From the IMG/VR virus record IMGVR_UViG_3300020198_000006, positions 1 to 64,000 of that record: a DNA stretch of 64,000 bases; one strand, given 5' to 3'. The notes beneath the pieces are model-generated. The model did no database searches. It was given only the letters and a program-made list of their open reading frames with translations, and was not told the DNA's origin. Shown one piece after another: positions 1 to 64,000 of this stretch (the stretch's first letter is position 1; every line of letters starts with the position of its first letter). The DNA is from a virus. Position numbers and translations under genes: made by a program.

Positions 1-832
1 CCATTCTACCCAAACCTTCGATTCCTTTAGCAAAACCATATTCATTGATTTTTCCTAAATTCTTTTGTGTTTCTTCAACAACTTTTCTTGATTGTAACCC
101 AAGTGTTAGTGATGATTTACCAACTTTATCAATCGTGTTTAATGCATTTTGTGCACCAACACCAACCATTTCAAAGTTTCTGAATATTTTACCCATGTCC
201 TCTAAATCACCAACAAACGCACGTGATGTTGTCGCCATTTGGTCCATCGTATCACTATTCATTAAAGCAAACCGACCGGTTTCCTGCATAGTGTTGATTA
301 CAGTTTTCTTTAAGTCCTCAAAACCATAACCCATTGAAACAACACCAGGTAAAGCTTCAAAGATTTCACTTCTATAATCTCTTGATAATTCTCCCGCAAT
401 TCCAATTTGTGAATTTAATTCATTTCTTAAATTAACTTCTTTTGTTAAGATATCTGTTGAACCTTCCATTACACCCTTTAGTGCCATGGAACCAATATTT
501 CCTAAACCTTTAATTAAATCACCTTCTTTACCAAAGAAACCGGCAACAACATCTTTAATTGATTCCGCAATTGTACTTGGTTGAATTATATCAGCATTAT
601 TATATGACGTTATTTTGTTTCCTAAGTCTTGTATCTGATATGCTTTTGAGGCTGTTGGGGTACTATATGATTTTGATGAATCTGATAAATTTGTGTTATA
701 AGCGTTCCAATAATAGCCTATATCATTTAATAGTGATGGATTATTTTTCACCTCATCACAATCATAAAATTCACTCTTAAACTGGGTTTTACTGAGTCCT
801 TGTTTAATATCTTTAATTTTGGGTGCTGCCAT
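1..832 (-). CDS. Tail tape measure protein, N-terminal part (cut by window edge)
   Basis: Open from the ATG at 832 to the window edge, giving at least 277 residues. The chain is rich in Ala, Gly and small helical stretches without obvious enzyme motifs. Its place directly after a gp26-like/tail-chaperone gene and the tube and sheath genes is the classical position of a tape measure protein, which sets tail length and sits inside the tube. A TATTTATA box (836-843 on this strand) ends 3 nt before the ATG. The family call is inferred from position and composition; a baseplate hub protein is the alternative. Confidence 0.6.
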   Translation of the reverse strand, partial: MAAPKIKDIKQGLSKTQFKSEFYDCDEVKNNPSLLNDIGYYWNAYNTNLSDSSKSYSTPTASKAYQIQDLGNKITSYNNADIIQPSTIAESIKDVVAGFFGKEGDLIKGLGNIGSMALKGVMEGSTDILTKEVNLRNELNSQIGIAGELSRDYRSEIFEALPGVVSMGYGFEDLKKTVINTMQETGRFALMNSDTMDQMATTSRAFVGDLEDMGKIFRNFEMVGVGAQNALNTIDKVGKSSLTLGLQSRKVVEETQKNLGKINEYGFAKGIEGLGRM

Positions 833-835
833 ACC

Positions 836-843
836 TATAAATA
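836..843 (-). promoter_or_regulatory. TATTTATA late-type box of the tape measure gene
   Basis: An exact TATTTATA on the minus strand, with GGT between it and the ATG at 832. Same motif and near-identical spacing occur before the portal, terminase and several other virion genes. Confidence 0.5.
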
Positions 844-999
844 CTATTTCGGACTATTTTCCAATTCAATTAAATAACTAACATAATACCTACGTAAATA
901 GACGGGCATGTTCAGGATGTCCCCATAAGAGAAACCTCTTTTAACTAAAAATAAAATTTCGTCTAACTGACCTTTCTTATAATCCGTAGAAAGGGCGAA
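844..999 (-). CDS. Candidate +1 frameshift extension of the gp26-like protein (tail assembly chaperone C-terminus)
   Basis: The +1 frame at the end of the upstream gene is open from just after a TAG near 1007 to a TAG at 844-846. It has no ATG, GTG or TTG start before an internal ATG at 909. It encodes a compact helical segment containing RGFSYGDILNMPVYLRRYY, which resembles the C-terminal extensions of lambda-type GT tail chaperones. The likely slip point is GAG TTT TTT CGC at 995-1006: a tRNA-Phe on TTT can move to TTC, and CGC is a rare-looking next codon here. Product of about 48 extra residues. Frameshifting is inferred, not shown. Confidence 0.55.
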   Translation of the reverse strand, partial: FALSTDYKKGQLDEILFLVKRGFSYGDILNMPVYLRRYYVSYLIELENSPK

Positions 1000-1729
1000 A
1001 AAACTCTACCCCGAATCCAATTTCAACTTGGATATCTTCTCCTGACGGGGTTTTTACTGTTTTTGCTAAATCTAATGAAGGTTTATGTTCTTTTACGTAT
1101 TTTCTAAACGATTGAGAATCTTTAATTGGGAGTTTTTCAATAAAATTTCTGATGTTCATCGTGTCCCTGTTACCCGCAACAGATTTAATCATCATCTCAA
1201 GTTGTTTAGTAACAATTGGAGCCACTCCAATTCCATTCCAACTTTTTTCAATATTCTCAATTTCTTTTTGTTGCTTTTTAGTTAAAAACTTAAATGTAAT
1301 TTCAATATTTGTTTTTTCCGTGGTGTATTTGAATTCTCCCATCGAATCTGATTCAAGTGTAAAGTCCTTGAAGGATATTTCACTTAAATCCAATGTTGTA
1401 GAAAATTTTTCATCTGTTTTTGGGTCAGTAAGCGAAATACTATACTCAGCACCAAACGCAGTATTTCTTAAAAAGATAAGTACCGCTTGCTTATCCTCAT
1501 CAACTAATTCATCGATAATAAAATCTCTATCTAAAATTTTTCTTTTTAGTAGTTCTTCAATTACTGTGTTTGATGCAATTAAGTTTTGTGCCGATAAAAT
1601 ATTTTCATCAGATGCGGTTAAGTAAGCAACCTTTAATGATTTTTTACTGCTGTTTGAATAGTGTATACCTCGTGAGGGTAACTCCACCACATCATATGCG
1701 ATGGTTGGGTCAATTCTAAATTCTTCCAT
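977..1729 (-). CDS. T4 gp26-like baseplate hub / tail assembly chaperone
   Basis: 250 residues. The N-terminus has the pattern of the T4 base plate protein family (gp26-like): an early LPSRG followed by an Y-N/S stretch, then a predicted mixed region and helices, ending in FFRPFYGL. It lies between the tube gene and the tape measure gene, where tail assembly chaperones are found in many tailed phages. The last codons overlap a second frame that would extend the protein by about 48 residues. No TATTTATA box precedes it, so it may be read from the tube promoter past the hairpin at 1784-1806. Family membership is by eye. Confidence 0.6.
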   Translation of the reverse strand: MEEFRIDPTIAYDVVELPSRGIHYSNSSKKSLKVAYLTASDENILSAQNLIASNTVIEELLKRKILDRDFIIDELVDEDKQAVLIFLRNTAFGAEYSISLTDPKTDEKFSTTLDLSEISFKDFTLESDSMGEFKYTTEKTNIEITFKFLTKKQQKEIENIEKSWNGIGVAPIVTKQLEMMIKSVAGNRDTMNIRNFIEKLPIKDSQSFRKYVKEHKPSLDLAKTVKTPSGEDIQVEIGFGVEFFRPFYGL

Positions 1730-1783
1730 ATATGTGTTTTGTTATATAACTACATTAATTTACGAAATATCCACAAAAAAGTA

Positions 1784-1812
1784 AAGGTCTCCTTTTGAGA
1801 GACCTTCACGTT
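1784..1812 (-). terminator. Hairpin after the tail tube gene
   Basis: Eight-base-pair stem AAGGTCTC/GAGACCTT (1784-1791 with 1799-1806), 7-nt loop. On the minus strand it is followed by a T-rich tract (TTACTTTTTTG), as in intrinsic terminators. It separates tube and gp26-like genes and may give partial termination. Confidence 0.6.
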
Positions 1813-1834
1813 GACAGATTTTATTTTTAATGTA

Positions 1835-2323
1835 TTAGTATACTTGAATACATCTGTCCATTCTTAAAGAACATTGGATAGATGCAATATCATCTCTTGA
1901 GTAATCAAGTTCATTGAAGTTCAAGTCTGTGATAAATGTTCCTTGAAGAATCCATTTTTCAACCACAACACCCGTTGGGTCTAACATTTCTAATTCAATA
2001 TCCTTTTTATAACCAGCTGCGTAACCCATACGACCTGTTACTGATTCGGCATGTAAACGGAACCATTCCATAAGTGCTTGTGAAGCTGAAGGACCAATTG
2101 GGTCTTTAAAGGTTACTCTCATTTCATTCCATTCAAATCTACCAGCAACATATGTTGAGGTGTTTATAAAAGGAATTGCAACTGAGTTGATTTTAGCACT
2201 CGGTCTAGCTGCTGATGATACATACCATTCGTTGATACCCAATGATGAAGGGAAACGAAGGATGAATCGGTTAACTCTTTTCGGTTCGTAAGGAACCGGC
2301 ATTTTCATTAATAAATCTGCCAT
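1835..2323 (-). CDS. 19: Tail tube protein, T4 gp19 family
   Basis: 162 residues, almost the same length as T4 gp19 (163). The layout NRFILRFP... WYVSSAARPS... MEWFR... ELEMLDPTG... W.LQGTFI matches gp19-type tube monomers, which polymerise as hexameric rings inside the sheath. It sits between the sheath gene (upstream) and the gp26-like gene, as expected for a myovirus tail operon. A TATTTATA box lies 39 nt upstream (2362-2369) and a hairpin terminator follows the stop. Confidence 0.9.
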   Translation of the reverse strand: MADLLMKMPVPYEPKRVNRFILRFPSSLGINEWYVSSAARPSAKINSVAIPFINTSTYVAGRFEWNEMRVTFKDPIGPSASQALMEWFRLHAESVTGRMGYAAGYKKDIELEMLDPTGVVVEKWILQGTFITDLNFNELDYSRDDIASIQCSLRMDRCIQVY

Positions 2324-2361
2324 GTCTATTTAATTTTTTAGTTGTTGTTTATCTACTTTCT

Positions 2362-2369
2362 TATAAATA
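2362..2369 (-). promoter_or_regulatory. TATTTATA box of the tube gene
   Basis: Exact motif on the minus strand within the sheath-tube intergenic region, leaving a leader of about 35 nt. Confidence 0.5.
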
Positions 2370-2435
2370 TGTCATTGTCAAAAAAAATATTTTATCGTTC
2401 AACCCTTGATTCTTTAATTTTTTTTTCGTATTTTT

Positions 2436-2546
2436 TATATACTAGTATTGATACTAGAACCAGATTAAACTAGATTAATTAAATATAAACTAGATTAATT
2501 AAATATAAACTAGATTAATTAAATATAAACTAGATTCTAGTATATA
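2436..2546. repeat. 20-bp iterons flanked by inverted repeats
   Basis: Three head-to-tail perfect copies of a 20-bp unit (TAGATTAATTAAATATAAAC) at 2471-2490, 2491-2510 and 2511-2530, plus a partial copy on each side. The array is bracketed by an inverted pair TATATACTAG (2436-2445) and CTAGTATATA (2537-2546), and the left arm is itself a hairpin, CTAGTAT-TG-ATACTAG (2442-2457). It lies in the longest non-coding gap of the tail region. Possible roles are operator, replication or recombination site; none is proven. Confidence 0.8.
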
Positions 2547-2602
2547 CTGGGTTTTTTCTCAATTCTTGGGTTAATATTAAAATATAACTTTTATACATTT
2601 TG

Positions 2603-2616
2603 GTTCCATGTGGAAC
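2603..2616. other. Small palindrome GTTCCA-TG-TGGAAC
   Basis: Perfect 6-bp inverted repeat with a 2-nt centre, just before the sheath terminator. Could be a protein-binding site or an RNA hairpin. Confidence 0.4.
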
Positions 2617-2620
2617 ATTT

Positions 2621-2651
2621 AAAAGGGGAAGCGGTTAAACTCCCCCTTTTC
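2621..2651 (-). terminator. Hairpin after the sheath gene
   Basis: AAAAGGGG (2621-2628) pairs with CCCCTTTT (2643-2650) around a 14-nt loop, directly after the sheath stop codon. On the minus strand the 3' arm ends in TTTT. Confidence 0.55.
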
Positions 2652-2652
2652 A

Positions 2653-5499
2653 TTAGATATTATCGAATGATGCTCCAGTAGGTGTTATTATGAACTCAAC
2701 GTCGATGAATTCAAGTGAACGTGTTGGTTTGATGTAAATCTTACCTCTAAGAGTGTTTGCATCAATGTCCTCAGGGTCATTTGATACGGTTACACGGAAT
2801 TCGTATAAACCTCTTTCTCTCTTTATAGACTCAAGAATTGGGTTTACCAATCTCAAGAACTCGTTTCTTACTTGTTCGTCGTTTTGTTCGAATAGTAATC
2901 TAACTGCAACCGCTGAAATTAACTTTCTGGCTCTTAACAAGAGTCTTCTTACGTTAATTCTGTCCAACGCAGATTCTCTAACCTGAAGGGTTTTGTTACC
3001 CCATATGATTGTACCTGTATCTGAGAAGGTTGCGATTGGGTTAATTCTGTTTTTATATAATTCGTCTCTTTCGTCTAAGGTCAATTTCTTGGTTGCTTTA
3101 ATCGCTTTTACCAAACCTCTTGAGTAACCCGCTACCGCGAACCAAGGGAATGACACATTATCCGTAAGGGCTATGTTTCTTACAACCTCACCTGTTGGTG
3201 GAACAAGCAATTGGGTGGCATTATCTTGGTCTCTAACCTGAATCCATGGCCAATATGTGGCTGTGTAGTTAGTGTCAAGAGAAACACCATCCAAAGCGGC
3301 TACCACTTCCTCAACTGTTGAGAAATTAGGTGGTGATATGATATAAAGTGAATCCGCTCTATCATTTTCCATGATGTCGATTGCCTGTGAAGTCAATGAA
3401 CTATGGTCATAGAAGTTGATACCGGGAGATGCGAATATGTTGATATCCACAGCTTCAGGGTTTGAGTAGGTCTGAATACCTTTTAAGTATGAATAGTAGT
3501 CAGAATTACCAACCGTAGTACTGAATACACCACCATTTGACGTGTTTCCACTAATATACGTTGGCTTTCCGAAGATATAAGAATCCCCGAATGTTCTAAC
3601 TTCTCTGTAAATGTCCCATCCGTCAAATCCACCACACACCGCAAAAGTGAATTTACGGTAGTTGATGTTAGTCATAACATTATCAACACCTGTTTGACCC
3701 TCTAAATCATACGATGTAGTTGTGAATGTTGTACCTGTGATTGTTGATGCGTTTGTAGATAAGTGGAAACCTTTAGTAGTACCTACCGCTGCAGCTCCCT
3801 TATACTTAAATAAATCCTTATCAAATCCTGTCTGAGAAGATAAACCAAAGGTTATCTTTCTGATTTTGTCCCCACCTGAAAGGATGGGGGTACCATCGGC
3901 TTCGTATCCCATAACGTCACCAGCGTCAAAGAATTGAGTTTTAAACATAACAGAACCCAAGGTTGTATCTGAGAACGATGTATTAGCCACGAATCCTTTA
4001 AAACCAGCAGGGAACGCATCTACGGGATGGTTAATTGCCATGTTTAACATGATATACTTAGAACGTAATTCATATTCACCATCAGATGTACCAACTTTTC
4101 TCGCCACATAACCTGGTAAGTCAGGGTTCATTGAACATCTTGTGAATTTTTCAAGAACAAGTTGATTGTCGTCAGTATCGTTGAAATCACGAACTAACAT
4201 ATCAAATTCACCTGTTTCTAAGTTAATATTAATGATTGAAATTTTTACTTGTTCATTCGCTGCGTTACCATCACAGATAGTAATCACTTCAAACAAATCA
4301 GATACTTCACCACCACGAACTTCAGATACAACCATTGGTGACATTGGGGTATCCCATTGTTCCGCGAAGTTTGAACCTTCTGAAACAAACACCTCATCTA
4401 AACTTAGACCTCTTACATTACCTTGTTGGAACGCCGCTTTTAAGTATGCGGAATATGCTTCGTGAACAAAGATAGGTACTTCCTTTCTTGGTTTATCAAA
4501 CACATCGGTACCTAAAACCTTAGTTATGTACTTAGATGATGTTGTATCCATAGAACATGTAAATGTCTTACCACTACTTGTTGTACCTGTAACCTGAATT
4601 GTAAATTCAGAGAATGGATTCACCCTAAGTGAACTACCCACAACATTGAAACTTGTGTTTCCTGTCAATTCAAGACCTAAAGTTTGACCTGAGTATGAAC
4701 CTCTTGGTCTGAAAGCCGCCACAACTTTATTATTGTGTTCACTTTTAACTGTTGAGTTATAAACAAATTGAGTCACATTGAATTGTTCTGTGCCACCTGA
4801 TGTGTATACAAATAAGAAGGAGTAAACCTCAGTACCACCTGAATTACATACTATATTATACCATTCTTTACCATTTTGGTTGTTAGCATTATTTAAACCT
4901 GTTAAAGGTGAAATTACTTCTAAACTTGTGGTTAGACCTGATGTAGACGATGATGGTACGTTACCAATAACAAACCATTGTCCCGTATTTCCTGTTGTAT
5001 TACCACTAAATGAGGAGAATAGATAATTGTCCATAGTTTGACCATCATATGAAGTAATTCCTGAAATGTTTCCAAAGAATGTACTACCAGTTATTTGGTT
5101 AAGGGTGGATGGGTCACACGTACCTGTGGTTGAGCCACTCAAAGAACCCAAGGTTAAACCGCCGAGGGTTTTAATTGCGTAAGTCTTAACAGGTTTATAA
5201 CCTGTAAGACCGAGAATTCTTGTTACAAAAAGTTGATTTGATTCCTCAAGATAAGATTTTGCTACGTAAGGTAACTCAAATTTTGGGTTACCATTACCAT
5301 CTTTTACTGGTGTAGAACCTCCGAAGTAAAGTTTAAACTCATCATAATCTGTTACAAGGATTGGTTCAAAAGCGGGACCTTTAAGGGTCTCACCAACTAA
5401 ACCAAGAGTTGTAACACCAACACTCTGTGCTACGAATGTTAAATCTTTTTCTGATGTGTAGACACCCGGAGATACAAATACTCTATTTGAATTTGCCAT
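2653..5499 (-). CDS. 18: Tail sheath protein, T4 gp18 family, enlarged
   Basis: 948 residues against about 660 in T4. The N-terminus (FVSPGVYTSEKD) and the C-terminal part (FSDTGTIIWGNKTL, RINVRRLLLRARKLI, YIKPTRSLEFIDVEF) are typical of phage sheath proteins, including the conserved C-terminal domain that forms the contractile core. Most of the extra length is a Gly/Ser/Thr-rich insert at roughly residues 105-330 and another variable stretch in the middle, expected on the outer surface. A TATTTATA box lies 35 nt upstream (5534-5541). Confidence 0.92.
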   Translation of the reverse strand: MANSNRVFVSPGVYTSEKDLTFVAQSVGVTTLGLVGETLKGPAFEPILVTDYDEFKLYFGGSTPVKDGNGNPKFELPYVAKSYLEESNQLFVTRILGLTGYKPVKTYAIKTLGGLTLGSLSGSTTGTCDPSTLNQITGSTFFGNISGITSYDGQTMDNYLFSSFSGNTTGNTGQWFVIGNVPSSSTSGLTTSLEVISPLTGLNNANNQNGKEWYNIVCNSGGTEVYSFLFVYTSGGTEQFNVTQFVYNSTVKSEHNNKVVAAFRPRGSYSGQTLGLELTGNTSFNVVGSSLRVNPFSEFTIQVTGTTSSGKTFTCSMDTTSSKYITKVLGTDVFDKPRKEVPIFVHEAYSAYLKAAFQQGNVRGLSLDEVFVSEGSNFAEQWDTPMSPMVVSEVRGGEVSDLFEVITICDGNAANEQVKISIININLETGEFDMLVRDFNDTDDNQLVLEKFTRCSMNPDLPGYVARKVGTSDGEYELRSKYIMLNMAINHPVDAFPAGFKGFVANTSFSDTTLGSVMFKTQFFDAGDVMGYEADGTPILSGGDKIRKITFGLSSQTGFDKDLFKYKGAAAVGTTKGFHLSTNASTITGTTFTTTSYDLEGQTGVDNVMTNINYRKFTFAVCGGFDGWDIYREVRTFGDSYIFGKPTYISGNTSNGGVFSTTVGNSDYYSYLKGIQTYSNPEAVDINIFASPGINFYDHSSLTSQAIDIMENDRADSLYIISPPNFSTVEEVVAALDGVSLDTNYTATYWPWIQVRDQDNATQLLVPPTGEVVRNIALTDNVSFPWFAVAGYSRGLVKAIKATKKLTLDERDELYKNRINPIATFSDTGTIIWGNKTLQVRESALDRINVRRLLLRARKLISAVAVRLLFEQNDEQVRNEFLRLVNPILESIKRERGLYEFRVTVSNDPEDIDANTLRGKIYIKPTRSLEFIDVEFIITPTGASFDNI

Positions 5500-5533
5500 T
5501 TTTAAAAGTTTGGTTAATTTATTTTATTATTCT

Positions 5534-5541
5534 TATAAATA
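5534..5541 (-). promoter_or_regulatory. TATTTATA box of the sheath gene
   Basis: Exact motif on the minus strand, 34 nt before the ATG at 5499. Confidence 0.5.
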
Positions 5542-5619
5542 TCTTTGTTTTTAGCAAAGATTTCCTGACTTTTTTCAAAAAGGATAATTAAAAATCCTTT
5601 TTTATCATTATTTATCTTT

Positions 5620-5799
5620 ATGGAAAAAGAGAACCTAAAAAACATCAAAGTCAGCGAAAAACATCATCAAATGTTGAAGGAATATTGTGATAAAAACGGA
5701 CTAAAAATTTATAAAGCAGTCCAAAAGTGGATTGAGGAATCTTGTAAATCTAAGAAAAAAGATATCTACGAGAAAAAAGATATCTACGGGGAAAATTAA
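5620..5799 (+). CDS. Small protein, ribbon-helix-helix-like
   Basis: 59 residues, on the plus strand between two minus-strand structural genes. The core, IKVSEKHHQMLKEYCDK followed by a helix ending KWIEESC, has the strand-helix-helix rhythm of CopG/Arc-type DNA-binding proteins. The C-terminus carries a near-perfect repeat (KKKDIY EKKDIY) from a 17-18 nt direct repeat. A TATTTATC box at 5609-5616 ends 3 nt before the ATG. Its stop overlaps the end of the convergent gene by a few bases. A regulator is a reasonable guess only. Confidence 0.6.
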   Translation: MEKENLKNIKVSEKHHQMLKEYCDKNGLKIYKAVQKWIEESCKSKKKDIYEKKDIYGEN

Positions 5800-7049
5800 C
5801 TCAAGTAAACGACACTTACTTTTGAACCAACTGCGGGTGCTGATAGTAATTTAAACTTGTAGTTACCTGAAACTTCAAAACCGACACCTTCATCTTCCAC
5901 AAGACCATTAATATCTAAACTGATAATACTATTAAGAGCATTTGATGTGGTAAACTCTAAACTTGAGCCATTATAGGTAAAACTTTCATTAATTACATTT
6001 AATGGTTTACCAAATGTATCTATAAATGTGTCATTTCTACCTTTATAATATGTGATAGTCACGACTGAACCATCTAATGGGGGTTGAACAAAGGTTATTT
6101 TTGATGTTTGAGCAACGTGGAGGTAATCCACATTTCGTATTTGTATAAGACCATTAATTGCAACAGTAAACAATACATTTATTGTTTCGCCCACACTAAA
6201 GACGGTTTGAACACCATCAGCAGGAAAAGACATGATTGTTATCTCAATAGTTTTGACAATATACTTTTTGGTATAATTGTTACTCTTAATAAACTCGTTC
6301 AATAAAAACATTCTACTAACCGCCGGTTTAACCTCAAACTCCTCTTCGTCTATTAGTAAACCAAGCATTATAAAGGTGTAATTTTGAATATAGAACCTAC
6401 GACCTTCCAAAGTATCCATTGGAGTGCTATCCTCGATTCTATCTAAAACAAGAGGTATGTAATGACCTTTTACGCTTGTATATGACTGACGAGACGAGAA
6501 TTTCTGTAAAACAATCCTATTGAACTTATTAATATCCCTAAGTTTTGTACATATAATTGTTACATCAAAAGTTATATCTATTGGTACAGGTTGTGGTATC
6601 TTATATATGTCGGCACCCATTTGTGTCCCGTTCCATGTCGGAACAGAGGCATAGAAGAAATCTCTTCTGTCTGGTATTGTTCGTTGAATTGATGGATTAG
6701 TACCGGGTTGAACATCTGGTCTTCTGATTACAGCTATAAAGGGTAACTTCATATTACCATCCTCATCTGCAAATGTCCAATTGTTTGAAACCTCACCCCA
6801 TCTTTGAATCGTCAAGATTCTTGGAATAATGGGTATTTGGTCACCACCAGAGACAACCTTGAAATTTTGTTTTACAAAATCAAGCATACCTAAATCAAGG
6901 TCCTCATGTAAAATAGAATCGGGTAAGAAGGTATCTGATTTAGTTATTCTCTCCAATAACCCTTTTCTCCTCCCTACAATGTCAGGACCATTCATGTCTT
7001 GTTTAACCCCGTAAACTTGAACATTATTTTTTCTTTTAGGTATTCCCAT
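5796..7049 (-). CDS. Tail/neck structural protein, candidate gp15-like tail completion protein
   Basis: 417 residues. A central region with VPIDITFDVTIICTKLRD followed by a helix and a strand-rich segment recalls the T4 gp15 type of sheath stabiliser, where a similar strand leads into an oligomerisation helix. The last 130 residues form an added strand-rich domain with repeated MSFPADGVQTVFSVG / YNGSSLEFTTS motifs, as in virion decoration modules. It is read with the 170-residue protein upstream (2-nt gap) and precedes the sheath gene. Assignment is tentative. Confidence 0.45.
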   Translation of the reverse strand: MGIPKRKNNVQVYGVKQDMNGPDIVGRRKGLLERITKSDTFLPDSILHEDLDLGMLDFVKQNFKVVSGGDQIPIIPRILTIQRWGEVSNNWTFADEDGNMKLPFIAVIRRPDVQPGTNPSIQRTIPDRRDFFYASVPTWNGTQMGADIYKIPQPVPIDITFDVTIICTKLRDINKFNRIVLQKFSSRQSYTSVKGHYIPLVLDRIEDSTPMDTLEGRRFYIQNYTFIMLGLLIDEEEFEVKPAVSRMFLLNEFIKSNNYTKKYIVKTIEITIMSFPADGVQTVFSVGETINVLFTVAINGLIQIRNVDYLHVAQTSKITFVQPPLDGSVVTITYYKGRNDTFIDTFGKPLNVINESFTYNGSSLEFTTSNALNSIISLDINGLVEDEGVGFEVSGNYKFKLLSAPAVGSKVSVVYLS

Positions 7050-7051
7050 GA

Positions 7052-7564
7052 TTATATTCCTCTAAATTCAGATTCTTGTGTTGCTACACAAATTATTGTT
7101 CTATAATGTGGCTTAAAACCAAACATATTATGTTTATTGTCCGATGTTACTTTACCATCATTGGTTACAGTATAGTATCTAACTCTTTCTTCACTTTCAG
7201 GATAACCGACGTAGTCACCATATCTAATATCTATTTTCAATTCTTCTAAATGTTTAATGTAAACAGATATTATCATATTACCCGGCTCTAAGTACCTACC
7301 TAACCCACCCTTATAGGTGGTGTTTTTTGGCTCCTCAATCTTTACTAAACCATTAAACTCAACAGGAGGTAAAAATTTAATTTGGTCTTTACCAACTTCA
7401 GCATAAACCTCATCCGTATCGGTCTTTTGTTTGTCAACTCTAAAGAGAACCAATTTCATATTTAAATCCCCATGAAGGTATTCTTGACCTATCATTTGAT
7501 TTAAATCAAAATCTGCTTCTGAAAAGAATTTACTGACTCTTGTTATGGGTAATTTATGCTTCAT
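7052..7564 (-). CDS. Virion neck/connector protein of unknown family
   Basis: 170 residues from the ATG at 7564. That start is preferred over an in-frame ATG 18 nt upstream because the upstream codons consist of a TATTTATT box 5-6 nt before the ATG, the same arrangement as at 27122-27134. The C-terminal half (RYYTV, NMFGFKPHYRTIICVA) looks like a compact beta domain. Its position before the gp15-like candidate makes a head-tail connector likely; T4 gp14 is one possibility, not demonstrated. Confidence 0.45.
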   Translation of the reverse strand: MKHKLPITRVSKFFSEADFDLNQMIGQEYLHGDLNMKLVLFRVDKQKTDTDEVYAEVGKDQIKFLPPVEFNGLVKIEEPKNTTYKGGLGRYLEPGNMIISVYIKHLEELKIDIRYGDYVGYPESEERVRYYTVTNDGKVTSDNKHNMFGFKPHYRTIICVATQESEFRGI

Positions 7565-7614
7565 ACTCAATAAATAGTTCAATTATTCTTTCTATTTTAT
7601 TATATTTAGGTTAT

Positions 7615-9366
7615 ATGCAGAACAAGATTCTAGAAATAGAGGCGAGAGACATACTGCTTGAATATGAAGGTTTTAACAATCAATTACTTGATTGGAAACA
7701 CAAATTTCATAATGTTAAAAATTTTCAATTAACAAGACCCCAAGCGGAATATGTTACAAAGTATTACGAAACAGTACCTCGAGTTGCTCGAAAGCATATC
7801 ACCATTGCCAAGAATTTTGGTGAAAAAATTATGGAGGACAAGAAGTTAACCAAAGCACCTGAAAAGATTTGGTGTGAAAAATTATTGTGTGAAAGCGATA
7901 AGGCATACCATATATGGGGTAAAATTATTGATTCCGAAACGAATCATGCGATGTGGATTCCAAAATCATCTATTATCCAAGAAGAAAAAAAATTAGATAG
8001 AATAATAGATTATACTCCTTACTCACATAGACCGCCAATGGAACATCAAAAAGAAGCCATTGAAAAATTGTTAGCCAATGACAAATACATTCTTGCTGAT
8101 GATATGGGTCTTGGTAAAAGCACGTCCGCGATTATTGCCTCACTAGAATGTGGAGCAAAAAAAGTTCTAATTATTTGTCCCGCATCACTAAAGATTAACT
8201 GGTCAAGAGAGATTGAAAATTACTCAAGAAAAAAATCATTAATTGTTGAAGGCAGAAAATGGGGTTCCACATTTGATTATTATATAATCAATTATGATAT
8301 ATTAAAAAACTATCACACAACCGATAAATCAGAAGATAGTGAAGCATATAAATTAATCATAAATGAAAATTTTGATTTGGTAATAATTGATGAGGCTCAC
8401 TATGTTTCAAATCCAACAGCACAGAGAACAAAACTAATTAATGATGTTGTAAAACAAATACCTAAGGTATGGTTGCTTACAGGAACCCCAATGACATCAA
8501 GACCGATAAACTATTATAATTTATTAAAAATTGTTAATTCACCAATTGCATTAAATTGGCAAGGTTATGTCAGAAGATATTGTGCGGGTTATCAGTTTAA
8601 AGTTGGGGGTAAAAAAATATGGAACACGGGTGGGGCAAGTAATTTAGATGAACTAAGAGAAAGAACAAAAAATTTGGTATTAAGAAGAATAAAAACCGAC
8701 ATTCTCGATTTACCCGAAAAAATTATAACTCCTATTTTCTTAGATATGCAGAGTACTTTCTACAATGAAGAGTTAGAAGAATTCATGAAAATATCTAAGG
8801 AAAATAAAAAGAATGAATCAATTAGTGTAACATTAAATCGTCTAATGAAAATTAGACAAGTAATTGCATACGAAAAAGTACCATACACATATGAGTTAAT
8901 TGATAAGTTCACAGAACAAGGTAAAAAAGTAATTGTATTTACAAACTTTACTATGAGTTTGGATATGATTCACGAGAAGTATAAGAAAAATTCTGTGACC
9001 CTTGATGGTAGAATGTCAAAAGAAAGAAGACAAGAAAGTGTTGACAGATTTCAAAATGAGGATAAAATAAAAATATTCGTATCCAATATTAGAGCGGGTG
9101 GCGTTGGAATTACTTTAACTGCGGCAGAAGCAGTAATAATGAATGACCTGTCATTTGTACCATCAGACCACTCCCAAGCAGAAGATAGGGCATATAGATA
9201 TGGACAGAAGAATAGTGTACTTGTTTACTATCCTATTTTTGAAAACACAATCGAAATGATTGTTTATAATATATTACAAAAGAAAAAGAATATTATCGAC
9301 CAAGTAATGGGAGATAATGAATATTCAGAAAGTTTTGCTCAATCACTTCTTAATGAGCTCCTCTAA
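7615..9366 (+). CDS. SNF2-family DNA helicase/ATPase
   Basis: 583 residues from the ATG at 7615; an upstream in-frame ATG would run into the divergent gene. Motif I is DMGLGKST (163-170), motif II DEAH (259-262), followed by LLTGTPM and a C-terminal helicase half ending in the SNF2 signature SQAEDRAYRYGQ. This is the SMARCAL1/HepA-like branch of superfamily 2, which remodels or anneals DNA forks; T4 uses UvsW for comparable tasks. A TATATTTA box 8 nt before the start suggests host-type early or middle transcription. It overlaps the convergent nuclease-like gene by 24 nt. Confidence 0.88.
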   Translation: MQNKILEIEARDILLEYEGFNNQLLDWKHKFHNVKNFQLTRPQAEYVTKYYETVPRVARKHITIAKNFGEKIMEDKKLTKAPEKIWCEKLLCESDKAYHIWGKIIDSETNHAMWIPKSSIIQEEKKLDRIIDYTPYSHRPPMEHQKEAIEKLLANDKYILADDMGLGKSTSAIIASLECGAKKVLIICPASLKINWSREIENYSRKKSLIVEGRKWGSTFDYYIINYDILKNYHTTDKSEDSEAYKLIINENFDLVIIDEAHYVSNPTAQRTKLINDVVKQIPKVWLLTGTPMTSRPINYYNLLKIVNSPIALNWQGYVRRYCAGYQFKVGGKKIWNTGGASNLDELRERTKNLVLRRIKTDILDLPEKIITPIFLDMQSTFYNEELEEFMKISKENKKNESISVTLNRLMKIRQVIAYEKVPYTYELIDKFTEQGKKVIVFTNFTMSLDMIHEKYKKNSVTLDGRMSKERRQESVDRFQNEDKIKIFVSNIRAGGVGITLTAAEAVIMNDLSFVPSDHSQAEDRAYRYGQKNSVLVYYPIFENTIEMIVYNILQKKKNIIDQVMGDNEYSESFAQSLLNELL

Positions 9367-10533
9367 GTACTCTAAACTTTCTTTCTTAGGCACATCCTTT
9401 TCAAACTGATTAATTAAATCTCTCCAAGAATCTATTATGACAGACTCGTTAAAATCTTGGTGATTTTTTGGTAGAATTACATTCACCGACTTATCACCAA
9501 TTTTAATGCTTGTTTCTTCCAAAACATCCATGTTAAATTCTATTCCGTGCTTGGAACAATACATAAAAAATTCAAAAAATATTTTTGAATTAAAAATTTG
9601 GCCGATTTGTTCTTCCATTATTATTTGTTCTTTTTTATATGAATATGAATATTTACCTGTTTTACTTTTCTTGGTGTCAAATAAATTGGGCGACATATTT
9701 AAGAAAATCATATTAGATGGATTTGGAATATGGGTATTTTCATCAATATTTATTTGAACCAAAACCAAATAATCTATTCCCTTATCAGAATAATAAGATG
9801 TGTTGATAGATTTATAAATTACGTTTTCATCATAAATCCTTACGTTTTTTATCTGAAACTTTTTCTTTTTAGATGGTATTTTCTTTTCTATTGTGTACAA
9901 GTCCACACCATTTTTCATATCATCTGAGTTACCCCTTAATGATGAATTTCTAATTACATCATAACCGTTGGGATATTTTGTTTTTAGAAAAAACTCAACA
10001 GCGAGTTCACCAAATGTGCCGGCCGCCATTGTAAAAGTTGCAATTTCTAAAAGGTGATGTAAAATATCGTTCTTGGATACTTTACCCAAGTCCTTAAATA
10101 ATTTATCACCATAATAATATAACCAATTAAAATAATTTTTGAGCTCATCGTTAATAGATTGAACGTCTTCATTTTTGGGGTCAAAATCTATTAACTTAAC
10201 TTTTCTACCATCAACCTCCTCTATACCCTTAGAGAAAAAATCATTTGATATATTTTGATTTAGATATTGAACAATTATGTCCTGAATATCTGTGTGAGTG
10301 TTAAATTGGTTCACTGCAGACCAAGTTCTCTTAGGTGTTAAAACCCCCTCCGCGCCATTCTCCGTTACTCTACCATACTGACCATACTTTGAATAGAAAA
10401 CATCATAAATTACCCTCCAACTGCTCGTAAGGATACTTTTAGAGGTGTCGTATGGTTTTTTACCCACACAAATTCTATTGATTCCTTGTGAAAACCTACT
10501 TTTAGTATATTTAAATTTAAATTTTGATTTCAC
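9343..10533 (-). CDS. Candidate PD-(D/E)XK-fold nuclease-like protein
   Basis: 396 residues, no named family recognised. The segment 172-229 has the order of a restriction-endonuclease-like core: a helix with Glu176 (GTFGELAVEFF), then NGVD (Asp211), then FQIK (Gln227, Lys229), followed by a strand. Gln in place of Glu in the last motif occurs in some members of this superfamily. It converges on the SNF2 helicase with a 24-nt overlap and has a good host-type promoter (10551-10558). Possible roles are host DNA degradation or recombination repair. The fold call is by eye. Confidence 0.45.
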   Translation of the reverse strand: MKSKFKFKYTKSRFSQGINRICVGKKPYDTSKSILTSSWRVIYDVFYSKYGQYGRVTENGAEGVLTPKRTWSAVNQFNTHTDIQDIIVQYLNQNISNDFFSKGIEEVDGRKVKLIDFDPKNEDVQSINDELKNYFNWLYYYGDKLFKDLGKVSKNDILHHLLEIATFTMAAGTFGELAVEFFLKTKYPNGYDVIRNSSLRGNSDDMKNGVDLYTIEKKIPSKKKKFQIKNVRIYDENVIYKSINTSYYSDKGIDYLVLVQINIDENTHIPNPSNMIFLNMSPNLFDTKKSKTGKYSYSYKKEQIIMEEQIGQIFNSKIFFEFFMYCSKHGIEFNMDVLEETSIKIGDKSVNVILPKNHQDFNESVIIDSWRDLINQFEKDVPKKESLEYLEELIKK

Positions 10534-10550
10534 GAAAAATACTTAATATC

Positions 10551-10558
10551 CAAATATA
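10551..10558 (-). promoter_or_regulatory. Host-type promoter of the nuclease-like gene
   Basis: TATATTTG on the minus strand with TTG 20 nt upstream (10579-10581), matching the Bacteroidota consensus TTG-N~19-TAnnTTTG; the ATG is 18 nt downstream. Confidence 0.6.
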
Positions 10559-10562
10559 CGGA

Positions 10563-10570
10563 TATTTATA
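10563..10570 (+). promoter_or_regulatory. TATTTATA box of the neck protein gene
   Basis: Exact motif on the plus strand, 15 nt before the ATG at 10586, back to back with the host-type promoter of the divergent gene. Confidence 0.5.
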
Positions 10571-10585
10571 ATAAAAAACAATAGA

Positions 10586-11704
10586 ATGTCATCTACAGTA
10601 ATAACTCAACCAGATAGAGAAAAACTTTACACAAAAATATTCCACCTTTTGGGTATGCCGGTTCGTGGAATTGAACTTACTGAAGAACAAATGGACACTT
10701 TTTTGGAGTTGTCTCTTTCTGAATACGAACAATATGTAAGCGATTGGTTAATCGAGTCTCAATGGTCGGCTTTGGCGGGGTTAAATGTGGATACACAATC
10801 ACTTACAAGGGCGTTTACAACAAGAAGTTTGGATTACGAAACTCAATATACCCATTCATATTCTAAAATTGTGGGTCTTCAAACAGGTGGTAATAGTGAA
10901 TTGAAAAAAGATTACATTTCATTGTCCGCAAATACACAAACTTATATAATACAGGCTGGTAGAGAAATTAACGAGTTACTATGGTTCTCAAGAGCAGAGT
11001 TGACCGACTCAATAGTTGACCCATTCTTAGGTGGATTTGGAGGTCTCGGTGGTGTTGCGTTTGGTGGGGTTGGTGGTTTTGCACAACAGGGTTCATCGGG
11101 TTCTTATTTTATGTTGCCAGCATATGATTTGTTATTAAGAATGCAAGATAGAAATATTAAGAACCGACTAATTGGTATGGATTTAACATACCGAATTACT
11201 GCGGGTCCTAATGGTACAAAATTATTGCACCTTTACAATGTACCCGGAGGTAGATTTGATTTCGGTTCAATAAAAAACAATCAAGCGAGAGTATGGTATT
11301 GGTACTATGATACCACATCTTTAGATACGTGTTTAAAGAAAAATAGTGGTATTGTTAAGTTACCCTCAGATGTTGAGATAGAAGAATTGACATGGGATAT
11401 GTTAAATAAGCCCGCACAAAACTGGGTTAGAAAGTATCTCATCACTTACGCCAAAGAAGGTCTTGCAAGAATTTGGGGTAAATTCTCAGGGGATTTACAA
11501 GTACCCGATAGTTCAATTAAACTGGACTATGCAACTTTACTTACCGAAGTAAAAGATGAAAGGTCAAAATTAGAAGAAGAACTTAAATTAAGACTTGAAA
11601 GACTTCGTCCAGAAAAAATTCTTGAGAGAAAGGGAAATGAGGCGGAGAATCTTAACAAAGCACTCAAGTATAGACCAATACAATCGCCATTTAACGTGAT
11701 TTAA
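10586..11704 (+). CDS. 13: Neck protein, T4 gp13-like
   Basis: 372 residues. Helical N-terminus (REKLYTKIFHLLGMPVRGIELTEEQMD), a Gly-rich loop at about 150-170, then a conserved region ending VWYWYYDT, and a helical tail with WVRKYLITYAKEGLARIWGKF, which is typical of gp13-type neck proteins. These form the ring that closes the filled head and joins the tail. T4 gp13 is about 309 residues, so this one is longer. Its stop shares the four bases TTAA (11701-11704) with the convergent polymerase gene. Confidence 0.65.
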   Translation: MSSTVITQPDREKLYTKIFHLLGMPVRGIELTEEQMDTFLELSLSEYEQYVSDWLIESQWSALAGLNVDTQSLTRAFTTRSLDYETQYTHSYSKIVGLQTGGNSELKKDYISLSANTQTYIIQAGREINELLWFSRAELTDSIVDPFLGGFGGLGGVAFGGVGGFAQQGSSGSYFMLPAYDLLLRMQDRNIKNRLIGMDLTYRITAGPNGTKLLHLYNVPGGRFDFGSIKNNQARVWYWYYDTTSLDTCLKKNSGIVKLPSDVEIEELTWDMLNKPAQNWVRKYLITYAKEGLARIWGKFSGDLQVPDSSIKLDYATLLTEVKDERSKLEEELKLRLERLRPEKILERKGNEAENLNKALKYRPIQSPFNVI

Positions 11705-14598
11705 ATTTCCACCGCATGGTATGCAAAGTCATTACCACTGGCTTGAATTATCTCGTCTTCGTTACTCTTTGTGCTGGCAGCTTGTAGATTTACAACCTTA
11801 CGATTGTGGTCCACCCAATACTTGTCAACTAAATCTATACTATTCTCCACATACATAAAGAATGGGTCTTTTTTAACTCTATTCCAAAAAATTACCTCAC
11901 TATCTGATAATGTCATAACCTCATCAAACTTATCTTGACCATCTTCTTTTAATGGTTGACCACCTATTAGTTCACATTGTGACTTTGTAAAATATTGTCT
12001 GTCTTTGGGGTCCTCAATTAAAATGTCCCCCCTTATATCAGGTTTGAAAACACAAAGTAATGATTCAATTCTTTTGTTGAATGTTGTCAAATATCTGGCG
12101 ACATTATAATCTCCCCTCATATTTGGATTGTTTTGAATATCCTTTTCAGAAATCATATAACAATTTATTTCCAAATAGTCGGGTGGCATTTGATAACCAT
12201 TAGTCGCAAAAAACTCTTCTTGTCTTTTTTTACTTGGATTAGAAACCTTTTGTACATCACCATCGGATTTATTTGTTCCATTGTTGACATAATAGATAGT
12301 CTCACCGAGACCCGCATGATAATTGTTTTGTAAAACTAATTCCATATGGGCTTGTCGAGACATCAATGAACCCGATTTAGTTGTCTTCTTAATATGTTTT
12401 TTATAATCGTCAACAGATTGTTTTACTCTCGCTTTGTTTGCAATCTTTGATAATGGTATTTCTTTATTAAAAATTTTCCCAACGTGTTGATAATATAACT
12501 CAACAAACGAAAGCCCATCACCATTTAAAAGAAGTTTTAAACCTTCGTCTAAAAATTCAACTATATATTCTTGTAATTTTTTTGACTTGATTGTGTTACC
12601 TGTAAGTTTAATAATTTCTTTACCTTTCTTAATTAGTTTGATAATGTAGTTCTTACGAGAAACATTAATACATGAAGGAGCGGTGTAGTCAATATCTAAA
12701 CCCATTTCATTTCTCATGAAGTGGTCATTGAACTCTGCGGTATCCGCCTCAAGACCTTTATATTTCTTTCCCAATTCAACTAATTCATTGTTTCCCTTAC
12801 CAACATAAACGTGAGCATCAATTGTGTCGGGCGTTTCAAAGTTCACACCATCCGTATCCATCACAAGTGGTTTGTACCCTTTTTTCATGAAAAACATAAT
12901 CATCATACGGAGACATTGACGACCTGTACAAGTAATTGTTTCACCCATGTTCATATCACCCCATGGAAATACTTGTGGAGCGGACAATGAACCGAAATAT
13001 GCATTGATAAAAATCTTAATTGGTAATTGTTTTCGGTCATACATCTCCGACTGTACGGGGTCACTTGACTTTAATTCTCCCGAAAGACGTTTGTATTTAA
13101 TACGAATGTTACGAAAATACTTCAACATCGATTTATGAACATTCATAACATCACAATCAGGAAACACATCATAAACCAGTTGAATTGATGGGTATAGTGA
13201 TGCATAGTCAAACTTAACAATGTTTTTAGCATAACCAACGTTTAATAAACGAGACAATCCACCTGTAATTGCTCGTTTATCATCTTTAATTGGAATTGCT
13301 AAATTATTTTCATACGACCACGCCAACATGATAATCTTCCATAGTGTGGCAGTGCCCATTGTGGCAATTCTTTCGTAAGTCGTTGGTACTAACTTTGAAA
13401 GTAGAAAAGTTGATTGTGAGAATGAATCATCAACAACCATGGTTTCATACAAGTCATCATCAAGGTATTGTTCAACAACCTTACGACCCGACCAAATCTC
13501 AAACTTACCTGGATACTTTTCAAGTAAACCTTCAGTTCCCGACTCACCAATCTTTTTATAGTTACCCGTTTTCGGATTCACGTAGTAACTTTCATTATCA
13601 AGATAGATTTTTGAAATCCATGCACCATCAACATATACACGATTTGGTTTTTCTTTTTCCAAATACTTTGTAATGTATTTCAATCCCCAAGATTTAATTT
13701 CAGAATTGATTGCTTGTGCTCTACGAACAGAGTGAGCAACATCAATTATATTAAACCCCCATATAACGTGTTGGGTATATGGTTCAACTTCATTGGCCAA
13801 TTTCAATACCCCTTCCTTTTCTTTTATTCCATGAGCGGTGAATATTTGTGTCAAATCATTCACGTCAATACCAAGAATGTGAGCTCTTTTTAAAATAAAT
13901 GGCCAATCAAAAGACGCAGAGTTATACCCACCAATAATTGTTGGTTTTACCTCTCTTATTAGTTCAAAAAACCCCTCGATACATTTTTTCTCACCATCTT
14001 CACCAAAGGCGGAAATAGTTCTTTGTAAACCGCGATTATCTTTTACTCCAATAAGGATTATCTCATTGGTTTCAGGTTCAAGACCGGTGGTTTCAATGTC
14101 AAATACAAATCTGTGAACACCCGAATAATCATCAATTCCCTTGAATAGTCTTTTCTTTTTTTGTATTAAAAATTGTTCAGCGGGTGAAAGTATTGTAAAG
14201 TATTGTTTTGTTTTCTCACCCCAAGGGTCTATACCACCTTGTCTAAAAAAGTTAACCAACTCGGTATATCCTTTAATAGATTTTATCAAGTAAGTCATAC
14301 CATTTTCAAGACGTTCATTACCATGAGTATCCAATTTTTCAATCATGATACCATACTCACCCATTTTCTTTTTCTGTAACGACTTGTTGTTTTGGTAAAA
14401 ATTTAATCCCGACAAATCCCCAACCCATAAAAATGGAACAAAAGTATCCGCCTTGATTATTTTACCCATTTCAGGGTCCTGTATAACCTTATAAATTCTA
14501 TTTGTTTTGTAGTCGTACTCGACCCCAACTATATATTCCTCTGGGTCCCAACCATTTAGAAAACTTTCTATGACTTCTTGTGAAATAACTTCTGACAT
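11701..14598 (-). CDS. 43: DNA polymerase, family B (T4 gp43-like)
   Basis: 965 residues; T4 gp43 has 898. Exonuclease motif I is FDIET (166-170), motif II YNSASFDWPF (225-234). Polymerase motif A is DYASLYPS (464-471), motif B K528-x3-N532-x-YFG, and motif C reads MDTDGVN (580-586). The usual DTDS is DTDG here; both catalytic Asp are kept. Replicative polymerase with 3'-5' proofreading. A strong host-type promoter precedes it, pointing to early expression by host RNA polymerase. Confidence 0.93.
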   Translation of the reverse strand: MSEVISQEVIESFLNGWDPEEYIVGVEYDYKTNRIYKVIQDPEMGKIIKADTFVPFLWVGDLSGLNFYQNNKSLQKKKMGEYGIMIEKLDTHGNERLENGMTYLIKSIKGYTELVNFFRQGGIDPWGEKTKQYFTILSPAEQFLIQKKKRLFKGIDDYSGVHRFVFDIETTGLEPETNEIILIGVKDNRGLQRTISAFGEDGEKKCIEGFFELIREVKPTIIGGYNSASFDWPFILKRAHILGIDVNDLTQIFTAHGIKEKEGVLKLANEVEPYTQHVIWGFNIIDVAHSVRRAQAINSEIKSWGLKYITKYLEKEKPNRVYVDGAWISKIYLDNESYYVNPKTGNYKKIGESGTEGLLEKYPGKFEIWSGRKVVEQYLDDDLYETMVVDDSFSQSTFLLSKLVPTTYERIATMGTATLWKIIMLAWSYENNLAIPIKDDKRAITGGLSRLLNVGYAKNIVKFDYASLYPSIQLVYDVFPDCDVMNVHKSMLKYFRNIRIKYKRLSGELKSSDPVQSEMYDRKQLPIKIFINAYFGSLSAPQVFPWGDMNMGETITCTGRQCLRMMIMFFMKKGYKPLVMDTDGVNFETPDTIDAHVYVGKGNNELVELGKKYKGLEADTAEFNDHFMRNEMGLDIDYTAPSCINVSRKNYIIKLIKKGKEIIKLTGNTIKSKKLQEYIVEFLDEGLKLLLNGDGLSFVELYYQHVGKIFNKEIPLSKIANKARVKQSVDDYKKHIKKTTKSGSLMSRQAHMELVLQNNYHAGLGETIYYVNNGTNKSDGDVQKVSNPSKKRQEEFFATNGYQMPPDYLEINCYMISEKDIQNNPNMRGDYNVARYLTTFNKRIESLLCVFKPDIRGDILIEDPKDRQYFTKSQCELIGGQPLKEDGQDKFDEVMTLSDSEVIFWNRVKKDPFFMYVENSIDLVDKYWVDHNRKVVNLQAASTKSNEDEIIQASGNDFAYHAVEI

Positions 14599-14658
14599 TT
14601 GATATTTTTTTAGTTTGACACATTAGCATATACCACTTGGTATAGTTTGTCTTACTAT

Positions 14659-14666
14659 CAAATATA
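14659..14666 (-). promoter_or_regulatory. Host-type promoter of the DNA polymerase gene
   Basis: TATATTTG with TTG 19 nt upstream on the minus strand (14686-14688), an ideal fit to the Bacteroidota sigma-A consensus. The leader to the ATG at 14598 is about 55 nt and contains a short inverted repeat, ATACCACTTGGTAT, around 14630-14643. Confidence 0.65.
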
Positions 14667-14684
14667 CAAAATTTTCAGAAAAAA

Positions 14685-15053
14685 TCAAAATATGGTGATG
14701 AACAATTTCTCCTTCACAGGAAGGATAAGCTTTGTTGTGGGATTTAAATTAGTGTCTAAAAATTGAACTGTAATCTTACCCTCGTACTTACCCACATTTG
14801 AGGTTTGAGATTCTTTAAATCTGTGAGTTATATAGTACTCATCTGTTGTTTGATTATATTTTTTGTCTCTTGTGGTTATATAACAAGTAGAACTTAATAT
14901 CTCAGGTTCACCATCTTCAATTTTAAACATATCAAAAGTAATGTTGGCGTTTTCCAATAAATCATTAAAAGACGATTTATCATTTTTTCCATCATCAATC
15001 ATTCTCATTTTCAAAATTGGGTCACTTGCTCCCTGTCTTATAAAAAATTCCAT
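14685..15053 (-). CDS. Small baseplate/adhesin accessory protein with Ig-like N-terminal pattern
   Basis: 122 residues. The start MEFFIRQGASDPILKMRMIDD resembles the N-terminal domain of BppU-type baseplate upper proteins, where an RQG-D-xPxL stretch opens an immunoglobulin-like domain. It lies downstream of a large tail adhesin. A TATTTATA box (15058-15065) ends 4 nt before the ATG. Similarity is by pattern only. Confidence 0.45.
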   Translation of the reverse strand: MEFFIRQGASDPILKMRMIDDGKNDKSSFNDLLENANITFDMFKIEDGEPEILSSTCYITTRDKKYNQTTDEYYITHRFKESQTSNVGKYEGKITVQFLDTNLNPTTKLILPVKEKLFITIF

Positions 15054-15057
15054 ATTT

Positions 15058-15065
15058 TATAAATA
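15058..15065 (-). promoter_or_regulatory. TATTTATA box, 4 nt before an ATG
   Basis: Minus-strand TATTTATA followed by AAAT and the ATG at 15053. Confidence 0.5.
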
Positions 15066-15097
15066 TTATTTACAATAAAAAATTGATAGATTTTTTA

Positions 15098-16933
15098 TCA
15101 AACACAATCAAATAAATTAGAACATGATTGTATACCACCAGTCACAATTACACCAGGGTTAGCTACCGGGGTTGTAGAAGAACAACGTGAAATCGTTCCA
15201 CCTGCGGATAGGTTGAAAGAAATTAGTTGTTGAGTCGCACAATCAGTATATGTAAAATACTCAGGTGAACTAGTGGTGTTATTTGCTGTATAACAGAAAC
15301 ATGGAATTGATTGTGTAATTGTGGGGGTTGGAGTTGGTGTCTGAGTAGAAGTTATTGTTGGTGTTGCAGTTGGTGTGCTAGTGACTGTTGGTGTACTTGT
15401 TATTGTTGGTGTTATAGTTGGAGTACTAGTAATTGTTGTACTCGCAGTTATTGTTGGTGTAGATGTGAGTGTTGGGGTCTTTGTAAATGTTGGGGTCGGT
15501 GTGGTAGTTAAACCCGGAGTTATCGACGGTGTGGGGGTAACGGTTCTCGTTGGTGTCGGAGTAGGAGTGGGGGTTAATACAACACCTGTAACCGTGTCAG
15601 AACATCCCGAAACACAATCAACAATTGTGTAACTTGGTCTTATTCGTGTTATGTGATGATGTCTTACATGTACAAAATTTAAAGGTTCTTGAAAGTATTT
15701 TACTCTCTTGATATTAAAACAACAAACACCATTGTGTATACCCCCACCATAAAGACTACCCATACCCCAAGATTGGATAAATGGTTGGACACCTCTTTTT
15801 GATGGTACTATTTCTTCAAAATTTTCATATTTGTAAATTGGACGACCGTTAAGATAAATCTTTAAAACACCCAATCTTCTATGCCTTTCTAACGCCCATT
15901 TCTTTATTAATTCTTCTTCTTCTGTATAGATTGTAGTTTGAGTTGAGGTGATAGAACTTCCTGTTGGTGGAGTGTATGGTATTGTTTTGACACCCGGTAT
16001 TAAATCGTTCCAACCACCATCGTTTTCAACATTACAATCTGATAAGTGTCTATATCTATCAAATGTAATTGTGATATTAAAATCTTGTGAAGTACCACTC
16101 AAGCATAGTTGTGGTGTACTACCCGTTAAAGTGTAATAACCACTTTCAAAACCCGAATTTCCACAATAACCGGAGTAGTGAACAGATTTCCAAACTATTC
16201 TTCTGTCTGTTGAAAATGAAAAGGATAGATTATTATCCGCATAACCTGCTATGGGTGAATCGCCTCTTGTTCCAAAATAATAAAAAACACCGCCACTTGA
16301 CCAGGTTAGATTTTCTCTATTGAACACCATATCGATTGTCCAACCTTTTTCGGGTCTTCTATCAAATAAAAATTCACACTTATTTGCCCCGCCGCCATGA
16401 TTGAATTGATATGCCCAAGGTTTACAATTTAGAATTGGGTCTGTTGGACAACAATTATTTGCGTTGGCCAAGTTATCCACACACCCAAGTTTTACCCCTG
16501 TAAATCCCGTAATATTTAAAGAATATAGATTTAACGACGGTTGATTATATCCTATAATTTTAAAATAGTGTTTTTTTCCGTATGTATCAATAAACTCATA
16601 AACATCATTGTCCAAAATGGTATCAAGGTTGTTCATGTGAGTGTGAAACGTTACAAATGGTAACGACCATGTGAATCCTGAATATGGGTAATTGGGGTCG
16701 TTTACCCTGTTATCTATTTCATGTAAAATAATGGTTTCTTTGGAACACCCCAACCCCGTAAGTCCTGTGGTATTTATTTTTAGTGAGTTATACACTATTG
16801 GTGTATTAAAATCCAAAACATCATCATCGTAGTCTGTTTCAGTTTTACCAACTTCATAATCGTAAAATTCTGACGAATCTATCTTTAGGTCGAACTTTGA
16901 CCCTATAAATTTAAGTATATTCTCACTGTTCAT
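15098..16933 (-). CDS. Tail adhesin/fibre with Pro-Thr hinge
   Basis: 611 residues. The first 430 form a strand-rich domain with many Cys and Gly/Trp motifs (WTIDMVFNRENL, SWGMGSLYGGGIHNG) that recalls LamG/concanavalin-type carbohydrate-binding domains. Then comes a long TPTPT/TSTPTIT repeat (about residues 455-545, DNA 15310-15570), a stiff extended linker, followed by a 65-residue Cys-containing cap (PCFCYTANN ... SCSNLFDCV). Such a head-hinge-cap layout suits a host-binding fibre. A TATTTATT box sits about 8 nt before the ATG. Ligand unknown. Confidence 0.55.
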   Translation of the reverse strand: MNSENILKFIGSKFDLKIDSSEFYDYEVGKTETDYDDDVLDFNTPIVYNSLKINTTGLTGLGCSKETIILHEIDNRVNDPNYPYSGFTWSLPFVTFHTHMNNLDTILDNDVYEFIDTYGKKHYFKIIGYNQPSLNLYSLNITGFTGVKLGCVDNLANANNCCPTDPILNCKPWAYQFNHGGGANKCEFLFDRRPEKGWTIDMVFNRENLTWSSGGVFYYFGTRGDSPIAGYADNNLSFSFSTDRRIVWKSVHYSGYCGNSGFESGYYTLTGSTPQLCLSGTSQDFNITITFDRYRHLSDCNVENDGGWNDLIPGVKTIPYTPPTGSSITSTQTTIYTEEEELIKKWALERHRRLGVLKIYLNGRPIYKYENFEEIVPSKRGVQPFIQSWGMGSLYGGGIHNGVCCFNIKRVKYFQEPLNFVHVRHHHITRIRPSYTIVDCVSGCSDTVTGVVLTPTPTPTPTRTVTPTPSITPGLTTTPTPTFTKTPTLTSTPTITASTTITSTPTITPTITSTPTVTSTPTATPTITSTQTPTPTPTITQSIPCFCYTANNTTSSPEYFTYTDCATQQLISFNLSAGGTISRCSSTTPVANPGVIVTGGIQSCSNLFDCV

Positions 16934-16964
16934 ATTATTAATAAATATCTTTTCCTTATTTTGA

Positions 16965-16972
16965 TATTTATA
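16965..16972 (+). promoter_or_regulatory. TATTTATA box of the 16.9-20.0 kb operon
   Basis: Exact plus-strand motif, 16 nt before the ATG at 16989, in the divergent gap with the adhesin gene. Confidence 0.5.
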
Positions 16973-16988
16973 TAAAAAATGGTATTAA

Positions 16989-17732
16989 ATGGATAAATAC
17001 ATAAAAAATATTATTGAAGAGACCTTTGCGTCAAAAAAACAACAAAGGTTTTTTTACGCTCAAGCCGCCAAAGGTGGTAAAAAGGGTAAAAAATGGGCTA
17101 AGTGGGCTAAGGAATTCTCAAGTAAAACCGATTTTGATAAAATACCCGATGAAGTTGAAGAAAAGGAGATTGATGAGATTGTGGATGAAAAAGGTAATAT
17201 TTCAAGAAAAAAAGTACCCGTAAGTAAGGATAGCAAGGGTAATACCAAAAAAACCACAGACCAAGTGGTAAAAACTGGTGGTGGGTCTATGGGTATACAT
17301 GGTGTACATGGTACTCACACTTCTTTAAGATATTGGGCCGAAGCGGACATGAGTAAGGCTTTGGGATATGAAAAAACATTAGGTCAAGATGCGGATAAAG
17401 AAGATGCTGAAGATTATTTTGAAAAAGAATTGGGGATGAGTGAACCTGAAACCGATGAAAGACTTTCATCATACGGATATGATGAAAAACTAGAGGGGGA
17501 CAAAGTTAGATTAATTGAAAACCCCAAAAAGTATATTCAAGATTATGTAGAAAGTATTTTAATAAAAAAATCTAAAAGCGGAGATTTGGTAAATAAAGAC
17601 CAAACGGAAAGTGTTGATAAAGAACTTAATCCGATTATAAAAAAACAAATCGAAGCGCTTAAAAACACATTAGTAAAGAATAATCTTTCAGTAAAAGATA
17701 TTCTTAAACTTTTAGACAAAGACGATGAATAA
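16989..17732 (+). CDS. Virion-associated protein with SKxQQRFF N-terminal motif
   Basis: 247 residues, charged. The N-terminus FASKKQQRFFYAQAAKG followed by a Lys/Trp-rich KKGKKWAKWAKEF segment is the same kind of motif as in small phage proteins that start SKAQQR. A central Gly/His-rich stretch (GGGSMGIHGVHGTHTSLRYWAEAD) and an acidic helical tail follow. First gene of a tightly packed plus-strand operon with overlaps of a few bases. Function unknown. Confidence 0.5.
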   Translation: MDKYIKNIIEETFASKKQQRFFYAQAAKGGKKGKKWAKWAKEFSSKTDFDKIPDEVEEKEIDEIVDEKGNISRKKVPVSKDSKGNTKKTTDQVVKTGGGSMGIHGVHGTHTSLRYWAEADMSKALGYEKTLGQDADKEDAEDYFEKELGMSEPETDERLSSYGYDEKLEGDKVRLIENPKKYIQDYVESILIKKSKSGDLVNKDQTESVDKELNPIIKKQIEALKNTLVKNNLSVKDILKLLDKDDE

Positions 17733-18222
17733 AGATTTAAAAGGTAGAGTTTTTAATGTACCCCAAGATATTTTGGATAAAATAAACCAAACAGTTTATG
17801 GTTTAAATGGTCAGAATGTGTATGGGATTCAAAGAGCAAAAAAACTTTTACAAGATAAATCTGTAAAGTATGGTCAATTAAAAAGGATTATCCATGATAT
17901 CCAAAATTTGGATAAAACAAAAGACCAAGTAAAATATAATTTATGTGGTGGTGAGTTAATGGAAAAATGGGCAATGACCCATTTACAAGGTGAAAGAGAC
18001 TTAATCAAAGGAAACAAAGCGTCGAGAAAAAATGCAAATGAGATGTCGGGATTAACGGGAGAAAGAAAAAATAGTTATTTAAAATCCCACTCAAAAAAAT
18101 TTAGTTTTAAAATTCCAACAAATCTTGTTAAAAGTAATTCACATAAAACAAGTATATCACCGATAACATCATTGGGTTTATTTGAAGAACTTGAAAAAAT
18201 AAAGAAATTAATATCTTATTAA
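17725..18222 (+). CDS. Hypothetical protein, virion operon
   Basis: 165 residues, basic, overlaps the previous gene by 8 nt and ends 1 nt before the next. The middle has a conserved-looking LCGGELMEKWAMTHLQGERDL helix and a Lys-rich stretch. No family recognised; co-transcription with virion-associated neighbours suggests a structural or assembly role. Confidence 0.45.
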   Translation: MNKDLKGRVFNVPQDILDKINQTVYGLNGQNVYGIQRAKKLLQDKSVKYGQLKRIIHDIQNLDKTKDQVKYNLCGGELMEKWAMTHLQGERDLIKGNKASRKNANEMSGLTGERKNSYLKSHSKKFSFKIPTNLVKSNSHKTSISPITSLGLFEELEKIKKLISY

Positions 18223-18223
18223 T

Positions 18224-19165
18224 ATGCCAACTCAATTAGAGATAATCGCAGAACAACAAAGACAAATTCATATTGCCAAAAACGGGTATAATCCTAATGA
18301 AATTTATAGTTCAAGTAGTAGGAATGCAATTTCAGATGGTGATGAAAAGGGAAAAGGTGAACTAAATGGTAGTATTGGTTCTAAAACAGACATTATAGAA
18401 AGAAACGCCTCATTTGCAAGAAACATATATAATCCATTAGGTGGATATGATTCAAATCACCCAAATGCATTATCAACGGGAGATGAAAAGGGAAAAGGTG
18501 AAAATACTGGCGCCATTGGAAGTTCTGTTGACATTAATATGAGAAATACATCACTATCAAGAAACATATACAATTATAATTTTGGATATGGTGTAAACAA
18601 CCCAAATGCATTATCAACGGGAGATGAAAAGGGAAAAGGTGAACTAAATGGTAGTATTGGTTCAAACACCGATATAAACGAAAGAAATACATCATTTGCA
18701 AGAAACATATATAATTCAAACACGGGTTACGATTCAAATCATCCAAATGCGTTATCGACAGGTGATGAAAAAGGTAAAGGAGAATTGAATAATAATATTG
18801 GTGGATTAACAGATATAAATCAAAGAACTACATTGATAGCAAGAAACATATATAATAATGTTTCTCAGTATGACTCTAACCATCCAAATGCGTTATCGAC
18901 AGGTGATGAAAAAGGTAAAGGAGAATTGAATAATAATATTGGTGGATTAACAGATATAAATCAAAGAACCGATTTATTTGGTAGAAACATTTATAATAAA
19001 ATTTTTGAATACTCATCAGTAAATCCGAACGCCATTTCTGATGGTGATGAAAAGGGAAGAGGTGAAAATAATAATTCTGTGGGTACAAGAACAGATATAA
19101 ATGAAAGAGTTGTGTCTGTTGCAAGAAATAGATATAAAGATTCTAACACATATCCTGATTTTTAA
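18224..19165 (+). CDS. Repeat protein with six ~46-residue repeats
   Basis: 313 residues built almost wholly of repeats with the core NPNALSTGDEKGKGELN, then IGxxTDINxR, then ARNIYN. Two neighbouring repeats are nearly identical at DNA level over about 95 bp (18735-18828 and 18873-18968), indicating recent duplication. No signal peptide. The regular Gly/Asn/Asp-rich repeats suggest an extended filament or decoration protein. Its stop overlaps the next ATG (TAATG). Confidence 0.6.
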   Translation: MPTQLEIIAEQQRQIHIAKNGYNPNEIYSSSSRNAISDGDEKGKGELNGSIGSKTDIIERNASFARNIYNPLGGYDSNHPNALSTGDEKGKGENTGAIGSSVDINMRNTSLSRNIYNYNFGYGVNNPNALSTGDEKGKGELNGSIGSNTDINERNTSFARNIYNSNTGYDSNHPNALSTGDEKGKGELNNNIGGLTDINQRTTLIARNIYNNVSQYDSNHPNALSTGDEKGKGELNNNIGGLTDINQRTDLFGRNIYNKIFEYSSVNPNAISDGDEKGRGENNNSVGTRTDINERVVSVARNRYKDSNTYPDF

Positions 19166-20001
19166 TGATTAATTTTAATCGAATATTATCTAATCTTCTT
19201 ATGGAAGCTCCACTTGGTAGTAAAAGGGATAGATTAATTCGTGCAATTAAAAATCGTAACCCCGTTTCTTTTTATTATAATGGTAAGAAGGGTGAAGTTT
19301 TACCGGGTAGAAGAATTAAAGCTGAGATAGTTGCTTTAGGTGTTACTAAAAAAGGAAATGTTGCTGTTAGGGGTTGGGTACAACCACCATCAGTATCTAA
19401 AAAAGGTTTTCGTGAACATGGATGGAGATTGTTTATTATAAACAATATGTCAGGTATTCAAGTATATGAAGACGAAACTTTTGAAACTAAAAGACCATGG
19501 TTAAATGATAGTGGGGATAAAAGTTTAACTGCTGTTTACGCCACAAGCGATTGGGGAATAACATCTAAACCAAAACAAGTGGAACCACAACGACCAACCA
19601 CTCCAACCCCAACACCTCAAAAACCTGAGATTAAACAAGAATTACCCCAACCAAAACAAGACGATAAACCAACTCAAACACCTGAACCTGAAATCAATTT
19701 TGCTGGTCAAGTTTATGATGAATTAAAAAGTAAGATTCAAGATGTTGGGGGGCAAAAACAAATTACTCCCGATGAATTTTCAAAATCACTTGATGTGTTA
19801 AGAAAAAAGAAAATACAGGATTGGTCAAATAGACAAAGAGAATTAGGCGCCAATACAAATCCGGGTGAAGGTACACGTAGAAGAATAGAAAAAGATGCTG
19901 AGGTTGAGTTATATGATGAATTGAAACAGAACAATGTAATCGTTGCTCTTTCACAATTACAAGAATCAATAAGTAGAATAAGAGCTTTAATGTTCTTTTA
20001 A
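19165..20001 (+). CDS. WYL-like domain protein with Pro-rich linker
   Basis: 278 residues. Residues 20-100 (AIKNRNPVSFYYNGK, RRIKAEIVALG, GWRLFIINNM) have the pattern of the WYL/Sm-like fold, often a ligand or nucleic-acid sensor, and also found in phage proteins. A Pro/Thr/Gln-rich linker (about 140-180) leads to a helical C-terminal domain. Last member of the 16.9-20.0 kb operon. No catalytic motif; role in the virion or in regulation is open. Confidence 0.5.
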   Translation: MINFNRILSNLLMEAPLGSKRDRLIRAIKNRNPVSFYYNGKKGEVLPGRRIKAEIVALGVTKKGNVAVRGWVQPPSVSKKGFREHGWRLFIINNMSGIQVYEDETFETKRPWLNDSGDKSLTAVYATSDWGITSKPKQVEPQRPTTPTPTPQKPEIKQELPQPKQDDKPTQTPEPEINFAGQVYDELKSKIQDVGGQKQITPDEFSKSLDVLRKKKIQDWSNRQRELGANTNPGEGTRRRIEKDAEVELYDELKQNNVIVALSQLQESISRIRALMFF

Positions 20002-20004
20002 AAA

Positions 20005-20012
20005 TATTTATA
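20005..20012 (+). promoter_or_regulatory. TATTTATA box
   Basis: Exact plus-strand motif, 18 nt before the ATG at 20031. Confidence 0.45.
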
Positions 20013-20030
20013 TTTTAAAAAACAATTAAT

Positions 20031-20597
20031 ATGTCAGGAAAAGGAGTAATATCACAAAATGAATTAATGCAGAAATTGGTTCAAGCTAAAAAAGTAATGA
20101 ATAAAGTTGATGTGGGGAATTTTGAAAGAGGTTACGTCAATGAAGCACTATTAAGGTCAAACCCTGAAGATATCAAATCTACCGATGTTGATGTACCATC
20201 ACCAAAACAAAAAACATTTTCACATAACCCAAATAAGATTATGGAGTCAAAATTGCCAGATGTGGTTAAAAAGGCGATGATTGACCACCCAATTTCTCAG
20301 ATTAGTTTAAGTGATTCACTCGATTTAGATTTTGTCAACAAGACAAAAAAATTAATGGAAGCTGAAGGGGTATCGTCTAAACCAAAACAATCCGTATCAA
20401 AATCTTCATCATCATCAAACGTTGATATGAAAGAGATTGCAATCATAATTGAGAATACTGTTCGTAAAGTATTAGATGAGAAGCTGAATCAATTATTAAC
20501 TGCCCAACAGACACTTTCAATTAATGAAAATTTAGTTTTAAAAGTTGGTGATTCCATATTCAAGGGTAAAATTACTGGAGTAAATAAACCCAAGTAA
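20031..20597 (+). CDS. Hypothetical virion-associated protein
   Basis: 188 residues. Polar, with a Ser-rich linker (about 122-135) before a helical segment KEIAIIIENTVRKVLDEKLNQLL that could form a coiled coil, and a small strand-rich C-terminal piece (LKVGDSIFKGKITGV). No family recognised. It has its own TATTTATA box and precedes the glycosyltransferase/nucleotide-metabolism block. Confidence 0.45.
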   Translation: MSGKGVISQNELMQKLVQAKKVMNKVDVGNFERGYVNEALLRSNPEDIKSTDVDVPSPKQKTFSHNPNKIMESKLPDVVKKAMIDHPISQISLSDSLDLDFVNKTKKLMEAEGVSSKPKQSVSKSSSSSNVDMKEIAIIIENTVRKVLDEKLNQLLTAQQTLSINENLVLKVGDSIFKGKITGVNKPK

Positions 20598-20651
20598 CAT
20601 TTGGTTTTTTAAATTTTTTTCCTTATTATTTAAGACATACAAGTGTATTGA

Positions 20652-21872
20652 ATGTCAAAAATTAGAATATTAGCAATACCACCGGACAAATTTGGTGTGG
20701 GTAAATATAGAATATTAGACCCATTTAAATATATCGGAGAACACCATGGAGATGAATTCCACATTGACATTACCATGAACGCGGACGATAATGATGAATA
20801 TTTTAAAAACTACGATATTGTTGTTTTTCATAGTTTTATTCATCAAATGTCACTTGAAAAAAATATTGATAGAATCAACAAATTAAAATCACAAGGGATT
20901 AAGGTTGTCATGGATATCGACGACTATTGGTCTGTTGACCATAGACACCCTATGTATCACCAAATTAAATCAAACGAAATACCAAGAAAAAAAGTAGAGA
21001 TGATGAAGTTATCTGATTGGGTAACTTGTACTACTGAAATTTTTGAAAAGTCAATTCGTTCAAAAGCCGGAGTTAAAAACGTGGTTACATTTCCAAATGC
21101 GGTCAACCCTAATGAATCTCAATTTCAACCCAATCCGGTTGAGTCTGATAAAATTAGATTTGGGTGGTTAGGAGGTTCAACACATTTACATGATATTAGT
21201 TTAATGTCATCAGGAATTTCTTCTGTCCTTGGTCAAACCAATAACACTCAATTTGTTCTGTGTGGGTTTGATTTAAGAGGTAATATAACCGAAATTAACC
21301 CAATAACAAAAGAACAAAGAGCTCGACCCATACAACCAATGGAAACTGTTTGGTATAAGTATGAAGAGATTTTTACAGACAAGTATCAGTTTGTTGATGA
21401 GGATTATAAAAACTATCTATTAACTTTTACTGAAACAGAATTTAATACTTCTGATAGAAGATATAGAAGAGTATGGACTCAACCTGTGAGCAAATACGCC
21501 TCAAACTACAATCTTTTTGATATTTCATTAGCACCATTAGTTCCAAGTGAATTTAATGCCAATAAATCACAATTAAAAGTGATTGAAGCGGGATTTCATA
21601 AAAAGGCATTAATTGCTAGTGATACCCAACCTTATACCCTTGATTTAATTGGAGCAATAGAATATGGTGGTAAGTTTAATGACAAAGGAAATTGTTTATT
21701 AGTTTCCCCAAATAAAAATCACAAACAATGGTTCCAACACATGAAAAGATTAGTCGACAATCCTAACATGATTGAAGACTTAGGGAATAAACTTTACGAA
21801 ACTGTCAAAGACAGATATTCATTAAAAAATGTTTCTAAAAATAGAACAGAATTTTTCAAATCAATAATTTAA
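20652..21872 (+). CDS. GT-B glycosyltransferase (family 4-like)
   Basis: 406 residues. The N-terminal half opens with ILAIPPDKFGVGKYRILDPFKYI, typical of GT4-like enzymes recognising a nucleotide sugar donor in a two-Rossmann fold. The C-terminal half has FGWLGGSTHLHDI and the late EAGFHKKALIASD segment with the Glu used for donor binding. Likely modifies phage DNA, capsid or host glycans; one of four glycosyltransferases in the window. Confidence 0.75.
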   Translation: MSKIRILAIPPDKFGVGKYRILDPFKYIGEHHGDEFHIDITMNADDNDEYFKNYDIVVFHSFIHQMSLEKNIDRINKLKSQGIKVVMDIDDYWSVDHRHPMYHQIKSNEIPRKKVEMMKLSDWVTCTTEIFEKSIRSKAGVKNVVTFPNAVNPNESQFQPNPVESDKIRFGWLGGSTHLHDISLMSSGISSVLGQTNNTQFVLCGFDLRGNITEINPITKEQRARPIQPMETVWYKYEEIFTDKYQFVDEDYKNYLLTFTETEFNTSDRRYRRVWTQPVSKYASNYNLFDISLAPLVPSEFNANKSQLKVIEAGFHKKALIASDTQPYTLDLIGAIEYGGKFNDKGNCLLVSPNKNHKQWFQHMKRLVDNPNMIEDLGNKLYETVKDRYSLKNVSKNRTEFFKSII

Positions 21873-21884
21873 AAACCAAAAAAT

Positions 21885-22115
21885 ATGCATTATTTAGTAA
21901 CAGTAGGTTACGAGTTAGAACAACTCGACCGAAACGGAAATCCAAGACTTCAAAAAGTTAAGTACATTGTTGACGCAGAATCGGTTGAGGCGGCAACAAT
22001 TGTTATTTCAAAATATAGAGCCGGAGACACTCGAGGTAGTGAAAGTTTGGCAATTGTTAAAATGCCGATTGAATGTATCATTAACAAGAATAGCACCCCC
22101 CAATATTATAAATAA
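21885..22115 (+). CDS. Small conserved phage protein, DUF4494-like
   Basis: 76 residues: MHYLVTVGYE, then KYIVDAESVEAATIVISKY, a pattern of small Bacteroidota/phage proteins with a YLV-DA-S-EAE layout. Lies 12 nt after the glycosyltransferase. Function unknown. Confidence 0.5.
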   Translation: MHYLVTVGYELEQLDRNGNPRLQKVKYIVDAESVEAATIVISKYRAGDTRGSESLAIVKMPIECIINKNSTPQYYK

Positions 22116-22121
22116 ATTTTT

Positions 22122-22346
22122 ATGCAATTTCACAGCAAAGACGTTCAGATTCTCAGACAATCTCAAATTAAACTTGTATTGGAGTATTTTAATTCTATTG
22201 GGTTAACAGTGACAGTTGAGGAATTACAAAGGGTTACCGATGTATTTGTTGAATGTTGTTTAAGACCTGCCGATGATGATTTAAAAAATAGAATTAAATC
22301 ACTCGATAAGTGGGTGTCTGATAAACTATCAGAAAAAAATGGATAA
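22122..22346 (+). CDS. Hypothetical small helical protein
   Basis: 74 residues, predicted mainly helical, 6 nt after the previous gene and overlapping the dUTPase start by 8 nt. No motif recognised; translational coupling suggests a real gene. Confidence 0.45.
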   Translation: MQFHSKDVQILRQSQIKLVLEYFNSIGLTVTVEELQRVTDVFVECCLRPADDDLKNRIKSLDKWVSDKLSEKNG

Positions 22347-22929
22347 AAAAGAAATTGACGATTACATTAAGAGGCTCGAATCAATTGAAAAGGAATTGAT
22401 GTCGGATGACCCTGAATTATCTGTTATAGGTGATTTAAATAAGTTGTTGTCATCATTAGATACCGAAGTATCGACCGAAATAAACTTTGTGCCGCTAGAA
22501 ATTAAAATAAAGAAACTTAATCCGACCGCCACAATCCCTACTTACGCTAAACTTGGTGATGCCGGTATGGACTTGACAATAACAAGTATCATATCAGAAA
22601 CAACAACCGACGTATCGTATGGATTTGGTATTGCTTTAGAAATACCAAATGGGTATATTGGATTGTTTTTTCCCCGTTCATCGATTAGAAAATACGATTT
22701 GACGTTAACAAATTGTGTTGGTGTAATTGATAGTGGTTATAGAGGTGAACTTCAAGCAACGTTTAAAAAGACAAATTGGTTAAAGGGGGATTCTTCCGAA
22801 AAATATAATGTGGGAGATAAGTGCGCACAGATAATCATAATTCCGTATCCACAAGTAAAATTTACAGAAGTTAATGAACTTTCATCAAGTGAAAGAAGTG
22901 TGGGTGGATTTGGTTCGACCGGAAAATAA
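22339..22929 (+). CDS. dut: dUTP diphosphatase with N-terminal extension
   Basis: 196 residues. All five trimeric dUTPase motifs are present in order: DAGMDL, PRSSIRK, GVIDSGYRGEL, GDKCAQIII and RSVGGFGSTG. Hydrolyses dUTP to dUMP and PPi, keeping uracil out of DNA and feeding dTMP synthesis together with the dCMP deaminase at 34.6 kb. An extra N-terminal helix region of about 50 residues (IDDYIKRLESIEKEL) is not part of the usual 140-150-residue enzyme and may be a coiled coil. Confidence 0.93.
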   Translation: MDKKEIDDYIKRLESIEKELMSDDPELSVIGDLNKLLSSLDTEVSTEINFVPLEIKIKKLNPTATIPTYAKLGDAGMDLTITSIISETTTDVSYGFGIALEIPNGYIGLFFPRSSIRKYDLTLTNCVGVIDSGYRGELQATFKKTNWLKGDSSEKYNVGDKCAQIIIIPYPQVKFTEVNELSSSERSVGGFGSTGK

Positions 22930-22951
22930 ACATATTATTAAAAAATAAATA

Positions 22952-23683
22952 TTGAAAAGAGCAACTTCGAAATCGGGAACCACAAAAACGGGTACATTAA
23001 TCGATGAAAATAAATTAATAAAGAAAGATAGAATTAGAGAAATCATTAGACAACCAAAAGAAAAGTTCTTAACTAAAAACCAAGAACAATATTGGAAAAT
23101 TTTAGGCGAAAATGAAATTACTCTTTGTTCTGGCCCCGCGGGTGTAGGTAAATCGTATATCGCAATGAAGCGTGCGGTTGATTTATTATGGGACGATAAT
23201 AATAGGTTTGAAAAAATTATAATTGTACGACCAGCGGTTGAGGCCGAAGAAAAACTTGGTTCACTGCCGGGTAACTTAGAAGAAAAACTTGACCCATACA
23301 TTTATCCATCTTATTATCTTTTAAATAAAATTGTAGGTAAAGAATCCAGAGAAAGATTAAAAGAAGGGGGGTTTATTGAAATTGCCGCTTTAGCATATAT
23401 GAGAGGATGGAATATTGATAATACCATTCTTGTATTTGAAGAAGCACAAAACACAACCACCGCTCAAATGAAACTTCTTCTAACAAGAATAGGATTTAAC
23501 TCTAAATTTTTCATTTCCGGCGATTTAGAACAATCAGACAAATTCAAAGACAAAACAAAAACAGGTTTGTACGACGCAAAAATTCGTTTACAGGACATTA
23601 AAAATGTAGGAATTTTTGAATTTGACAATAAGGATATTGTTAGAAATCCGATTATATCGGAGATATTAAAAAGGTACGATTAA
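22952..23683 (+). CDS. phoH: PhoH-like ATPase
   Basis: 243 residues from a TTG codon at 22952; no ATG lies upstream in frame and the next in-frame ATG is inside the ATPase core. Walker A is GPAGVGKSY, followed by RPAVEAEEKLGSLPGN (a PhoH hallmark), Walker B ILVFEEAQNTT with Glu-Glu, and SGDLEQSD. PhoH proteins are RNA-associated NTPases common in T4-like marine and freshwater phages. Lies 22 nt after dut. Confidence 0.88.
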   Translation: MKRATSKSGTTKTGTLIDENKLIKKDRIREIIRQPKEKFLTKNQEQYWKILGENEITLCSGPAGVGKSYIAMKRAVDLLWDDNNRFEKIIIVRPAVEAEEKLGSLPGNLEEKLDPYIYPSYYLLNKIVGKESRERLKEGGFIEIAALAYMRGWNIDNTILVFEEAQNTTTAQMKLLLTRIGFNSKFFISGDLEQSDKFKDKTKTGLYDAKIRLQDIKNVGIFEFDNKDIVRNPIISEILKRYD

Positions 23684-23722
23684 TCCTTTACTTATAACAT
23701 TTTTAAAATTATATTTCCAAAT

Positions 23723-24400
23723 ATGGAAGTATTCGTGAGCATTGATGGTGTTCTAAGGAACATCATTCAAAAGTTTGATTATCACTACAAAGATTATTTT
23801 TTTAATACAGAAACCGAAAATGAAGAATCTTTTGATTATGGTGTTAAAGAACCAATTTTAAATGATAATATTTTAGACTCTTATAAATTTCAATCATACG
23901 ATGAATTTATTAAGTTCTTATATTTTGATTTCCCTATTGAAATTTTTGGTCACGCGGGTTTAAGTTATAATCAAGCTGCGACAGAATTAAACACATTAAT
24001 ATTTGAAAATTTAAACATAACATTTACATTAGTTGGATTGAATGAAAGGGGTAAGGCGAAACCCTCAACCCTTTTCTTTTTGTCACGAAATGGTATCATA
24101 TGTGATAATGTAAAATTTTCTAATCTTGATGAAATTAAAAAATTATGGAAAGAATGTGATGTATGGATTACCGATGATAAAAGAGTAGTAGATTCTTGCC
24201 CAACAAGTAAAATGGTAATAAAATTCAACACTTCATTTAATAATCACTTTACAAATCCATTGAAAATAAATAAATTATCAGAAATAAAAAAAGAATGGTT
24301 GAAATTTTCGGAAAAAACTATTACATCGACATTGAAGGGATTACTTCAAAATGTCAAACAGGTAATGCGGTTCAAAATGAAGATGGAAGTAAAAGCTTAG
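23723..24400 (+). CDS. HAD-like protein, probably without the catalytic nucleophile
   Basis: 225 residues. Starts VFVSIDGVLRN, the place of the HAD motif DxDGxxxD, but the first Asp is Ser. A later WITDDKRVV resembles the fourth HAD motif. In the family the first Asp forms the phospho-enzyme, so this may be a non-catalytic relative or an error-prone assignment. The last 106 nt overlap the next gene in another frame. Promoter region has TATATTTCC close to the start. Confidence 0.5.
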   Translation: MEVFVSIDGVLRNIIQKFDYHYKDYFFNTETENEESFDYGVKEPILNDNILDSYKFQSYDEFIKFLYFDFPIEIFGHAGLSYNQAATELNTLIFENLNITFTLVGLNERGKAKPSTLFFLSRNGIICDNVKFSNLDEIKKLWKECDVWITDDKRVVDSCPTSKMVIKFNTSFNNHFTNPLKINKLSEIKKEWLKFSEKTITSTLKGLLQNVKQVMRFKMKMEVKA

Positions 24401-24576
24401 AGGTAAATCTTTTTAAATACGAAACCATAAAATTATGTGTAGAAAGAATATTAAACGAAATACAAGAAATTGACGAAGAAATGGGTCCATTTGGGCAAGG
24501 TGATTTGTCAGTATCATTTAAAATAGCCTTTAACACACTAATAAAATACAAAATCTTGATAGAAGAAGATGAATAA
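24295..24576 (+). CDS. Hypothetical conserved-looking small protein
   Basis: 93 residues, starting inside the preceding gene. FGKNYYIDIEGI, LFKYETIKLCVERILNEI and GDLSVSFKIAFNTLIKYKIL look like a folded strand-helix protein. Coding character in the overlap is better in this frame than in the preceding one, whose tail is Lys/Met-rich. It overlaps the next start by 8 nt. Function unknown. Confidence 0.5.
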   Translation: MVEIFGKNYYIDIEGITSKCQTGNAVQNEDGSKSLEVNLFKYETIKLCVERILNEIQEIDEEMGPFGQGDLSVSFKIAFNTLIKYKILIEEDE

Positions 24577-25636
24577 TAAAGAAAACTTAGAAAAATTAGA
24601 ATCTTCATTGAGTAATTTAAACTCAAATGAACATGTGATTTATTTTTTGACTTATGACACAAAAAATAATCCAAGAGCGGGAATTAAACATATCTATGAT
24701 ATGGCTTTAACTTTAAAAGAAAACGGCAATGATGTGAAAATATTGGTGGAGGATAAAACCTACACAGGTGTTAAAGGGTGGTTAGGAGATAAATACGATT
24801 CTATCGATGTTGTTACCATCAAAGACGATAGAGTTGAAATAAAAATCGAGGACATCGTTGTAATTCCTGAATATTACTCAAACGCATTGGAGAATCTATC
24901 AAACATTAGATGTGTAAAAGTGATGTTAGTTCAACAAAAAGAACTAATATTTGAAACATTACCTATTGGTAGTAAGTGGGGTGATTACGGATTTGATAAA
25001 GCAATAACAACCACAGTTAATGCTAAAGAATACATCAATGATTATTTTAAAGATGTCAACGTTTTCATAATTCCACCAATGATTGGAGACCATTTTGTAC
25101 CATCTACAAAATTAACTAAACCAACAATTGCCATTTCTTGTAGAGACAGGTCAATTAATAAGAAATTAATCTCTGAATTTTACATTAAACATCCTCATTT
25201 AAGATGGATTAACTTCAAAGATATGAATCAAATTACATATGAAGATTTTCCTTCTGTGTTAAACAAGTGTATGGTGTCTGTATGGGTAGATGATGACTCT
25301 ACTTTTGGTACATTTCCATTGGAGTCCATGAAATGTGGAGTACCGGTAGTTGGTAAAATTCCAAAAACCGACCCAGATTGGATTGGTGAAAATGGAATGT
25401 GGACATATGATGAATCTAAGATTACTGAAATCCTTGGAAAATTTGTTATGGCTTGGTTAGAAGGGGTTGAACTATCTGATGAGGTAAAAGAGAAAATGAG
25501 AGATACCCTTTTACCATATGATTCTGAAATTACTAAGAAAAATATCATTACAATATTTGATTCTTTCAAAAATAACAGAATTGCAACTATTGAAAAAGCA
25601 TTAGAAAAATTAAATAAAGAAGAGGTTACATTATGA
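24569..25636 (+). CDS. GT-B glycosyltransferase
   Basis: 355 residues. HVIYFLTYDT...RAGIKHIYDMALTL is the GT4-type N-terminal start and GTFPLESMKCGVPVVGKI is the classical donor-binding motif with Glu. Overlaps the next glycosyltransferase by 4 nt (ATGA), so the two are probably translated together and may act in sequence on one glycan or on modified bases. Confidence 0.8.
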   Translation: MNNKENLEKLESSLSNLNSNEHVIYFLTYDTKNNPRAGIKHIYDMALTLKENGNDVKILVEDKTYTGVKGWLGDKYDSIDVVTIKDDRVEIKIEDIVVIPEYYSNALENLSNIRCVKVMLVQQKELIFETLPIGSKWGDYGFDKAITTTVNAKEYINDYFKDVNVFIIPPMIGDHFVPSTKLTKPTIAISCRDRSINKKLISEFYIKHPHLRWINFKDMNQITYEDFPSVLNKCMVSVWVDDDSTFGTFPLESMKCGVPVVGKIPKTDPDWIGENGMWTYDESKITEILGKFVMAWLEGVELSDEVKEKMRDTLLPYDSEITKKNIITIFDSFKNNRIATIEKALEKLNKEEVTL

Positions 25637-26412
25637 AAAATATAACAATAATTCTACCCATTCACCTATGGGATGATGACCATAAAATAATGTTTGAGAA
25701 CTCGGTAAAATCTGTTGGGGAGTTTTCAAATGACGTTAAATTACTAATTGTTGGACCCAAAAAGGTGGTTTCTAACATTCAGATTGTTTCAGATAAAATA
25801 GAATCTAAAATAATTGAAAATGGTGGCTCTACAGATTTTTGTAGTCAAGTAAACCTCGGTATTGAAAAATGTGATACCGAATGGTTTTCTATTTTAGAAG
25901 TTGACGATGAATTCAAACCAACATGGTTAAAGTCTATGGATGCGTACAGTAAAGAAAACCCTAATGTAGATGTGTTTTTACCTATTGTTAAAGACATCAA
26001 TGTGGAGGGTAAGTTCTTGAGTTATACGAATGAATCTACATGGGCATATGGGTTTACAGACAAACAAGGAATTTTAGATAATGAAGCATTACTCGACTAC
26101 CAAAATTTTCAAATAAGTGGTGGTTTTTATAGAACTTCTGTTATTAAGGAAAATGGTAAATTAAAAGAAAATATCAAATTAACTTTTGGGTATGAATTTC
26201 TTCTAAGATTAACACACAACAATGTTGTAGTTATGACCGTACCAAAAGTGGGATACCAACACGTTAACTTCAGAGAAAACTCATTATTTTGGTTATACAA
26301 GAATGACGATTCGATGAAAATGTCAGAAGGCGAGGTTAAATTCTGGCTTGAGACTGCTAAGAAAGAATTCTTCTTTAAAAATAAACGCGACGTAAAATAT
26401 GTACTAAGCTAA
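25633..26412 (+). CDS. GT-A glycosyltransferase (family 2-like)
   Basis: 259 residues. NITIILPIHLWDDD at the start and FSILEVDDEFKPTWL with a DDE in place of the DxD metal/donor motif fit GT2-type enzymes. ISGGFYRTSVI corresponds to the later acceptor-side region. No membrane segments, so cytoplasmic. Paired with the GT-B enzyme upstream. Confidence 0.75.
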   Translation: MKNITIILPIHLWDDDHKIMFENSVKSVGEFSNDVKLLIVGPKKVVSNIQIVSDKIESKIIENGGSTDFCSQVNLGIEKCDTEWFSILEVDDEFKPTWLKSMDAYSKENPNVDVFLPIVKDINVEGKFLSYTNESTWAYGFTDKQGILDNEALLDYQNFQISGGFYRTSVIKENGKLKENIKLTFGYEFLLRLTHNNVVVMTVPKVGYQHVNFRENSLFWLYKNDDSMKMSEGEVKFWLETAKKEFFFKNKRDVKYVLS

Positions 26413-26413
26413 T

Positions 26414-27112
26414 ATGCCCCGTAAAAGAACCCAAAAAATATATTTTGGGGAGGAGCAAGAACAAGCGGTAGTCCGATACTTACAATCAGACTCCGAATCA
26501 GAAAAGAACAAGATATTCAATGAATATTTAAGAGAACCTCTCATCATAATGGTTGAATCAATTATTCGACGTTATAAATTATATAGAAAAGACTTTGAAT
26601 TTGTAGATATCCACGCGGATACGATGTCGTTTTTGATTACTAAAATTAACAAATTCGACCATACAAAAAACCATAAAGCGTACTCCTATTTTGGTACAAT
26701 TTGTAAGAATTATCTTATGGGCGCTATTCAAAAAGACGCAAAGGAAATGAATAGAAGTGTATCCTATGATGATATATCGTCAGACTTGGAAGAAAGCACC
26801 GCACATTCATACACCATAGACGAGGCCCACATAGACTATAGAGACGTTATAATCAAGTTTACCATAGAAATGGAGGAATTTATGGAGGTGGAAGATTTAT
26901 CCGAAAACGAACAAAAATTAGGTTTTGCATTACTTGAAATATTTGGAAACTTTGAAAAGATATTCCAAATTGGTGACGGTAACAAATTCAATAAAAACCT
27001 AATTCTTTTGTCATTAAGGGAGATGACTTCACTTTCAACCAAAGAAATAAGAATTTCCATGAGAAAGTACAAAAAACTATATGAGTGGATAATCTTCAAG
27101 CTCATAAATTAA
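26414..27112 (+). CDS. 55: Late transcription sigma factor, T4 gp55-like
   Basis: 232 residues. Near the N-terminus EQEQAVVRYLQSDSESEKNKIFN and then KINKFDHTKNHKAYSYFGTICKNYL match the sigma region-2-like core of T4 gp55, which binds host RNA polymerase core and opens late promoters. NRSVSYDD follows the DNA-binding helix. A short helical C-terminus follows. In T4 gp55 recognises TATAAATA; here the frequent TATTTATA upstream of virion genes is the probable counterpart. Starts 1 nt after the glycosyltransferase stop. Confidence 0.82.
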   Translation: MPRKRTQKIYFGEEQEQAVVRYLQSDSESEKNKIFNEYLREPLIIMVESIIRRYKLYRKDFEFVDIHADTMSFLITKINKFDHTKNHKAYSYFGTICKNYLMGAIQKDAKEMNRSVSYDDISSDLEESTAHSYTIDEAHIDYRDVIIKFTIEMEEFMEVEDLSENEQKLGFALLEIFGNFEKIFQIGDGNKFNKNLILLSLREMTSLSTKEIRISMRKYKKLYEWIIFKLIN

Positions 27113-27121
27113 CAAATTATC

Positions 27122-27129
27122 TATTTATA
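27122..27129 (+). promoter_or_regulatory. TATTTATA box, 4 nt before an ATG
   Basis: Exact motif followed by GAGT and the ATG at 27134; heads the 27-31 kb baseplate operon. Confidence 0.55.
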
Positions 27130-27133
27130 GAGT

Positions 27134-27511
27134 ATGAGAGAAAAAAAGAATATAATATCTCTTGACACGGATTCGGCTCTTGCACTTATGCAAGAAATCT
27201 ATAATGATGTTGTAGAACAAAAGAATACCGCCTCAATGATTACAAAGAAGATGTTGACATTCATGAAAGACGCTGAAGATATGAGTGTTATTGGTCCCGT
27301 AATTAAAGAACAACAAAAGATATTAAACGATTGTACCGAAAAGAAAATTTCATTGGTCAAACTTCAGAGTGCCCTACTTAAGCAAACCCTAGGTTCAGGT
27401 TCCGGTGTCGGAGGTGGTAAATTACAACTAACCGACGAGGATAGAGTTTTGTTAGAGAAGTTAATGGACGACTCTGACGAAAACCCCAAACCCGGAATCT
27501 ATAAAACCTAA
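27134..27511 (+). CDS. Hypothetical protein, baseplate operon
   Basis: 125 residues, helical, with a Gly-rich hinge (GSGSGVGGG) near residue 95 and an acidic tail. Directly after the late sigma and overlapping the next gene start by 1 nt. A T4 gp33-like co-activator (112 residues) is conceivable from size and location, but nothing in the sequence proves it. Confidence 0.45.
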   Translation: MREKKNIISLDTDSALALMQEIYNDVVEQKNTASMITKKMLTFMKDAEDMSVIGPVIKEQQKILNDCTEKKISLVKLQSALLKQTLGSGSGVGGGKLQLTDEDRVLLEKLMDDSDENPKPGIYKT

Positions 27512-29460
27512 TGAGTAAGTTAAAAAATACCAAAAAGAGGCTTCAATCAAAAATTGAAGCAATTAAAAAGATTAACGACGACCCAAAGGGGTTTACGGAT
27601 ATTGTTGCGGATAAGTATCTAAAAAATATCCCATCAACAAATGATTTTGTAGGTAAAAAACTTGACGCATTAAAAAATAAAAGAGCCCAAAAAAAGGAGA
27701 ATAAAAAAGATATTTTTGAGGAACTTTTAGATGTTGTTGAACAATTTTTAGGGGTAGACAAGAAAAATTCTGAATCAGAAGCCAATGTTGTACAATCGGG
27801 TACAACCACAAACCCTGAAAAAAATAAAACAAAGAAAAGGGTAAAGCAACACGCACTCTCATCAGTAGAAAAAACATTAGATTCTGCAAAAGATATTGTT
27901 GTTAAAAGATTAAGTGAGGCCCTTTTTATGGGTGACGGAATTTGTGGTAGTAATGGTACATTAACCGGTGACACAATAAATTTAAAACCCGAAGAATTTG
28001 ATTTTCTTGATATTCTTACTATGGACCCCACAAGTCCATGCGGTCAAATTATATATGAACCAAAGAATCCGGATAGAAACAAACAAAAGGTAAACAGAGA
28101 ATTATATAAAATATTTAGCGGAGGTTCATATACATTCACTTCAAATAATAATACTTCATTATTCAATGCAAGTTGGAGTAGTGCGAATCAACATTATGTA
28201 ATTACAGGTCTAACTCAAGGAAATACTAACGGAATTAAAGTTCAAAACTTTATTTCGGATTATTATTCATCTATTGAATTTCCCGAGCTAAATGACATTG
28301 CAAAGACTGCAATGTTACTTACAATACAGGGCGGTCAAAAATGCGGTAAAACAAAAAAATACGAAGCATCTATAAATAATATTGATAGATTATTAAAAAA
28401 ATTATTATCAATATGTGGTTCAGAGAATAACAAAGATGACTTAAAAAAACAAAACGCGGTTGACATGTTCGACCAAAGTGAAGAAAATATTGAGTTTTAC
28501 TTTGATTTTGACGATGTTGAAGGGATTGACTTAGATGATGAAGATTTGAGATATAGAAGAGTTCTTAGATTTAAAGATTGTTATAATTTTGAAATGGAGG
28601 TCGATGATACTCATATTGAAGACTTTATATATCTCACAAAAAATAAAGATATTAAAAAGGCGATTGATGATTCTCTTAATAAAGTAGCTGCTGACGCAAG
28701 TGAACAATCTGGATTGTCGTTATCCATATCAGAGCTATTAAATAGTTTACTTAATAGTTTCATTTTAAGTTTACCAAAGGCAATAATTATGGCTGTTTTA
28801 TCGGCTAAATTATTTTTACCTCTGATAATTTTATACAAATATTTCAAAACACTCGCATTAAATGTTGTTGTAAACATTAAAGAATTAGTTAAGAAATTCT
28901 ATAAGGCAGTTTATTTTATTATTAAAGATTTATTTTGGTTGTTTATTACCGAATTTTGGAGACTTATTAAAATTGATTTAATTGCGTTTGTAACAAGATT
29001 GGTTAGAAAAATATTAAAAGAAAAATATAAAAGATATCTTTTAATCGTTTCTTCGTTACTTGCTCTTTTAAGAAAAGCTAAGGAAACCGAAATAGATAAT
29101 TGTTATACTATTTTTCAAACAATACTAAACACCGTCACAACCGCATTGAATGGAAAAACACCATTTGATATTGCATCATTTTTATTATTAGCATCAGACC
29201 AAGCGTCAGGTTTTAGTAAAGAGAGGGCGTTTGTAAATATTAGTGAAAAAATGGCGGCTGCGGGTATCCCAACAGGACCAATATTTGGTGAGGATAATGA
29301 TTTTATGACAGCCATTAAGAATGTAATTGATGGGTACTCCGAAGAAGAAGACGCAAATTCATTTGTCAAGATTGTACTTAAAGGAGGTGTACTACCAGGA
29401 CCAACGGGTGGTGCGGTAATTCCACCCGGAATAATCTCAGGTGTGGGTAAAAAGATTTAA
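27511..29460 (+). CDS. Large virion-associated protein with hydrophobic helical block
   Basis: 649 residues. Lys/Glu-rich N-terminus, a central acidic stretch (FDFDDVEGIDLDDED), then hydrophobic segments at roughly residues 420-525, including LPKAIIMAVLSAKLFLPLIILY and FIIKDLFWLFITEFW, and a Gly/Pro-rich end. Position just before the gp5-like spike points to a baseplate hub or an ejected, membrane-active protein. No family recognised. Confidence 0.5.
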   Translation: MSKLKNTKKRLQSKIEAIKKINDDPKGFTDIVADKYLKNIPSTNDFVGKKLDALKNKRAQKKENKKDIFEELLDVVEQFLGVDKKNSESEANVVQSGTTTNPEKNKTKKRVKQHALSSVEKTLDSAKDIVVKRLSEALFMGDGICGSNGTLTGDTINLKPEEFDFLDILTMDPTSPCGQIIYEPKNPDRNKQKVNRELYKIFSGGSYTFTSNNNTSLFNASWSSANQHYVITGLTQGNTNGIKVQNFISDYYSSIEFPELNDIAKTAMLLTIQGGQKCGKTKKYEASINNIDRLLKKLLSICGSENNKDDLKKQNAVDMFDQSEENIEFYFDFDDVEGIDLDDEDLRYRRVLRFKDCYNFEMEVDDTHIEDFIYLTKNKDIKKAIDDSLNKVAADASEQSGLSLSISELLNSLLNSFILSLPKAIIMAVLSAKLFLPLIILYKYFKTLALNVVVNIKELVKKFYKAVYFIIKDLFWLFITEFWRLIKIDLIAFVTRLVRKILKEKYKRYLLIVSSLLALLRKAKETEIDNCYTIFQTILNTVTTALNGKTPFDIASFLLLASDQASGFSKERAFVNISEKMAAAGIPTGPIFGEDNDFMTAIKNVIDGYSEEEDANSFVKIVLKGGVLPGPTGGAVIPPGIISGVGKKI

Positions 29461-29461
29461 T

Positions 29462-29662
29462 ATGGAAAAAGAAAAGATTTTAGAGATTGTTGAAAACGTT
29501 AAGAACAAATCTAACAAAGATTTATTTGATGCGGAATCTTCTCTTTTTGATGAATACGAAAAGACGAAAGAGGTTGTGGTTGCACTAACAAAACATATGG
29601 ATATTATTGAAGATTTACATGGTAAAATTGTTGAAGAAATAGAAAAAAGAAAGGCGTTATGA
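29462..29662 (+). CDS. Small coiled-coil protein
   Basis: 66 residues from the ATG at 29462, right after the previous stop. Heptad-like, strongly charged. Its stop overlaps the next start as ATGA. Probably a small assembly factor in the baseplate operon; function unknown. Confidence 0.5.
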   Translation: MEKEKILEIVENVKNKSNKDLFDAESSLFDEYEKTKEVVVALTKHMDIIEDLHGKIVEEIEKRKAL

Positions 29663-31221
29663 AAATAATTGATTTAGGTATTTGTATCGACAATGAAGAC
29701 CCATTGGGTATAGGAAGAATTCGCGTCGTTGGCTATGATGATTATACAGGTGGTAAGGAAAACTATAAAAAATATAAACCGTGGAGTGAAGATGATTCAT
29801 TTATCGCTCTACCATTTTTACCTAATAATATTAATTTTATTCCTGAGATAGGGCAAACAGTAAAAGTTATACGATATAACACAAATAAAACAACTGTTAA
29901 TCAAGAATATATAAGTGGTCCTTTCACAACAAGATACGATTTTAACTCTCAGATATTCTCACAACAAATTAGTCCGACAACATTTGGTTCTGGAATTAAA
30001 GATAAACCTGAAATATTTTCTAACGGAAATCTACCATCTGATTGTGAAGGAACTATTTCAAAAAATACCGATTATTCTGTTTCAGGTAAATTTGGTTCAG
30101 ATGTTCTTTTTACTGAAAATGGTCTTGTTTTGAGAGGGGGTAAATTATTGTCAAAACAGGCGTCAAGTGTTGAAGAAAGAAAAAGACTATCCAATTATCC
30201 AATCGCCGCCAAGAAAGTATCTAAATTACATCTAAGGAAATTCCCTGAAAAGAGAGAATTAAGAATTGATGTTGTTGAAAAGACAAAATATGACAATGCA
30301 AATTTATTGTACGTAATTGAATATTCAATAGATAGTATATCTACCCCTACAACAATTAATTTTTTTGTTTACAAAATTAACACGGGGGGTTACGGGGATA
30401 TTTTCAAATCAAATACTTTTACAGAATTTACCGAAATACCAACCACATTAAGTGTTTTGTTAAATAATGATGGGACCACAACAACCCCAACGTTTAGTGT
30501 AAATATGACCACAAAAACTGATTATACAACTGATACTATAAATGACAAAATAACCGCAATTTGTTCAGAAATAAGATTAACTCTTCTCAAAATAAAAGAA
30601 GACGGATTTGATGGATTATTTAGTTCTACTATTAGGGCAAAATTTTATTCACAGGAAGAAGATTTAAAACTAATATATCCATTCTTTTTTAGACCAACAC
30701 AATCACTAAGAACTTTATCAACGTCAAATACCACAGAATTAGAAAGAAAAAATACTTTATTAAATGGGGTTAAGTTATGTAAAGGAGTTCAACAGAGCGG
30801 ACTTGTGTGGTCAACATCGAGATTTAGCGCACCATCATCTATAAATAAAGAAGAATCTGAAAAATTAGTAAAAGACAATACCTCAAGGGAACAAACATTT
30901 TCAAGTTTAACATCTGATAAAATATACCTTTTGTCGACTGATACAAACTTCACAGACAAATATGTGGAATTCGAGAAATTAAACAACTATGAATATACCC
31001 AAGACGACTACTTAGGTGAAATTGACCCAAACACATATGCAATTGTTAGAGGGGAGGTTCTTTTGGAATTTTTAAGGGCGATGTACAATGTCCTATTAAC
31101 TCACACCCATAATATCAACAGACCATACGCAAGGACAACATATGACTCACATGATACCTTAGTGGAGCTCTTCAACAAACTAGAATCAGAACTTCTGAAC
31201 AAGTCGGTGAGAACCAACTAA
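29659..31221 (+). CDS. Baseplate spike protein, gp5-like OB-fold domain
   Basis: 520 residues. The N-terminal region GICIDNEDPLGIGRIRVVGY, KPWSEDDSFIALPFLP and IPEIGQTVKVIRYN is the OB-fold of gp5/VgrG-type spikes that seat on the central hub. No lysozyme domain like that of T4 gp5 is seen. The C-terminal helix region contains NVLLTHTHNINRP, with His residues that could bind metal. Expected at the tail tip. Confidence 0.7.
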   Translation: MKIIDLGICIDNEDPLGIGRIRVVGYDDYTGGKENYKKYKPWSEDDSFIALPFLPNNINFIPEIGQTVKVIRYNTNKTTVNQEYISGPFTTRYDFNSQIFSQQISPTTFGSGIKDKPEIFSNGNLPSDCEGTISKNTDYSVSGKFGSDVLFTENGLVLRGGKLLSKQASSVEERKRLSNYPIAAKKVSKLHLRKFPEKRELRIDVVEKTKYDNANLLYVIEYSIDSISTPTTINFFVYKINTGGYGDIFKSNTFTEFTEIPTTLSVLLNNDGTTTTPTFSVNMTTKTDYTTDTINDKITAICSEIRLTLLKIKEDGFDGLFSSTIRAKFYSQEEDLKLIYPFFFRPTQSLRTLSTSNTTELERKNTLLNGVKLCKGVQQSGLVWSTSRFSAPSSINKEESEKLVKDNTSREQTFSSLTSDKIYLLSTDTNFTDKYVEFEKLNNYEYTQDDYLGEIDPNTYAIVRGEVLLEFLRAMYNVLLTHTHNINRPYARTTYDSHDTLVELFNKLESELLNKSVRTN

Positions 31222-31226
31222 TTTGA

Positions 31227-31234
31227 TATTTATT
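31227..31234 (+). promoter_or_regulatory. TATTTATT box
   Basis: One-base variant of the late-type motif, 10 nt before the ATG at 31245. Confidence 0.4.
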
Positions 31235-31244
31235 AAATAAAAAG

Positions 31245-32621
31245 ATGTCATATTTCCGTTCATATTTCGAGAAAAACAATACAATTATTAAAAATTCTCA
31301 GGTTAATACCGCGAAAAATCCAACCACGGAGATTTTTTACGGGTCCAGTTTTTCCAAATTTTTATTTAAAGTAGATTTTACGGATTTAATATCTAAAATC
31401 CAAAATGGTGATTTGGTTATTAATTCAAATACCAAACATTACTTAAAAATAACCAATACGGTGTCAGGAGATGCTCAATTGGTGGGTGAGAAAAGAAACA
31501 CGGGAAGACAAAGAACCACATCTTTTGATTTGATTCTTTTTCAAGTACCTGAGAATTGGGACGAGGGTGTTGGTTTTGATTATGAAGATGGTGGATATGA
31601 TTATACTGTTGGTAACAATACATTTGATGAAAGACCTTCTAACTGGTATAATAGAACGACTTTAAATCCGTGGACAACACCCGGCGTATACCAAAGTACC
31701 CCCACAATAGTTAGTACAATACACTTTGATAATGGTGACGAAAATATAAATGTGAATATTACAGACTACGTTAATGGTATTGTACTATCAGGTAACACCA
31801 ACCACGGGTTAGGTTTGGCTTTTGCCACATTATATGAAAATATTAATGATGAATATGACCAATCGGTCGCATTCTTTACCAAATACACACAGACATTCTA
31901 TGAACCCTTTGTTGAAACAGAATTTGCAGATAGAATTGAGGACCATAGACAAAACTTTATAGGTGAAAGACAGAATAATTTATATCTATATGTAACAAAA
32001 GGAACAAACTTTTATAACTTAACAAACCCCCCAACTGTGGATATTCTCAATAGTTCTGGAGTTGCAATTTCCGGATTAACAGGGTTAACTACAACAAGAA
32101 TAAGAAAAGGAATATACAAACTAACCTTTGGTTTAACAGGTCAGTTATGTGATGGTAATAGATTCTTCTATGATAAATGGAAAAATCTATCTATAGATGG
32201 GGTTTCAATTGCGAATGTAACTCAAAAGTTCGTACCAAAACCATTTACCGATTACTACTCATTTGGTTCAAACCCAACCGAGGCTCAAAAATACATAGTT
32301 CAGTTTTTCGGTATTAAACAAAATGAAAGGATTATAAGGGGGGAGTTGAAAAAAATAGTTTTAACATTTAAATCTATTGAAGTACGAATGGCTCAACTAT
32401 TTGAAGATGTTTATTATCGTGTTTTTGTAAAAGAGGGTAAAACCAATGTCATTGTATATGATTGGACTAAAGTTGATATGACAACAACTGAAAATTCATT
32501 CTTTTTGGATACATCATATATGATTCCAAGAGAGTATTTTATGGAGTTCAAAGCCAAAACTCACACGGAAGAAATCTTCTATGATGATTATGTAAAATTC
32601 GAAATATTGTCAGAAAAGTAA
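31245..32621 (+). CDS. Baseplate/tail structural protein
   Basis: 458 residues, strand-rich. Residues 25-220 resemble a jelly-roll carbohydrate-binding-like domain, with an internal PFVETEFADRIEDHRQNFIG segment seen in several phage tail proteins. C-terminal Ig-like region. It follows the spike gene with its own box. The exact T4 counterpart is unclear. Confidence 0.5.
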   Translation: MSYFRSYFEKNNTIIKNSQVNTAKNPTTEIFYGSSFSKFLFKVDFTDLISKIQNGDLVINSNTKHYLKITNTVSGDAQLVGEKRNTGRQRTTSFDLILFQVPENWDEGVGFDYEDGGYDYTVGNNTFDERPSNWYNRTTLNPWTTPGVYQSTPTIVSTIHFDNGDENINVNITDYVNGIVLSGNTNHGLGLAFATLYENINDEYDQSVAFFTKYTQTFYEPFVETEFADRIEDHRQNFIGERQNNLYLYVTKGTNFYNLTNPPTVDILNSSGVAISGLTGLTTTRIRKGIYKLTFGLTGQLCDGNRFFYDKWKNLSIDGVSIANVTQKFVPKPFTDYYSFGSNPTEAQKYIVQFFGIKQNERIIRGELKKIVLTFKSIEVRMAQLFEDVYYRVFVKEGKTNVIVYDWTKVDMTTTENSFFLDTSYMIPREYFMEFKAKTHTEEIFYDDYVKFEILSEK

Positions 32622-32623
32622 AA

Positions 32624-32631
32624 TATTTATA
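32624..32631 (+). promoter_or_regulatory. TATTTATA box, 4 nt before an ATG
   Basis: Exact motif followed by GATT and the ATG at 32636. Confidence 0.55.
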
Positions 32632-32635
32632 GATT

Positions 32636-33394
32636 ATGAGTAAACTTGAAAATATTATCAAAAAACACCTTAAAGCAATTAGTGAAAGTGAAATGCCAGA
32701 GCAAGAGAATTACATGTTCTTTGGTAACATTGAACAAATGAAAAGACAATGTGAATTGTTGATGAATGAGGATAAAAATGAAATTGACTCCATTCTTAAA
32801 CAACACGATTGGGCTCAGGACCACATCGCAGAAGCTAAGAGTTTATTGGACCAAGTGTTTGATTTTTTAATGAATCAAACTAAAGGTGGGGATTCTGAAA
32901 TAGACGAAAGTTTATTAAGTGAACAACCATTTAATGATGGTGGAGAACCTATGATGACCCATCAACAATATAGAGATTATAGTGAACCAGCTGAACCAGA
33001 TGACGATGATTATGGTGGTGATGTGCCCAATAATGACACCGCAGTTGGTTGGTTAAGGAATGAATTAGAAGAAAACAATATTTTTTTAGAAAACTATGGT
33101 GGTGACGAATATATGATATCTTGCGAAAAAGTCAGATGTGATTTCATGATATATTTTGATAATAAAAATGACATTGAAACATCCGTGAAAATATACATAT
33201 ATAATGGCGATACCAATGAAGAGATTGAACAAAGGTTCGTGGATGTGATTGAGGCATTCAATTTTATATTAAGTGTAAAGGATAAGTATCAATTCCAAAG
33301 TTATGAAAGTGCGGTAAGAGATTATGTGAAGTCACAAAGAGATGACGCTATGGATAGATATAATAATAGAATGGAACGCGGTAGTTTTGACTAA
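32636..33394 (+). CDS. Conserved-type phage protein with ENYMFFGNIEQ helix motif
   Basis: 252 residues. The N-terminal 80 residues carry YMFFGNIEQMKRQCELL and HDWAQDHIAEAKSLLDQVFDFL, a pattern recurring in small T4-like phage proteins. An acidic linker (about 110-130) precedes a mixed C-terminal domain. Probably virion-associated; no activity can be assigned. Confidence 0.5.
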   Translation: MSKLENIIKKHLKAISESEMPEQENYMFFGNIEQMKRQCELLMNEDKNEIDSILKQHDWAQDHIAEAKSLLDQVFDFLMNQTKGGDSEIDESLLSEQPFNDGGEPMMTHQQYRDYSEPAEPDDDDYGGDVPNNDTAVGWLRNELEENNIFLENYGGDEYMISCEKVRCDFMIYFDNKNDIETSVKIYIYNGDTNEEIEQRFVDVIEAFNFILSVKDKYQFQSYESAVRDYVKSQRDDAMDRYNNRMERGSFD

Positions 33395-33404
33395 ACGTAA
33401 TTAT

Positions 33405-33665
33405 ATGAAGATTATTGTTAACGAAGAGGATAAGAAATATATTCAAGAATGTCTTGATAGTGGTGATGTCCTAAAAGAAGACCTTAGACGTTGGTTTAAG
33501 GAAAAGTGGGTGGACGTAAGTCGTAAGGTAGATGGTAAACATCCACCCTGTGGTAGAAAAGACGCGGATGGTAAGTCTTACCCAAAATGTAGACCATCTA
33601 AAAAAGTATCTAAAGATACTCCAAAAACCGCAGGTTCATATAGCAAAAAAGAAAAAAATCTATGA
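33405..33665 (+). CDS. Small Cys/Lys-rich phage protein (DUF5872-like)
   Basis: 86 residues from the ATG at 33405. RRWFKEKWVDVSRK, then HPPCGR and YPKCRPSKKVS form a recognisable motif of a family seen in aquatic phages; the two Cys could bind metal. Ends TGA in an ATGA overlap with the next gene, so the two are translationally coupled. Function unknown. Confidence 0.6.
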   Translation: MKIIVNEEDKKYIQECLDSGDVLKEDLRRWFKEKWVDVSRKVDGKHPPCGRKDADGKSYPKCRPSKKVSKDTPKTAGSYSKKEKNL

Positions 33666-34369
33666 CTTCTCAAAAAAGAAGGGCGGAAAAAGAAAATCCA
33701 AAATCAGGTAAAGGTAACACACTCACATTCACTCGTTTTGATGAAAATAGAACCATTACATTGGACTTCACGGAATTTATTGAGTCATACCCCGCACCAA
33801 AAATTGCTTCTCTTAATGAGTCTAAAAATCAATTAAGTGAGGGTTTATTATTTCATATTCAAAATGAAAAACCATTAATTGAAAACGTATTCAGAATATA
33901 CTCTGAAAAATTCTTTGGTTTGTTTAACGAATCAAGAGAATTATTAAACAAAGGTATTCTTGAAGTTTCTGGTGATGATTATGAATTATTAATGACAGAT
34001 ATCGGTAAAACGGGTATCTACGAAGGTGAAGAAGTTTATTTAGATATTCCGTTTATATTAGATGAAGAAGAATATCTTGTTGAAGCGAAACACGGGGGTA
34101 AAAATGTGAACTTGGGTAGACCCTTTAGAACTCCCGGTGGACCAAAAAAGTTTGCGGTTTATGTAAAGAACAATAGTGGTAATGTTGTTAAAGTAACTTT
34201 CGGCGACCCCAATCTTAAAATAAGAAATAATAATAAATCAGCCGCAAAATCATTTAGAGCTCGTCACAAATGTGACCAAAAGAAAGATAGAACTACGGCA
34301 GGATATTGGAGTTGTAACATATCAAAATATCGTAAAGCTCTCGGTATCAAATCATCAAACCCTTGGTAA
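33662..34369 (+). CDS. Hypothetical protein with KSFRARHKCD motif
   Basis: 235 residues. The C-terminal third (VNLGRPFRTPGGPKKFAVYV, then FGDPNLKIRNN and KSFRARHKCDQKKDR) is a strongly patterned domain also found fused or adjacent to the RWFKEKW protein in other phages, by recollection of the motif. N-terminal half is mixed. Likely a prohead or virion component; activity unknown. Confidence 0.55.
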   Translation: MTSQKRRAEKENPKSGKGNTLTFTRFDENRTITLDFTEFIESYPAPKIASLNESKNQLSEGLLFHIQNEKPLIENVFRIYSEKFFGLFNESRELLNKGILEVSGDDYELLMTDIGKTGIYEGEEVYLDIPFILDEEEYLVEAKHGGKNVNLGRPFRTPGGPKKFAVYVKNNSGNVVKVTFGDPNLKIRNNNKSAAKSFRARHKCDQKKDRTTAGYWSCNISKYRKALGIKSSNPW

Positions 34370-34662
34370 TGGATTTTCCATTTGAAGAAGAACAACAAGG
34401 CGGGTTTTACATTAGAACATTTTCATCGAACTTACCCGATATGGAGTTAAAGTGGCATTTTGATGAAGAGGATAGAACTGTTGTTTGTGAATATGAAACA
34501 GATTGGATGTTTCAAATGGACGACGAACTACCAATCGTTATAAAAAAAAATACCCCCATTTTTATTCCTGAAGGTACATATCATCGTATCATTAAAGGAA
34601 CAGGAGACTTAGTTGTCAGGGTAAAAAAACACCTGAACCCCACATTCTTTGAACATTTCTAA
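34369..34662 (+). CDS. Cupin-like small protein
   Basis: 97 residues from the ATG at 34369 (TAATG with the previous stop). LKWHFDEEDRTV and FIPEGTYHRIIKGTGDLVVRV match the two cupin motifs of T4-like small cupins, a single beta barrel often binding a metal via His. The last 54 nt overlap the convergent dCMP deaminase. Substrate unknown. Confidence 0.55.
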   Translation: MDFPFEEEQQGGFYIRTFSSNLPDMELKWHFDEEDRTVVCEYETDWMFQMDDELPIVIKKNTPIFIPEGTYHRIIKGTGDLVVRVKKHLNPTFFEHF

Positions 34663-35058
34663 TGATATTTTTTGTTGTTCATTCCATTTTTCATTATTTT
34701 TAGTTGTACATATTTCTTTACAAAAAATAGTTTTTATACCTGCATTTATTATTCCTTTAGCACAATCTGTACAAGGAATACCACAAGTAAGATAAATTGT
34801 AGAATTTTTTGTAGATACCCCTGTTCTTGCAGCATTAATGATACTATTGATTTCTGCGTGTACCATGTAAAAGTACTTTTCAGGTCTCTCCTGACGTTCT
34901 TTTTTAGAATCATCCATTCCCCTCGGAAATGAATTATAACCCGTAGAAAGTACCTCATTGTCCTCCCCAACGATAACCGCACCTATTTGTGTTGATTGGT
35001 CTTTGGATTTTAACTTAACTTGTTCCGCCAATCCTAAAAAATACTCTGTCCAATTCAT
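34609..35058 (-). CDS. cd: dCMP deaminase
   Basis: 149 residues from the ATG at 35058 (MNWTEYFLGLAEQVKLKSKD); an in-frame ATG lies 27 nt further up. HAEINSI supplies the zinc His and the proton-shuttle Glu, and PCTDCAKGI the two zinc Cys. Converts dCMP to dUMP for thymidylate synthesis, complementing the dUTPase. Overlaps the start of the SAP protein gene by a few bases and the cupin gene at the 3' end. Confidence 0.88.
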   Translation of the reverse strand: MNWTEYFLGLAEQVKLKSKDQSTQIGAVIVGEDNEVLSTGYNSFPRGMDDSKKERQERPEKYFYMVHAEINSIINAARTGVSTKNSTIYLTCGIPCTDCAKGIINAGIKTIFCKEICTTKNNEKWNEQQKISLEMFKECGVQVFFYPDN

Positions 35059-35369
35059 ATTAACTTTTGTGGTATCCAATACCACACCCTATCTTCTGAG
35101 TATCGGTTTAAAGACTTACCTTCCTTTTTTTCGATTATTTTGCTTATTTGTTGAATATGATTACTATTGGATATATCAACACCAACCATATATCCCGAAC
35201 CATCTTTTAAGTGAATGGTTTCTTTAATTGGATGTTTATACTTACCCTCATCGTATAAGATTAACATTTTAACCATTTCATCCTTTTTCATTTTACACTC
35301 AATACTTCTTTGGTGTATTAATTTTTCAAGGACATCCAATCTTAATTTACTATAATCAATTTCAGACAT
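35055..35369 (-). CDS. SAP-domain protein
   Basis: 104 residues. The N-terminal 45 residues (YSKLRLDVLEKLI, then KMKKDEMVKMLILYD) have the two-helix pattern of SAP domains, which bind AT-rich DNA. The remainder is a small mixed domain. Overlaps the deaminase start by 4 nt. Confidence 0.5.
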   Translation of the reverse strand: MSEIDYSKLRLDVLEKLIHQRSIECKMKKDEMVKMLILYDEGKYKHPIKETIHLKDGSGYMVGVDISNSNHIQQISKIIEKKEGKSLNRYSEDRVWYWIPQKLI

Positions 35370-35428
35370 AATTGCAAATATACCGAATATTTTTTGGAAA
35401 TCAAAATAATTTTTATTATACTTTCAAT

Positions 35429-35797
35429 ATGGAATTTGTTAGTGATTTTAAAAAGGATTTAAACTTAGGTCAAGAAGGTGAAAAAAGAGCTGCGAAGATT
35501 TTTGAAATACCTGTAACGGGTATTGAGGTAAAAGACGACCAACAGGCACTATACACCGGTAATCTTTTTATCGAATATGAAAGTAGAGGTAAAAAAAGTG
35601 GAATTTCTACAACGGAAGCGGAGGTTATATTTTTTCTAATTAAAGGAAGTGCGGGTGGATTATTTTTCTACACAGAAGAACTTAAAAAGATATTAAGACC
35701 ATTAATTAAAACGCACACAATTGTGGGTGGTGATAATAACACAAGTAAAGGAATATTAATTAGTATTTCTGAATTAATGAAACTACGTGTAAAATAA
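35429..35797 (+). CDS. Small PD-(D/E)XK-type nuclease-like protein
   Basis: 122 residues from the ATG at 35429. The core GEKRAAKIF, then VKDDQQALYTGNLFIEYESRGKKSGI has the order of a restriction-endonuclease-like fold (Asp36/37, Glu49 and Glu51, Lys55), a pattern common in T4-like phages. Single gene bounded by a bidirectional terminator. May act in recombination or repair. Confidence 0.6.
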   Translation: MEFVSDFKKDLNLGQEGEKRAAKIFEIPVTGIEVKDDQQALYTGNLFIEYESRGKKSGISTTEAEVIFFLIKGSAGGLFFYTEELKKILRPLIKTHTIVGGDNNTSKGILISISELMKLRVK

Positions 35798-35825
35798 AAA
35801 ACCCCCGAGAAATCGGGGGTTTTTA
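35795..35825. terminator. Bidirectional terminator between convergent genes
   Basis: ACCCCCGA-GAAA-TCGGGGGT stem with a GNRA loop (35801-35820), A-run on the left and T-run on the right, usable on both strands. Confidence 0.88.
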
Positions 35826-35840
35826 TATTAAGATAAACGA

Positions 35841-37559
35841 TTATCTTAAAGTGTCAAGACTGAATGTAACCAATCCATGTACGTCGATTACACCATAGTA
35901 ACGGTTGTTAACCATTTTCTTAGCGTATCTCGTCATAATACCCTTAATTGGGGTAAAGTTGAACGGATTATACATAGTCGGAGTCAACTGTAGAGGTACA
36001 TATGGTGCGTAAATGTAACCAGCGTCTAACAATGACTTACCTTTGTGACCGACGATAACCTTAGTAGGTGGTAAGTATGGGTCACGGTACACTTGGTAAC
36101 GACCTGATAAAGAACCGATTTTCTCGATACCCATGTTGTATTGGTCTTGCTCAGGAGCTGCGCTTGATACGTGGAAATACTCCAAATCATCAAATATTGC
36201 AGATACCTCAGAAGATACTACAATCCAGTTAGCTCCACCACGAAGAGTTGTCTTGTGGATTTGAGCAGATAATTGGTTAATTTTGGTAACCAAAGTTTGG
36301 TTCCAGTCCTTTTGAGTATAACCCAAGAATGGAGTGTTACCACTTGCTCCGTATCTCCATTCGTTGTAGTCCCACTTAGCTCTCCAAGCGGCACCTTTAC
36401 GAAGGTCACGAAGAATTTCACGGTCAATTTCAGCCGCAACTTGCTCAGACAATAAAGCTGTTAATTCAGCTTCAGCGTCGATGTTGTGGAATGCTGACAC
36501 GTCTTGAGCCAATTCAGGAGACCAGCTAGCTCTTAACTTTCTTTCACTAACAGAAACTGTTACTGATTGAAGGTCGAAAGTTACTTCACCGATTTCTTCT
36601 TCGAACTCAAGAGATGCATATGACCTGTAACTTACCATAACGTTAACAAGTTCCAAGTCGTTAGAAGAGAAGTTAGCAGGTGTGAAACCTGATACTGCGC
36701 TATATGACTCAAGGTCAACAGCCAAGAAGATTTTACCTTCTTCATCACAGATGTCTTGGAATTTGTCCATGTTAGTACCGCCTTTTTGACCGTACTCGAT
36801 AAGACCTTTACCATATTTCTGTGTTACAACGTTGAAATTTTTAACACCATTGTTTCCAGTGTTACCAGTAATTTCAACACTTAAAGATGAAAGGAACTCG
36901 TCGGTATCCATAAGGCTACCATCAGCACCTAACATTTTACCTTGTCCTGCTTTAGTGAAACCACTAATAACAACAATTGCACTGCTAACGGATGCACCAC
37001 TTAAGGCGGCTGTACTTTGAGTTGGTACACCATTGCTGAAAGTTACGAAAGCGAAAGGCGTAGCTGTGGTAGTTGTAGCGGCTCCTTTAGAGTAATCGAA
37101 GACACCAGAAGAAGCTGAATCATCGACCTCATAGAAACGGTCATAAAGATTTTTTGTATTACCGCTATAATATGCGTCGGGGTCAGCCTGTGTATTAGGA
37201 TAACCGAAAGGTGCAGCTTTTCCGTCTGCAATTTTAGGTACAAAGAAGAACAATTTACCGATTGGTAAGTTCATTGCCTGTACAGAAACGATGTCGTTTG
37301 CTAACAATTTAGAGAAAACGCGACGAATGATTGGGAAAACCACGGTCTCGAAAGAACCACTTGCATCAGCAGTTGCGGCTTCGTTGATTAAGTAAGACGC
37401 TTGGTTTTCGTATAATTGTGCTACGTTATCTTTTTGGTGACCGTCAAGTCCTTCAAGGAACCCGAGGTCATCCCATTTTTTAATGGTATCTTCTTTGATA
37501 ACACGAAGGTGCTTAAGACCGATGTTACCAACCATACCTGATTCTAATAGTGCTCCCAT
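35841..37559 (-). CDS. 23: Major capsid protein, T4 gp23-like
   Basis: 572 residues (T4: 521 before cleavage). KKWDDLGFLEGLDG, then ASGSFETVVFPIIRRVF and the C-terminal PLQLTPTMYNPFNFTPIKGIMTRYAKKMVNNRYYG are hallmarks of gp23. Forms the hexameric shell; the N-terminus is normally removed by the gp21 protease. Order scaffold-capsid is as in T4. No TATTTATA box directly before it, so it is probably read through from the scaffold gene. Confidence 0.95.
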   Translation of the reverse strand: MGALLESGMVGNIGLKHLRVIKEDTIKKWDDLGFLEGLDGHQKDNVAQLYENQASYLINEAATADASGSFETVVFPIIRRVFSKLLANDIVSVQAMNLPIGKLFFFVPKIADGKAAPFGYPNTQADPDAYYSGNTKNLYDRFYEVDDSASSGVFDYSKGAATTTTATPFAFVTFSNGVPTQSTAALSGASVSSAIVVISGFTKAGQGKMLGADGSLMDTDEFLSSLSVEITGNTGNNGVKNFNVVTQKYGKGLIEYGQKGGTNMDKFQDICDEEGKIFLAVDLESYSAVSGFTPANFSSNDLELVNVMVSYRSYASLEFEEEIGEVTFDLQSVTVSVSERKLRASWSPELAQDVSAFHNIDAEAELTALLSEQVAAEIDREILRDLRKGAAWRAKWDYNEWRYGASGNTPFLGYTQKDWNQTLVTKINQLSAQIHKTTLRGGANWIVVSSEVSAIFDDLEYFHVSSAAPEQDQYNMGIEKIGSLSGRYQVYRDPYLPPTKVIVGHKGKSLLDAGYIYAPYVPLQLTPTMYNPFNFTPIKGIMTRYAKKMVNNRYYGVIDVHGLVTFSLDTLR

Positions 37560-37595
37560 TTTAATATTTTTTTGGTTTTTTATTGTTTATTTTTA

Positions 37596-38882
37596 TTATT
37601 TCAACTTACTCATCAAGTCTCTCATTCTTCTGAATTGAGGATTCTCATAAGCTTTTGACTCTGAAAGAACCCCAGTTGAAGATGAAGTACTTGGTGCTGT
37701 AGTTATTTTTTCAACCACCGATTCAGTCACGGGTTTTTTAGTGTCTAATTCGGCTTTAATTGATACATAAAGATTCTTAGATTCCTTCAAGGTTGAGATT
37801 GAATCGAATCTTTTAAGAATATTTAGTTTTTCCTGTTTTGTTGTGGAATGTTCTGTGAACAAACGAGTGGCATATGCTAAATTGGCGTTGAAAACAGCAA
37901 CTTCGTTAAGTTTTTCCTTGAATAAGACAAGTGCTTTTTTATACTCGCTGTTTTGTTTTTTCAAGTTTTGAACTTCTTCGTTTAATTCACCACCGTGATT
38001 TGAACCAGCTTTAAAAACTTTTTTGCTTTTTATACCAGCTCTTTCACCGCCATGAGGATTCCATTTTGTTCTTGCGGCTTCACCCACTTCTTTTTCATTT
38101 TCATTAGGTTCATCAAAAATAGTTTCAGAAAACTCTTTATCACCTTCGCCATCATTTGGTATAAATACTTTATCATCAAGCTCTGGTTCATCATCAAGTT
38201 CTGGTTTATCTTCATCATCAAGTTCTGGTTCATCATCAAGTTCGATTTCGTAAACTACTGTATCGGATTCTTCCTCCATCGGAATGTCTAAAGTTTCGTC
38301 GATAGGTTCATCCGCATCTTTTTCTTCATCTAACTTAATGATGTACTCATCGTCGCCATCCTCAAGTTCAATTTGGTCATCATCTTTTTTAACAATGATT
38401 CCATCTTCAGGTCTCATAGCTTTGAAGACTTTCAAAACTTCGTCTTCATCGGCACCTGTCATGTCAACAACATCATCTCCCATTTCGTCAGAATCTTCTG
38501 GATTCATTTCATCTTCTGGATTCATTTCATCTTCTGAATCCTTAGAATTGATGTCCTTAGATATTTCATCTTCTGAGTCCTTAGAATTGATGTCCTTAGA
38601 CATTTCATCTTCTGAGTCCTTAGACATTTCATCATCACCATCTTCGTTATCGAGACTATCCTCTTCATCCCCAGTTTTTACTGGTACATCATCTGATGCC
38701 TCTTCTTCAGAATCGGGTTGTTCTGTAACAACCTCTTTCTCTTCTTCCAATGATTCTTTTAGCAAATCGTTTAGTTCTTGTTTCATTGTAGAAGCAAGTA
38801 TACCTTTTGCATTTGCTTTGACTGCCTCTTCAAGTGTCTGCACCTGAAGTAACGCTTGTTCTAAAATAGATTTTTCGCTCAT
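37596..38882 (-). CDS. 22: Prohead core scaffolding protein, T4 gp22-like
   Basis: 428 residues, very acidic. Repeats of SKDSEDEMSKD, NPEDEM and ELDDEPELDD fill residues 75-230, with matching DNA repeats at 38160-38240 and 38505-38640. Helical C-terminal part is more conserved-looking. Between gp21-like protease and capsid gene, as in T4. TATTTATA box at 38900-38907. Confidence 0.8.
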   Translation of the reverse strand: MSEKSILEQALLQVQTLEEAVKANAKGILASTMKQELNDLLKESLEEEKEVVTEQPDSEEEASDDVPVKTGDEEDSLDNEDGDDEMSKDSEDEMSKDINSKDSEDEISKDINSKDSEDEMNPEDEMNPEDSDEMGDDVVDMTGADEDEVLKVFKAMRPEDGIIVKKDDDQIELEDGDDEYIIKLDEEKDADEPIDETLDIPMEEESDTVVYEIELDDEPELDDEDKPELDDEPELDDKVFIPNDGEGDKEFSETIFDEPNENEKEVGEAARTKWNPHGGERAGIKSKKVFKAGSNHGGELNEEVQNLKKQNSEYKKALVLFKEKLNEVAVFNANLAYATRLFTEHSTTKQEKLNILKRFDSISTLKESKNLYVSIKAELDTKKPVTESVVEKITTAPSTSSSTGVLSESKAYENPQFRRMRDLMSKLK

Positions 38883-38899
38883 TTGGAGTTTTATTTTCT

Positions 38900-38907
38900 T
38901 ATAAATA
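38900..38907 (-). promoter_or_regulatory. TATTTATA box of the scaffold-capsid unit
   Basis: Exact minus-strand motif 17 nt before the ATG at 38882. Confidence 0.5.
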
Positions 38908-38962
38908 TTATGATTATGTAAAAAAATACTTTTTACGATATTAAAATCTTAAATAAATTAGA

Positions 38963-39646
38963 TTACTTAGATAGGAAAGTATCCAATTTTAACATTAAAG
39001 TTTTCATTCTATCCGATTGCGGGTCACCTTCCTGAATAGGTTCTTGGTAGTTGTCTATTTCACCTGGGTCCTTAAAAATATAAGCGCCGGGGGTAGATGG
39101 AGATGATACTAAATCAAAACATACTAATTCGAAATCATCTTGTACTATGTTTTGACCTTTTATATTTTTTAATGAACCAACCCCTCTTGAGGATATACCT
39201 AACGATGCACCATTCATTAATAACATCGCCGCTTGGTCCCCCTTGGTACTAACGACACCCATTTTCTTCCAACCGGGTGACGTAAATAACTTTAGTTTAC
39301 CCATTAGTATTTTACCATCCCACCAAGTCTCAAGGATAGAGTGTGAAACTCTATCTAAATCAATTAATGAAGATGTTGGGTGATTAAGTTCACTTAATGC
39401 TCCACCCTTTTGAATTAAATTTTGATATTTTTCGGCTTCTCTTTTTAAAATGGTTTCAGGATATACTCTACCATTTTTATTTGGAGTATCGTATTTTTGT
39501 AAAACAGCATAAAGAATTATATCCTGTGAAAAATCCACGTCTTTCATCTCGGATATAATTTTTTTGTTTTCTTTCGGGGAAACGTGACCCGCGTCGTATT
39601 CTATTAAAACGCCATTGCCAGTCTCATTAGGCCCAAGTACTTTCAT
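38963..39646 (-). CDS. 21: Prohead core protease, T4 gp21-like
   Basis: 227 residues. NGRVYPETIL, LSELNHPTSSLIDLDRVSH (catalytic His) and GASLGISSRGVGS (catalytic Ser) are the signature regions of the gp21/herpes-type serine protease that matures the prohead. Size close to T4 gp21 (212). A TATTTATT-type box lies just upstream. Confidence 0.92.
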   Translation of the reverse strand: MKVLGPNETGNGVLIEYDAGHVSPKENKKIISEMKDVDFSQDIILYAVLQKYDTPNKNGRVYPETILKREAEKYQNLIQKGGALSELNHPTSSLIDLDRVSHSILETWWDGKILMGKLKLFTSPGWKKMGVVSTKGDQAAMLLMNGASLGISSRGVGSLKNIKGQNIVQDDFELVCFDLVSSPSTPGAYIFKDPGEIDNYQEPIQEGDPQSDRMKTLMLKLDTFLSK

Positions 39647-39681
39647 TTATCCTTTTATATAATAAATACCACAATACCGAA

Positions 39682-40107
39682 TTAATTCTTTGTTTTGTAG
39701 AAATTAAACAAAGTTTCGTCATTTAATATGGTATCCACTATAGTTACAGATAGGTCTGTGACAATCTTTTTTACCTCTTTAATCTTAATATCGAAGTACT
39801 TGTCCGCATATAAAGTTATCTCCAAATCCATAAAAGACCTTTTGTTGGTTTTTACACCTCTAGTTTTGATGTCTAGGTCCACTATGGATTCTGGCTTGAA
39901 ATATTCAGACCTCAAATCGTAAATTTTCTGTTTTATTTTCCTCCTTGTTTGTGATATGACCCTATCAAAGTCACAATCATCATCGTTTGGCTGCGTCCAC
40001 GAATTTAATTTAACATATATTGTTTTTAAATTTTTATAGTCAACCGTTCCATAACCAATTTTTACGTTTTTATAGACACCAAGTTTTATAAATTTTCCAC
40101 TTTTCAT
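39682..40107 (-). CDS. Hypothetical protein, head gene cluster
   Basis: 141 residues, basic, strand-helix mix (IKLGVYKNVKIGYGTVDY, RSFMDLEITLYADKYFDIKI). Between protease and bS21; no family recognised. Confidence 0.45.
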   Translation of the reverse strand: MKSGKFIKLGVYKNVKIGYGTVDYKNLKTIYVKLNSWTQPNDDDCDFDRVISQTRRKIKQKIYDLRSEYFKPESIVDLDIKTRGVKTNKRSFMDLEITLYADKYFDIKIKEVKKIVTDLSVTIVDTILNDETLFNFYKTKN

Positions 40108-40186
40108 TAATATTATTCATACTTAATATATTTTATGGTGTATTTAAAATATACAAAATAAACTTAACAAAACCAAATTTTTTACT

Positions 40187-40194
40187 TATATTTA
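40187..40194 (+). promoter_or_regulatory. Host-type promoter box (TATATTTA) of the bS21 gene
   Basis: One base off TATATTTG, 13 nt before the ATG. AT-rich upstream region with a weak -33 element. Confidence 0.4.
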
Positions 40195-40207
40195 AAAAAA
40201 AACGATT

Positions 40208-40399
40208 ATGATTATTGTCAATGTTTCAAAAGAAAAAAACCTTGAATCCGCACTAAAAAAATACAAAAACAAGGTTCACAAAATAAAACAAACTGAAGAA
40301 CTAAAAGGTAGACAAGAATATGTTAAACCATCGGTACAAAAAAGAAGTCAAAAGCTCAAAGCAATTTACAAAGAACAACTAAACAGAACCGATAATTAA
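40208..40399 (+). CDS. rpsU: Ribosomal protein bS21 homologue
   Basis: 63 residues, the usual length. MIIVNVSKEKNLESALKKYK, a Lys-rich middle and GRQEYVKPSVQKRSQKLKAIYK follow bS21 throughout. bS21 sits on the 30S platform near the anti-Shine-Dalgarno end of 16S rRNA; in Bacteroidota it helps hide that end, so a phage version could replace the host protein and bias initiation. Isolated on the plus strand inside a minus-strand head cluster, with its own promoter. Its stop shares TTAA with the convergent gene. Confidence 0.88.
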   Translation: MIIVNVSKEKNLESALKKYKNKVHKIKQTEELKGRQEYVKPSVQKRSQKLKAIYKEQLNRTDN

Positions 40400-41133
40400 T
40401 CCAAGTTCTTATTTAATTCAATAAGTCTATAGTAATTAAACTTACTAATTTCTGATTCGGTAATATCCTTCTTAACCTCTGTTAACTTTGTCAGCAAAAA
40501 AGAATCAGAATTCTCCTTTAAAATCTTTTCAATTTTCTGAGACATACTTTCTCTCAATGAATTCATCTCCGTATTTAATTCTTCGGGTTTCATTGAAACG
40601 ATTTTCTTAAAGGTTTCCTTTTGTCCATCATTCATAAAATCAGTAAACTTCGTATTAAAGTTGTTTACCAATACCGCAGTAAGTAATGATTGATTATTGG
40701 TATAAGATGCTGATTCCGAAACATTAGATGATTTTGGTGAAGTAAGATGTGATATGAGTCTTTGTTTGGCGTTTACCTTTCTTTCAACATTTAACAATGA
40801 TGTTTGTTCAGATAAAACATCTAAACAATCATAAACTTCATTTTTTAAAGGAGTTACACTTTTTAAAATGTTGCTAAGATTAGATACCCCCTCATCCAAT
40901 AGTTTTGATTTTTCTACTAAAAGGGTTTCTATTTGTTCAACAAACAATCTAGCGGTATCCACATTTGGAATGTGTTTATTTTCGACATCTCCATAAAACA
41001 AATACATTTCAATCAAATTTTTATTTGATTTGATTTGTTTTAATAAATCTTTTACATCTGATTTTTTATCAGAAGCGAAAGACTCGGTTAATTTAACCAA
41101 CAATTTTGTTTTTACATTACCAAAATTTGACAT
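40396..41133 (-). CDS. Hypothetical virion-associated helical protein
   Basis: 245 residues, almost wholly helical and coiled-coil-like, 1 nt after the portal stop and thus co-translated with it. Could be a prohead core component like T4 gp67/gp68 by position; no sequence proof. Confidence 0.5.
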   Translation of the reverse strand: MSNFGNVKTKLLVKLTESFASDKKSDVKDLLKQIKSNKNLIEMYLFYGDVENKHIPNVDTARLFVEQIETLLVEKSKLLDEGVSNLSNILKSVTPLKNEVYDCLDVLSEQTSLLNVERKVNAKQRLISHLTSPKSSNVSESASYTNNQSLLTAVLVNNFNTKFTDFMNDGQKETFKKIVSMKPEELNTEMNSLRESMSQKIEKILKENSDSFLLTKLTEVKKDITESEISKFNYYRLIELNKNLD

Positions 41134-41134
41134 C

Positions 41135-42931
41135 TTATTTTTCGTTTAATATATTTTTTAATTTATTTTCTATCTCATAAATATTCTGTTGGGCCTTATT
41201 AATATCAAAAAGGTCATTAATATTGTCACCCTCACCTAACATTCCCAAAATATTACGTTTTTTAGTTGATTCACTTAATGGTGCTGCCGGTCCTGCTCCC
41301 GCCAGTGGTGGAGGTTCACCCATATTACCACCCGGAGTGGCTACTTCACCAGCGGCCCCAGCCTCCTGTCTTTCTTCTTCAGGTACACCATACTTTGCAT
41401 CCACATCGTCAAATACACCTGAACGTTTAATAACGATTTGTGTATTTTGTAATTCCATACCCACGGCTCTTTCAAGTCTTTGTTGTTGTAAATCCAACAA
41501 CACCTCACTATCACTCATTCCAAGAATATTTTTCTTAGCCCATGTATGTGATACTGGTAAGATACCAACTTGAGATTGGTCAGACGTGGCATTTTTATAA
41601 AGTTCAATCTTTTCTTTCCATTGTTCAATCCTTAATAAATCAGATTGTGCTGATGGATTTGTTAATGAAAGAGTGAAGTTATTTAATTCATCTTCCATTC
41701 CAAGAAGATATAAGTGAACAAGAGCAATCTTATTCAATTCTTGAATTAAAGATTTTTGAATTCTATTGATTGTTCTTGCGAAACGAATATCCATTAACGC
41801 AAGTTGTTTACCGTCACCAACAACTTCTTCAAATCCTAAGAATGCCTTTGGAATTCTAAGAGCGGCTAATAATTTCTTTTGAATATATTCAATATCCGCA
41901 ATCTCTCCTAGGTTTTGTGCTCCCGCTAAAGTTTCAATCGGGTTAGTTTGTGATGGGTCACGAATTGGAATAAAATAATCTTGGTCAACCGCCATTTGAT
42001 TATATCTCATATCAACCTGACCATTTCTTGGGTCAACTACTTGGTCTCTTTTGAATTTATTAGCAACACGTTGAACATATTGTTCAATGTCCTTATCATC
42101 CATGTTACCAACAAATACTTTAAATACGCGTCTTTCGGGTGCTCTCGTTGTTCTATAAATCAACATCGCGTCTTCTGCAAGAAGTAATTGTTTCCAAATT
42201 CTTCTAATCTTGTCCAACATGGATGTACCATATGGAAGTTTTCTATCATCACCAAGTAATCTAAAATGTGCGATTTCCCAAGCTTGAAATTCCAATTCTT
42301 TATTTTTCCATTGGAATCTTAATTCTCTTGTTGGTGCTTTAATGTCTCTTTGATGTGGTGTCTTTGATTCCCTACCCTCTATTCTCTCTATTTCAATATT
42401 TGGTAATTGTTGGCAACCAATGATACCCTTTTCGGGGTCAATTTTTAAATAAACAAAATCATCACCATACTTACAAACGCCTCTAGCCCACATCTGTAGG
42501 TTTGTGTTTAAATCTAAACGATTGATAAATAAGTCTTCTAAAATTTGTTTGATACGACTTGACTCCGAGAATATTGTTAGAATATCGCCCTTCTCAGAAA
42601 GTGTCGTAGACTCTTCAGCATAGATATCAAGTGATGCTGAAATTTCAGGAGTAAACTCCATGGATTCGTAGTCATAATATGCCGCTAATCTATTTGGTTC
42701 ATAATAGACGGATTGGTTATAAAGAGATTGTTCGAGTTTTGTCCATTTATCTGCAATGTATTGACTCTGTTGAGCTTGTAACATTGCTTTCTCATACTCT
42801 TCTCTACTATTGGTTTTTATTATCTCATCCCTCGAAAAATTAAATGACGGGGTCTCTTCAGGTCTTTGATTACCCGCAAACCCAAACATTTTGGTTAATC
42901 TTTGGAATACTGTTAAATTATTATCCGCCAT
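41135..42931 (-). CDS. 20: Portal protein, T4 gp20-like
   Basis: 598 residues (T4 524). AYYDYESMEFTPEISASLDIYAEES, LPYGTSMLDKIRRIWKQLLLAEDAMLIYR and IEYIQKKLLAALRIPKAFLGFEE are characteristic gp20 segments. Forms the dodecameric ring at the head vertex. Pro/Gly/Ala-rich extension near the C-terminus (about 525-555). TATTTATA box 3 nt before the ATG. Confidence 0.94.
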   Translation of the reverse strand: MADNNLTVFQRLTKMFGFAGNQRPEETPSFNFSRDEIIKTNSREEYEKAMLQAQQSQYIADKWTKLEQSLYNQSVYYEPNRLAAYYDYESMEFTPEISASLDIYAEESTTLSEKGDILTIFSESSRIKQILEDLFINRLDLNTNLQMWARGVCKYGDDFVYLKIDPEKGIIGCQQLPNIEIERIEGRESKTPHQRDIKAPTRELRFQWKNKELEFQAWEIAHFRLLGDDRKLPYGTSMLDKIRRIWKQLLLAEDAMLIYRTTRAPERRVFKVFVGNMDDKDIEQYVQRVANKFKRDQVVDPRNGQVDMRYNQMAVDQDYFIPIRDPSQTNPIETLAGAQNLGEIADIEYIQKKLLAALRIPKAFLGFEEVVGDGKQLALMDIRFARTINRIQKSLIQELNKIALVHLYLLGMEDELNNFTLSLTNPSAQSDLLRIEQWKEKIELYKNATSDQSQVGILPVSHTWAKKNILGMSDSEVLLDLQQQRLERAVGMELQNTQIVIKRSGVFDDVDAKYGVPEEERQEAGAAGEVATPGGNMGEPPPLAGAGPAAPLSESTKKRNILGMLGEGDNINDLFDINKAQQNIYEIENKLKNILNEK

Positions 42932-42934
42932 TTA

Positions 42935-42942
42935 TATAAATA
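42935..42942 (-). promoter_or_regulatory. TATTTATA box of the portal gene
   Basis: Exact minus-strand motif, with TAA between it and the ATG at 42931. Confidence 0.55.
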
Positions 42943-42993
42943 GTTTTCTTTAAAAGATAATTAATTTCTTCAGTATAATAAAGTTGTGTGGCG

Positions 42994-44769
42994 TTATTTT
43001 TTTTTAGAGAAAAGCCAAGAATATTCCTTGTATTGGTCCTTACCTGGTACCCCAAAAGTTGTATTTACAATTTGTTTTCCGTCAGTTTGCATTGCACCAA
43101 TTTGGTCAAATGCAGTTCCATATGAATAAAAAGATTTCTTTGTTTCATATGTTCTTTCAGATAAAGTCCAAGATTCCATCATTGCTTTGTTTTTGGAATT
43201 ATTTCTCTGTAACTGATTAAAACTTATGTCTCCAGCATATAACGCCATTGACAAACTCATAATGGCATCGTCATGATGACCCTTCATATGGTCGGGTCTT
43301 CCATTTAAGTAAACAAACGTACTTAATTCATTTAATAAACGACTTGACCTAACACCAAATCCCTTTCTCAATTGTTCTTCAAATGCCGCGACAATTTGAG
43401 TTCTTTTGTTGTTAAAATTGATACCGGGAATTTTTTCCATTGCTTTTTTATTATAATCCCAAATGTTCTTGGTATTCATCCCATCAATAAACAAGTTTTT
43501 GTAATTCATTTCTTGTAGTTTTCTTGATGTAGCAATACCCATTCCACCAGTAATATCAATCACAATGAACGCGTCATAAAGAATACCCCATTTGTAACAT
43601 ACTCCCGCCAAATCGTCTGGCGGCATTTTACCAATATATTCTGCAACTTGTTCTCTTTCATCAAAATCAATAATGCTTATCGAGGAAAAATCTTCACTAT
43701 CTCCGCGACTAACATCCACACCCATAATATATCTGTTACCTTGTACAGGTTCTTTCCATTGCCAAAAAGTACCATTAATGTATTTTTCTTTAGGTACTCT
43801 AATTAAATTTTTTGCTATATGTTCTTGCATCTCACCCGGTATAACCCCATCACCTGAACCTAAAAAGTCACACTCTAATTCCTGTGCAATTTTTCTCCTA
43901 TCGTACTTAAACTTTTTCGCCATTGATTCAAACCATGATGAAAATGGTTTATAACCCTGTTCTTCATACCCTTGATATTTTTCTATATCAAATTCATATA
44001 AAACTACTTCATTATCGTCGTATTGCTCTCTATTCAACATATAATGAACAATGTCATTACACTTAACCCATCTTAAATCTTTTGTATATCGAGGGTCTTT
44101 AAACCAACGTAAATTTGAAATATGAAAATCATTTATTTTACGAATTGCTTGGTCGTATACACCATAATAAATTGGGTCATATCCGTTTGGGGTTGAGATA
44201 AGAATAATCTTACCTCCTGTAGACAGGGACGCCATAGACGCCGCCCAAAAGTCATCTCCCGCTTCGATATATGCTGCCTCGTCAAAAATAAGAATTGTGG
44301 GAGTATAACCACGTAGAGCATCCGCGGATGTTGCAACCGCTTTTACTTCACAACCATTATTTAATCTAAATCTACTTTCAGAGTTTTTATCGGGAGAAAA
44401 CCCGACATTAATCCACTCTGGCCATTGGCCTAAGAAATAACGAATTTTATTTGCCATTTCTATCGCCGTATCACGTTTGTTTGCAATTACAAGTACCCTT
44501 TCGGGATTATCAGTATTTGCCAATTGTATTCTTCTTGAAATCCATGCCGCGGTTACCGTAGACACCCCCGCCTGTCTATACTTTCTTGTTATGTTATCAT
44601 TATATTCTTCATAATCTTTAAGTAACTGAATTTGGTCTGGAAATAAATCCAATGGAACAAACTTTTTTTGCGTATTATCATAAGTTGTTAAGTATGTTTT
44701 TAATGCATACACAACATCTTTTTTAATACGAGCAAATTCTTTTAATTGTAATAGTTTTTGATTGTCCAT
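42994..44769 (-). CDS. 17: Large terminase, T4 gp17-like
   Basis: 591 residues. ATPase part: adenine-binding Q motif region FPDQIQLL, Walker-A-like RQAGVSTV, Walker B ILIFDEAAYIE and coupling motif LISTPNG. Nuclease part: VDVSRGDSEDFSS with the first metal Asp, then DAFIVIDITGGMG and a later HHDDAIMS. The P-loop Lys is not in its usual place, which is seen in several terminases where an upstream Arg serves. Packages DNA through the portal. TATTTATA box 3 nt before the ATG. Confidence 0.94.
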   Translation of the reverse strand: MDNQKLLQLKEFARIKKDVVYALKTYLTTYDNTQKKFVPLDLFPDQIQLLKDYEEYNDNITRKYRQAGVSTVTAAWISRRIQLANTDNPERVLVIANKRDTAIEMANKIRYFLGQWPEWINVGFSPDKNSESRFRLNNGCEVKAVATSADALRGYTPTILIFDEAAYIEAGDDFWAASMASLSTGGKIILISTPNGYDPIYYGVYDQAIRKINDFHISNLRWFKDPRYTKDLRWVKCNDIVHYMLNREQYDDNEVVLYEFDIEKYQGYEEQGYKPFSSWFESMAKKFKYDRRKIAQELECDFLGSGDGVIPGEMQEHIAKNLIRVPKEKYINGTFWQWKEPVQGNRYIMGVDVSRGDSEDFSSISIIDFDEREQVAEYIGKMPPDDLAGVCYKWGILYDAFIVIDITGGMGIATSRKLQEMNYKNLFIDGMNTKNIWDYNKKAMEKIPGINFNNKRTQIVAAFEEQLRKGFGVRSSRLLNELSTFVYLNGRPDHMKGHHDDAIMSLSMALYAGDISFNQLQRNNSKNKAMMESWTLSERTYETKKSFYSYGTAFDQIGAMQTDGKQIVNTTFGVPGKDQYKEYSWLFSKKK

Positions 44770-44772
44770 ATA

Positions 44773-44780
44773 TATAAATA
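44773..44780 (-). promoter_or_regulatory. TATTTATA box of the terminase gene
   Basis: Exact minus-strand motif with TAT between it and the ATG at 44769. Confidence 0.55.
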
Positions 44781-44783
44781 TGA

Positions 44784-44812
44784 AAAAAGGGTGATTTTAC
44801 CACCCTTTTCTT
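44784..44812 (-). terminator. Terminator before the terminase gene
   Basis: AAAAGGGTG (44785-44793) pairs with CACCCTTTT (44801-44809), short loop, ending the upstream 44.8-48.4 kb operon. The upstream A-run serves as T-run on the minus strand. Confidence 0.75.
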
Positions 44813-44825
44813 ATTATCTCCATTA

Positions 44826-46166
44826 TTAACTGCTAGGGTCGTCATCAGATAAGCTTATTCCAAGACCTCCTAAGAAGTCCCCAAGGTCATTATCGTCAGT
44901 ATTATCTGTAATGTTATCTAAATCTTCATTAAATCTGGCGACAGCATCTTGATAGTTTTGGTCTTTGAACATTTGGTCAATACCTTGCATCAATTCACCC
45001 ATCAAATGTTTACCCTTCTCAGAACCCGAAACAACTTCTTTCATGAATACTAAAAAATGTTTTGCGGGAAGTTTAAAAATTTCAACCAACAAATAGTTTT
45101 GTAACTCTACTTTATTTTCATTAGTTAAAATATCTTCAGGGAATTGTCTTCTAATTCTATCCCAAATTGCGGGACCTAAACGTAAATCCCACATCTCTTT
45201 TTCAATAGTATCTTCAGAACCTTCAATTTCTGACCACGCTTCCGCGTCTTCATTACCCTCTTCGTCAGTAGGTTTTCCTTGAATTGCAAATAATTCCATA
45301 ATACCTTTAATCAATTCATGAACAAGTATTGGAAAATTAATACCTCTAGCAACGATTGTCGGAGGATTGGTATTTCTTTTTACTTCTTCCTTTCCACCAA
45401 CTGAACCACCACCTTCAGGTCCTCCCATCATCATTCTCATTGTCTCATCACTTAACTGCCAATATAGAGTGTCATTAATTGACATCAAAATACCATATTG
45501 GGCAATTATATTATCTGAACCTGTAATTTCTCTGATTCTATCTGCTGCGTAGTGATACATGTAGTGACCTTTCTTAGAAGCACCCTGTATCATATTATTT
45601 ATAAGTCTTCTTTTCGCCTTTTCCATGGTCATTGACTCTAAATCTGTCATCAAATCTTGTTCAATATCGACAGGGTCAAGGTTTTGTTGTTGTTGTATTT
45701 CTCGATTGAAGTTTTGAGTATCAATTTCACCCATACCAACAATCTTAGCATCGAATTGTAATGACCCTTCAGGTATCCCCATTTCTTTCATCACTAATTC
45801 AACCGCGAGTCTTTCTAATTCTTCTCTATGTGCAGACTCAGTTTGAACAATTTCATTATGGGCCGTCATCATCATTTGAGCCAACGGCATGATACCTTGT
45901 TCACCTTGCATAGGAGTATTAACACCAGTATATTCTCTAACTTTCGATACTACTTGTCTGTATCTTTCAGAAGCAAGTAATTCTTGGAAATTATTATTAG
46001 GTTCCTCTCCTGTTGATGGTAAAGGAATTTTTTTTAATGGCGTATCTCCTCGTGATAATTTATCTTGTAAACCCTGATATGGTCTATCAGGTGTATCAAA
46101 GCCCATCGCCATTTCGTCTATGTTTTCCCTTAATATAGACAATAAATTCTTTTTAGAAAACTCCAT
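44826..46166 (-). CDS. Virion-associated protein of unknown function
   Basis: 446 residues, mostly helical, acidic C-terminus. N-terminal FSKKNLLSILRENIDEMAM is the kind of amphipathic helix that recurs at the N-termini of several proteins here. Last gene of the 44.8-48.4 kb operon, overlapping the one upstream by 1 nt. No family recognised. Confidence 0.5.
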   Translation of the reverse strand: MEFSKKNLLSILRENIDEMAMGFDTPDRPYQGLQDKLSRGDTPLKKIPLPSTGEEPNNNFQELLASERYRQVVSKVREYTGVNTPMQGEQGIMPLAQMMMTAHNEIVQTESAHREELERLAVELVMKEMGIPEGSLQFDAKIVGMGEIDTQNFNREIQQQQNLDPVDIEQDLMTDLESMTMEKAKRRLINNMIQGASKKGHYMYHYAADRIREITGSDNIIAQYGILMSINDTLYWQLSDETMRMMMGGPEGGGSVGGKEEVKRNTNPPTIVARGINFPILVHELIKGIMELFAIQGKPTDEEGNEDAEAWSEIEGSEDTIEKEMWDLRLGPAIWDRIRRQFPEDILTNENKVELQNYLLVEIFKLPAKHFLVFMKEVVSGSEKGKHLMGELMQGIDQMFKDQNYQDAVARFNEDLDNITDNTDDNDLGDFLGGLGISLSDDDPSS

Positions 46167-47041
46167 TATTTTTTCTTTTTTTCTTCTCTCAACGCTTTTG
46201 GTTTAGGGTCCTTTCCGGGTCCTGGCTCATATGGAGTTTTTGGTTTACTTGGTTTTTCAGTTGGTGGTGCATCGGGAATTACTTCCGGCGGCGCCGGTTT
46301 AGTTTCAGGTCGATTACCCACAATTGAATCATACGTCATGAATTCAGGAACACCGTTGTGACCTTTTCTCGCCTTAGTCATTGGCATTGGTGATGCGGTC
46401 TCTGTAATTTTTTCTGTAATTATCGATAAAATATCAGACTTAGAAGTAAATTGTGAGAATTTTGATTCTGTTAAACCCATAACCCACTCATTCATACTTC
46501 TTTTTTTAGCATTAGAAGTCTCAATCATTTTTTTTATACATGCTTTAACCTCTTCATCTGTTACCTTTCTTCCTAATTTTTTTTCCATCTCAGTTTTAAA
46601 CCATGACATAGACATCTTCTTAGAATCTTCTTCATCAAGCTCGTAACTCTTTTTACCTCTAGCACTATATTTTGATTCTTCCTTTTTTTTGTCTCTGATT
46701 GTCTTTTCACTAAATCTACCATCATACGCCCCTTGCTTAATCATATTATCTCTCTTCGCGCCTCGCCTAATTGAATCGAGTTTTGATGCAATCTCATCCT
46801 TGTTAGGTATTTTGGTTTCATCCTCTTTCATTTCTTCCTCGTATGTAACGATTGTTTGATTTGATTTTTTAGCCTTATCGACTTTCTGTGCAAGTTGTGG
46901 GTCTTTTTTAGATATCATCACATCTTCTTCAGATAGTACCGTTTTAGCTAAAGTGGTGAGTTGTCCATCACTCAAACGAGACAAGGTTTTTTCAGAAAAA
47001 CCTTCAAATAACAACTTTTCAATTATGTCTTTACGTTTCAT
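46166..47041 (-). CDS. Lys/Glu-rich virion-associated protein
   Basis: 291 residues. N-terminal IIEKLLFEGFSEKTLSRLSDGQL is a helical pair; the middle is highly charged; the last 60 residues are Pro/Lys-rich (PPTEKPSKPKTPYEPGPG). Overlaps the gene upstream by 4 nt (ATGA). Possibly an internal head protein; unproven. Confidence 0.45.
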   Translation of the reverse strand: MKRKDIIEKLLFEGFSEKTLSRLSDGQLTTLAKTVLSEEDVMISKKDPQLAQKVDKAKKSNQTIVTYEEEMKEDETKIPNKDEIASKLDSIRRGAKRDNMIKQGAYDGRFSEKTIRDKKKEESKYSARGKKSYELDEEDSKKMSMSWFKTEMEKKLGRKVTDEEVKACIKKMIETSNAKKRSMNEWVMGLTESKFSQFTSKSDILSIITEKITETASPMPMTKARKGHNGVPEFMTYDSIVGNRPETKPAPPEVIPDAPPTEKPSKPKTPYEPGPGKDPKPKALREEKKKK

Positions 47042-47439
47042 ATCTCTTTAAATTTTAGTTCTTGTTTTTCTAATAAATACCCTCTCGATTTTAATTTTTT
47101 TGTTACCGATTCGATACTTTCACCAAAACGAAAAAACAATCTTTCAAACTCTAAATCGAAATTAGATTTTTCCCAAGCCATGGCGATTATACCATCCACA
47201 GCATCAATAACACCGAAGTAGTCTGAATTTTGAATTAATTCTAAAACCAAATCGGTGTCTTTGAGTAATCCAACCAAGTCTATGTATTCAACCCTTGGGG
47301 ATTTTAATGTCATTGTAGAAGATGCGGGAACGTCAAACCACTCCTCTATGTCAATCTCAGTCCTTTCGCTGAATATGAATTCGTACTGTTTTTGACCTTT
47401 ATAATCTGAGCCGATTTCATTGACATAGATTAGACGCAT
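47038..47439 (-). CDS. Hypothetical protein
   Basis: 133 residues. YVNEIGSDYKGQKQYEFIFS then a helix-rich part (VIDAVDGIIAMAWEK). Lies 1 nt after the preceding gene of the operon. Resembles small conserved phage proteins of the head cluster; function unknown. Confidence 0.5.
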   Translation of the reverse strand: MRLIYVNEIGSDYKGQKQYEFIFSERTEIDIEEWFDVPASSTMTLKSPRVEYIDLVGLLKDTDLVLELIQNSDYFGVIDAVDGIIAMAWEKSNFDLEFERLFFRFGESIESVTKKLKSRGYLLEKQELKFKEI

Positions 47440-47440
47440 T

Positions 47441-48439
47441 TTACTTAAAGTATTTTCCTAAAGTCTCTTCAATACTTTTGTTAATATCTCTTTTAATTTC
47501 ATCTAAATCAAGTTCCACCACATCTGTTTCGTTCATACCGATATCAGCAAACTTTCTTAGGTCGATTTCTTCATCTTGAACCGCGGGCATATTAACAAAA
47601 CTCTCTAATTTATCCATTGTTTCGCCCAATTCAGATTCTCCGCTTTCAGGTTCTTCTTTCGCGGGCATTTCTGGTTCCTCCGCTGGTATTTCTGGTTCTT
47701 CACCACCTTCCTCAGATTCTTCTCTTTCAAACTTCTTAGCAATTTCCTCGATATCATCGTCCTCAAGTTTCTCTAAGTTTACTGCCGAAATAACCATATT
47801 AAGAACGTACTTGATATCATCACTTTCCATCTTCTCTTTTTGGTCTCTTAATTCTTGACCAAGTTTACCAGCAAATTTTTGAATTTCCGCCATGTAATCA
47901 GATGGTTTACCTTCTGCACTCATTTCGTCTGACGGCATTTCACCTTCCGGTGCGGCGGGTTCCATTCCCGCATCTTCAGCTGGTGGAGGTGGAATTTCTC
48001 CCCCTTCTGGTGAAGGTGGTGGAGGTGGAATTTCTCCCCCTTCTGGTGCTGGTGGGACTTCCATAGTAGGTTCCGCAGGAGGAGCCTCTTTTTGGTCCTT
48101 ATTTTGTTTTAAAACATATTTTGTAACTTCTTGTAATTCTTGACTTTTAACTAATTCAAGTCTTTTTAATGCTTCGGAATATGACTTAAATTTATTTTTA
48201 TTCTTCATGAATAGACCACCAATGTAGTCTAATGAACCTTCGTTTAAACCCTTTTTAACATAATAACCATCCTTTTCTTTAACAATACCATACACACCAT
48301 TTGCAGACTCAGTTATGTGTTCCACTTTATTTGATTTGGTTACTTTAGGTTTATTACCGTAATAAGTCAATTCAAGAATTCTCTTTAACTTATCATCTCC
48401 GTGAAGTTTTTCACTTCCTAATGGTTTTAAATCTCCCAT
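47441..48439 (-). CDS. Acidic Pro/Glu-rich virion-associated protein
   Basis: 332 residues. N-terminal third basic (KVTKSNKVEHITESANGVYG, a possible bound DNA or protease site), then PPAPEGGEIPPPP-type repeats (about 118-165), a helical part and an acidic EEPEIPAEEPEMP tract. Composition suits an internal head or scaffold-like protein. First gene of its operon, TATTTATA box at 48477-48484. Confidence 0.5.
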   Translation of the reverse strand: MGDLKPLGSEKLHGDDKLKRILELTYYGNKPKVTKSNKVEHITESANGVYGIVKEKDGYYVKKGLNEGSLDYIGGLFMKNKNKFKSYSEALKRLELVKSQELQEVTKYVLKQNKDQKEAPPAEPTMEVPPAPEGGEIPPPPPSPEGGEIPPPPAEDAGMEPAAPEGEMPSDEMSAEGKPSDYMAEIQKFAGKLGQELRDQKEKMESDDIKYVLNMVISAVNLEKLEDDDIEEIAKKFEREESEEGGEEPEIPAEEPEMPAKEEPESGESELGETMDKLESFVNMPAVQDEEIDLRKFADIGMNETDVVELDLDEIKRDINKSIEETLGKYFK

Positions 48440-48476
48440 GTTTTTAATTTATTGATTGTATATTATTCTAGTATCC

Positions 48477-48484
48477 TATAAATA
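48477..48484 (-). promoter_or_regulatory. TATTTATA box of the 44.8-48.4 kb operon
   Basis: Exact minus-strand motif, 37 nt before the ATG at 48439. Confidence 0.5.
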
Positions 48485-48514
48485 TGTGCATATAAAGAAA
48501 AAAATTGGGGCTTA

Positions 48515-49300
48515 CTATTGTGGAAGGGACAATTTTTTATCTCTAACCATTGTTTTTATTGACATTAACTTCTTTATATAACCATTTCTCCTTAACAATT
48601 TAAATGTTAAATTCTCATATGAATATTCACCTCCTGATTCGAGACCACATTGTCTAAATTTCTTAATCTTGTCCTTTAATTCATCTACCTTCTCAGTTAC
48701 GTCCTCTCCCGATTCACCCAATTCATTTAATAAGTCTATCTGTTTTGCGTATTCCTCACCCTTTTCAAGTATTTTTTTCTCATCAATGTCTTCAGGGTTT
48801 TCTAATTTCTTAGGTTCTACCACCCATTCATTATTTAGAACGGAGTATACTCCCGTAGACGTATGTTTTTCATCAATATCTTGAACATAAAGTTCAACGT
48901 CGAAATTTTTTATTGTAATGCTGGTATTGGAGTTCCAAATATTTTTTTTACTATTAAAAAATTCTTTAACTATTGTGTGATAGGATACCGAACTTGCTTT
49001 ACCAGAGTCAAACTCATCTAAATCAATCAATATGTGTAAATCAACATCAGAATAATTTGACCAATTAAAATTTGCCAATGAACCTGTTAATACAATATCA
49101 TATACAAAAAAATCTATATCAACAAACTCTAAAAATTCATTACTTATTGCAAGTAATTTTTCCCTTATTTCTTCTTTTAGTATAAATGTGTCACCATCTT
49201 TATCAAAAATTACATCGGACAAAGAATCTTTTGACCTGAAAGATTTTACAATCTCTTGGTCTTTTTCCATATCTTCTATTAGTTCTGATATTAAACTCAT
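48515..49300 (-). CDS. Nucleotidyltransferase-fold protein (Pol beta-like)
   Basis: 261 residues. VLTGSLANFNWSNYSDVDLHILIDL is the GS-x10-DxD motif of the nucleotidyltransferase superfamily, with a later strand FDVELYVQD giving the third acidic residue. The C-terminal part is helical. Relatives include tRNA-, antibiotic- and protein-modifying NTases and toxins. It overlaps the KTSC gene by 4 nt. Substrate unknown. Confidence 0.72.
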   Translation of the reverse strand: MSLISELIEDMEKDQEIVKSFRSKDSLSDVIFDKDGDTFILKEEIREKLLAISNEFLEFVDIDFFVYDIVLTGSLANFNWSNYSDVDLHILIDLDEFDSGKASSVSYHTIVKEFFNSKKNIWNSNTSITIKNFDVELYVQDIDEKHTSTGVYSVLNNEWVVEPKKLENPEDIDEKKILEKGEEYAKQIDLLNELGESGEDVTEKVDELKDKIKKFRQCGLESGGEYSYENLTFKLLRRNGYIKKLMSIKTMVRDKKLSLPQ

Positions 49301-49542
49301 TTTACTTTACGATACTTGTAATTTTTTGATATAGTACTATTAAAATATTTTCCTTGTGATTCTGCCATACGAAACCTTGTAAAGGTTTCCCATGGAACAT
49401 CATCGTACTCATAAATAGAGCCGTTATTAAATTCCATTAACAACTTCTTATCGTCAGTATTGTAAGTTGACGACTTTAAATTAGAAGAACTAATACTAAC
49501 CTCAATTAGGTTACCCGTGATTTTTTCTGATGTTATACTCAT
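49297..49542 (-). CDS. KTSC-domain protein
   Basis: 81 residues. SSNLKSSTYNTDDKKLLMEF, NGSIYEYDDVP and SQGKYFNSTISKNYKYRKV match the KTSC domain, named after its lysyl-tRNA synthetase-C-terminus association, thought to bind RNA or protein. Paired with the nucleotidyltransferase-like gene. A TATTTATT box about 30 nt upstream. Confidence 0.7.
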   Translation of the reverse strand: MSITSEKITGNLIEVSISSSNLKSSTYNTDDKKLLMEFNNGSIYEYDDVPWETFTRFRMAESQGKYFNSTISKNYKYRKVK

Positions 49543-49585
49543 TTTGATATTTTTAATATAATATACTTAATAAATATCAAAAAGA

Positions 49586-49609
49586 AAACCCCGAGAAATC
49601 GGGGTTTCT
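49586..49609 (-). terminator. Terminator of the hsp20 gene
   Basis: AAACCCCGA-GAAA-TCGGGGTTT (49586-49607), GNRA loop, A/T runs on both sides. Immediately after the Hsp20 stop. Confidence 0.85.
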
Positions 49610-49610
49610 A

Positions 49611-49982
49611 CTAATTCAAAGAAATGAACCTTTCAAGAGATTTTTTCTTGGATTTTGGAAGAATGATTTCTAATACACCATTTTCTACTTTACCTGTAAT
49701 GTCCTTTTCAGAAACATCATCAGGTAGTGAATAAGTCTTTTTAAAAGAACTTACGAAAGAATAATTGACATTATCGTTTTCTTCCTTTTTATAGGAGATA
49801 GTTAGGATTCCCTCTTTAATTGAAATCGACAAATCTTCTTTTGTCAATCCCGGAACTGAGAGGTAAACCGCATACTCATTATCTCTTGTAAAGAGTTTCG
49901 ATGAATTATCCCTTACAAAGGATGGTCTTTCAAAGAAAGTGTCTAACACGTCTTTGAATGGGTCTCTATAAAATGTAATCAT
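49611..49982 (-). CDS. Small heat-shock protein, Hsp20/alpha-crystallin family
   Basis: 123 residues. AVYLSVPGLTKEDLSISIKEGILTISYKKE and the C-terminal NGVLEIILPK give the alpha-crystallin domain with the typical GVL near the end. Short N-terminal arm. ATP-independent holdase; T4-like cyanophages also carry one. Divergent from the ClpC-like gene across a 151-nt gap, suggesting joint control. Confidence 0.88.
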   Translation of the reverse strand: MITFYRDPFKDVLDTFFERPSFVRDNSSKLFTRDNEYAVYLSVPGLTKEDLSISIKEGILTISYKKEENDNVNYSFVSSFKKTYSLPDDVSEKDITGKVENGVLEIILPKSKKKSLERFISLN

Positions 49983-50133
49983 AGTTTATTATATTTTTGT
50001 ATACTTGTACTCAAATAACATTCCAACGAATAAAATTAGACAAAGTGTCATGTGTTTTTAATTTTAATTGAAAATTTGTCTTTGATTTGTTTTTTAGACG
50101 GATTATTGTTATATTTTATTAAAATAAAACGAC

Positions 50134-52152
50134 ATGCCAGTAGATTTTTTTGAAGAAGGACCGACGACCACCCCTAAAAGGGGGAAAAAGGGTTCAACAA
50201 CCCCAATTCTTGATAATTTTTCAAGGGATTTAAACAAATTAGCTGAAGAGGGTAAAATAGACCCAATCATCGGTAGAGATAAGGAAGTAAAAAGAATCGC
50301 ACAGATACTTTCCCGTAAGAAGAAAAACAACGTAGTTGTTGTTGGTGATTCTGGTGTTGGTAAATCGGCATTAGTTGAAAAATTGGCAATGTTAATTGTC
50401 AAGGGTGAGTCTCCATCTAATCTAATAGACAAACGAATAATGTCTTTAGATTTAACTTCTCTTGTTGCGGGAACAAAGTATCGTGGCCAATTTGAAGAAA
50501 GAATTAAAGCGATATTAAATGAACTTCATAATGAACCAAATGTAATCATCTTCATTGATGAATTACATACCATGATTGGTGCGGGAAATGCTAGTGGTTC
50601 AATGGATGCTGCTAATATACTTAAGCCCGCTCTTGCAAGAGGAGAAATACAATGTATCGGAGCAACAACCTTTGATGAATTTAAAAAACATATTGAGAAG
50701 GATTCAGCATTGGTTAGAAGATTTCAAAAAATAGTTTTAAAGGAACCTACCTATCAAGAGACAATACAAATTCTACAAAACTTAAAGGATTCATATCAAA
50801 ACTATCATAAAGTATTCTACGAAGATGGTGTCATTGATACCATTGTTAAACTATCTGGTCGTTTCATAACAGACAGACAATTCCCCGATAAGGCAATAGA
50901 CGTATTAGACGAACTTGGTTCAGATAAAAAAATAAATATCAAAGTTCCCGACATTGTCGAGAAACTAAAAAAGGATGCTGACGAAATCAAAAACAAGAAG
51001 ATACTTGTAGTAAAGAGTCAGAACTATGAACAAGCAGCAAAGCTCAGAGATGAAGAAAGAAAAATAATGTTAAAACTAGAAGCAGAAAAAAATAAGTGGT
51101 TAGAACAACAAAAAGATAACAAGACACCAATCTATGTTGATGATGTCTATGAGATTGTATCTAACATGACGGGTGTTCCCATTACAAAGTTAGACGACAA
51201 CGAAACAAAAAACTTATTAAATCTTGAGGAGATATTGTCCTCCAAGGTTATTGGACAAAACGAAGCGATATCAATTATATCTAAAGCGATTAGAAGAAAT
51301 AGAGTTGGGATAAAAGATAATAACAAACCAATTGGTTCATTTATATTCTTAGGTTCTACAGGTGTTGGTAAAACATTTCTTGCAAAATCAATTGCTGAAT
51401 TATTATTTGGTGACCCCGAAAAAGTGATTCGTGTTGATATGAGTGAGTTTATGGAAAAACACAATGTATCTCGACTCATTGGCTCACCTCCTGGTTATGT
51501 TGGGTATGATGAGGGGGGTCAACTTACCGAAAAAATTAAAAACAACCCATTTGCTGTTGTATTATTTGACGAAATTGAAAAAGCACATAAAGATGTATTC
51601 AACATCCTTCTTCAGATTTTAGATGAAGGATATTTGACTGATTCTTTTGGTAGAAAAGTAAACTTTACTAATACTATCATAATCATGACCTCAAACATCG
51701 GCACCAAGAAAGTTTTCGATTTCGGAGGCGGTGTTGGATTCAATACCTCGTCAAGTGAAACCCAAAAGTATGAGATTAGAAAATCAATCATACAAAAATC
51801 ACTTAAACAACAATTTAATCCCGAATTCTTAAATCGTATTGATGATGTTATTTTATTCAATGCACTCAATGAAGAAACTATTAATAAAATTATCGAGATT
51901 GAACTTTCGAAATTGGTTACAAGATTGTGCGAAAAAAACTTCAACATTTTGTTTGATAAAAGTGTAATCAATCAAATTGCAGAACTTAATACCCAAGAGG
52001 AGTATGGTGCTCGACCAATAAAAAGAATAATACAAAACTTGTGTGAAGACTTTCTTTCCGATGAAATATTGAGGGGCACAATAAAAGAAAATCAGGTAAC
52101 TACAATTAGGTTTAAGGATGGCCAACTAAAGATTTTAGATAAAATGGTGTAA
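50134..52152 (+). CDS. clpC: ClpC-type AAA+ unfoldase lacking the N-domain
   Basis: 672 residues, shorter than bacterial ClpC by the N-terminal adaptor domain. D1 Walker A GDSGVGKS (71-78), Walker B IIFIDELH (138-145); UVR-like linker [15 protein letters not shown] (297-310); D2 Walker A GSTGVGKT (407-414), [13 protein letters not shown]. The ClpP-docking tripeptide VGF lies at 534-536 in a DFGGGVGF context, close to Bacteroidota ClpC. It should pair with host ClpP. Without the N-domain its substrate choice would differ. Box TATATTTT upstream. Confidence 0.9.
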
Positions 52153-52159
52153 ATATTCT

Positions 52160-52175
52160 GATTTTTTAAAAAATC
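52160..52175 (+). terminator. AT palindrome after clpC
   Basis: GATTTTTTAAAAAATC, perfect inverted repeat 8 nt after the ClpC stop; weak terminator or transcript end. Confidence 0.4.
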
Positions 52176-52180
52176 ATATA

Positions 52181-52188
52181 TATTTATA
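52181..52188 (+). promoter_or_regulatory. TATTTATA box of the small RNA candidate
   Basis: Exact motif; a transcript would start near 52193. Confidence 0.45.
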
Positions 52189-52192
52189 TCTA

Positions 52193-52285
52193 CAAGGAAA
52201 TCTTTGCCGAAATCCTTTCGTTTTTAGTCTGTGGGGTTGAACCCACAAAATGACCTCAAAGCCCCGATTCCCGTCGGGGCTTTTT
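52193..52285 (+). ncRNA. Candidate ~93-nt small RNA
   Basis: No credible gene lies here. A TATTTATA box is followed by a stem AAGGA/TCCTT (52194-52198 with 52213-52217), a hairpin TGTGGG-N6-CCCACA (52230-52247) and a strong terminator AAAGCCCCGA/TCGGGGCTTT (52258-52283) with T-run. The promoter-hairpins-terminator order is that of a bacterial sRNA. It could also be a leader for the lipoprotein gene, but the terminator would cut it off. No known family recognised. Confidence 0.5.
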
Positions 52286-52286
52286 A
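52258..52286 (+). terminator. Strong intrinsic terminator
   Basis: Ten-base-pair stem AAAGCCCCGA/TCGGGGCTTT with 6-nt loop and trailing T-run. Confidence 0.88.
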
Positions 52287-52299
52287 TCTAAAATTTTTA

Positions 52300-52307
52300 T
52301 ATATTTG
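52300..52307 (+). promoter_or_regulatory. Host-type promoter box, near-leaderless
   Basis: TATATTTG, 4 nt before the ATG at 52312; transcription would start at or next to the start codon. Confidence 0.55.
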
Positions 52308-52311
52308 TAAA

Positions 52312-52494
52312 ATGATAAAATATATTTTAATTTTAGTCACGGTATTCTCATTGGGTATCGTGGCGTGTGGTAACAATTCCACCACATCAACGGAAACAAC
52401 GGACTCAACCGCGGTAGCAGTGGACCCTTTCTCACCTACCGCAAATGATTCTACTACTGCTCAGATTACCGACAGTACTTTGAATCAACAATAA
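52312..52494 (+). CDS. Small lipoprotein
   Basis: 60 residues. MIKYILILVTVFSLGIVACGN has a short positive start, a hydrophobic core and a lipobox ending VAC; the mature part is a Thr/Ser-rich polar tail. Exported and lipidated by the host; candidates are superinfection exclusion or lysis accessory roles. Expressed from a host-type promoter, hence probably early. Confidence 0.65.
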   Translation: MIKYILILVTVFSLGIVACGNNSTTSTETTDSTAVAVDPFSPTANDSTTAQITDSTLNQQ

Positions 52495-52588
52495 TTTGAC
52501 AAGTGCTCACTACCAATGGCGGAAATGTGAGTTGAATGTATTGATTGTGACACCACAGCCTCCAATTTTATAAAACAAATAACTTTAT

Positions 52589-53002
52589 ATGAAATATAAA
52601 ATATATTTAGATGATGTTAGAACCCCCATTGCAAAAGATGAATGGGTGGTGGTCCGTTCGTATGAAGAATTTGTGAATATAATATCCGAAATTGGACTAG
52701 AAAATATCGAACTAATTTCTCTTGACCATGACTTAGGTGATACCGCAATGGCTGAGTGGCATTGTAATGTTTATCACAATTACAAATTGGATTATGATAA
52801 CATTTTGGAAAAGACTGGAATGGATTGTACTAAATGGTTGGTTGAACAATGGATGGGTGGGAAACCTGTTGTAGATGTTGTTATTCACTCGGCTAATGCA
52901 ATGGGTAGTGGGAATATGATGGGATACATAAACAATTATAGACATATACATCGTCTACCTCAGAATTGTGTGAGGGTTCAATGGGAGCACACAATTAATT
53001 AA
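52589..53002 (+). CDS. Cyclic-phosphate-processing receiver-like domain protein
   Basis: 137 residues. KIYLDDVRTP, ISLDHDLGD and VVIHSANAMGSGNM form the conserved Asp/His/Ser pattern of the receiver-like family linked to cyclic phosphate or NAD-related end processing. Single domain. May act on RNA ends or second messengers; specific substrate unknown. The 94-nt gap before it holds no recognised element. Confidence 0.62.
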   Translation: MKYKIYLDDVRTPIAKDEWVVVRSYEEFVNIISEIGLENIELISLDHDLGDTAMAEWHCNVYHNYKLDYDNILEKTGMDCTKWLVEQWMGGKPVVDVVIHSANAMGSGNMMGYINNYRHIHRLPQNCVRVQWEHTIN

Positions 53003-53090
53003 CAATGGGGTGTTGAAAAACTTTTTGGTGTATCCCGAACTTTTAATCATATTTGCTTAACCGATTAACTAATTTATAAACCAACCCTGT

Positions 53091-53423
53091 ATGTCTAAAA
53101 TTAAAACTAACGTATCTACAAAAAAACTATCTATAAAAGGAAAGTATAATGAATTTAGCGACTTCTATGACGTTAACAAAGTAATAATCTATCAGAACAT
53201 ACTCAAGTTGTTCAAAACCTTTGAGGATAAAGAAAAAAACACACTTGTTTTAACAATATCGGCAAAGATTAAAAACATTGAATGGGAAACCGATTTGAAA
53301 TTTACTCGTGATGAGATTAATGTTCTAAAAAGAGATATTATGCCCTATTTTGAAGAGATTGAGGATTATGAAACTTGTGGTGAGATATGTGAACTATATA
53401 CAAGTTTGAAAGAAAAAAAGTAA
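53091..53423 (+). CDS. Hypothetical protein
   Basis: 110 residues, Lys-rich, with an EKNTLVLTISAKIKNIEWETDLKF strand pair and a helical end. A CATATTTG box lies about 40 nt upstream. No family recognised. Confidence 0.5.
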   Translation: MSKIKTNVSTKKLSIKGKYNEFSDFYDVNKVIIYQNILKLFKTFEDKEKNTLVLTISAKIKNIEWETDLKFTRDEINVLKRDIMPYFEEIEDYETCGEICELYTSLKEKK

Positions 53424-53456
53424 TTTTAATCTCCTGAAATTCATATTAATAAATAT

Positions 53457-53490
53457 TAAAATGGGGGTCTATTAACCCCCATAATTTTTA
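53457..53490. terminator. Bidirectional terminator
   Basis: ATGGGGGT-CTATTA-ACCCCCAT (53461-53482) between convergent genes with A/T runs at both ends. Confidence 0.85.
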
Positions 53491-53512
53491 TACATAATCA
53501 TTTTTTTAACCA

Positions 53513-54286
53513 CTAATTAGGGAAAACACCTTTTTTAATCATTCTAAGAAGAATTCTACAACAAGCAATATCTAAAGCTTTTTTTGTTGATATACCAATT
53601 GTGGATTGATTGAACTTAACCTCACTTAAATTATCGTCATTTAGTAGTGTTAATTCTCTTACAGTTTTAGCTTCTCCTAAACCACTTGCAGCGATTATTT
53701 CTCCGGTCTCAGCATCAGTAAATCTTACTTGAAGACCTAATCTTGTATTTACAATATTTTTTACACCATCTTTTAAATTTACAGTTTCATCTTCCGATAC
53801 GGAAAAATCATAAACTTCAATCGTAACGAAATACCGAGCTAACCTGATTTTACCTCTCTCATCAAGTTTATCTTGAGTTATACCTGATTGTGATGCCTGG
53901 AATTGTTTTACCATACGATTTTTTATCTCCGTCTGACTTTCAGTAAACACAAATCTGTTTAGTTCTGATAGAAATTCTAAACTGATATTTGCAACACCTA
54001 AACCAACTTTCTTTTCTTTTAATTCGGGATATTGTTCATAAACCTCATCATTGATACCAATTTTTAAAATTTGAATGGGTATTTGAGGTCCACCATAGTC
54101 CATCAAATAATTGATATTAACACTTGTTTCAAACGAAGCCTTATATTGTTCTGTTTGTGTTTTACCAACAACTTGAGCGGTTAATTTATTTGTTATACAA
54201 AACATTAAAATAAACCAAATAGCAATAATACCAACTGTTATCCACAACTCTTTACTTTTTTCGCTCATTTTAAACATGTAATTCAT
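53513..54286 (-). CDS. CsgG-like protein with N-terminal membrane segment
   Basis: 257 residues. A hydrophobic segment (LWITVGIIAIWFILMFCI) near residue 20 anchors or exports it. Then KVGLGVANISLEFLSELNRFVFTE and a later ARYFVTIEVYDF recall the CsgG curli-secretion fold, and a C-terminal LDIACCRILLRMI helix. CsgG-like genes are known in T4-like cyanophages. Could form an envelope pore or modify secretion. Neighbours are a Ca-motif protein and a broken secreted protein. Confidence 0.6.
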   Translation of the reverse strand: MNYMFKMSEKSKELWITVGIIAIWFILMFCITNKLTAQVVGKTQTEQYKASFETSVNINYLMDYGGPQIPIQILKIGINDEVYEQYPELKEKKVGLGVANISLEFLSELNRFVFTESQTEIKNRMVKQFQASQSGITQDKLDERGKIRLARYFVTIEVYDFSVSEDETVNLKDGVKNIVNTRLGLQVRFTDAETGEIIAASGLGEAKTVRELTLLNDDNLSEVKFNQSTIGISTKKALDIACCRILLRMIKKGVFPN

Positions 54287-54289
54287 ATT

Positions 54290-54541
54290 TTATTCTATAA
54301 TATCTTTTATTTTACCACACTTTAAACATTCTTCGACGCCATCACCATCCATATCCCCCCATACGTGTTCACATTGTCTATGTGCGAAATACATATCAAT
54401 CTTACCATCGCCATCAAAGTCAATACCATCCATTATACCATCTTCGTCCACTTCTACACCAGTTCTTGCTTTAGTTGTTTGTTTTTCTTCTAATTTTGAT
54501 ACTGTGGGTATAACTTCTTCCTCTTTTTTAAACCAGACCAT
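54290..54541 (-). CDS. Small protein with EF-hand-like and Cys/His metal motifs
   Basis: 83 residues. DFDGDGKIDMYF and DMDGDGVEEC are dockerin/EF-hand-like DxDxDG loops. CEH and CLKC frame the second loop and could bind zinc. Three nt upstream of the CsgG-like start, so co-transcribed. Function unknown. Confidence 0.55.
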   Translation of the reverse strand: MVWFKKEEEVIPTVSKLEEKQTTKARTGVEVDEDGIMDGIDFDGDGKIDMYFAHRQCEHVWGDMDGDGVEECLKCGKIKDIIE

Positions 54542-54577
54542 GTTCCGTCTTGTTCTTGTGTTTCTTCTGACACAGTT

Positions 54578-55032
54578 TTAGACTTTTAAAAATTGTTTAG
54601 TTAATTGTTTATTATAATTATTTAGAACTAAATAATAGCTTCCATTACTTACATTCGTCATATCAATTTGTTTATATACCACAGTTTGATATCCATTTCC
54701 TGATATATTACCAAATTGTTTAATCATTTTACCTGATACATCGTAAACCGCAACCCCCGATTTAGTCGAAACAATATCAAAGAAGATTAATTCAATATAT
54801 AACGTATAATTAGGTTGTTCTTTAGCCCCAACTAAGATTAAACCACCCTACCCTGCTCGTTTATTATTTCTTGAGCAATATTTCTAACACCAAACGCCAA
54901 ATTTTTATTACCCACAAGTGTTCCAACCTTAATATTGTTAACAACTGGGTCTACGAAAATTGTCGCATTACTTTGAGCTTCTACACCCAAGAAGAGTAAA
55001 AGTGTTAGTATCGTTATAACAATTAATTTCAA
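54578..55032 (-). pseudogene. Secreted protein with type-IX-like C-terminus, interrupted by a frameshift
   Basis: Begins at a TTG (55032) with a signal peptide (ending VEAQ) and runs to a TAA at 54838-54840, 64 residues. The -1 frame then continues from 54847 to a TAA at 54578 with VYDVSGKMIKQFGN and IDMTNVSNGSYYLVL, which resembles the C-terminal sorting domain of type IX-secreted Bacteroidota proteins. Joined, it gives about 150 residues. Also similar in outline to small secreted partners of CsgG-like proteins. Either a real mutation, a sequencing indel or recoding at AGGGTGG. Confidence 0.5.
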
Positions 55033-55076
55033 TGATTTAATTGGTAAATTTTTATAAATTATGATATTAACCTAAA

Positions 55077-55331
55077 TTATTCGGGGGTCGCGCCACCACC
55101 ATTCTTCTTATTTATCCATTTGTCTACCGATGCAATACCAAATGAACCTAAGGTAATAACCAAGAATCCATCGAATATGAATTCATTAATTAACAACTCT
55201 TTACCTAAAAAACCTGTAGTTAGGTCAACAAAGAGTGCAATCACCATCATTGTGAAAGAAAGAAAACCAACTACTGACTTTTCGTTGATTGTGTTGTTGT
55301 CGTTGAACAACTCGCTAAAAAATTTTTTCAT
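55077..55331 (-). CDS. Small two-helix membrane protein, holin candidate
   Basis: 84 residues. Two hydrophobic helices (VVGFLSFTMMVIALFV and FDGFLVITLGSFGIASV) with a short loop, polar N-terminus and Lys/Gly-rich C-terminal tail, the plan of class II holins. A TATTTATA box about 40 nt upstream suggests late expression. No endolysin is adjacent in the window. Confidence 0.5.
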   Translation of the reverse strand: MKKFFSELFNDNNTINEKSVVGFLSFTMMVIALFVDLTTGFLGKELLINEFIFDGFLVITLGSFGIASVDKWINKKNGGGATPE

Positions 55332-55549
55332 ACTTCATAGTTTTAGTTAGTGTTTAGTTTATGTTTTGGTTATCTATAAATACATTGAAATGGTTATAAA
55401 CGGTTGGATTTTTACACTAAAAATTTTTTTGAGTTTTTATTTACTTTTACGGCACTTATTATTACCTTTATAATAGATTTAAACTTAAATTAATCTTCGA
55501 TGAGACAATTCGTGCATACGACATCATTTACAATCTGTTCAAAATGGGC
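55332..55549. other. AT-rich gap before the RNA island
   Basis: No coding potential recognised. It holds the minus-strand TATTTATA box of the holin-like gene near 55373 and AT-rich sequence that probably includes the promoter for the tRNA array (TATAATAG near 55470), not a clear match to either class. Confidence 0.3.
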
Positions 55550-55620
55550 GGAGGTCTCTTGTAAGTATTTGAGTTTTATAGGATACTGAAAGAACCTCGG
55601 GAGAAATCTCAAGGACCTCC
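55550..55620 (+). ncRNA. Structured 71-nt element with closed terminal stem
   Basis: GGAGGTC (55550-55556) pairs perfectly with GACCTCC (55614-55620); inside, TTGAG and CTCAA can also pair. The size and 7-bp end stem equal those of a tRNA, but there is no TTCGA T-loop and no clear D-arm. Could be a decayed tRNA or a separate small RNA. Confidence 0.3.
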
Positions 55621-55628
55621 CAACCAAC

Positions 55629-55704
55629 GGTCGGGTAGCTCAGCGGTAGAGCAATCTCACTAAAACGAGACGTGACGCGATAGGTTCGACCCCTCCCCCA
55701 ACCA
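55629..55704 (+). tRNA. tRNA-like gene with 8-nt anticodon loop
   Basis: GGTCGGG/CCCAACC acceptor (one C-A mismatch), normal D-arm GCTC-AGCGGTA-GAGC, T-loop TTCGACC with only three of five T-stem pairs. The anticodon stem TCTC/GAGA leaves an 8-nt loop ACTAAAAC rather than 7. Isotype cannot be assigned. Functional, degenerate, or a frameshift-suppressor type are all possible. Confidence 0.5.
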
Positions 55705-55750
55705 CTACGATTATCGTTCTTTGACATATTTTTAAAAAACAATTATTATT

Positions 55751-56107
55751 ATGGAACAGTTATTTGCATTTGTTCTTGGTGTTGGCATTATGTCATTGAT
55801 TTATGGTTTAGTGTTAGTATTGAGAATGAGAAAAGAACTCAACAATGTTGAATCAAATTTACATAACACAAAAGATGAGGTTATGTCAATTAATAGGGAA
55901 ATTGAAAGAATCGATAAGAGAATTGACTCAAGGGTCGATAAACTTACCGATATAATATTTCGAGAATTAGAAAATAAGGAAAAAGACCTCCAAGATTCTA
56001 TGACTCGAAATTATGAACAAACAAACAGAGATTTTGAATCCGTATGGAGAGAAATTGATAAACAACAACAAAACAAAAATAAAACACGTAAAGTGTTAAC
56101 AGACTAA
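55751..56107 (+). CDS. Membrane-anchored coiled-coil protein
   Basis: 118 residues. N-terminal transmembrane helix (LFAFVLGVGIMSLIYGLVLVL) followed by a long charged coiled coil. Lies between tRNA genes. Resembles small inner-membrane spanin- or anchor-like proteins; function unknown. Confidence 0.6.
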   Translation: MEQLFAFVLGVGIMSLIYGLVLVLRMRKELNNVESNLHNTKDEVMSINREIERIDKRIDSRVDKLTDIIFRELENKEKDLQDSMTRNYEQTNRDFESVWREIDKQQQNKNKTRKVLTD

Positions 56108-56141
56108 AAGTCATAAACAAAGAACGGTAATCGTTTTTTTT

Positions 56142-56213
56142 GTTCCTGTCGTCTAATGGTTAGGACACCTCCCTTTCACGAAAGTCATGTCGGTTCGAGT
56201 CCGACCTTGGGGG
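56142..56213 (+). tRNA. tRNA-Glu (TTC), poorly paired
   Basis: D-arm GTCTAATGGTTAGGAC and anticodon loop CTTTCAC match bacterial tRNA-Glu, and the T-arm GTCGG-TTCGAGT-CCGAC is perfect. The anticodon stem CCTCC/GAAAG has two C-A mismatches and the acceptor arms pair badly. Possibly degenerate. Confidence 0.55.
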
Positions 56214-56223
56214 TACAGAAATA

Positions 56224-56338
56224 GTCGGGTGGTGGAAGCGAGTAGTTGTACAGCTGCCGATGGAAAGACACGGGGATGTGAAAGTCCCCACCAATAACGG
56301 CATATAGGTTCGAATCCAATCGGGGATACTCACAGGGA
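56224..56338 (+). tRNA. Atypical tRNA-like structure
   Basis: Ends with a T-loop (ATAGG-TTCGAAT-CCAAT). Upstream there is a hairpin GGGGA-N8-TCCCC whose loop contains GTG, and TGCCG/CGGCA pairing (56256-56302). The arms do not fold into a standard cloverleaf. Isotype not assigned. Confidence 0.3.
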
Positions 56339-56407
56339 AATATCGCGGTTCTGTAACGTACTTGGTTTAGGACCAATGAGTTGCGGGTTCGAATCCTGTT
56401 TTCTCAA
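56334..56407 (+). tRNA. tRNA-like, anticodon TAG (Leu?)
   Basis: Anticodon arm TTGG-TTTAGGA-CCAA gives TAG; T-arm GCGGG-TTCGAAT-CCTGT pairs with wobbles; acceptor AGGGAAA/TTTCTCA pairs except the last pair. The D-arm is unusual and the long variable arm expected of tRNA-Leu is missing. Confidence 0.4.
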
Positions 56408-56457
56408 CTTTATCATCGGTAATGATGATAATTTATTTTATCGTCTATTTCAACGAT

Positions 56458-56529
56458 GTCTCCTTAGCTCAGCGGTAGAGCATCTCGCTGTTAACGAGAG
56501 GGTCCGAGGTTCGAAACCTCGAGGGGACG
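56458..56529 (+). tRNA. tRNA-Asn (GTT)
   Basis: Fully regular cloverleaf: acceptor GTCTCCT/AGGGGAC with one G-U, D-arm GCTC/GAGC, anticodon arm TCTCG-CTGTTAA-CGAGA, T-arm CGAGG-TTCGAAA-CCTCG, discriminator G. CCA not encoded. Confidence 0.93.
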
Positions 56530-56534
56530 CTTTA

Positions 56535-56588
56535 GGACCCTTAGGACTCATAATCATTAGGCCCACGGTTCGAGCCCGTGAGGGTCCA
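56535..56588 (+). tRNA. D-arm-less tRNA with CAT anticodon (Met or Ile2)
   Basis: Perfect 7-bp acceptor GGACCCT/AGGGTCC and perfect T-arm CACGG-TTCGAGC-CCGTG, with anticodon loop CTCATAA. Only 22 nt lie between acceptor and T-arm, so the D-arm is absent (54 nt in all). Otherwise like Bacteroidota tRNA-Met/Ile. Either a deletion product or a truly minimal tRNA. Confidence 0.5.
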
Positions 56589-56689
56589 CTATGATGACCT
56601 ATAGTGCAAACCATTTGGTGGGGATTTAAAAAAAATTTAAAAATTTTTTAAAAAAATTTTGGAATTTGGTTTTTTTCCTTTATCCTTGT

Positions 56690-57622
56690 AAAAGATTTGA
56701 GGATTTAGATATTGAGTCGAGAATCCAAAAAATAAGATTGTTCTTTGAATTAAGATATTGGGCGGTCTATAGTCCATAAAATAAACCATGAAAGTGGTAT
56801 AAAGTGACCTATTTGGTTTAAGTAGGTTGCGGCTTCCGCAAGGGAGCTCGAGTAGACAAACGAGGTATCGTTGAATCTTGAGTACCGAGGGTAACACTGT
56901 AGGGAAAGTGGTTTGATGAACGGGGGATGCGGGTCCTTCGTTTGAGGTGGGAACACCAATAAGAATAACTCGTAAGGTTTATGCAAGAAACACGGTCATC
57001 CAACTATGTCATTGCGTAATTCAATATGATGGGAATCTTAAAACCGAAAGGTATGGTTGTGTACGGGTGGTGCTGTTACAATCCTTGAATTGAATCTGCC
57101 AAGGTTTATTTCATGAAGGGGTCCAAAAATATGGAGGTCGGGAGACTTCAGAGGGTAGTTCAGTATCGTGTTGTCCAAAAGATAACATGGCTGGTTGTCG
57201 AGCCGCTACCTTCACCATCCGCGAACCAATACTTTGGTCTAATCAATGTCCAAAACATTAAATTAAATCAAGGAAAAGCGCTCGTCAGTCGTCGGAAACA
57301 GGTGACTACTTAGTAATGATGTGTTCATTGCCGTAGAGGGCTCCAAACCCAATACGATTTTTAAGAAAGTTCTCTAATCTCGCAAGGATTAATTGGGGTG
57401 GCAACCTCGAAGAGTGATGAGTATTAAGAGAGTATTCGATGACTCAAGGATTGGTTAATCTAATTGACCGTCACTGGTTGGTACAACCCAAAAGGTTGTG
57501 GATATGAAGGCAAACCATAAACCTTCTAAAGTCAACTACATAAACGTGTAATCTCAACGTGTTTTTTATTTTATTGAGAAGCCAACCGCTATATTAAGTC
57601 AGAAGAAATTCTGACTTTTTTT
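56690..57622 (+). ncRNA. Large structured RNA (~0.9 kb), GOLLD/ROOL-like
   Basis: About 930 nt with no convincing gene, less AT-rich than neighbours, placed right after a tRNA array and ended by an intrinsic terminator. Many local hairpins: TTGCGG-CTT-CCGCAA (56827-56841), GGTG-GGAA-CACC (56946-56957), ACC-GAAA-GGT (57043-57052), AGGTC-GGGA-GACTT (57135-57148), ACAACC-N5-GGTTGT (57483-57499). Three of these have GNRA loops. GOLLD (about 800 nt) and ROOL (about 580 nt) are giant phage RNAs known next to tRNAs; size favours GOLLD. 5' end is approximate. Membership not tested. Confidence 0.65.
57597..57622 (+). terminator. Terminator of the giant RNA
   Basis: AGTCAGAA-GAAA-TTCTGACT (57597-57616), perfect 8-bp stem with GNRA loop and T7 tail. 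Confidence 0.92.
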
Positions 57623-57724
57623 ATGTTTTTAACATAAATTTCATTATATTATTTTATGAGAATTATTTCCATTGCAAAACAATAATAACATGGATAAAAC
57701 CAAATAAAAAAGAAAAAGAAAAAA

Positions 57725-57955
57725 ATGAGTAAAAATCTTGAAGAAAAATTATTAATCGGATATGAAGAATATTTGAAACTACCAAAAGCAGAGTGTAGTG
57801 GTATTAATAAAAAAACGGAATTATATACAAATGGTTGATGTGTATTATTAGGAAGGTCAATATCACACCCACATCCGCATAGACATTATACATTATTAGA
57901 ATTTGTATATTGGTGTGGAAAAAATGAATTATTATACAGAAGATTTATACCATAA
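57725..57955 (+). pseudogene. Small gene with in-frame TGA
   Basis: ATG at 57725, TGA at codon 38 (57836-57838), then the same frame stays open to a TAA at 57953-57955, 76 codons in all. The part after TGA (CVLLGRSISHPHPHRHYTLLEF) looks coding. TGA lies where Trp (TGG) would fit. Mutation, readthrough or sequencing error cannot be told apart. No homologue recognised. Confidence 0.4.
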
Positions 57956-57984
57956 ACCAACCAAATATTAAAGTCATACAAAGT

Positions 57985-58092
57985 ATGAAAATGAAAAATA
58001 AACAACAAAAAAAAATAAAATGTCCTCATTGTGGTATTGAGGGTGGTAACACTATGGGTAGATGGCATTTTGATAACTGTAAATATAAATAA
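57985..58092 (+). CDS. Mini zinc-finger protein
   Basis: 35 residues. KCPHCGIEGGNTMGRWHFDNCK is the CxxC-x11-HxxxC knuckle found in small phage proteins and at ends of homing endonucleases. Ends 7 nt before the phosphoesterase start. Confidence 0.65.
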   Translation: MKMKNKQQKKIKCPHCGIEGGNTMGRWHFDNCKYK

Positions 58093-58099
58093 TAAAATT

Positions 58100-58849
58100 A
58101 TGTGTAGAATCGTATGTATATCTGACACGCATGGTCTTCATAAAATAATGGGTAAATATGGGCGGTTACCTGAAGGTGATGTATTAATTCATGCGGGTGA
58201 TTGTACAAATGTTGGTAAAGAAAAAGAAATAGAAGATTTTGTTCATTGGTTTCAAAATCTAAAAGGATTTGATACTAAAATTTTTATTGCCGGTAACCAC
58301 GATTTTGGTTTTGAAAATTACAATGGTATTAGACATAATGGTGATGCTCCTTGGTTACACCATTTGTTGAATGAGGAAAATCTCTCACAATCCGATGTTG
58401 TTTATTTACACGATTCTGAGTTTATTATTGAATCACCTGAATTTTCAAGACCAATAAAATTTTATGGTAGTCCCTGGCAACCTGAATTTTATGATTGGGC
58501 ATTTAATTTACCGAGGAATGGGTCTGAGTTAGAAAAAAAATGGTCTCAAATACCTGATGAAACAGATGTTCTTATAACTCATTGCCCACCACACACTAAA
58601 AGAGATTTTATACCAAATAATCTACAAGTTGGTTGTGAACTTCTAATGTTTCGCGTGGAACAATTGAAACCATTAGTTCATGTTTTTGGTCATATCCATA
58701 ATGCACATGGTGCCCAATACAATGAGGATACTATCTTCGTTAACGCCGCGATATGTACCGAAAGATATGTTCCATCAAATAAACCGATAATCATCGATTT
58801 AAATGAAGTCGATGGTAAAATGATTGCTACATATGTCGAAAATAATTAG
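58100..58849 (+). CDS. Calcineurin-like metallophosphoesterase
   Basis: 249 residues from the ATG at 58100. Motifs in order: SDTHG, GDCTNVG, GNHDFG, THCPPH and GHIHNAHG, the full dimetal site. Cytoplasmic. Substrate could be cyclic nucleotides, dinucleotides or polynucleotide ends; other phages use such enzymes in nucleotide or anti-defence roles. Confidence 0.85.
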   Translation: MCRIVCISDTHGLHKIMGKYGRLPEGDVLIHAGDCTNVGKEKEIEDFVHWFQNLKGFDTKIFIAGNHDFGFENYNGIRHNGDAPWLHHLLNEENLSQSDVVYLHDSEFIIESPEFSRPIKFYGSPWQPEFYDWAFNLPRNGSELEKKWSQIPDETDVLITHCPPHTKRDFIPNNLQVGCELLMFRVEQLKPLVHVFGHIHNAHGAQYNEDTIFVNAAICTERYVPSNKPIIIDLNEVDGKMIATYVENN

Positions 58850-59510
58850 TCCTGTAAGTGTTGTTATATCAACCAGAGCCATAGATGAGGTTCACATGAA
58901 TAAGGTGAAAAAAAGTTTTTCTCACCCTAAAACAGAGATGTTAATTTATGTAAATAACGGGGATTACTCACTCCCTCAGTTATACAATAAAGGTTTGAGT
59001 GAATCAAAACATGACATTGTTGTTTTCATGCACGATGATGTTATTTTTGAAACCACCAACATAACGGGTAAACTAAACAAATTATTTAAAAATCATCCTG
59101 AACACGGAATTATTGGTTTAGCGGGTACCGATACGTTGGTGACAGGTAAATGGTGGGAAAGAACCGACAAAACATATGGTCAGGTTAAACACGAATACAA
59201 CGGTAGAGTACATAGGAACAATTTTTCAGGAACCTTTGGTGATAGTCTTAAAGACGTTGTCGCGGTTGATGGTTTATTCATTGCAGTTCACAAACAAAGA
59301 ATAAAAGAAAAATTTGATGAGGAGTTTCCCGGATTCCATTTTTACGATATACCATTCTGCGTTGCTAACTACACAAAAGGTGTTAAAGTCGGTGTAACAA
59401 CCAAGATTTTAGTTATCCATAAATCAGTAGGTATGTTGAATAAAAAATGGGAAAAGAACAAATTGTTCTTTGAAGCCAAATATGGTAATTTACTCCCACT
59501 AAAAACATAG
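58833..59510 (+). CDS. GT-A glycosyltransferase-like protein
   Basis: 225 residues from the ATG at 58833 (17-nt overlap with the phosphoesterase). VSVVISTRA at the start, SLPQLYNKGLSES, then VVFMHDDVIFE with the DD motif, and AVDGLFIAV. A family-2-like fold. Fourth glycosyltransferase in the window. Confidence 0.7.
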   Translation: MSKIISPVSVVISTRAIDEVHMNKVKKSFSHPKTEMLIYVNNGDYSLPQLYNKGLSESKHDIVVFMHDDVIFETTNITGKLNKLFKNHPEHGIIGLAGTDTLVTGKWWERTDKTYGQVKHEYNGRVHRNNFSGTFGDSLKDVVAVDGLFIAVHKQRIKEKFDEEFPGFHFYDIPFCVANYTKGVKVGVTTKILVIHKSVGMLNKKWEKNKLFFEAKYGNLLPLKT

Positions 59511-59536
59511 TAGTTTTTTCAAATAATAGAAATATT

Positions 59537-59544
59537 TATTTATA
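59537..59544 (+). promoter_or_regulatory. TATTTATA box
   Basis: Overlapping TATTTATT (59533) and TATTTATA (59537) boxes, 15 nt before the ATG at 59560. Confidence 0.45.
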
Positions 59545-59559
59545 TAAAAACTATATTAT

Positions 59560-59754
59560 ATGGTAACAATTATTGTAGTATTACTAATTTCAGCTGGAGT
59601 AGTATACTTACTAGTTAAGAGTGGTAAACTTAAAGATGACAACGGCAATAACATACCTAATGTTGTTGAGAAACCAGTGGTTGATGTCGTTGAAAAAGTT
59701 AAAAAAACAGCAAAAAAAGTAACCGCTAAAAAATTAGAAAAAAAAACTAAATAA
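59560..59754 (+). CDS. Small single-span membrane protein
   Basis: 64 residues. One N-terminal membrane helix (TIIVVLLISAGVVYLLV), a short GKLKDDNGNNIPNV loop and a Lys-rich, alanine-containing tail. Could be a holin/spanin accessory or a membrane anchor. Confidence 0.6.
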   Translation: MVTIIVVLLISAGVVYLLVKSGKLKDDNGNNIPNVVEKPVVDVVEKVKKTAKKVTAKKLEKKTK

Positions 59755-59824
59755 CTTTTTTATCAATCAATATATTGTGGGTTAAAATTTGTTTTTTAAC
59801 CCTTTTTTATCTATGTTTGTATTC

Positions 59825-59832
59825 TATTTATC
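59825..59832 (+). promoter_or_regulatory. TATTTATC box 4 nt before the tmRNA 5' end
   Basis: Motif followed by ATAT and then the first G of the mature tmRNA; the spacing equals that from TATTTATA boxes to ATG codons, suggesting the transcription start lies about 5 nt after the box. Confidence 0.5.
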
Positions 59833-59836
59833 ATAT

Positions 59837-60231
59837 GGGGGTGACAGGCATTGATTGGCGTTGATATGGTAAATGGGCACGTAGTCGGATGTCATCTACG
59901 ACTTAAATCTATGGTGGTAGTTTTTAAACGGCAACGTTTATAACAACATGGAAGTAGCAGGTCTTCTTGCAACTTCTAAAGTAGCGGCCTAACCAAGTTA
60001 GGTTCTACAACGGGTCGACGGACATATAACCCAGGAACAGAAGTCCTTACGGTGTAACACCACCTCAGAGTGTTGGAGCAAACTTGACGGCTCTTGAAAA
60101 TCCGGTTATGAACAGGTTTGTTAATAGCTCTGAAAGAAATTAACTATTTGTTGGTTATGAATAATCAAATAAACGTGTAGTCCATTTATGATATTGCGAA
60201 CAAGACGCGGGTTCGAATCCCGCCATCTCCA
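59837..60231 (+). ncRNA. ssrA: Transfer-messenger RNA (tmRNA)
   Basis: About 395 nt. 5' end GGGGGTGACAGG pairs with the 3' CATCTCC to give the tRNA-like acceptor; T-arm GCGGG-TTCGAAT-CCCGC is perfect; CCA not encoded. The tag reading frame starts at GGC (59930-59932) after TTTTTAAAC and ends TAA at 59990-59992: GNVYNN ... SKVAA, 20 residues. Host-type tags are about 10-11 residues and end ALAA. Rescues stalled ribosomes and marks products for proteolysis. Confidence 0.9.
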
Positions 60232-60238
60232 CAAAAAG

Positions 60239-60266
60239 AAACCCACCTATTGGTGGGTTTTTTATT
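60239..60266 (+). terminator. Terminator of the tmRNA
   Basis: AAACCCACC-TATT-GGTGGGTTT (60239-60260) followed by T-run, 8 nt after the mature 3' end. Confidence 0.9.
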
Positions 60267-60288
60267 TTAAACCTATGGTATCTTATAA

Positions 60289-60390
60289 ACGAGCAAAGAG
60301 GTCAATTAAGACCCCTTTGCCTAGATGTTGGATACCCCCTTTCGTTTTTTAGTTTAGTTATCATCTATTGGCGACCAAACCAATAGAGTC
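60289..60390. other. Non-coding hairpins between tmRNA and virion genes
   Basis: GCAAAGAGGTC/GACCCCTTTGC (60294-60322, one mismatch) and CTATTGG/CCAATAG (60367-60388). No T-runs of terminator type; could close the minus-strand operon weakly. Confidence 0.35.
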
Positions 60391-60417
60391 TACTAATAAA
60401 TATCAAGAAAGTATCGA

Positions 60418-61371
60418 TTAAGTATATAACCTGGCTAATAATTTTAGACCTGCTAATGTTAGTACTCCACCCACCAAACCACCCCCTCCATCCAAAAGTC
60501 CACCACCTTCCCTACCTTGAGGTTGTCCTTGGACTGGGACGGGATTCTGAGCAATGTATGAACTCATTTGTGGGTTATCAGCTACTTTTTCTTCTCTAAA
60601 CTTCTTATCATTTGTCATTTTATCTTCAAGAGCTGATAATGATGGTAACCCAAAAGTTGACAATAAGTTATTGGCCATGATAAATTTTCTAAATGAGTTT
60701 CTTCTATCTTGTCTTGACCAATACCGAAACCACCAATCTTTTACAAGCTCACCCGGATTGATACCCTTTCTAGCTGCGTATCTTGTCAATCTTTCACCCT
60801 GATAAAAACCTTTAAGTCCTGACCTAAATGATGTTGGTGAAGTAAATGCCGATTTTAATGCTCCTATAGGTTTTATTTTGGTTACCGAACTGGTAACAGA
60901 TTTTGACAATCCTGCGAGACCTTCTTTAAGTCCCGATGCCCATGAAGATTTTACACCACCTAATTTTTTTATTGTAGTTTGTACACCAGGATGATTCACA
61001 TATTTTAATGCTTTTTGTAATTCGGCGCCTAATTTTGGATTAGACGCAATCACTCTCGCTAAATCATCACCACTTCTATAAATACCTTTACCAAAGGCTT
61101 GTAAAGCTTTAATCAATGGTTTAACTGTAATATCCCCAATAACAGGTACAAGAGCAATTAACATAAGTGCAGCATATAATTTCTCACCTTTTATCAGATA
61201 ATAAATAATTAAGCCAATATCAGCAATTTCACCAATTACGGGAACAAAACCCGCCGCCATGAGAAGAGGCTCCACGTAGCGGGCGATGAACGCTAAAATA
61301 GCAGCTCCAACGACACCCTCATTGAGTTGTTCTTTTTTATATTCTAATATCTGTTTTTTTGTTAGTTCCAT
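60418..61371 (-). CDS. Virion-associated protein with pretoxin-like hydrophobic hairpin
   Basis: 317 residues. Residues 17-90 hold two hydrophobic hairpins with the repeated phrase FVPVIGEIADIG and LVPVIGDITVKP, as in the pre-toxin regions of secreted polymorphic toxins. The middle is basic and helical; the end is Gly-rich (GREGGGLLDGGGGLVGG) with a last hydrophobic stretch. Might be carried in the virion and inserted in the host membrane. Read with two genes upstream (1-nt overlap). Confidence 0.45.
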   Translation of the reverse strand: MELTKKQILEYKKEQLNEGVVGAAILAFIARYVEPLLMAAGFVPVIGEIADIGLIIYYLIKGEKLYAALMLIALVPVIGDITVKPLIKALQAFGKGIYRSGDDLARVIASNPKLGAELQKALKYVNHPGVQTTIKKLGGVKSSWASGLKEGLAGLSKSVTSSVTKIKPIGALKSAFTSPTSFRSGLKGFYQGERLTRYAARKGINPGELVKDWWFRYWSRQDRRNSFRKFIMANNLLSTFGLPSLSALEDKMTNDKKFREEKVADNPQMSSYIAQNPVPVQGQPQGREGGGLLDGGGGLVGGVLTLAGLKLLARLYT

Positions 61372-61958
61372 TAGTGTATGAATTTACAAACTTTGTCTGA
61401 TATGGTCTCACCAATATTAGAATCTTTTATTACTTCACCTAAAATGTTTCCTGCAACTGTTGACGTTATGGGTCTAAACCCAATACTATAATCATCTCTA
61501 TCAGAACCGATTTCACCCGCCGCAATATATCTTAACATAACAGTTAAAAGACCATCAATTAATCGCGGCATACCTTCTTTAGACATACATGTCTCCATAC
61601 TTTTAAATGGTTTTAATAAATGTAATGGATTGTAACTCGCAAAAAATTGTGCGGCGGTTGTTGAAAACCCGGCACCCGCCCCAAATACTTCTCTTAGAAT
61701 AAATCTGATTATATATTCTTTTGCGGAGTTAATTGCGGCGTCTCCCATTACCGATTTCCAATCCAATTTCTCCAATTGACCCCTTACATCAATTTCTTCA
61801 ATTGTGTAACCCTCTTCAATAAGTTTAGATGAAATAGAAAAGATTCGCTCAACTCTGAACGAATCGTCTCTAATATCTTCTACTTCAGAAAACGCCTCCT
61901 CGAGTTTTTTTTTACGTTCCTCAAGGAGTGTTTTTTTTATCTTGGTTTTTAATTCCAT
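61371..61958 (-). CDS. Hypothetical helical virion-associated protein
   Basis: 195 residues. N-terminal LKTKIKKTLLEERKKKLEEAF helix, then a GAGAGFSTTAAQFFASYNPLHLLKPF segment and short hydrophobic helices. Forms a unit with the two flanking genes (overlap of 1 nt downstream, 2-nt gap upstream). No family recognised. Confidence 0.45.
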   Translation of the reverse strand: MELKTKIKKTLLEERKKKLEEAFSEVEDIRDDSFRVERIFSISSKLIEEGYTIEEIDVRGQLEKLDWKSVMGDAAINSAKEYIIRFILREVFGAGAGFSTTAAQFFASYNPLHLLKPFKSMETCMSKEGMPRLIDGLLTVMLRYIAAGEIGSDRDDYSIGFRPITSTVAGNILGEVIKDSNIGETISDKVCKFIH

Positions 61959-61960
61959 TT

Positions 61961-63844
61961 TTACTTAATTGGTTCTTGGGTAAGACCCGTAGGTTCATTT
62001 GTATCCTCTTCGTTATTTCTTTTAAACACTATCTTATCACCTTTTTTATAATCCTTAACTAATCTAGAAAGCCTATATCCCGTTTTTTTCATATGCTCTT
62101 CAAGTTTTGCTATTTCTTCTTTTGATAAGTCTGGTCCTTTATAAACAATTCGTCTACCTTTAAGTCTTCCAACCAACGTTTTATTTCTAACTAATCTAGT
62201 ATAAACATCTGAAGGTGATTCACCTGTCACTGTTGTGGTTGTACCTGTAGTAGTTGTACCTGTAGTAGTTGTACCTGTGGTTGGACCTGTTGTACCTGTG
62301 GTTGGACCTGTTGTACCCGTAATAGTTGTACCTGTGGTTGGACCTGTTGTACCTGTGGTTGGTGCGGGTTCACAATCCTTTATAATTAAGTTGTAGACAT
62401 CTTCAGATAATCCGGTGGTAAAAAGGTGAATCGACGTTTTATTTCTTCTTGACCACGCCTCTAAAGCCTCTCTAGTTCTATTACCAAGGTTACCTGTTTG
62501 GTATTTTTCTTCCATACCTAAACACTTCTGTACTTTCTTTATTTTTTCATTTTTACATCCAAAGAAAAATGGGAAAGAATCACACTCCTTATAGGTAATT
62601 GGTGGTTTTATGGGGTCAAGTGGTTTAGGTGGTACAACAGGCACTGGTTTCTTGTTATCCCAAGTAATAACAATATTTTGTTCTTTTAATAAACCTTCAG
62701 ATACTTGTTCTGCACCTGCAAGTCCACCACCTACAACGGCAGCAACACCGCCATCAGATGTACAAGCCCATGTACCTGACATCGCGTTGTCCATAGTCCA
62801 AACTCTTTGATTGGGATAGAATTTAAGACCTCCGTGACCTTTTGATTCCTCATCAAATTCATTTGTGGTATAAATCATCGGGTCGCCGTTACTTGTAACT
62901 CCCCATTCCATACCTTCTAAATTTACAACACAATCGGCCATTACCACTGGTTCTGGTTCACTATCACCAAATAAGCTTTTTAATATTTCATAAGTACCCC
63001 AACCAGCCAATCCATAAAGAATCATATTTTTCCAATTCAATTTTCCTCTTATATTCCTTAATTTGTCAAATGATTTGTACCTCTTTATTTTATTAGTGAT
63101 ATTACTAACGGCAGCTTTCAATTTAGCGGGCACTCCTTGAGCTGTTTTTAATTTATTTACTTGATTGGCGGCATCTGCAGCGGTTGCAGCATTTGTCTCA
63201 AGCCGCTTTACTTCTGGCGCAGCACCTCTTAAAGTTTTTGCTTTATTTAAAGTTTTTGCTTTATCTGCTGCAACTTGAACCGCTTTTTTAGTACCAACTG
63301 CACCACCCTGAGCAGCAGACTTTAACATATCATCAGCAGCTTTACCTTCGATACCCCATTGAGCCATTGTCTTTTTAGCCAATTCTAATTTTCTTGGGTC
63401 CGCAGGGTTCAACGTACCCTTAGGATATACTTGCTTTGCAATTTCAACGAATTTTGGTTCTGCTTGTAAGAAACCCTTTACCCTCTTTGTAAGTTCTGCA
63501 CTGTTTTTAATTACCATTTTAACTAAATTAGCAGATTCAACTGCAGTTAATTTATTTGTATTAATTGCTCTGATAAACTCCTCCGCGGTTTTATACTTGC
63601 CGCCGGTTATTTTGCTTAATTCTTGCCATAAAGCCTTTTCTTTTTTAGCTGCCATACCCAATGATAACGCAATATCCCTGCCCACTTGCGTTACTCGGGA
63701 TTCATTTACAGGTTGTTCTGTTTCATCGACAGGAATTTCGGGTTGTGATTTCTCATTTTCATTTAAAGAAATTTCATTCTTTGGTTTAAATGACTCAACC
63801 AAATTGATGTACTTTCTTATTAGTTTTGCGTCTTTGTTTTCCAT
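61961..63844 (-). CDS. Large virion-associated protein with peptidoglycan-binding-like domain
   Basis: 627 residues. Long Ala/Lys-rich helical N-terminal half, one hydrophobic segment (WKNMILYGLAGWGTYEIL, about 272-290), a Trp/Gly-rich region, then IKKVQKCLGMEEKYQTGNLGNRTREALEAW, which fits the PG_binding_1 pattern. A TTGTTGPTTGTT-type repeat (DNA 62225-62365) links to a basic end. Likely an ejected or tail-tip protein that contacts the cell wall. Confidence 0.55.
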   Translation of the reverse strand: MENKDAKLIRKYINLVESFKPKNEISLNENEKSQPEIPVDETEQPVNESRVTQVGRDIALSLGMAAKKEKALWQELSKITGGKYKTAEEFIRAINTNKLTAVESANLVKMVIKNSAELTKRVKGFLQAEPKFVEIAKQVYPKGTLNPADPRKLELAKKTMAQWGIEGKAADDMLKSAAQGGAVGTKKAVQVAADKAKTLNKAKTLRGAAPEVKRLETNAATAADAANQVNKLKTAQGVPAKLKAAVSNITNKIKRYKSFDKLRNIRGKLNWKNMILYGLAGWGTYEILKSLFGDSEPEPVVMADCVVNLEGMEWGVTSNGDPMIYTTNEFDEESKGHGGLKFYPNQRVWTMDNAMSGTWACTSDGGVAAVVGGGLAGAEQVSEGLLKEQNIVITWDNKKPVPVVPPKPLDPIKPPITYKECDSFPFFFGCKNEKIKKVQKCLGMEEKYQTGNLGNRTREALEAWSRRNKTSIHLFTTGLSEDVYNLIIKDCEPAPTTGTTGPTTGTTITGTTGPTTGTTGPTTGTTTTGTTTTGTTTTVTGESPSDVYTRLVRNKTLVGRLKGRRIVYKGPDLSKEEIAKLEEHMKKTGYRLSRLVKDYKKGDKIVFKRNNEEDTNEPTGLTQEPIK

Positions 63845-63879
63845 TTTTTTTATTTTTATTTATTGTTATAGGTTTATAA

Positions 63880-64000
63880 TTAGTTGTTCGGTAAGCCCCT
63901 TGTAATTCTAAAAGTTGTCATAGTATTATCTAATGCACTGAATTGTGATTGTAAAGCATCCATTTCTGTTGATACCGCTCCTTTTACCATATCGTCGTTT
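63880..64000 (-). CDS. C-terminal end of a gene (cut by window edge)
   Basis: About 40 residues (ending TFRITRGLPNN) before a TAA at 63880-63882. Polar, helical. Continues beyond the window; no identification possible. Confidence 0.5.
   Translation of the reverse strand, partial: NDDMVKGAVSTEMDALQSQFSALDNTMTTFRITRGLPNN

Follow-up and report, generated by a model that had tools for sequence, protein, structure and literature searches.

A probable programmed +1 ribosomal frameshift in a phage tail assembly chaperone gene of the T4 gp26/gp51 family

Judging from its own sequence and from those of its relatives, one tail gene of the viral contig IMGVR_UViG_3300020198_000006 very probably uses a programmed +1 ribosomal frameshift to yield both a short and a long tail assembly chaperone. 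The window analyzed here comprises positions 1-64,000 (the first 64 kb) of this 94-kb contig, and the genes concerned lie on its minus strand in the order tail sheath, tail tube, gp26-family gene with an overlapping +1 frame, and presumed tape measure. The second frame almost certainly encodes a genuine part of the protein, continuous with the first, and +1 ribosomal slippage as the means of joining them is strongly supported; a +1 slip of tRNA-Phe from TTT to TTC in this tail chaperone gene, as the original prediction proposed, is the best-supported reading. The features under discussion are the following:

2653 to 5499, minus strand: tail sheath gene (PF04984, phrog_23)
1835 to 2323, minus strand: tail tube gene of the gp19 type, the upstream neighbour (phrog_4542, 6.5e-24)
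977 to 1729, minus strand: frame-0 gene of the T4 gp26 family, predicted short tail assembly chaperone (TAC-N), 250 aa (PF12322; phrog_150 baseplate hub)
1009 to 1012, minus strand: GGGG upstream of the slip, a possible stimulator (GGG codon fixed in the window's clade)
1006 to 1008, minus strand: TAG closing the +1 frame immediately ahead of the slip codons (overlaps GTA GAG)
1006 to 995, minus strand: the site GAG TTT TTT CGC
998 to 1003, minus strand: putative slip codons TTT TTT (+1 re-pairing kept in relatives, TTT fixed)
995 to 997, minus strand: in-frame A-site codon CGC (Arg), very rare by codon count in the window's long ORFs
977 to 979, minus strand: frame-0 stop TAA, 8 codons past the first slip codon
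844 to 996, minus strand: +1-frame extension, the predicted C-terminal domain of the long form (TAC-NC), with 50 codons at 996-847 and the stop TAG at 846-844
1 to 832, minus strand: presumed tape measure gene, incomplete because the contig ends within it (from its position, with a 620-aa ORF at the same place in locus L002)

The gp26-like gene ends in GGG GTA GAG TTT TTT CGC CCT TTC TAC GGA TTA TAA, and the same DNA in the +1 register reads GCC CTT TCT ACG GAT TAT and onward, for 50 codons in all, to a TAG. The slip site and the coordinates first proposed for it (1006-995, with the frame ending at 844) proved right, and the open +1 frame beyond the gp26-like stop is real, but it continues for 43 codons past that stop rather than the 48 originally counted, the figure of 50 applying when the frame is measured from the slip, at GCC 996-994. 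It had also been claimed that this frame has no usable start codon, and no ATG, GTG or TTG occurs in the window's +1 frame between the TAG at 1008-1006 and the conserved block, the first in-frame ATG being the Met of NMPVYL within the conserved domain itself. The TAG closes the +1 frame directly before the slip and therefore excludes its initiation upstream, and a separate usable start codon for the second frame, which had been named beforehand as contrary to a frameshift, is thus absent from the window. The tape measure identity of the gene that follows is presumed from position and length, and its protein found no match in the family libraries queried.

At the protein level, the frame-0 product matches PF12322 with 33.9 bits (curated cut-off 24.5), and when compared alone with phrog_150 it aligns only to position 233 (40.4 bits), whereas the 294-aa fusion aligns over its residues 15-288 to profile positions 17-277 of 282 (47.0 bits). 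The +1 domain aligns with the C-terminal tail of T4 gp51, sequence identity being weak, and a profile comparison of this domain with the C-termini of gp51 and of the -1 lineages described below gave P 7e-6 (for a single comparison). The chaperone-like tail that had been suspected is in keeping with the phrog_150 match running through the extension and with this resemblance to the gp51 C-terminus. The predicted structure of the fusion, from an alignment that included its own +1-frame rows, has a mean pLDDT of 88, with helices making up a small domain in the +1 part, and the named matches among predicted viral structures are T4-type baseplate hub (assembly) proteins. A PDB structure search returned nothing significant (the HK97 tail chaperone 2ob9 came at E 1.9, probability 0.35), and a search of solved structures by sequence found no match; the putative chaperone role is deduced from the protein family and from the order of the genes.

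Conservation in related phages was one of the checks originally suggested, and the overlap and the slippery codons are kept in every relative for which the gene's 3' end is intact, a set of 240 loci from three viral-contig searches with proteins of three sub-clades. Two slippery codons stand 5 to 8 codons ahead of the frame-0 stop in 240/240, the distance from the first slip codon to that stop being 6 or 8 codons in 238 of them, and an open +1 frame follows in 240/240, extending at least 42 codons past the frame-0 stop or up to the contig end (8 loci). The window's clade (79 loci) has the motif TTT TTT CGY CCT, with CGC or CGT in 79/79, and elsewhere the motifs are TTT TTT TGG CCT (112), TTT CTT TGG CCT (36) and rarer forms. 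When viral contigs were searched with the +1-encoded domain alone, a query that does not presuppose the gp26 part, the site was present in 79/79 and 80/80, which are not independent counts because many of the contigs are common to the first sets. The +1 layout is also present in Flavobacterium phage immuto, Microcystis phage Mel-JY01 and LR756508, as well as in the Firmicute phages SP-15, LIS04 and GXN1, and a search of viral contigs with SP-15 matched only SP-15 itself. The nearest named isolate to the window's phage is a Flavobacterium phage; bacterial genomes queried with the window protein held no relative, and a sister protein matched one MAG.

The extension also behaves as protein-coding sequence. 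Past the frame-0 stop, the +1 register is free of stops and has pN/pS values of 0.16 (window's clade), 0.25 and 0.18 (the two other clades compared), against a pN/pS of 1.2-2.2 and between 3.5 and 10.6 stops per 100 codons for the other two registers, which indicates that the extension is under protein-level (purifying) selection; since the design is found in 240/240 loci and the low pN/pS comes without stops, the overlap is not due to chance. The slip codons are constrained at the nucleotide level, for 130 of the 133 representatives encode Phe at the first codon and all 130 do so with TTT (the remaining three have CTT), compared with a background TTT share of 75-77% of Phe codons elsewhere in the gene (TTC making up about a quarter), a fixation to which no exact probability is attached because the representatives are related. 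Third positions just upstream are free to vary (codon -2, for example, is GTG, GTT, GTA or GTC), and since the stretch read in both frames begins only after the slip codons, double coding fails to explain their fixed third bases.

The events envisaged are that most ribosomes would terminate at TAA 979-977 to give the 250-aa short form, and that a fraction would slip one base forward at TTT TTT, where tRNA-Phe would re-pair on the overlapping TTT or TTC and the next in-frame codon, which in the window is the very rare CGC, would wait during the slip; the shifted ribosomes would then continue translating in the +1 register and finish the 294-aa long form. If lambda G/GT is a guide, the tape measure protein may be bound by both forms, and recruitment of tube subunits may fall to the long one. 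The first codon together with the next base reads TTT_T, TTT_C or CTT_T in 240/240 loci, each re-pairable one base forward, and the second codon is re-pairable in +1 in 235/240, the remaining five having CTA_T, so that the first is favoured as the general slip codon. Slippage at the second codon only was rejected as a general mechanism on account of those five loci, and where both codons are slippery it is possible that either could slip. UUU_Ynn is reported to be especially +1-prone in bacteria (PMC5009743), and I infer that slipping to TTC would improve pairing with the GAA anticodon. The codon CGC accounts for 10 of the 16,733 codons in the window's long ORFs and is the second-rarest sense codon, and a rare A-site codon is specific to the window's clade, TGG taking this place in most other clades.

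The same frame would also be entered if the ribosome shifted by -2, as in phage Mu (PMC5009743), with one extra Phe in the product (EFFFA at the predicted window-type junction, against EFFA under +1), and the run of six or seven T's in most loci makes such re-pairing feasible; I consider this unlikely, since 42/240 loci, mostly TTT CTT TGG, lack a T-run longer than three and would re-pair poorly in -2, whereas the CTT_T and TTT_C of these same loci are well suited to +1. For immuto (TTT CTT TGG) the predicted junction peptides are GVSFLGLTPEYR for +1 at CTT_T and GVSFFGLTPEYR for +1 at TTT_C. The T6 or T7 runs of most loci could equally be imagined to make RNA polymerase slip and produce a mixed mRNA population, an explanation of very low probability given that the overlap is kept in the 42 loci whose run is only three T's, which counts against polymerase slippage and against -2 as a general mechanism alike, and that the conserved feature is codon re-pairing and not run length. 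It is just as hard to credit that the +1 ORF is expressed independently, as a gene initiating at a start codon of its own, even if Mel-JY01 is annotated with a separate ORF from a TTG upstream of the site, immuto with a 36-aa ORF from an internal ATG, and 177/240 loci do have some ATG, GTG or TTG in the +1 frame ahead of the site, for such a start is missing from 63/240 loci, the window among them, a +1-frame stop lies within 10 codons upstream of the site in 116/240, the fixed TTT codons would be left unexplained, and T4 gp51 carries this domain in one continuous reading frame with the N part. An assembly error in this single metagenomic contig, or a dead remnant, is refuted by the recurrence of the site across 240 loci, among which 176 different 300-nt haplotypes occur, and by purifying selection on the +1 frame.

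With regard to what might stimulate the proposed +1 ribosomal slip, the GGG codon three codons upstream is found in 25/25 representatives of the window's clade against a background of 3%, is enriched in a second clade (34/63 Gly) and is absent as a trend from the third. The GGGG being fixed in the window's clade, common in one other and missing from the third, an SD-like stimulator is therefore not general and was rejected as such, and a conserved stimulatory RNA structure was likewise rejected (mean z values from -1.1 to +0.7; of 11 pairs, one covaries).

Several known systems invite comparison. Like lambda G/GT and similar genes next to the tape measure gene, the window gene would by itself yield chaperones of two lengths, short and long, and it lies, with its overlapping frame, between the tail tube gene (by profile) and the presumed tape measure gene; unlike lambda, which shifts by -1, it has its extension in the +1 register, not in that of the X XXY YYZ heptamer of -1 sites, and it belongs to a different protein family. 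The window's clade, where a pyrimidine follows UUU (UUU_CGY), recalls influenza A PA-X (UCC_UUU_CGU; PMC5009743), although the analogy with PA-X and with bacterial UUU_Ynn sites is one of shift site only, the genes being unrelated and the window's UUU being preceded by GAG and not UCC. In Bacteroidia, +1 shifting is common in prfB, the gene for release factor 2 (PMC8710568); some relatives of the window gene share CTT_T with prfB, as all would share the +1 slip, but the window's A site holds CGC instead of a stop and has no close SD-like element, the GGGG lying 5 or 8 nt before the slip codon. The tail chaperone of the haloarchaeal myovirus HSTV-2, very likely +1 (PMC5009743), is similarly a myovirus tail gene, but it belongs to an archaeal virus and is compared here by shift direction and gene type.

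The most instructive comparison is with T4 itself, whose gp26 and gp51 both match PF12322, gp51 being longer with a C-terminal tail. The window gene shares with this pair the protein family and the design of a short form plus a long form with an added C-terminal domain, but T4 has two separate genes where here there is one gene with an overlapping +1 frame, and the whole 94-kb record, which may be incomplete, contains one PF12322 match and no T4-type pair. According to a major review, T4 is the exception to the wide conservation of the G-T type frameshift, singled out as a long-tailed phage that lacks one in its tail chaperone (PMC5009743); the environmental lineage described here is large, shares T4's protein family and has a deeply conserved site fitting +1. 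In some T4-like phages, one short and one long copy of the chaperone gene are described as being used instead of frameshifting (PMC10885494, citing Vladimirov, Gautam and Davidson 2022). T4 gp26 and gp51 fit this arrangement of separate short and long genes. The 2022 work of Vladimirov, Gautam and Davidson on T4-like phages reportedly argues, by its title, for a mechanism other than frameshift. No description of a +1 shift in the gp26/gp51 (PF12322) family was found in the literature, where that work is known through its title and citing papers, so that priority is uncertain.

More distant relatives carry T TTT TTC or T TTT TTT at the ends of their gp26-family genes as candidate -1 sites, with the C-terminal part lying in the -1 register; they are the cyanophages S-PM2, P-HM1 and MS29 as well as Caulobacter Cr30, Vibrio K575 and vB_VmeM-32 and the large phages Atu_ph07, PA5oct and RAS14 (loci L248, L251, L252, L253 and L418-L422). 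These homologues share with the window the gene, its place and a U-rich site, and differ in having the -1 instead of the +1 register; the -1 sites are candidates, the second ORF of S-PM2 being annotated with its own start, and the layout is less clear in LR756511 and Vibrio K355. The cyanophage records were reached with a 107-aa generic phage-like consensus query, on whose letters no result depends. In light of these candidate -1 sites, frameshift direction appears to be lineage-dependent, and a tree of the N part, with weak deep branches and long T4 branches, requires three or more transitions between the states +1, -1 and none and places T4 inside a -1 group. A tentative proposal, which I would rate slightly below an even chance, is that the T4-superfamily tail chaperone was ancestrally expressed by recoding at a U-rich site, that the direction of this recoding flipped between -1 and +1 in place with the C-terminal domain kept, and that T4 instead duplicated the gene into 26 and 51. 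The +1 lineage and the candidate -1 lineages together offer a natural series for studying the evolution of frameshift direction, and many examples are added to the phage UUU_Y +1 sites.

Annotation can also be corrected, the +1 domain being truncated or called a separate gene in deposited genomes. The annotated 36-aa protein immuto35A_232 (L082:4854-4964) was called from an ATG lying within the +1 frame, and it seems to be a truncated part of the long form of the chaperone. Elsewhere in the window, the sheath protein has 948 aa, about twice the length of the phrog_23 profile (496), and must therefore contain long inserts, and a 22-base AT-rich unit is present in three tandem copies (actagattaattaaatataaa etc.) at about 2466-2540, between the tube and sheath genes. 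On the plus strand, a small tRNA cluster (55629-56530, with one tRNA of uncertain anticodon) lies near a GOLLD RNA, a large structured RNA matched over its full length with 309 bits (57151-57560), and a phage-borne tmRNA with the predicted tag GNVYNNMEVAGLLATSKVAA was detected by two programs at 59837-60234.
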